From the IMG/VR virus record IMGVR_UViG_3300046373_000008, positions 1 to 20,729 of that record: a stretch of DNA of 20,729 bases, one strand, 5' to 3'. Positions within the stretch are counted from its first letter, which is position 1. The number at the start of each line of letters is the position of its first letter. This DNA is from a virus. Below are positions 1 to 20,729 of the stretch, in pieces. Position numbers and translations under genes: made by a program. The notes beneath the pieces were generated by a model. It was given only the letters and a program-made list of their open reading frames with translations, searched no databases and had not been told where the DNA came from.

Positions 1-1
1 G

Positions 2-283
2 AACGGTGTGCGCATCGTTGAATCCGCCCGCTTCCCATCGGCGGTTATCACTAACCACCCACTGGGCGTAGCTTTCAACGTCGATGCTAACGACATCGCC
101 TGCGAAATGGTTGTGTACCACCCTAACATGACTCTGGTTACTGTTGAGGCTAAGGCGCACACCTCTCGCGTATGGGATGATGAGCTGAACTTTGCGAACG
201 TGCTTGACTCGTACGCAATGTACACCATCGGCCAGCGCCGCCCGGATACCTCCTTCGCAGTGAAATTGCTGCCGGGTGCGTAA
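2..283 (+). CDS. Probable major capsid protein, C-terminal fragment (5' partial)
   Basis: The reading frame is open from the first bases of the window, so the true start lies upstream; the GTG at 8 is only an internal codon. The 93 or so visible residues end in RRPDTSFAVKLLPGA and contain a WDDELNFANV segment. The region looks like the C-terminal part of a phage coat protein, with mixed hydrophobic and charged beta-strand-like sequence. The main argument is synteny: it sits directly before the tail tubular A gene, which is the capsid position in T7-type genomes. It would form the icosahedral shell around the DNA. No second, frameshifted minor capsid form is evident at the stop codon. Identity is inferred mainly from gene order; the fragment is too short for certainty. 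Confidence 0.7.
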   Translation, partial: NGVRIVESARFPSAVITNHPLGVAFNVDANDIACEMVVYHPNMTLVTVEAKAHTSRVWDDELNFANVLDSYAMYTIGQRRPDTSFAVKLLPGA

Positions 284-292
284 GTAACAAAC

Positions 293-340
293 TAGCCCGG
301 TCCCTGAACCTCTGAGGAGTAAGTCAAACTGGGCTATTTA
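293..340 (+). terminator. Hairpin after the capsid gene, possible partial terminator
   Basis: TAGCCCGG at 293-300 can pair with CTGGGCTA at 329-336 (8 pairs, one G.U), with a 28-nt loop and the bases TTTA directly after. T7 carries its main late terminator at this place, between capsid and tail tubular A, where it raises capsid transcript relative to downstream genes. The loop is long and the U-tract short, so termination would be partial at best. It could instead be an mRNA-stabilising or RNase III hairpin. Confidence 0.4.
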
Positions 341-360
341 CCGAACTACTGGAGGACACG

Positions 361-915
361 ATGACCCTACTTGAAGCTGTCAACACCTGTCTGTCCGCTT
401 TGGGTGAGGCTCGTGTCACTAGTACTGAGGTACGCCACCCTACGGTGGACCTAATCAATGGTACTATTGTCATGAAGCAACGCCAACTGCTGGAACGCGG
501 CTGGTGGTTTAACACTAGTGATGTGACAATGTACCCGTCGGATACCGGCGAAATGGAAGCGCCAGTTAATGCCATCAGCATTCTGGGCTTCAGCGGCGAG
601 ACCTTCGTCGTTCGGAACAACATGCTATTCGACATGGACAACAACACCCGGTTCTTCACGGAACCGAAGACCATGCGGGTATTCTACAATCTAGACTTTG
701 AAGACCTCCCAGAGTGTGCCGCGAACGTCATCATGACCCGCACAGCACAGGAGGTGTACTCCGGCGACCTCGGCGTTGACACGCAGGTAGCCCGGCTCCA
801 ACAACTTGAGGTCCGAAGTTTCGCAGACATGGAGATGATCCATATGCGAAACAAACGCTATAGCACGAAGCAACGTCGTGACTGGCAGCGGTTCTCTTCC
901 GCATTACGAGGCTAG
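361..915 (+). CDS. Tail tubular protein A (T7 gp11-like, head-to-tail gatekeeper)
   Basis: This 184-residue protein has the size and feel of T7 gp11 (about 196 residues). It opens with a LLEAVNTCLSALGE helix, like the SAVNDILASIGE region of gp11. This is followed by a long helix with Q-rich text and LLERGWWFN at about residues 43-51, matching the RGWTFN motif of gp11, and then by DFEDLPECAANVIMTRTAQ at about 101-120, matching DYDEMPECFRYWIVTKASR. In T7 this protein forms a dodecameric ring between portal and nozzle. The start at 361 follows GGAGG at 351-355. Only 8 bases separate its stop from the next gene, consistent with co-transcription of the tail genes. Function is assigned by family resemblance and gene order. 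Confidence 0.93.
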   Translation: MTLLEAVNTCLSALGEARVTSTEVRHPTVDLINGTIVMKQRQLLERGWWFNTSDVTMYPSDTGEMEAPVNAISILGFSGETFVVRNNMLFDMDNNTRFFTEPKTMRVFYNLDFEDLPECAANVIMTRTAQEVYSGDLGVDTQVARLQQLEVRSFADMEMIHMRNKRYSTKQRRDWQRFSSALRG

Positions 916-923
916 GAGGCACT

Positions 924-3251
924 ATGGCAGCGCTCGATGGAGCAACCAAATCATTAATGCAGGGTGTGTCCCAGCAGGTTCCCCGCGAGCGGCTTGACGG
1001 CCAAGTGTCCCTCCAGTCGAATATGCTTTCCGACGTAGTTGAGGGTATGCGTCGTCGCCCGGGGATGCGCTGGCTCGCCTCTGAGATCTTCGCAAGCGGT
1101 GGTATCACGAAGGATCGGGTATTCGCTACGGCTGTCGATATCGAAGACGTAAGCGTACACGTACTTATCAATCTGGTGAACGGCAACATTCGCATTTATA
1201 GCGAGACTTGGAACCTCCTGAATGAGTTCGTGTACCCGTACCTTGTGGCCCCGGATGCATCCGCTATTCAAGTATGCACCCTGCGCGGGTACATGTACAT
1301 CTGCAACACTACGGTCGCCCCGGCGAAGGTCGTAAGTAACGTAGGACGCCAGAACCCGGACAAGACTGGGTTCTTCTTTATTAAGACAGGGCAGTTCTCC
1401 AAGGCTTACAACTTGATCGTGACTATTAATGGCGTGGTTACGACTGTGTCTTATACCACGCCGGATGGCACCGTTGCAGGAGACGCTGCTAAGTCTACAC
1501 CAGAGTACATCGCAAACCAGTTGGCTATACAGCTGGCAGCCGCCAGTATCCCAAGTAACATTGTGGGCGCCTATGGCTTCATCCAGACTGGTAGCGCTGG
1601 CGTGGTCAGCATAGTATCCGACTCAGGATCGAGCAGCGTGGGTGTGAGCAACACCGCGCACGTCGCCTTGGTATCCGACCTCCCTGCCCGCCTCGGTGCA
1701 CCGGCGGATGGTATGATGGTCAGCGTGGGATCTAATCCCAAGTTATCTGTCTGGTACACATACGACTTCGACACGAACGCTTGGCTTGAGAGTGGCGCTT
1801 ACAATAGCTGCACTAGCATGACCGGTATGCCTCTACGCATGAAGTTGGACTCTTCCTACTCGGTTGAGGTCCCTGTGTTCGAGGGCAGGAATGCAGGAAA
1901 TGATGAGACCAACGAGGACCCAACATTCCTCACCAACGGTATCACAGGCATGAGTGCCTTTCAAGGCCGCCTTGTGCTGCTGAGCGGCAGCGTCGTGAGC
2001 ATGAGTGCCTCGGGCAAGCCCCTGCGGATGTACCGCAGCACGGTGACCGAGCTGCTGGTAGTGGACCCCATCTCGATCTTCTCGGGTGCGGCGACCACGG
2101 CGAACTTCACGCATGCGGTACAGTTCAACAAGGACCTCCTACTGTTCAGTAAGTCGGTGCAGGCGGTGGTGCCCTCGGGTAACGCCATCATCACCCCGAG
2201 TACAGCACAGATCGTTATCACAAGCTCGTACAGCTGCACCAGTAAGGCCACTCCGGTGGTGGCTGGGCGTAGCCTCGTGTACTTCGCCCCACGCTCTGAA
2301 AAGTTCGCTGCAGCGCTGGAGATGGTGCCTAGCAATACGACCGACTCCCAGTACACCACGAACGACGCTACTGCCCACATTCCAAGGTACATGCCGGGGA
2401 CTGTGCGGCAGGCCACCGCGAGCACTACTAGCAATAGTATGGTGCTTGTGTGCGATGGCGACGCCCGCACGCTGTTCCTACAGGAGTACCTCTGGTCCGG
2501 TGATGAGAAGGTCCAGTCTGCTTGGCACAGTTGGACGTCTCCCTCTGACATCATTTGCACGTGGTTTGTGCGAGACACCATCTTTATCGGTATCCTTGTG
2601 AGTGGATACATGGTGGTAGTTAGCGTGGACTCTCAGGCAGGAACCACTATCGACGGGCTGACTAGGCCGTTCTCAGATGTGTTCCAGACTGTTACAGTTA
2701 CTGGCGGGACCTTCCCGATCCCGGTATCTGTGCGCGAGCCGTACTTCTTCGATGACCGGCCCCTACAGCTCACGTACGCCTCCGGCACAGCCGCGGGCGA
2801 AGCCATCGGCTTCACCGTGAATACTGGCACTTGGGTGGGTACCGTAGTACGGAATGTTCCCGATGGTGTGTATATGCTCGGTCTGAAGTACACCAGCGCC
2901 CTATCTCCAACTCCACCGCTGATCCGCGATAAAGACGGCGTGGTAATTGGAACAGGCGCATCAACCTTGATCCGGTATGAGTTCACCACGAAGAACACAG
3001 GAGAGTTCAATGTGGTTGTGCAAAGGAACAAGGAGGTGATCTCAGACGGCACGTACTCTGCGCTCACGTACAGCTCACAGGATCTGATCCTTGACGCACC
3101 TCTCTTTGCAGAGACCGGCCGAGTAGTAGTTCCTGTCCGTATCAACTCTAATGACGCAAACGTAACCCTAAGCGCTGATGACGACCATGACCTTGGTGTT
3201 CTGACGGCTGAGTGGGTGATGCAGTATCACCAGCATAGACGGAGGGCCTAA
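924..3251 (+). CDS. Tail tubular protein B (T7 gp12-like nozzle)
   Basis: This 775-residue protein is similar in size to T7 gp12 (794). The N-terminus is diagnostic for the family: it has LMQGVSQQVPRERLDGQ, then a NMLSDVVEGMRRRPG segment (about residues 32-47), which is the conserved GVSQQ...GL.RRP pattern of podophage nozzle proteins. The rest is beta-rich, with long Ser/Thr/Gly/Val stretches as in the nozzle beta-propeller. In T7, six copies form the tail tube end through which DNA leaves and to which fibres attach. The ATG follows a GGAGG Shine-Dalgarno in the string TAGGAGGCACTATG, which also overlaps the upstream stop codon. The same 14-nt string precedes the large terminase start. No truncation or frameshift is seen. 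Confidence 0.94.
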   Translation: MAALDGATKSLMQGVSQQVPRERLDGQVSLQSNMLSDVVEGMRRRPGMRWLASEIFASGGITKDRVFATAVDIEDVSVHVLINLVNGNIRIYSETWNLLNEFVYPYLVAPDASAIQVCTLRGYMYICNTTVAPAKVVSNVGRQNPDKTGFFFIKTGQFSKAYNLIVTINGVVTTVSYTTPDGTVAGDAAKSTPEYIANQLAIQLAAASIPSNIVGAYGFIQTGSAGVVSIVSDSGSSSVGVSNTAHVALVSDLPARLGAPADGMMVSVGSNPKLSVWYTYDFDTNAWLESGAYNSCTSMTGMPLRMKLDSSYSVEVPVFEGRNAGNDETNEDPTFLTNGITGMSAFQGRLVLLSGSVVSMSASGKPLRMYRSTVTELLVVDPISIFSGAATTANFTHAVQFNKDLLLFSKSVQAVVPSGNAIITPSTAQIVITSSYSCTSKATPVVAGRSLVYFAPRSEKFAAALEMVPSNTTDSQYTTNDATAHIPRYMPGTVRQATASTTSNSMVLVCDGDARTLFLQEYLWSGDEKVQSAWHSWTSPSDIICTWFVRDTIFIGILVSGYMVVVSVDSQAGTTIDGLTRPFSDVFQTVTVTGGTFPIPVSVREPYFFDDRPLQLTYASGTAAGEAIGFTVNTGTWVGTVVRNVPDGVYMLGLKYTSALSPTPPLIRDKDGVVIGTGASTLIRYEFTTKNTGEFNVVVQRNKEVISDGTYSALTYSSQDLILDAPLFAETGRVVVPVRINSNDANVTLSADDDHDLGVLTAEWVMQYHQHRRRA

Positions 3252-3253
3252 CC

Positions 3254-3814
3254 ATGTGGTGGATGTTAGCAGGCGTGGCCCTTCAGGCCGTGCAGGGGAT
3301 TCAGGCAGCGAAAGACGCCAAAGTGGTGACCAAGGCAAAGAACAAGCAAATTGAGGCGTACAACAAGACGGTTGGCGCCCAGACTGCTAAGTCCTTTAAC
3401 GAGATCGCACTGCAGAAGACTTATTTAGCGGACCAGACGGCGCTGGCTATTGATGCCACACAGCGGCAGGGTGCCCAGCTTAAGTCCGCCCGTGGCCTAC
3501 AGGCCGCTGGGACGGATACTATGGGTGCCTCTGTTGACCAGTCTCTCCTAGACGTGGATCAAAAGGTATCGCAGGCGCAGTCCGTGCTGACGTATAACGA
3601 GGCGGTATCCGATGCCTCGTTGAATGCACAGGCGCAGAACGTTGCGGACTCAGGGTCGTTCTCTCAACGACCCGAGCAGGCCTTAAGTAATTCGTGGGCA
3701 CCCGCCCTAGGAAACGCTATGGCTAGTCTTGGCATGTCTCTATTCGAGAACAAGGCCAAGACGGGTAGCTTCAGTGGTGCGACTAAAACTAGTCGTCAGC
3801 AAGGTATTGATTAA
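3254..3814 (+). CDS. Internal virion protein (T7 gp14-like)
   Basis: This 186-residue protein is close to the 196 of T7 gp14. It starts with a short hydrophobic segment, MWWMLAGVALQAVQGIQA, like the MCWMAAIPIAISGAQAI start of gp14. A long, Ala/Gln-rich, probably helical region follows, with an SARGLQAAGTDTMGASVDQ stretch that parallels the SIRAAIGESMLEGSSMD region of gp14. In T7, gp14 is ejected first and forms the outer-membrane channel of the trans-envelope conduit. Only 2 bases separate it from the tail tubular B stop; GGAGG at 3241-3245 serves as ribosome binding site. It is the first of three consecutive ejection-protein genes in the T7 order 14-15-16. Confidence 0.85.
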   Translation: MWWMLAGVALQAVQGIQAAKDAKVVTKAKNKQIEAYNKTVGAQTAKSFNEIALQKTYLADQTALAIDATQRQGAQLKSARGLQAAGTDTMGASVDQSLLDVDQKVSQAQSVLTYNEAVSDASLNAQAQNVADSGSFSQRPEQALSNSWAPALGNAMASLGMSLFENKAKTGSFSGATKTSRQQGID

Positions 3815-3828
3815 CAAACGGAGGCATC

Positions 3829-6558
3829 ATGCCAGTACGTCAAGACGTTCAGGGTAGCATCAGCAACCCAACCCCAACGGGCTACCAAAGCCCGGGCGCC
3901 GCCCGTGCTCAGTTCCAAGGGGCGGACCTCAGCGGCCTACAGCAGGATGCCAACCGTCAATCCGCATTCTGGGCTAACTTGGCGAATCGCGGCATCGCTG
4001 CGGGTCAGGTTATGCAAGAGAAGGAACAAGCCAAGGCTTACTTGGAAGGGCAGCAGGATAGCGAGATGGGCCGGGTGCGCACTGAGGTGCACGGCTTCAC
4101 TCAGGGTGACTACGAGCAGGGGTACAACCGCGCCCAAGTAGGCACCGATCTGGCTAAATTTCAGCTAAGCGTACAAGAAGACGCTGTGAATTTTGTGAAC
4201 TCAGGGAGAACTCCAGAGGACTTCAAAAAGCACATCGACGAGAAGACTAACGCCCTGCTGGACACAGCCGGCTCCCAAGGCATGAACCTGAAGAACTCTG
4301 ATTGGCAGGCGTGGCTGACTGGTGTATCCAGCACCCGCGACACTGCTGCGGACGTCTTCAATGCCAAGAGCCTAGAGCGCGCCACTTACATGAAGGGGCA
4401 GGCTATCGCAGCTGAGGGCAATGCGGCCATCGCGACCTTTATGGCCGCAGATGAAGCGGGCAACCCGATACAAGCTCTGGGGAATATCACGGCGCACGTC
4501 GCCCGCGTGTACTCTGACGATACCCTGTCAGTGCAGCAAAAGGACGGGGCGTACGCGGATTTCGCCGGTCAGGTGATGACCGCTGCGAAGTCGTCCAATG
4601 CGGTGGAGGCCGTGACCTCGTACTTCCAAGCCAGCCCCGAGTTCAAATCCCTGCCAACACAGGTGCAGACTCAGATCATGCGTGGCGCGCAGGCGTCGTT
4701 TGATCAGCGAGCTGCGGACGAGGCCGGGGCTGTGTATGAGTACCTGAGTACTGTCAGAGCTGTGCAGAACCCCGCTGAACTAGAATCGCAGTATCCGATG
4801 AGTTCGTACATCGCCAAGCTTAACGAAGCTCAGGTGCAACGTAAGATCAGCCCTGCCCAGATGTACAGCATGGTTGAGGCCGAGAACACCCGGCGTCTTG
4901 CGCTGAACAAAGCTGTCGGTAAACAGCAGGCACTCGTGCATGGTGTGACCCTATCCGATATCAGCACCCAGACCGGGGATACCTTGGGTAAAACCAAGAC
5001 GGCCCTTGTACAGACGTACGCTGCGCAGTTCGGTGGGTACGCTGGCGGTGGTGAGGCTCTAGTCCGTCGCGGGCTGCAAAGCGGCGCACAGGACATCACA
5101 GCAGTGGGTATCGAGATGTTGCAGCAAGATGCACAGAGCTTGGCCAACATAGACAGCCGTCAGCTCAAGCTCGACTCTGATGGGAACGCTCAGTACCCAT
5201 CCACCGTGGTGAACTCTCTGACCAACCTGAAGCGTGCGTACGATGCTGCGCAAGCAGCGGGCAATAACGCGCAAGCCGCTCAGTTGGTTTCAGGGCTGCC
5301 CGATGCAGTCGCGTACGGCATCCGCCAAGCCTCCGACGCGAATAGCGTTGCAGACGTGGTGTACCGCCGCGCAGATGACATTTCTGCTGGCCGTGTTGTG
5401 TCCCTCCCTGCTAAGATGCCTGTCGAGTTCCTGTCGACTAACTCCGACTTGTCCGCTGGTCTGTTCGACACTAGCCTTACCCAGAAGGGTGCAGCTAGGA
5501 ACATTCTTGGGGTACAGTCGTACATCTTCACTAGCAAGGAAGATGCGAAGATGCAAGAGACCCGGTTGAATCAGGTGAACGGTGCGATCAGCGAGGAATA
5601 CACTGCATTGTACCAACAGGGTCGCCTGCCAGCACTGTCTGGAGACGACATGAAGAACTGGCTAGTGGGCCGCATCACCGCGCGTACTGTGCGTGTGGAC
5701 GACGGCACAGACGCCGGTACGCTCATGATCCTGCCCAGCGTGGCTAACAAAGCCACCACTTTCGGCAGCGAGGATAACAACATCCTCGGCGAGAGCTTCA
5801 AGCCATTCGTGGACGAGTTCAAGGCACGCAACCCGGGTGCCGTCACTGTCCAGATGCGGTATGATCCGATGTCGAATGAGGTTGTATTCAGCGGCACTGA
5901 CAAGGACAATATCCTGTTGACCACATCTGAATCTGTACCCGCCAGCCGTATCCGGGATAACTCCCGTGCGGTCGAAGTGCGCCACACGAACGCAGGTAAT
6001 GGTAACACGCTCGGCTCGCTGGCCGTGCCCGGAGTTGGCTTTATGAAGTTCAACTCAGGGAACAAGTTCGGGGTTGATCAGCAGGTGTACGCACAGGCGG
6101 TCACTCAGCTCGTCTCGTACGAAGGCTACACCGACACCAAGGGCTTCAGCGTGCTCGCCACGCACCCAACGACCGGTGCCCCACTGAACGAAGAGAAGTA
6201 CGTGAAGCAACCCGGGGATTCCCCACAGGTTGCCACGAACAAGTTCAGCATGTACCTGACCGACAAGGTCGTACCGAAGGTCATGGACGAGATGCCGAAG
6301 TTCTCGGGTATGCCTGAGTACCTCCGGCAGCAAGTGTTCAGCCAGCTCGTAGACACCACGTACCACTCAGGTAACGCTGAGTCGTTCGGGGATATCCTGC
6401 AGCAGGCCTACAATGGGGACGCTCTAGGCGCGTACAAGGCATTTCGTGAGTCTGCCCTGTACAGAGACGCAGGCCAAGGCTCTCGCCGTAACCAAGACCG
6501 TCTGAGGACGCTTGACGCGGTATCGCAATTCAGTCGCACACAACGCAACGGCTATTAA
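3829..6558 (+). CDS. Internal virion protein (T7 gp15-like) with lysozyme-like C-terminus
   Basis: This 909-residue protein sits in the gp15 slot between gp14- and gp16-like genes. It is longer than T7 gp15 (747). Residues 1 to about 740 are Ala/Gln-rich and probably mostly helical, as expected for the core protein that builds the periplasmic conduit. The extra length at the C-terminus, about residues 755-905, resembles a T4-type lysozyme fold: LVSYEGY with E765, then TDTKG with D769, and LATH. Further on come a QQVFSQLVDTTYHSGN helix and an RRNQDRLRTL tail (Arg886-Arg887), the usual end of GH24 enzymes. The spacing from E to D is shorter than in T4 lysozyme and the catalytic Thr is not conserved, so activity is uncertain. 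The role is inferred from position and this domain resemblance. The start follows GGAGG. Confidence 0.82.
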   Translation: MPVRQDVQGSISNPTPTGYQSPGAARAQFQGADLSGLQQDANRQSAFWANLANRGIAAGQVMQEKEQAKAYLEGQQDSEMGRVRTEVHGFTQGDYEQGYNRAQVGTDLAKFQLSVQEDAVNFVNSGRTPEDFKKHIDEKTNALLDTAGSQGMNLKNSDWQAWLTGVSSTRDTAADVFNAKSLERATYMKGQAIAAEGNAAIATFMAADEAGNPIQALGNITAHVARVYSDDTLSVQQKDGAYADFAGQVMTAAKSSNAVEAVTSYFQASPEFKSLPTQVQTQIMRGAQASFDQRAADEAGAVYEYLSTVRAVQNPAELESQYPMSSYIAKLNEAQVQRKISPAQMYSMVEAENTRRLALNKAVGKQQALVHGVTLSDISTQTGDTLGKTKTALVQTYAAQFGGYAGGGEALVRRGLQSGAQDITAVGIEMLQQDAQSLANIDSRQLKLDSDGNAQYPSTVVNSLTNLKRAYDAAQAAGNNAQAAQLVSGLPDAVAYGIRQASDANSVADVVYRRADDISAGRVVSLPAKMPVEFLSTNSDLSAGLFDTSLTQKGAARNILGVQSYIFTSKEDAKMQETRLNQVNGAISEEYTALYQQGRLPALSGDDMKNWLVGRITARTVRVDDGTDAGTLMILPSVANKATTFGSEDNNILGESFKPFVDEFKARNPGAVTVQMRYDPMSNEVVFSGTDKDNILLTTSESVPASRIRDNSRAVEVRHTNAGNGNTLGSLAVPGVGFMKFNSGNKFGVDQQVYAQAVTQLVSYEGYTDTKGFSVLATHPTTGAPLNEEKYVKQPGDSPQVATNKFSMYLTDKVVPKVMDEMPKFSGMPEYLRQQVFSQLVDTTYHSGNAESFGDILQQAYNGDALGAYKAFRESALYRDAGQGSRRNQDRLRTLDAVSQFSRTQRNGY

Positions 6559-6572
6559 TTACTGGAGGTTCC

Positions 6573-9500
6573 ATGAGCATGATCCGCAAACGCCCTGACG
6601 AAAACCTAGCGGTTCACGGGGCAACCGTCCCTGTGCAAGCAGGCGGGTACGTCGCTGGCGCAGAGAACACGCTACTGGAACCCGGTACAGCCAATGTCTC
6701 GGCGCTCAAAGTAGCGCCGACCACTTCTCAAGAGAGTGCCATAGGCGCCCTCCGTGAAACCATCGCAGCGAAAGCGCTGCGGGGTATAGATTATATGGAC
6801 ATTCCCTCAGAGGCAGACTTCGATCCTGCTACCGCCCTAGGTGATAAGGTAAGCCAGTACTCCCCAGAAGAACTACAGTTCCTCGGCGATTCGCGCTCTA
6901 GCACTGAGCTAGCGCAACGTATGGGGCAAGTGGTTACAACCCGGGGTAACTTAGCTGATATGGGCGCTCATCCCGCTGTAGCGCTAGCTGCAAGCTTGCT
7001 GGACGTGGATGCAGTCATCGGTCTTGGGGTAGGTAAGGCTGTGGGTGTAGCACGTAGTGCACGCCTCCTTGCGGGCCTCACAGCTAACGCCGCCGTATTG
7101 GGTGCCGCCTCCGAAGGTGGGGAGATAACTCCACTTGACGTCATCGGGACCAGCTTGGGTGTAGCCCTTGGTGCAGTCCCAATGGCCCGCCGTGCACTCA
7201 CCGCTGAGGAACGTGCTACTGAGACAGCTGCCCGTACCGTTGAGGACGTCCCAACTGTTACCCCCGATGTCGGCCCAAGCATTGAAGTACCAGTCCGCCC
7301 GCGCACCTTCGAGAAGGTCAGCGCTGAGGAACTGGCTAAGACCGACAGCACTGTTCAGGTGACCCCTACCAAGGTTGAGCCAGACCCAGACTACGTGCCA
7401 CCAACTCCAGACATGACCACGACTGTGCGTCCGTACATGGAAGTGGGTATCACCAAAGGCCGTGCAACGTTGCAGACCAGTACCGCGAACTACATCGGCG
7501 CCATCCTCGCTAACGCTAACGATATGCCTGAAGGTTCCCGCCTGCTGGGCGCAGCGCTGCATGACTCCCTGAAGCTCGATGGGGACGTGCCGCTGATCGT
7601 CCGTAAGGACAATGTCCGCTCGAAGGTACAGCTCATGTCCGACGGCTCTGTGAACACCATTATCGGTATGGCCAGTGGTGCAAAGAATACCCTGTCCGAA
7701 ACGGTGGCAGCCCAGACTGCGTACGACAAGACCATTGCCCTACATGAGGCGGCACACGCCAAGACTATCACCGCAACGAACCTGTTCAAGAAGGGCGCAC
7801 TGCCCGACGGTGTGGTAAAGTCTGCTGTACAGCGTATCGAAGACATCCGTACTGCTGTGAAGGCCAACATCGACAACATCGACCGGGCCGGTATCAGTGA
7901 GTTCGATTGGAAGAACAACGTCATGTACGGTGTGAACGATCTGGACGAGTTCATCGCCCAAGTGTTCAACAGCCCGGACTTTCGTAACGTACTTCAACAA
8001 ACCAAGATCCCCGGACAGACTAAGTCCGTCTGGAGCGAACTAGTGCGCAGCGTGGTCCAAGCCTTCACCGGCAAGGGGCCAGATGACTCTGCACTCACTG
8101 CACTGGTCGATGCCTTTGAGGAACTGCTGAACGCCCCGGGCGTAGATGCGGCCGGTTGGGCCAAGGCTAGCAAGTCCATGCCAAACGTACAGTCGGACAT
8201 CCTAGCAGGTGCCCCTGATGTGCGGGATCTGTTCCAGCGCGCAGGTAAGGCAGTGAACAAGAGCTTCGCATTGTACGATAACATTAAGTCCATCGGCGCC
8301 AAGGCCGCCACTCTTGCGGACCAACTCGTGGTTGATGCCACTAGCTCTAACGCGAACTCAGCTGCGCATTACGCCAGAACTGCCCACCTCGCTGCGAACA
8401 CCGCAGCCGCTCAGGTAGACTCCAGCATTCGTCAGGCCTTGCGCTCAGATGGCTGGGGTACGTTGAGCCGTCTCCGTAATCCTACGGGCTTCCGGCAGGC
8501 TCAGCGTGACCTCAGTGACCGCGTGTACGCTGCCTTGGCAGACAACCACCAGCGCTACCGCGAAGGCTCGACAATTGTGCCCCACGGTGATCCAAAGGTG
8601 GAAGCCATCGTCAAGAGCTTCGCTGACTCCAAGTGGGCAGAGGACCAACTGCAACGCATCAAGGCTTCGGGCATGCTCGGGGCTGACGCTATAGAAGAAT
8701 CACCGTACTACCTGCCACGCCGCCACAACGCGAACAAGGTGAACGACTTCCTGCGCTCGAACCCCAACGTTACCCGCAAGGATATCGTGGGGATGTACGC
8801 ATCTCAGTTCACTCAGATGTTCTCGGCCCAAGGCATTCGCCCCGACACTGCACGCGCCCTTGGCCGTCAGATGCTCCGGAATATGGAGGACCGCGCCTCG
8901 GGTGTGTCCGGCTACCGTCAGCACATCGCTGGCATGACCGGCGACGACATCGAGTTCGCCATGCGTAACGCTGGTATTGAAGAGGACCAGATCCAACGGT
9001 TCCTACAGACTGCCAACCATGCTGGCGAGGAAGCCAACACCGTGCGGAACCTGCGCGGGCGGGCTGACTTCGACATGACTGCTGAGTACACCACCGCCTC
9101 TGGCGAGATCATCTACCCACAGATGTTTGTGGACAAGGACGTTCTCGGCCTGATGGAAGGGTACAGTCGCACCATGAGCGGACGCATTGGGCTGGCTAAG
9201 GCCGGGTTCCCTGATGTGAAGTCTCTGGCTGCTGCCGTGGACGAAGCTGCTGCTGAAGGCGTTGACGCCCGTGCCGCACGTACCACACTCGACAACACCG
9301 TGAACCAACTGCTCGGCTACCCTACTGGGGAAGACGTGCCAGACATCCTCCGCAGCTTCGCTGTCGTGTCGGGTGCTGTGCAACTGGCAAACTCTGGGAT
9401 CTATCAGCTGGCTGACACAGCGCTGATGATCAAGGAGTTCGGTATCACCAAGGTGCTGAAGGGCTTGGGTTCTACTCAGTGGGGCCGGGATGCGCTGAAG

Positions 9501-10397
9501 CTGGCGCAGGACCCAACGTACGGCTCCCGCCTGCGGGATGTACTGGAAGCTCGGAACGTGCTCTCGGGCCGTTACCGGACTGTGATGACCCACCTCGACG
9601 ACAACACCGACATTGGGAACTTGGGCATTGCCCACCAGTTGGTGCAGCAGATGGGGCAGGGTACTCGGTTCGTGAACGGTATGGAGTACGTGCGACGCGG
9701 GCAGTCCAAGCTTATGGCTGGGCTGGTTGGAGACTCTGTGGACGCCGCTGTAATGGGCGATGACGCAGCCTTCGCTACCATGAAGCGCTTCGGTATGACA
9801 GATGACCTGCGTGCCCGTGCACGCGCTGCTATGGATGCTGATCCAGACCTCCGCACTTGGCCGGATGACCTCCGCCTTGACATGGAGACCGTGGGGCATA
9901 ACATGGCTGATGCGTTGGTACAGGAGAACCGTCTGGGCGAACTTCCTGCATGGATGCAGTTCAGCACCCTCGGTAAGTTCATCCTGCCGTACATGAACTT
10001 CGTGGCCGGTACTTGGAACAAGATTCTCCGTAGGACGTACACACAGGACGGTGTGCAGGGTGTGGCTATGATGCTGGCCTACCAGCTTCCACTCACCACC
10101 CTCAGTAGCACTGTAGCTCTGGCGCAGGCGGGTAAGGATATCACCCCCAGCACTTTGACTGCGAACGTACTCACCCAACTTCCCCTGATGTCTTGGATGG
10201 GGTACGCGGTGAATATGATGACACAAGGCCCTACCAATAGCATCGCTGCGTTGGGCATGGTCGACAAGGCGTACAGCGCCACGGCCAGCATTCTCAGTGG
10301 AGACCCAGACCCCGCGCAGATCATCCGCGCAGTTCCATTCATCAGCATTATCCCCGGCATCCGTGTAATGGCGAATGCAATGGGGGAAGAAGACTAA
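6573..10397 (+). CDS. Internal virion protein (T7 gp16-like) with HEAAH metallopeptidase motif
   Basis: This 1274-residue protein is close to T7 gp16 (1318) and occupies its slot. The N-terminal 130-210 region is hydrophobic and Ala/Gly-rich, as in ejection proteins. No soluble lytic transglycosylase motif is visible there, unlike T7. Instead residues 391-395 read HEAAH, the zinc-binding HExxH signature. It is followed about 64 residues later by NDLDEFIAQVFNSPDF, whose E459 could be the third zinc ligand. This HExxH...DEF pairing is seen in large polyvalent phage and plasmid proteins. The C-terminal 350 residues are helical with hydrophobic stretches (FILPYMNFVAGTWNKILRR and MMLAYQLPLTTLSS), matching the membrane-associated end of gp16-type proteins. 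It is probably ejected into the inner membrane to complete the DNA channel. Peptidase activity is inferred from the motif alone. Confidence 0.88.
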   Translation: MSMIRKRPDENLAVHGATVPVQAGGYVAGAENTLLEPGTANVSALKVAPTTSQESAIGALRETIAAKALRGIDYMDIPSEADFDPATALGDKVSQYSPEELQFLGDSRSSTELAQRMGQVVTTRGNLADMGAHPAVALAASLLDVDAVIGLGVGKAVGVARSARLLAGLTANAAVLGAASEGGEITPLDVIGTSLGVALGAVPMARRALTAEERATETAARTVEDVPTVTPDVGPSIEVPVRPRTFEKVSAEELAKTDSTVQVTPTKVEPDPDYVPPTPDMTTTVRPYMEVGITKGRATLQTSTANYIGAILANANDMPEGSRLLGAALHDSLKLDGDVPLIVRKDNVRSKVQLMSDGSVNTIIGMASGAKNTLSETVAAQTAYDKTIALHEAAHAKTITATNLFKKGALPDGVVKSAVQRIEDIRTAVKANIDNIDRAGISEFDWKNNVMYGVNDLDEFIAQVFNSPDFRNVLQQTKIPGQTKSVWSELVRSVVQAFTGKGPDDSALTALVDAFEELLNAPGVDAAGWAKASKSMPNVQSDILAGAPDVRDLFQRAGKAVNKSFALYDNIKSIGAKAATLADQLVVDATSSNANSAAHYARTAHLAANTAAAQVDSSIRQALRSDGWGTLSRLRNPTGFRQAQRDLSDRVYAALADNHQRYREGSTIVPHGDPKVEAIVKSFADSKWAEDQLQRIKASGMLGADAIEESPYYLPRRHNANKVNDFLRSNPNVTRKDIVGMYASQFTQMFSAQGIRPDTARALGRQMLRNMEDRASGVSGYRQHIAGMTGDDIEFAMRNAGIEEDQIQRFLQTANHAGEEANTVRNLRGRADFDMTAEYTTASGEIIYPQMFVDKDVLGLMEGYSRTMSGRIGLAKAGFPDVKSLAAAVDEAAAEGVDARAARTTLDNTVNQLLGYPTGEDVPDILRSFAVVSGAVQLANSGIYQLADTALMIKEFGITKVLKGLGSTQWGRDALKLAQDPTYGSRLRDVLEARNVLSGRYRTVMTHLDDNTDIGNLGIAHQLVQQMGQGTRFVNGMEYVRRGQSKLMAGLVGDSVDAAVMGDDAAFATMKRFGMTDDLRARARAAMDADPDLRTWPDDLRLDMETVGHNMADALVQENRLGELPAWMQFSTLGKFILPYMNFVAGTWNKILRRTYTQDGVQGVAMMLAYQLPLTTLSSTVALAQAGKDITPSTLTANVLTQLPLMSWMGYAVNMMTQGPTNSIAALGMVDKAYSATASILSGDPDPAQIIRAVPFISIIPGIRVMANAMGEED

Positions 10398-10406
10398 GGA
10401 GTTCGA

Positions 10407-12653
10407 ATGTTAGCTACCCAAATCGAGGTGTCCGACGGCACCCTACACATCGTCAACGTCGGCATTGAGTACTTCAAGCAGGCCGACATTTCGGTGACTC
10501 TGGATCAGTCGGCCCCTCTGGTTGTGGGGGTTGACTACCAGTGGAACACTGCAACCGTAATCCAGTTCCTGAATACCGCGAACACCCCGGGAGGCTTCGT
10601 GCCCAACGGGGTAGAGGTACGCCTACGCCGGGAGACAGAGAACGAGGAGATGCTGAACATCTTTGATGGCGGCGCACCGTTCAGTCGCGTGGCTCTGGAT
10701 GAGGACTTTCAACAGCTGCTGTTTCTGTCTCAGGAGTTCTCTGAGGGCTTGGGTATTCAAGCCCTTGGGGATGATCTGGACATGGGTGGATTCCGGGTCA
10801 TTAATATGGGTAACCCGGTGAACCCACAGGACGGTGCAACCAAGGACTACGTGGACGATCTGTCGCAGTTCACGCTCCGTACTCCGGACGCTGTGAGCGC
10901 CATCGGTGACGCTGTTGCCCGGGCAAATAAGGTCCTAGCCTTCGATGCTTCCGGTCAGCCCGTTCTAAGCGTACCCGCTTCCGGTAGTGCCGCAGCTCTG
11001 GCTCTAGACTTAGCCAACCAAGTGGACCCTGCTAAAGGTGCTGCGCTGATTGGTTGGTACTTGAACGCCACCGGTGCCACAGGCATGACTCAGGCGGTTA
11101 AGAACGCCCAGCGTGTATCAGTGGCCTCCTTTGGTGTAACTGGAGTAGGCGATGACACCGCCGCTATGACCGCTGCTATCAACTGGCAGATCTCACAGCG
11201 TGTAACGTTCAACCCTACCATTGGCGGGGGCGGCGGGTCTGCCATCGTGAACTGCCCAGTGCTGACCATCCCGAACAACTGGACAGTTAAGGTACAAGGT
11301 GATCTGCCCGTGTGGTGCGCCCTGATCTCGGAAGGTCGCTCGACCATCCAGTCTCTGGACAACGCCAAGGACATCATGAAGGGCAATGACTCCTACTACG
11401 TGTACACTGCGGACATCACGTTCCTGCATGGTAAGAGCCAGCTGGTTAAGCAGAACAATAACATCAACTCCGGTATGTGGTTACACGAGCGAGTGTGGTT
11501 CGAAGGTGCTAACGACTACGCATCTCAAGACTTGAACACCTCTGGTGCGTATCCAGTAACATCTACTCAACCTATCTATAACGAATGCCGCTGGATTCGA
11601 TGCAAGCGAGGCCTTAAGACCCAAGCGGACCATACCTTTGTGTCCGGGGGTTGGATGCAGCCGGAAGGCGACTTCTTCGATGCCAATACCGCATTCATCT
11701 GGACTGGTGGGATGTTGAGCCTGAACTGCCTTATGACGATCCCGGGTGGGACCTTCCCTGCGAAGTCTCGTTGGATTGACTGCCACGGCGCTATTCGTTG
11801 CTTCCAGACTCGGTTTGGTGGTGAGGGTGGCGGCCTTCCTGTTGTGTACTGGTTCACTACGCCTGTACGCTACCTGACGGGAGATCCGCAGAGCGGTGAG
11901 GCAGGTGCAAGCTTTACGCAGTGCACACTGTATGGCGGGGATGGGTCACGCGCCGATCAGGGTATCATTGTCTTCCAAGGCGAGATGCCGATGGTTGCTC
12001 GATTCACAGACTGCACCGGTCCTATCACTGCACCGTGGGTGAAGAACGATCCTGCTAACGGCGGTATCCCTGACATCGCTGTGTACATTGCTGCCCTAAA
12101 GACCTTGTGGTCTGGCGACGACATGTACGGCGAGATCAAGTACACCATTCATGGGGACAAGTCCAAGTTCAACTCTGCCACTGTGAAGTGGCCTGCTGCA
12201 CTTGACACGTACGTGTACACCGACGCGGGTAGGAACGTTCTGCGCAGGGCTAAGATCCAGCAGGCTGCTCCGCTGACTCCAGCGTCGGGTGCTACCACGA
12301 TCCTGAACCTGTCGTCTACCATCTATGACCCGTACACGCTGAAGACCTCGCCGGGCGGTAACGGCTCTATCCAAGCGCCACCGTTCGCGAAGTACGCCAC
12401 CCTGCGTGGATTCGTCGAGATGGACAGCCATACGTCGAACAACCTGATCTATAACCTGCGCTTGTACAAGGGCGGTGTGGCCATCCCAGATGGCACCATC
12501 AACTACGTGCACTCTGCTACGGGCATTCCCCGTATGGAAGTTACGTGGGATGGTCCGGTGCTACCCGGCGATACCCTAGACCTGCGGGTGTTCCATGTGA
12601 GCGGCGCTACCCGCACCCTCACTACGGCCACCCTGTCGGCCCTGTTTGAATAA
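10407..12653 (+). CDS. Tail fibre / tailspike protein with T7-type N-terminal anchor
   Basis: This 748-residue protein is the host-recognition appendage. Residues 1 to about 150 look like the T7 tail-fibre N-terminal domain that plugs into the nozzle: it has beta-rich VDYQWNTATVIQF and VEVRLRRETENE, then NMGNPVNPQDGATKDYVDD, a common junction motif of fibres. From about residue 242, FGVTGVGDDTAAMTAAI is typical of the start of a right-handed beta-helix in pectate-lyase-like tailspikes. The beta-helical body reaches to about residue 600. The C-terminal 120 residues look like a compact beta-sandwich. This suggests a depolymerase-type spike rather than a slim fibre, but no catalytic residues can be assigned by eye. 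AAGGAG at 10396-10401 gives the start; the upstream gene ends at 10397, so the site overlaps its stop. Confidence 0.88.
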   Translation: MLATQIEVSDGTLHIVNVGIEYFKQADISVTLDQSAPLVVGVDYQWNTATVIQFLNTANTPGGFVPNGVEVRLRRETENEEMLNIFDGGAPFSRVALDEDFQQLLFLSQEFSEGLGIQALGDDLDMGGFRVINMGNPVNPQDGATKDYVDDLSQFTLRTPDAVSAIGDAVARANKVLAFDASGQPVLSVPASGSAAALALDLANQVDPAKGAALIGWYLNATGATGMTQAVKNAQRVSVASFGVTGVGDDTAAMTAAINWQISQRVTFNPTIGGGGGSAIVNCPVLTIPNNWTVKVQGDLPVWCALISEGRSTIQSLDNAKDIMKGNDSYYVYTADITFLHGKSQLVKQNNNINSGMWLHERVWFEGANDYASQDLNTSGAYPVTSTQPIYNECRWIRCKRGLKTQADHTFVSGGWMQPEGDFFDANTAFIWTGGMLSLNCLMTIPGGTFPAKSRWIDCHGAIRCFQTRFGGEGGGLPVVYWFTTPVRYLTGDPQSGEAGASFTQCTLYGGDGSRADQGIIVFQGEMPMVARFTDCTGPITAPWVKNDPANGGIPDIAVYIAALKTLWSGDDMYGEIKYTIHGDKSKFNSATVKWPAALDTYVYTDAGRNVLRRAKIQQAAPLTPASGATTILNLSSTIYDPYTLKTSPGGNGSIQAPPFAKYATLRGFVEMDSHTSNNLIYNLRLYKGGVAIPDGTINYVHSATGIPRMEVTWDGPVLPGDTLDLRVFHVSGATRTLTTATLSALFE

Positions 12654-12663
12654 GGAGTAAACA

Positions 12664-12957
12664 ATGGCTAAGTCAGCAAGCAAGTCGGCACTCAATGAGT
12701 TGCACGAAATGTTTGCTCAGGTTATGCTCGCAGATCTCAAGCAATCCGTGGAGGAGGGTATTCCCCTCCCCGCGGCTAACCTTGGGGTTATCCGACAGTT
12801 CCTGAAGGATAACGAGATCAGCGCCAGCATTGACGCCGACGAGATGGTTGAGCTTCGTGACGCTTTCGCGGACGAGCTGGCTACCCGTCGCGCTGAGCGA
12901 CAAGCGAAGTTGAAGAATGCACTGAACGAGGACGACGAACAGTTCCTCTTAGGATAG
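12664..12957 (+). CDS. terS: Terminase small subunit (T7 gp18-like)
   Basis: This 97-residue protein is the size of T7 gp18 (89). It has an acidic, helical N-terminal half with LHEMFAQVMLADLKQSVEEG. This is followed by LPAANLGVIRQFLKDNEI (about residues 35-52), which is the conserved helix-turn-helix-like core of gp18-type subunits. It recognises concatemeric phage DNA and loads the large subunit for cutting and packaging. The gene is preceded by AAGGAG and lies immediately before the large subunit with 8 bases between. The identification rests on the core motif and synteny. Confidence 0.88.
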   Translation: MAKSASKSALNELHEMFAQVMLADLKQSVEEGIPLPAANLGVIRQFLKDNEISASIDADEMVELRDAFADELATRRAERQAKLKNALNEDDEQFLLG

Positions 12958-12965
12958 GAGGCACT

Positions 12966-14780
12966 ATGAGTCCACGCACACTGGCACGCCTGAGACTGCT
13001 CGTAGAACGTACGAACAAGTGGAAGGACAACGCTAACTCAATGCCCGCGGACGAGCGCACAGATCTTGCGCTTATGTTCGGGGCCACATTCACGCGTTTC
13101 CGGGAGTTCGCTGAGCTGGGGATGAAGTTCCTCGGGTTTGAACTCACGGACATGCAAGGCGACATCGCCGACTACATGCAGGACGGTCCACGCAACTCAA
13201 TGGTTGCAGCCCAACGGGGTGAGGCCAAGTCCACCCTCGCTGCGCTGTTCGCAGTGTGGTCTCTACTCCGGGACCAAAGCTACCGAGTCTTGATCATCTC
13301 CGGTGGTGAGAAGCAGGCGTCTGACGTCGCCATCCTGATCATCCGTATGATCGAGACGTGGGGTATGCTGTGCTGGCTCCGGCCGGACAAGACCCGAGGC
13401 GACCGTACCTCGTACGAGAGCTACGACGTGCACTGTGACCTGAAGCCTCTGGACAAGTCCGCCTCTGTGGCGTGCGTGGGCATCACTGCCCAGCTCCAAG
13501 GTAAGCGGGCCGACCTGCTCATCCCCGATGACATCGAGACCACAAACAACGGCCTCACTGCTACCAGCCGCGAACTGCTGCTGCTCCGGTCCCGGGACTT
13601 CGCTGCGATCAACACGCACGGCAAGACCCTGTACCTCGGTACGCCTCAGACCAAGGACTCCATCTATAAGACGCTGGCACGACGGGGCTTTGAGATACGG
13701 GTATGGCCGGGACGCGTACCAACGCTGGAAGAAGAGGAGCGCTACGCTGGCACCTTGGCCCCGTACATCATCGCAATGATGGAAACCCATGCCCGCACTG
13801 GCTTCGGCCTCGACGGCACCCGCGGCGAGGTCACTGACCCACTCCGGTACACCGAGGAAGATCTGCAATCTAAGGAGCTTGACTTCGGTCCTGAGGGCTT
13901 CCAGCTGCAATATATGTTGGATACGTACCTAGTGGATGCCATGCGCACCCGCATCAAGCTCTCAGACGCGATTGTGGCGGCCCTTGGGACTGATGCTGCA
14001 CCTGACGTCATGTACTATGCTGCAACGCCCCAGCATCGCTTGGAGAGCGTCCCTGACGCCATCCATGGTGAGCCGCTGTATCGTGCAGCCGGTGCTGGCT
14101 CTATCATGCTCCCGTACCAGCACAAGCTCATGGTCATTGACCCAGCTGGTACTGGTGGTGACGAGGTGTCCTTCGCTATCGGCGGGGCGCTGAACTCGTA
14201 CATCCACCTGTTCGGTATGGGTGGTGTGCAGGGCGGTCTATGTGAGGACAACTGCAACAAGCTCATCGACTACATGGAGGAGTTCGGCATCATTGATGTT
14301 GTGATGGAGGCGAACATGGGCCACGGTACAGCCAGTATGGTGCTGCTGAATGCCCTTGCGAAACGGAAGCTCCCAGCGATCGGTGTGCGTGATATCTACG
14401 CTACCACTCAGAAAGAGCGCCGCATCATCGACACCATCAGCCCTGTGTTCCGTCGGCACAAGTTCGTGCTACACGAGCGTGCCATCGAGATGGACGAGGA
14501 GCACTGCAAGGGTTACACCGCTGAAAAGAAACGTCTGTACTCGGGTCTGTTCCAACTGCAGAACATCACGTACGACCGTGGCTGCCTAGCCAAGGACGAC
14601 CGTGCTGACGCAGTTGGGCACCTCGTGAACGAGCTTAAAGGATTCCTATCGGTTGACGAGGAGAAGGAGTCTGAGAAACTGCAAGACAAAGCTGCCCGGG
14701 AGTTCGTTGAGAACCCCATGGGCTACACCAGAGGGATGACACGCCGTCGTGTGACTGGCACTAGTTCCCGCTTTCAATAG
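12966..14780 (+). CDS. terL: Terminase large subunit (T7 gp19-like ATPase-nuclease)
   Basis: This 604-residue protein aligns by eye along its length with T7 gp19 (586). The ATPase domain has a Walker A variant, QRGEAKST, at residues 83-90 (T7: FRGIGKS). Walker B is LLIPDDIE at 184-191, preceded by GITAQLQGKRAD, matching GITGQLTGSRAD of gp19. YLGTPQT follows, as in gp19. The RNase H-like nuclease domain has an MVIDPAG motif with D392, a VVMEANMGHG motif, and KDDRADA with D544, D545 and D548, together supplying the metal-binding acids. It drives DNA into the prohead at the portal and cuts concatemers. The start follows TAGGAGGCACTATG. Its stop is followed immediately by the Shine-Dalgarno of the next gene. 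Confidence 0.97.
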   Translation: MSPRTLARLRLLVERTNKWKDNANSMPADERTDLALMFGATFTRFREFAELGMKFLGFELTDMQGDIADYMQDGPRNSMVAAQRGEAKSTLAALFAVWSLLRDQSYRVLIISGGEKQASDVAILIIRMIETWGMLCWLRPDKTRGDRTSYESYDVHCDLKPLDKSASVACVGITAQLQGKRADLLIPDDIETTNNGLTATSRELLLLRSRDFAAINTHGKTLYLGTPQTKDSIYKTLARRGFEIRVWPGRVPTLEEEERYAGTLAPYIIAMMETHARTGFGLDGTRGEVTDPLRYTEEDLQSKELDFGPEGFQLQYMLDTYLVDAMRTRIKLSDAIVAALGTDAAPDVMYYAATPQHRLESVPDAIHGEPLYRAAGAGSIMLPYQHKLMVIDPAGTGGDEVSFAIGGALNSYIHLFGMGGVQGGLCEDNCNKLIDYMEEFGIIDVVMEANMGHGTASMVLLNALAKRKLPAIGVRDIYATTQKERRIIDTISPVFRRHKFVLHERAIEMDEEHCKGYTAEKKRLYSGLFQLQNITYDRGCLAKDDRADAVGHLVNELKGFLSVDEEKESEKLQDKAAREFVENPMGYTRGMTRRRVTGTSSRFQ

Positions 14781-14792
14781 GAGAAACAAACC

Positions 14793-15008
14793 ATGGCTAT
14801 GTCCGTAACTGGCGCCCCTGCTGTACTGCTGAACCAAACCACCCGTGACAAGGCTATCGCAGTCCTGAACGACTTCCAAGCGATGTCCCAGTCGAACTCG
14901 CGGCTGCCAAGCAAACCACTGACCGGCACCGTATCCGTCAAGACCGATGTTGATGCCCTGTGCACCGCCCTTGTGGCAGCCGGTGCGATCACCTCGTTCG
15001 TCTCGTAA
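14793..15008 (+). CDS. Small protein of unknown function
   Basis: I do not recognise this 71-residue protein. It has no membrane segment and no signal peptide. The first half is helical and polar (TTRDKAIAVLNDFQAMSQ). The second half, TGTVSVKTDVDALCTALVAAGAITSFVS, looks like a strand followed by a hydrophobic helix, with one Cys. TAGGAG overlapping the large terminase stop provides the ribosome binding site for the ATG at 14793; a second in-frame ATG six bases downstream is further from it. It lies between terminase and lysis genes, in the late transcript, so a virion or packaging accessory role is possible. That is inference from position only. Confidence 0.8.
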   Translation: MAMSVTGAPAVLLNQTTRDKAIAVLNDFQAMSQSNSRLPSKPLTGTVSVKTDVDALCTALVAAGAITSFVS

Positions 15009-15020
15009 TAAGGAGGCTTC

Positions 15021-15452
15021 ATGAGTATTGCTACCATCACCGCTGCACAGCGCATCGAGATCCGCGATGAATGCAACCGCGCTGCATTGTACATGCAGAA
15101 GTGGGCGCAGGACGCCAAGACCCCGACCGCCTCCGACGTCACCGAGAGCAACACCCCACTGAACGCAGCCGCCGCCGCTCTGGCGGTGGCGGGCGCTGCC
15201 CCGGGTGGCACCTTTGCAACCGTCTCGAACGGCGCTACCGTGAACGTGGAGAACTCCGCGGGTAACTTGGACTCCCCAGCAACTGCCGTGGTAGCTGCAG
15301 GTGTCCTCACGGGTGTGAACCTCGCTGCCACCAAGACCATCCTGACGAACGCCTTGAAGTTTTCCGGTGTAACCATCACCGGCTCAGGTACGTTCTTCAC
15401 CCCAACCATCGTGAACGGTGTAATGACAGGCGGCGTCCTGTCCGCATCGTAA
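15021..15452 (+). CDS. Unknown late protein, Ala/Gly/Thr-rich, possible virion component
   Basis: I do not recognise this 143-residue protein. Residues 1 to about 32 form a charged helix (RIEIRDECNRAALYMQKWAQD). An Ala-rich linker follows at about 50-60. The remainder, with GGTFATVSNGATVNVEN and KFSGVTITGSGTFFTPT, has the alternating Val/Thr/Gly pattern of a beta-sandwich or fibre-like domain. There is no signal peptide or membrane span. TAAGGAGG at 15007-15014 gives a strong start, 12 bases after the previous stop. A helix followed by a beta domain in a late gene would fit a decoration or fibre-associated protein, but this is a guess. Confidence 0.85.
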   Translation: MSIATITAAQRIEIRDECNRAALYMQKWAQDAKTPTASDVTESNTPLNAAAAALAVAGAAPGGTFATVSNGATVNVENSAGNLDSPATAVVAAGVLTGVNLAATKTILTNALKFSGVTITGSGTFFTPTIVNGVMTGGVLSAS

Positions 15453-15461
15453 GGAGATAGT

Positions 15462-15881
15462 ATGATCCGAGAAGTAACGGCCGGCATTGTCCTGAGTCTC
15501 GCCCTGAGCGGTTGTGCGGCCACCAGCGCCTTGTCAGCCGTTACCTCGGCCATCTCCCCTGATAAGCCGGAGATCACGGCTCAGGTGGGCGCTGAGAACT
15601 CCAAGCAGGGTATCGGCGTGAACTCCAAGGTAGAACAGACTGAGAAGACCTCCGTGGGGGACGTGTCTGGTTCGGCTAAGGTCAAACAGAGCGTTACCAA
15701 GAAGGCACAGCAAGTAGAGACCGGCAGTATCACTGCCACGAATATGAACGTAACGACCACGAGTCCGTACCCCTTACTCCTGAGCTTTGCCCTTGGCCTG
15801 CTCGCTGTACTCGGCGTCGTGATGTGGTTCGTCCCGACGCCGAAGCAGCTATTGGCAAGGAGAGCAGAACATGATGAGTGA
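15462..15881 (+). CDS. Unimolecular spanin (u-spanin) lipoprotein
   Basis: This 139-residue protein has the two anchors that define single-gene spanins. A lipoprotein signal peptide with lipobox LSGC (Cys18, Ala at +2) predicts outer-membrane lipidation. A C-terminal hydrophobic span at about residues 105-124 is followed by a basic cytoplasmic tail. Between them lies a polar, Ser/Thr/Val/Lys-rich periplasmic domain of about 85 residues without Rz-type coiled coil. That domain has the AQVGAENSKQ pattern I associate with short phage spanin-like lipoproteins. T1 gp11 is the classical example of this topology. It would fuse inner and outer membranes in the last step of lysis. It is the first gene of a lysis cassette and overlaps the holin start by 11 bases. 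No separate Rz/Rz1 pair is visible. AAGGAG lies 6 bases upstream of the ATG. Confidence 0.82.
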   Translation: MIREVTAGIVLSLALSGCAATSALSAVTSAISPDKPEITAQVGAENSKQGIGVNSKVEQTEKTSVGDVSGSAKVKQSVTKKAQQVETGSITATNMNVTTTSPYPLLLSFALGLLAVLGVVMWFVPTPKQLLARRAEHDE

Positions 15882-16083
15882 TAAGACCGCTGCATCGGCA
15901 TACAGCACCAGCGGCCTCGTAATGTACCTCGGCACCCTCGACTGGAACACCATCTGTATGGTGGGCGGTCTAGTCTTGGGTATTCTCACATTCGCAGTAA
16001 ACTGGTACTACAAGCGCGAAAACAGTAAGGTTTACCGTGATGCTATGCAAAAGGGTATGAAACTGAATGAGCCTAAAGAGTAG
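15871..16083 (+). CDS. Pinholin-like holin (phage 21 S-type)
   Basis: This 70-residue protein resembles the phage 21 pinholin S21 (about 71). Residues 7-23 (TAASAYSTSG...) form a weakly hydrophobic, small-residue-rich first segment like the releasable TMD1 of S21. Residues 27-45 are a strong membrane span with LVLGILTFAVNWYYK, very close to LVLGFLTYLTNLYFK of S21. A charged cytoplasmic tail follows. Pinholins make small holes that depolarise the membrane and so release SAR endolysins, which matches the next gene. Two consecutive ATG codons (15871 and 15874) follow AAGGAGAG at 15857-15864; either could be used. It overlaps the spanin by 11 bases and the endolysin by 17. Confidence 0.85.
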   Translation: MMSDKTAASAYSTSGLVMYLGTLDWNTICMVGGLVLGILTFAVNWYYKRENSKVYRDAMQKGMKLNEPKE

Positions 16084-16663
16084 CTACATCTCTCGCGCCG
16101 CAGGCGCACTATTCGTAACGATCGCTGCAGTCGTAGGTGTACACGAGGGCAGGTCCCTCGTTGCGTACTACGACAGTGCGAATGTCTTAACCATCTGTGA
16201 CGGGGACACCCGTGACGTTAAACCGGGCCAGAAGGCCACACCAGCAGAGTGCGACGATCGCCTACGCAAAGGTATTGCTGATCACGCAAAAGCTCTTGAC
16301 GGGCTTCCTGAGGGCCTTCCTGACGTGGTTGTGCTGGGCAGCGTGGATCTCTCGTACAACATCGGTGTGTACGGGTTCCGTGGCAGTGAGGTGTACGCCC
16401 AGCTTATGCTGCGGAACTACAACGCAGCTGCTAATGCTGTACTGCGCTGGCGGTACATCTCTCAGAGTAAAGCCCCGGCCCCAGCAGCCGGTTGGGTGTA
16501 CTCACCCGCCTCTAAGAAGTGGCGCTTCGATTGCTCCCAGATCCTGAATGGGGCACCGAACAAGGTGTGCTATGGCCTGTGGAAACGTCGGCTGTGGCAA
16601 TCCCAAGCGATAGGGAATCAGTTCAAGTCGTTACAGGAGGCTGTTACAGCGGTACCGAAGTAG
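16067..16663 (+). CDS. SAR endolysin, GH24 lysozyme
   Basis: This 198-residue muramidase has a signal-anchor-release N-terminus: basic residues (SLKSSYISR) then a weakly hydrophobic, Ala/Gly-rich span at about 11-25. The catalytic triad follows with exactly the T4 lysozyme spacing: E27 in HEG, D36 in YYD, T42 in LTIC (9 and 6 residues apart, as E11, D20, T26). Later parts fit GH24: SVDLSYNIGVYGF (about 93-105), a WRYISQ segment, and GLWKRR near the end. The region between them is longer than in R21, with two extra Cys. There is no Cys inside the SAR segment, so activation by membrane release as in R21 is more likely than a P1 Lyz-type thiol switch. It starts inside the holin gene; only a weak AAGGG lies upstream, suggesting translational coupling. 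Confidence 0.92.
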   Translation: MSLKSSYISRAAGALFVTIAAVVGVHEGRSLVAYYDSANVLTICDGDTRDVKPGQKATPAECDDRLRKGIADHAKALDGLPEGLPDVVVLGSVDLSYNIGVYGFRGSEVYAQLMLRNYNAAANAVLRWRYISQSKAPAPAAGWVYSPASKKWRFDCSQILNGAPNKVCYGLWKRRLWQSQAIGNQFKSLQEAVTAVPK

Positions 16664-16691
16664 CGGCACTGCACAGGGTAGCGGGCTAGGA

Positions 16692-16726
16692 GGTGCGTGT
16701 TCTATGCGCACCCGAATTTTATTATA
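16692..16726 (+). terminator. Intrinsic terminator closing the late operon
   Basis: GGTGCG at 16692-16697 pairs perfectly with CGCACC at 16707-16712 around a 9-nt loop, and a T-rich run (TTTTATTATA, 16717-16726) follows after four bases. It lies 28 bases after the endolysin stop and before the start of the gene-free region, as expected for the end of late transcription. The spacing between stem and T-run and the interruptions in the run make it moderate rather than strong. Confidence 0.65.
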
Positions 16727-16734
16727 CTCCCGCG

Positions 16735-17040
16735 ACCCTGTCCCTCCACCTCAACCGCCCGCCACGCCCCCGTACGGGTGCCTGTGTGCGTGCCTGTGTG
16801 CGGGAGCGTGCGTGTCCATGGGTGCGAGCGTGCGTAGCACGCGAGCGCGGGTGGTGCGTGTGTGCGTACTGCGTGCGCATCGCGTCTGGAGGATCGTGCT
16901 GGTGTGTGGGTGTGCTGGGCAGGCGAGTGCGTGTGGGTGCGCGCTTGCCTTGTGCGCCTGCGCTTGCCTGCGTTCGCTCGTGCCTGTGCTCGGGTGCGTG
17001 TGGGACGTGCGTACGCCTGCGTTGCTTGCCTCGCGTACAC
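16735..17040 (+). repeat. A-depleted, GT/GC-rich low-complexity tract with TGCG repeats
   Basis: A short C-rich lead-in (16735-16771) and a CCCGTACGGG palindrome (16769-16778) are followed by about 250 bases dominated by G, T and C. I count 14 A in the 252 bases 16779-17030, and none at all from 16927 to 17004. TGCG occurs about 17 times. A 12-mer, TGCCTGTGTGCG, is perfectly tandemly duplicated at 16779-16802. Runs of strict purine/pyrimidine alternation (16854-16869 and 16870-16880) could favour Z-DNA. Open frames run through it on both strands, but they encode Arg/Cys/Val or Thr/His/Arg low-complexity strings with no gene-like features. It lies between the late terminator and the early promoters. 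Its function is unknown; a role in packaging, replication or genome ends is inference. Confidence 0.75.
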
Positions 17041-17122
17041 ACTCGGTTCGCTCTGGCTGTGCTGGGTATCTCTGGCCTAGGCTTGGGGTTCCGTCCTCAG
17101 TCGCTCAGTCCTCTGGCTGCGC

Positions 17123-17147
17123 CTTCGTTCTTCGTTCTTCGTACGAA
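17123..17147 (+). repeat. Heptamer direct repeats ending in a palindrome
   Basis: CTTCGTT occurs at 17123-17129 and 17130-17136, followed by CTTCGTA at 17137-17143, giving three tandem heptamers. The last one runs into the palindrome TTCGTACGAA (17138-17147). T7 carries arrays of a different heptamer next to its terminal repeats, so this may mark a genome end here too. That analogy is inference and the array is very short. Confidence 0.45.
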
Positions 17148-17388
17148 TAGTGCGGTGCTATTGCGGAAGGCTCTAGATCAATGGTTCTAGGCGTGTTGTT
17201 CTAGGGTTATCCTGCGAGTGCTAGGAGTGATTAACTCGACGAACGGTAGTTCCAATGGGTTCGATTCTGTGGTCTTATGGCTCCACGTTCTGACGAGGTA
17301 AGACCGGAAGGCACTCTCAGGATTAGGTGGTACGGGCTAGCATGGTTCGCCATGATTGGGACTTCCAACCACCGATGCAACACAAGGC
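17148..17388 (+). other. Gene-free region with short repeats and a two-part hairpin
   Basis: No open frame here looks like a gene. GTTCTAGG is repeated at 17184-17191 and 17198-17205, and CTAGA/TCTAG (17173-17177 and 17186-17190) forms a small inverted repeat. GGTGGT at 17326-17331 pairs with ACCACC at 17368-17373. Inside it CATGG and CCATG (17341-17345 and 17350-17354) close a TTCG tetraloop, giving a stable stem. The structure ends 15 bases before the first early promoter-like sequence. It could be a terminator relic, a protein-binding site or part of the terminal repeat; nothing decides between these. Confidence 0.5.
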
Positions 17389-17417
17389 TTGACAGATACA
17401 CAGATTCAAAGCATCAT
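17389..17417 (+). promoter_or_regulatory. Early sigma70-type promoter candidate 1
   Basis: A perfect -35 hexamer TTGACA (17389-17394) is followed after 17 bases by CATCAT (17412-17417), a 4-of-6 match to the -10. Transcription would begin near 17424, about 17 bases before the boxA. It resembles the second candidate at 17685-17713: over 31 aligned positions 21 agree, including TTGACAG and ACACAG at the same offsets. A host RNA polymerase promoter is expected at the start of a T7-type early region. The -10 is imperfect. Confidence 0.55.
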
Positions 17418-17440
17418 GGCTCCAACGTAACAAGCTGCAC

Positions 17441-17452
17441 CGCTCTTTAACA
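17441..17452 (+). promoter_or_regulatory. boxA antitermination site (rrn-type)
   Basis: The 12 bases CGCTCTTTAACA match the boxA consensus of enterobacterial rRNA leaders (YGCTCTTTAACA) at every position. In RNA, boxA binds NusB-NusE (S10) and, with other Nus factors, makes RNA polymerase resistant to Rho on untranslated RNA. It is placed as in rRNA leaders: a short distance after a promoter and just before a long processing-type stem (its last base is one base from the stem arm at 17454). The sequence match is direct; function in this phage is inferred. Confidence 0.65.
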
Positions 17453-17493
17453 ACTTGAGTCTCCTTTGGCGAATCCACACAGGACGCGCCACC

Positions 17494-17655
17494 ATGACTA
17501 AGCGATACAAAGATTGGGCAATGGATCACGACTGGGCTAGCAGCTTCGTAATGATCGGACGTAACCACTACGGCCAGGATCTTTACCTTGTGACAACTCG
17601 ATCAGGTGAACGATTCACTAACTATCAGGAAATGCGGGCATGGGCAGGCTACTGA
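17494..17655 (+). CDS. Small early protein of unknown function (53 residues)
   Basis: I do not recognise this protein. It is rich in aromatic and charged residues (KRYKDWAMDHDWASSF..., then NHYGQDLYLVTTRSGERFTNYQEMRAWAGY), has no membrane segment, and looks like a compact globular domain of two or three strands and a helix. The ATG at 17494 is preferred over an in-frame TTG at 17455, which would place the start inside the predicted stem arm. AGGA at 17481-17484 is a modest ribosome binding site 9 bases upstream. It is the first gene after the early promoter and boxA, enclosed by the 20-bp inverted repeat. T7-type phages place host-takeover or anti-restriction proteins at this position, but nothing in the sequence shows that role here. 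Confidence 0.6.
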   Translation: MTKRYKDWAMDHDWASSFVMIGRNHYGQDLYLVTTRSGERFTNYQEMRAWAGY

Positions 17656-17664
17656 TTCAGTAGC
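17648..17664 (+). other. 7-bp hairpin at the end of the 53-codon gene
   Basis: GCTACTG (17648-17654) and CAGTAGC (17658-17664) form a perfect 7-bp stem with a 3-base loop that includes the stop codon of the small gene. No T-run follows, so it is not a convincing terminator. It sits just inside the right arm of the 20-bp inverted repeat and may extend that structure. Confidence 0.5.
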
Positions 17665-17684
17665 TTCGCCAAAGGAGATTCAGG

Positions 17685-17713
17685 TTGACAGCAACACAGG
17701 GTTCCGGTAGCAT
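17685..17713 (+). promoter_or_regulatory. Early sigma70-type promoter candidate 2
   Basis: TTGACA (17685-17690), a 17-base spacer, then TAGCAT (17708-17713, 4 of 6). It copies the spacing and much of the spacer of candidate 1 (TTGACAG-NN-ACACAG in both, and CATGG at the same distance). Transcription would begin near 17720 and feed the hairpin-rich region and the early genes. The same TTG follows AAAGGAG at a ribosome-binding distance, so a translational start is the competing reading; the conserved promoter layout makes the promoter reading better. Confidence 0.55.
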
Positions 17714-17717
17714 GGGA

Positions 17718-18255
17718 ACCACTAGCCAAACGGGGCTAGGGTGGATCGGGAAGCTCAGTGATGGGTGGACTGCTAAGCTCGAACTGTACCACGGAATGAG
17801 TGGCGTTGAAGGTGGACTGCTAGAGCTGCAAGGTGATAGCACAAGCTGGATGCTGACAAGCCGCACGGTTGGTAGATGCGGCGCCCTTCTTAGATCCTAG
17901 GGCGGAACCTGATGTTGAGAGGCATCGGCAGGATCAAGCGGTTTGAGTCACCGTCCGCGGAGTTACAGCGGGAAACGAAGGCCCACGGGAAAGCGCGGTG
18001 GGAAGCAAGGCGAGCTTGTACAGGTGTCTTGGCTGGTACAACTTGGGTAGCACAGCGGGCCGATTGAACAAGGCCAAGCAACCGCACTAGGTATCACCGA
18101 CGTGCAACACAATGCTCTAGAAACCAGAGAGCGTGTTGTCGGATTGCCCGAAGGGGACGGATCAAAGACTAGCTAGGGATGCGCTTAAACCGCTGTGTTA
18201 CAAGACAATCCTACTCCCGCCCTTCGGGGCTATGACAATGCCAAGTTACGGAGAG
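17718..18255 (+). ncRNA. Candidate structured non-coding RNA, hairpin-rich leader of the early genes
   Basis: About 540 bases with no convincing gene but many local hairpins. Perfect stems include CTAGCC/GGCTAG (17722-17727, 17734-17739), GCCGCA/TGCGGC (17860-17865, 17877-17882), CGCCCT/AGGGCG (17882-17887, 17899-17904), CCCAC/GTGGG (17982-17986, 17998-18002) and TTGTAC/GTACAA (18016-18021, 18036-18041). There is a long composite hairpin at 18097-18142, and GCCC-TTCG-GGGC at 18219-18230, a hyperstable tetraloop. GGTGGACTGCTA is repeated at 17765-17776 and 17811-17822. It follows promoter candidate 2 and ends at the 22-bp helix. I cannot assign it to a known RNA family. It may be a stable phage RNA, an antitermination RNA, or simply a structured leader. 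Confidence 0.4.
18097..18142 (+). other. Long composite hairpin within the candidate RNA
   Basis: Three stacked stems can form: CCGA/TCGG (18097-18100 with 18139-18142), CAACAC/GTGTTG (18105-18110 with 18133-18138), and GCTCT/AGAGC (18114-18118 with 18128-18132). They are separated by a 4-base and a 3-base bulge on the 5' side only. All 15 pairs are Watson-Crick. The 3' strand is uninterrupted, which is a regular pattern unlikely by chance in 46 bases. Confidence 0.6.
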
Positions 18256-18385
18256 GATTGATTCTGAGAGGGTTCTATGATGGAACTGGTAGACAACGAC
18301 TTAGTACCTGTTTGCGTAGCAACGGGGAACAGGCAGCCTAACGGCGTCCGGGTCGAATCCCGGTAGAACCCTCTCAGAATCAATC
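18256..18385 (+). repeat. Perfect 22-bp helix enclosing a tRNA-like fold
   Basis: The arms 18256-18277 and 18364-18385 are exact reverse complements over 22 bases, with 86 bases between. The inside looks like a tRNA. TG follows the left arm as at positions 8-9. GGAACTGGTAGAC (18282-18294) resembles a tRNA-Leu D arm. GCC-TAAC-GGC is like a class II variable arm. CCGGG-TCGAAT-CCCGG (18348-18363) is a T-arm-like hairpin stacked directly on the right arm, with one base missing from the loop. The anticodon region is abnormal: CCTGTT (18307-18312) pairs with AACAGG (18328-18333) around a 15-base loop. It is therefore not a working canonical tRNA. The right arm ends at the GGAGG of the next gene. 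Likely roles are an RNase III site, a tRNA mimic or a decayed tRNA. Confidence 0.8.
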
Positions 18386-18398
18386 GGAGGATACGAGA

Positions 18399-18674
18399 AT
18401 GGCATTCTCAAAGAAAGTTGAGAGCCATGCCGATGATGCGCAGAAGTGCCGCCGTCGGTATGACTTGGTACAGCACCTGTCTACCCAAAAGACGGTGGAA
18501 GCAAGAAAGCAGCTCAAGGCAATGCGTGACGTCTGGTACGGCACGGATAAGCCGGGGACTGCTGGTGAGTACTGGAACCCGAAGGCCAAGCAATTGGTAC
18601 GTGGCTCCAGCGGGAAGTGTGACCGGATCAACCGGGGCCATAGGGCCAAACTCAATCAAGCAATGGGACTCTGA
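18399..18674 (+). CDS. Small basic early protein of unknown function
   Basis: This 91-residue protein is not recognised. It is strongly basic and polar: a helical first half (KKVESHADDAQKCRRRYDLVQHLSTQKTVEARKQLKAM, shown by its key run VEARKQLKAM at about 33-42) and a Gly/Lys-rich tail with RGSSGKCDRINRGHRAK. There is no membrane span. High charge suggests nucleic-acid or ribosome contact, but no known motif is visible. The ATG follows GGAGG (18386-18390) by 8 bases; that site begins directly after the 22-bp helix, so processing or folding there could control translation. It is the first gene after the long leader. Confidence 0.75.
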   Translation: MAFSKKVESHADDAQKCRRRYDLVQHLSTQKTVEARKQLKAMRDVWYGTDKPGTAGEYWNPKAKQLVRGSSGKCDRINRGHRAKLNQAMGL

Positions 18675-18675
18675 C

Positions 18676-19176
18676 ATGAAAACTACACTGATCGTTGGTG
18701 CTGCGAACATCACCAAAGAAATTGGCCTGATCAAGACCGCTGGCGCTAAGCTGGACGAACGTATCCAGCTCGCCGGCCTGTCGGTACTGAGCCACGCCCA
18801 CCAACACGGCGATATCACCGTCGTGAACCAGCTCTTCCTCGCCCTGCCGAAGGGTGCACGTGGCAAGGCCATGGCCGAGTGGTTGCTGGCGTTCGGTAAC
18901 GTCCAGAAGAACACGGACAAGGCGTCGGCTAAGCTCTCGCCGTTCAGCTACGCCAAGGAGCGCACTGCCAAGGATGAAGAGTCGCTGGCGAAGGTAATGC
19001 AAGCGGCCACGGACACTCCGTGGTACAAGTTCGCCCCAGAACCGAAGGTGGCGGACATGTTCGACTTCGGCGCGGCGCTGGCCCGCCTGATGAAAGCGGC
19101 TGAACAGGCCGAGGCCAAAGGCCAGAAGATTGAAGGCGCCGACCTGCTGAGTAAGGTACGCAAAGCGGCTGTGTGA
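18676..19176 (+). CDS. Conserved-type phage early protein, function unknown
   Basis: This 166-residue protein starts MKTTLIVGAANI and continues with a helical region containing RIQLAGLSVLSHAHQHGD and LPKGARGKAMAEWLLAFG (about residues 29-75). I recall similar sequences as uncharacterised proteins in podophage and siphophage early regions, but I cannot name a function. A charged middle (ASAKLSPFSYAKERTAKDEE) is followed by TPWYKFAPEP and a helical, Ala/Lys-rich end. No membrane or catalytic motif is visible. The start at 18676 is one base after the previous stop, so reinitiation is likely; there is no strong ribosome binding site. A longer frame starting upstream merely overlaps the preceding gene. 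Confidence 0.8.
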   Translation: MKTTLIVGAANITKEIGLIKTAGAKLDERIQLAGLSVLSHAHQHGDITVVNQLFLALPKGARGKAMAEWLLAFGNVQKNTDKASAKLSPFSYAKERTAKDEESLAKVMQAATDTPWYKFAPEPKVADMFDFGAALARLMKAAEQAEAKGQKIEGADLLSKVRKAAV

Positions 19177-19186
19177 TAGCAAATGA

Positions 19187-19209
19187 CTGCGCATTCAACG
19201 AGTGCGCAG
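19187..19209 (+). other. 7-bp hairpin between early genes
   Basis: CTGCGCA (19187-19193) and TGCGCAG (19203-19209) form a perfect 7-bp stem with a 9-base loop in the 69-base gap between two early genes. No T-run follows, so RNA processing or stabilisation is more likely than termination. Its place supports the downstream start at 19246 rather than 19183. Confidence 0.5.
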
Positions 19210-19245
19210 CAGTGTGTTATCAACGAACCGGTGACGAGGTGCGTC

Positions 19246-19680
19246 ATGGCTAAGGTGTACAGAGTGGTAGACCACAAGGGTAAGGGCATGTACCGCCCGG
19301 GCGAGAACCGTCCAAGCCTGTGGGCGCTGGCGGTAGGTAATAACGTGGACAATATATACAGCCACCCAAGCCCATGGAATGATCGGAATATGACCGAGAA
19401 CTGGCCAGCGTACGCCCAACGGCATGGGTTGAAAGGCGCCCACGACTACTGGTACATGGACCAGCTCAAGACGCATGCCTTTGCATTTGACTCTGTGCAC
19501 CAGCTCCGCCGCTGGATCTATGGCGTGGGCTGGCTCGAAGCTATGCATGAACTCGGCGGCGTGGCGCAGGTGTACGAGGTGCCTGATGAGTACATCCTCG
19601 TCGGGCTGTGTCAGGTGACGTTCGACACTCGGTATGCTGAGAGGCTGCCGGACGTGTCTCTGATCGCACTGGAGGCGTGA
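19246..19680 (+). CDS. Unknown early protein, aromatic-rich
   Basis: This 144-residue protein is not recognised. It starts MAKVYRVVDHKGKGMYRPG, and carries many Trp, Tyr and His residues (DNIYSHPSPWNDR, HDYWYMDQLKTHAFAF, LRRWIYGVGWLEAMHE), then a beta-rich end with AQVYEVPDEYILVGLCQVTFDT. It looks soluble and globular. The pattern is reminiscent of small ADP-ribosyltransferase-like or modification-type folds, but no active-site signature can be pinned down, so no function is claimed. The ATG at 19246 follows GAGGT by 5 bases. An in-frame ATG at 19183 would add 21 residues but lies upstream of an intergenic hairpin and lacks a ribosome binding site. Confidence 0.75.
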   Translation: MAKVYRVVDHKGKGMYRPGENRPSLWALAVGNNVDNIYSHPSPWNDRNMTENWPAYAQRHGLKGAHDYWYMDQLKTHAFAFDSVHQLRRWIYGVGWLEAMHELGGVAQVYEVPDEYILVGLCQVTFDTRYAERLPDVSLIALEA

Positions 19681-19681
19681 T

Positions 19682-19810
19682 ATGTGGCAAGCCTTATGCT
19701 GGACAGGCCACGGCTTTGATACGTGCTGGCGGCCCGGTACAATCGCTCTGAACATGGTCTGCTGCGAGGCGGACGCTCCCTTTACTCAAATCAGGCTGGG
19801 CAAGTTATGA
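19682..19810 (+). CDS. 42-residue cysteine-containing small protein
   Basis: A short frame with four Cys (residues 6, 15, 27 and 28), three Trp and one His. The N-terminal part CWTGHGFDTCW could bind a metal or form disulfides, but with so few residues this is only a possibility. Support for it being real: GGAGG at 19671-19675 lies 6 bases upstream, the start is 1 base after the previous stop, and its stop overlaps the ATG of the lipoprotein gene by the ATGA arrangement, which suggests coupling. I do not recognise it. Confidence 0.55.
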   Translation: MWQALCWTGHGFDTCWRPGTIALNMVCCEADAPFTQIRLGKL

Positions 19811-19953
19811 AACTCGTAGGTACCGCAATCATTCTGGCTGGCGTACTCCTGCTCCTTCAGGGTTGCGCTGTGAACGTGGTCGTCGCACCACACGCAAGCG
19901 TCGACGTAGGCTATGCCTGCAAGGCTGGCGATCATGTTGGACAAGGCAGCTAG
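19807..19953 (+). CDS. Small early lipoprotein (48 residues)
   Basis: A classical lipoprotein signal peptide: MKL, then hydrophobic residues 4-17 and a lipobox LQGC with Cys20. Signal peptidase II would leave a 29-residue lipidated peptide with Ala at +2, predicting the outer membrane. The mature part is short, with a second Cys and no known domain. It is not a spanin subunit by position, since lysis genes are elsewhere and already include a spanin. Small early phage lipoproteins such as T5 Llp block receptors against superinfection, so that role is plausible but unproven. It starts in an ATGA overlap with the upstream 42-codon gene and its 3' end overlaps the next gene. Confidence 0.7.
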   Translation: MKLVGTAIILAGVLLLLQGCAVNVVVAPHASVDVGYACKAGDHVGQGS

Positions 19954-20227
19954 TGCGTCAATAGGTATCCTGTGTGTAATCATCTCCGTGAGCACGTTCA
20001 TCGAGATGTACACTGCCGTGACAGGCGCTGGGCCGCATCGTACACCGGACACGGGTGCAATGTGGCAGCAAGCGAATACGGTCGCTGAGCAGCACTGCAA
20101 GTTGCTAGTGCTAAAGGAGGTGCTGAAAATGCAGTTGCCTCCTGAGGCATTCAGCGATCCTGCACTGGCCAACGCAATGCAGGCAGGGTACGAACTGTGC
20201 CTGAGGAAGAACAAGGTGATGATATGA
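19934..20227 (+). CDS. Single-pass membrane protein of unknown function
   Basis: From the ATG at 19934 the protein has 97 residues. A hydrophobic segment at about 9-23 (SIGILCVIISVSTFI) is followed by a soluble helical domain with PDTGAMWQQANTVAEQHCKLLVLKE and a polar C-terminus. It probably sits in the inner membrane with the bulk on one side. AAGG at 19920-19923 precedes 19934; an ATG at 19913 is in frame and would add seven residues, but has no comparable site. It overlaps the lipoprotein gene by 20 bases. The two neighbouring envelope proteins may act together, for example in superinfection exclusion; this is inference. Confidence 0.65.
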   Translation: MLDKAASASIGILCVIISVSTFIEMYTAVTGAGPHRTPDTGAMWQQANTVAEQHCKLLVLKEVLKMQLPPEAFSDPALANAMQAGYELCLRKNKVMI

Positions 20228-20382
20228 AAAAGCTGCCCAAGCCCAAGGCTGTGTTCATCGAAGGCGTATGGCTAGTGCACTATCCGGGCACGTACAGCAA
20301 GTACGCCCACACATTGCAAGTAGCGTACCTGTTGTGGGAACATTGCAACTGGACTCGCTCCCGCATCATGCGGACGGTGTGA
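20224..20382 (+). CDS. Small early protein, 52 residues, unknown
   Basis: Starts MKKLPKPKAVFIEGVWLVHYPGTYSK and ends in a basic helix (NWTRSRIMRTV). It has no membrane span and is not recognised. The start overlaps the previous stop as ATGA, so translation is probably coupled; GAGGAAG and AAGGTG stretches lie just upstream. An in-frame ATG at 20197 is inside the preceding gene and is less likely. Confidence 0.65.
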   Translation: MKKLPKPKAVFIEGVWLVHYPGTYSKYAHTLQVAYLLWEHCNWTRSRIMRTV

Positions 20383-20383
20383 C

Positions 20384-20578
20384 GTGAGCATCGTCGTGTC
20401 AGAGCAGAATGATGTGGTCATACCTGAATGCCCACATCGCGGGAACGTGGCCGGATTCATAGACGTGACGTCGGCCACGTTCTATCCCATCAACGAGGCG
20501 TATGACACGCCAGCTATGACGGCTCAGGACCTGCGCGATTTAGCAGACCACCTAGACGCTTTGCGAGGTGCAGCATGA
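20384..20578 (+). CDS. Small early protein, 64 residues, GTG start, unknown
   Basis: The sequence begins MSIVVSEQNDVVIPECPHRGN and ends with a helix, TAQDLRDLADHLDALRGAA. A Cys-Pro-His sequence is present but no full metal site. It is soluble and not recognised. The GTG start is one base after the previous stop, consistent with reinitiation, and its own stop overlaps the next start in an ATGA arrangement. No strong ribosome binding site is visible. Confidence 0.6.
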   Translation: MSIVVSEQNDVVIPECPHRGNVAGFIDVTSATFYPINEAYDTPAMTAQDLRDLADHLDALRGAA

Positions 20579-20709
20579 AGTACGGCATCCGATACCATGA
20601 CAAGCGCTGGTGGGTGTACGAGGTGGCTGCCAATCGTATCGTGAGCAAGGGTTACATCCTGCGCTTCACGGCACGGTGGATGAGCGATCGTATGAACGAA
20701 CGAGGTTAG
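20575..20709 (+). CDS. Small basic early protein, 44 residues, unknown
   Basis: Encodes MKYGIRYHDKRWWVYEVAANRI followed by a basic helix with FTARWMSDRMNERG. Several aromatic and Arg/Lys residues suggest nucleic-acid or protein binding, but no family is recognised. GAGGTG lies 5 bases before the ATG, which overlaps the upstream stop (ATGA). It is complete within the window, 20 bases before its end. Confidence 0.6.
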   Translation: MKYGIRYHDKRWWVYEVAANRIVSKGYILRFTARWMSDRMNERG

Positions 20710-20729
20710 CTGTACCCTGTGCTCTAGTC

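Follow-up and report, generated by a model that had tools for sequence, protein, structure and literature searches.

A tRNA-Leu-like element in the loop of a conserved early-leader hairpin of a Kantovirus-like phage

The window analyzed here is the whole stretch of a 20,729-nt IMG/VR virus record, in which the late genes, the terminase and the early genes are closest to those of Kantovirus C171 and other phiKMV-like Autographiviridae, relatives whose known hosts are mostly Pseudomonas. Between 16.66 and 18.40 kb, the end of the endolysin gene is followed by a GT-rich, terminal-repeat-like stretch and then by a mostly non-coding early leader, which ends at an ORF at 18399, the first early gene (gene 1). 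The terminal-repeat-like stretch (16700-17050) is GT/GC-rich and quasi-repetitive (GCGTGCGTGC...), lies between the endolysin and the leader, resembles the annotated direct terminal repeat of phage Ep4 (L005:6288-6551) in place and make-up, and is probably a terminal repeat joined in a concatemer. Three promoter-like sites were found in the region (0.8 expected), two of the three being on the + strand. The features on which the analysis builds are the following.

17389-17417 and 17685-17713, + strand: two sigma-70-like promoters upstream of the leader, by consensus match only
18256..18270, + strand: 5' strand of the outer leader helix (15 bp), in register with the leader stem conserved in relatives
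18271..18277, + strand: acceptor-like 5' strand GGTTCTA (7 bp) at the inner end of the 22-bp helix, aligned to tRNA-Leu acceptor positions 1-7
18278..18296, + strand: U8-G9 and D arm (TGATGGAACTGGTAGACAA) of tRNA-Leu type (TG-ATGGAACTGGTAGACAA), directly 3' of the 5' arm, with 19/19 identity to phage tRNA-Leu(UAA) genes
18297..18306, + strand: CGACTTAGTA, a possible 5' anticodon-arm remnant by alignment (CTTAG as in tRNA-Leu UAG), short and suggestive only
18307..18333, + strand: 27-nt hairpin CCUGUUU...GAACAGG in place of the anticodon arm, from pair probabilities, with the anticodon-arm model positions unmatched
18336..18345, + strand: variable-arm-like hairpin GCC-TAAC-GGC (type II tRNA), from covariance models and pair probabilities
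18348..18363, + strand: T-arm-like hairpin CCGGG-TCGAAT-CCCGG with a 6-nt loop instead of 7, from covariance models and pair probabilities
18364..18385, + strand: 3' strand of the 22-bp helix, acceptor-like over 18364-18370 and part of the leader stem over 18371-18385
18386..18390, + strand: Shine-Dalgarno GGAGG directly 3' of the helix, at a place homologous in relatives
18399..18674, + strand: gene 1, first early gene downstream of the leader (91 aa, PHROG 5722, function unknown), homologue of phiKMV ORF1 and C171_00130

The central feature is a perfect 22-bp inverted repeat, GATTGATTCTGAGAGGGTTCTA (18256-18277) and TAGAACCCTCTCAGAATCAATC (18364-18385), which encloses 86 nt and is composed of 7 acceptor-like base pairs and a 15-bp leader helix, the latter laid out as eight outer pairs, a C (opposite G here and in a C-A mismatch in most relatives) and then the inner pairs. 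It is the longest perfect helix within 16600-20729, and about 3e-7 perfect repeats of such length are expected by chance in the window. The fold has an MFE of -62.3 kcal/mol (z -6.9; equally stable shuffles, 0/200), and the nearest-neighbour model gives pair probabilities of 0.87-1.0 for the long stem, 0.72-0.97 for the T stem, 0.99 for the variable stem and 0.62-0.91 for the hairpin replacing the anticodon arm, while the D stem, with two possible base pairs, is not formed (probability 0.01). The 3' end of the helix abuts the Shine-Dalgarno sequence of the ORF whose ATG is at 18399, and this sequence is unpaired in this phage. An earlier note on this DNA had described a perfect 22-bp stem, equal to two helical turns, beside a ribosome binding site, and both parts of this description are borne out, as 22 bp of dsRNA in the early mRNA leader adjoin the gene start. 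An intrinsic terminator was considered and rejected, given that GGAGGATACGAG lies 3' of the stem with no U-run and that the terminator listing has none at the site.

In order to compare this helix across phages, the leaders of relatives were gathered and folded, and a covariation set of 11 phages, including this one, was put together by hand from the fetched loci. A helix in the same register was found just 5' of gene 1 in at least 10 other Pseudomonas Autographiviridae (VSW-3, Misse, SeaP4, PollyC, kF77, P1G, phiNV3, phiGM22-3, phi-2 and MKPT02). The stem alignment was anchored on one C, which is opposite A or C in 8 of the 11 phages and opposite G in this phage, kF77 and P1G. Over 16 positions, 92% of cells are paired in register versus 27-46% when the arms are slid by 1-3, and most stem positions show compensatory change with 3-4 standard pair types (e.g., GGTTGGTT/AACYAACC in relatives versus GATTGATT/AATCAATC in this phage), the set including two close pairs (kF77/P1G and phiGM22-3/phi-2), so that these counts do not equal independent events. 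The first ATG follows the 3' arm after 10-13 nt in 10 of the 11 phages and after 4 nt in Misse. In phi-2 (FN594518), the depositors had annotated a 25-bp inverted repeat (388-412/450-475) at the homologous site. The loops, on the other side, are hypervariable: between the compared arms they measure about 14-71 nt in relatives and 98 nt here, have no common content and, in the relatives, are varied and structured and never tRNA-like. Since pairing is compensatory and in register and the loop has no common content, the helix can be regarded as an old, selected leader element with a loop that is free to vary. Thus, on comparative sequence grounds, the outer helix belongs to an old leader hairpin that Pseudomonas Autographiviridae have conserved across genera by compensatory change. 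In five of the phages, phiGM22-3 (L213), phi-2 (L214), MKPT02 (L215), phiNV3 (L212) and VSW-3 (L022), the gene 1 Shine-Dalgarno sequence is itself the paired 3' foot of the leader stem, and according to the folding model, translation of gene 1 should there need opening or cleavage of the helix. The stems of phi-2, VSW-3, phiNV3, phiGM22-3, Misse and kF77 share with this phage the register, the place before gene 1 and the compensatory pairs, but their loops are without tRNA-like parts, several bury the Shine-Dalgarno sequence and most have C-A where this phage has C-G. C171, the closest relative, is without the helix and has other hairpins at the homologous place. The leader helix had no Rfam match in the sequences tested, a literature search found a description of neither the leader hairpin nor the tRNA-containing version, and a pattern search with the stem 16-mer returned unrelated chance matches only, with the second arm absent. 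A similar-looking imperfect 22-bp helix (L014, 7537-7676) was rejected as coding sequence.

Other structures were observed in the same leaders. A hairpin motif, stem-CTAYGCCAA-N(1-2)-GCCAAGGTYTG-stem, recurs in the early leaders of phiKMV-like and LUZ24-like phages (Clew-1, PaP4), and its closing stems differ among phages yet pair. It is present in a degenerate form at 18230-18246 of the window, and further sites are L018:1668, L004:9836, L021:1425, L087(-), L131:200, L145(-), L210:1690 and Clew-1 L216; matches of the pattern search were mostly chance or coding, with a few real ones, and the motif had no Rfam match in the leaders scanned. The hairpin is possibly a host-factor-binding or antitermination RNA. 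In the leaders of phiKMV (L018) and LKD16 (L210), the 3' side of the motif (GGTTTGTCCC) doubles as the 5' arm of the stem before gene 1, and since GGTTTGTCCC is common to both hairpins, these look mutually exclusive and switch-like. In addition, a 12-bp helix, GTAGCACAGCGG/CCGCTGTGTTAC, with the hairpin GGGCCGATTGAACAAGGCC is found at 18047-18201 of the window and matches a multibranched structure of the phiKMV leader (L018:1548-1662) and 89 phage records.

What sets this phage apart among those searched is the content of the loop. The earlier note had read D-, variable- and T-arm-like elements in it, and all of them could be located, although the D stem is not predicted to form. Its further remarks proved accurate: the T-like hairpin is stacked directly on the stem, with 18348-18363 flush with the 3' arm at 18364, the anticodon portion is abnormal, the 27-nt hairpin taking the place of the arm, and the T loop (TCGAAT) is short by one base, for which a one-base assembly error may be the source. 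Position 73 is a C (no discriminator A73) and the CCA is absent.

The resemblance to tRNA-Leu was evaluated with models of different independence. A first covariance model (R1) gave 46 bits (E 1e-11), a score that is partly circular, as the model was built from genes chosen by D-arm similarity. An independent covariance model (R2), built from the tRNA-Leu genes of E. coli K-12 and a Pseudomonadales genome, which were not chosen by similarity, matched the element with 26.2 bits (E 3.2e-5) over the full model length except the anticodon arm; the next best score in 10 kb was 11.3 bits, and the relatives' leaders gave no match. With a sequence-only tRNA-Leu profile, the best match in the window was exactly the D arm, with an E of 0.39, and 10 of 1,000 loop shuffles scored equally high. 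As this signal is weak, the case for tRNA-Leu rests on arm order, spacing and structure. The sequence TGATGGAACTGGTAGACAA occurs exactly in five IMG/VR contigs, two of which carry it in ARAGORN-called tRNA-Leu(UAA) genes (L030, L032) and one (L028) in a tRNA-Leu-like sequence with an insertion. The latter (L028:4570-4700, - strand) is unrelated to this phage and odd in its own right, with acceptor, D and T arms intact and long extra sequence in the anticodon/variable region, and it scores 47 bits with R1. An unselected blastn of the 161-nt region against phages returned a 22-nt match to the tRNA-Leu of T5-like Salmonella phages; its matches were confined to tRNA-Leu and chance pieces, none of them homologous to the element as such. 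ARAGORN found neither a tRNA gene (0 called) nor a tmRNA at the element, and an Rfam cmscan of the element gave no match even at E 10. Compared with phage tRNA-Leu genes (IMG/VR L030 and L032; T5-like Salmonella phage bux), the element shares the T arm, the long variable arm, and the order and spacing of the arms, with 19 nt of the D arm identical in L030 and L032, but it lacks the anticodon arm and the CCA, its T loop is 6 nt long and its acceptor helix is longer by 15 bp. On these statistics, the loop in this phage is a tRNA-Leu remnant in which the acceptor, D, variable and T elements retain the geometry of a tRNA and the anticodon arm is replaced.

The tRNA-bearing form was found in one copy, that of this phage, in collections that may omit records very near its genome. 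A gapped DNA pattern of the tRNA core found nothing, an IMG/VR protein scan with gene 1 alone found no relative, and protein scans with alignments found only C171-type contigs and one distant contig, none with the tRNA core. The note had made its tRNA-like reading depend on what covariation preserves among relatives, and there it is the stem only, with none of the D or T parts; the tRNA-Leu resemblance in this phage is nevertheless above chance. Given that covariation keeps only the stem, the tRNA-like part is neither ancestral nor conserved and is not needed for the role of the stem.

The explanation that we favor, with a probability of roughly 60%, is that the tolerant loop of an early-mRNA leader hairpin in a Kantovirus-like phage has captured a broken tRNA-Leu, the stem probably working like the RNase III sites of T7. 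Among the three proposals of the note, the best fit is the decayed tRNA-Leu captured into a stem, which is supported by R2 and by the presence of the stem in relatives without the tRNA part. The leader would be transcribed by host RNA polymerase from the upstream sigma-70-like promoters, and the two-turn helix would be recognized and cut by host RNase III, leaving a gene 1 mRNA with a short, clean 5' end and an open ribosome binding site; in those relatives whose helix buries the Shine-Dalgarno sequence, that sequence too would be freed once the helix is cut or opened. The acceptor stem of the remnant would stack on the old leader helix. Most probably, recombination brought in the tRNA part as a passenger, which would at most play a side role as a stably folded RNA freed on cleavage. 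The early mRNA of T7 has RNase III processing sites, R0.3 to R1.3. These share with the present leader the Autographiviridae early region and a long helix just 5' of a gene's ribosome binding site, but are shorter, contain an internal loop and have no tRNA core, and it is by analogy with them that we infer cleavage here. The best-supported role for the helix is T7-like processing or protection of the first early mRNA, based on its observed position, length, early context and covariation. The proposal of a new regulatory RNA controlling the gene at 18399 is a reasonable, though inferential, one for the stem, considering its position, its adjacency to the Shine-Dalgarno sequence and its covariation. 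As counterpoints to this explanation, the closest relative, C171, is without the helix, and the D arm being untouched and the T arm near-perfect could also point to selection on the tRNA fold.

It is possible, though we consider it rather less probable, that the helix acts as a translational switch, that is, as a cis-regulatory leader (a stability element or a ribosome standby site) with no RNase III cut and with irrelevant loop content. The Shine-Dalgarno sequence adjoining the helix here, and its burial in the stem base of phi-2, phiGM22-3, MKPT02, phiNV3 and VSW-3, would agree with this, whereas the Shine-Dalgarno sequence of this phage is free and the long near-perfect dsRNA exceeds what a standby site or a stabilizing hairpin needs.

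Selection for tRNA mimicry is unlikely. In such a case, RNase III (perhaps RNase P) would free a tRNA-Leu-like RNA of ~100 nt that binds a tRNA-handling host factor as decoy or regulator, candidate partners being RNase P, leucyl-tRNA synthetase, EF-Tu or a tRNA-targeting defence nuclease. The acceptor, U8-G9 and the D, variable and T arms are ordered and spaced as in a tRNA, the 19-nt D arm is intact, and the anticodon is not needed by bacterial leucyl-tRNA synthetase. Against this, the T loop has 6 nt, there is no CCA or A73, the acceptor is locked inside the 22-bp helix, the D stem is not predicted to form, and the anticodon loop, which defence nucleases usually target, is gone. Moreover, with the core in no relative searched and no second copy, comparative support is missing, which leaves the note's proposal of a tRNA mimic, if taken as one with a selected function, unsupported. 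The more specific idea of a decoding-free mimic, in which a single RNase III cut would yield the gene 1 mRNA together with a tRNA-like RNA that acts on host factors handling tRNA as infection starts, is quite unlikely. tmRNA and viral tRNA-like structures likewise have a T arm stacked on an acceptor-like helix and no decoding arm, but the element differs from them in having no tag ORF and no CCA 3' end and in being internal to an mRNA leader; a tmRNA reading was rejected, as ARAGORN finds none.

That the loop merely looks tRNA-like by chance is very unlikely: the sequence-only E and the varied, structured loops of relatives would allow it, but the independent structure-aware model places the arms correctly at E 3e-5, and the identity of 19 nt with real tRNA-Leu genes lies at the right junction. 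That the element is a functional tRNA-Leu gene, interrupted by an intron or odd in its anticodon arm, for which a tRNA-Leu(UAG)-like 5' half with CTTAG could be cited, is scarcely credible, with no call by ARAGORN or by Rfam at E 10 and no pairing 3' anticodon strand, and a working tRNA-Leu is refuted on sequence by the lack of a 5-bp anticodon stem with a 7-nt loop and a Leu anticodon, of a 7-nt T loop and of A73/CCA.

With capture of a broken tRNA-Leu as the preferred reading, the locus indicates that a conserved phage leader hairpin can accept a foreign structured RNA, here a tRNA, in its loop, with the helix retained. Loop capture would be a concrete route for phages to gain structured RNAs or tRNA mimics that are new. 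The covarying leader helix, for its part, is common to many Pseudomonas Autographiviridae and is testable in laboratory phages, such as phi-2 and VSW-3.
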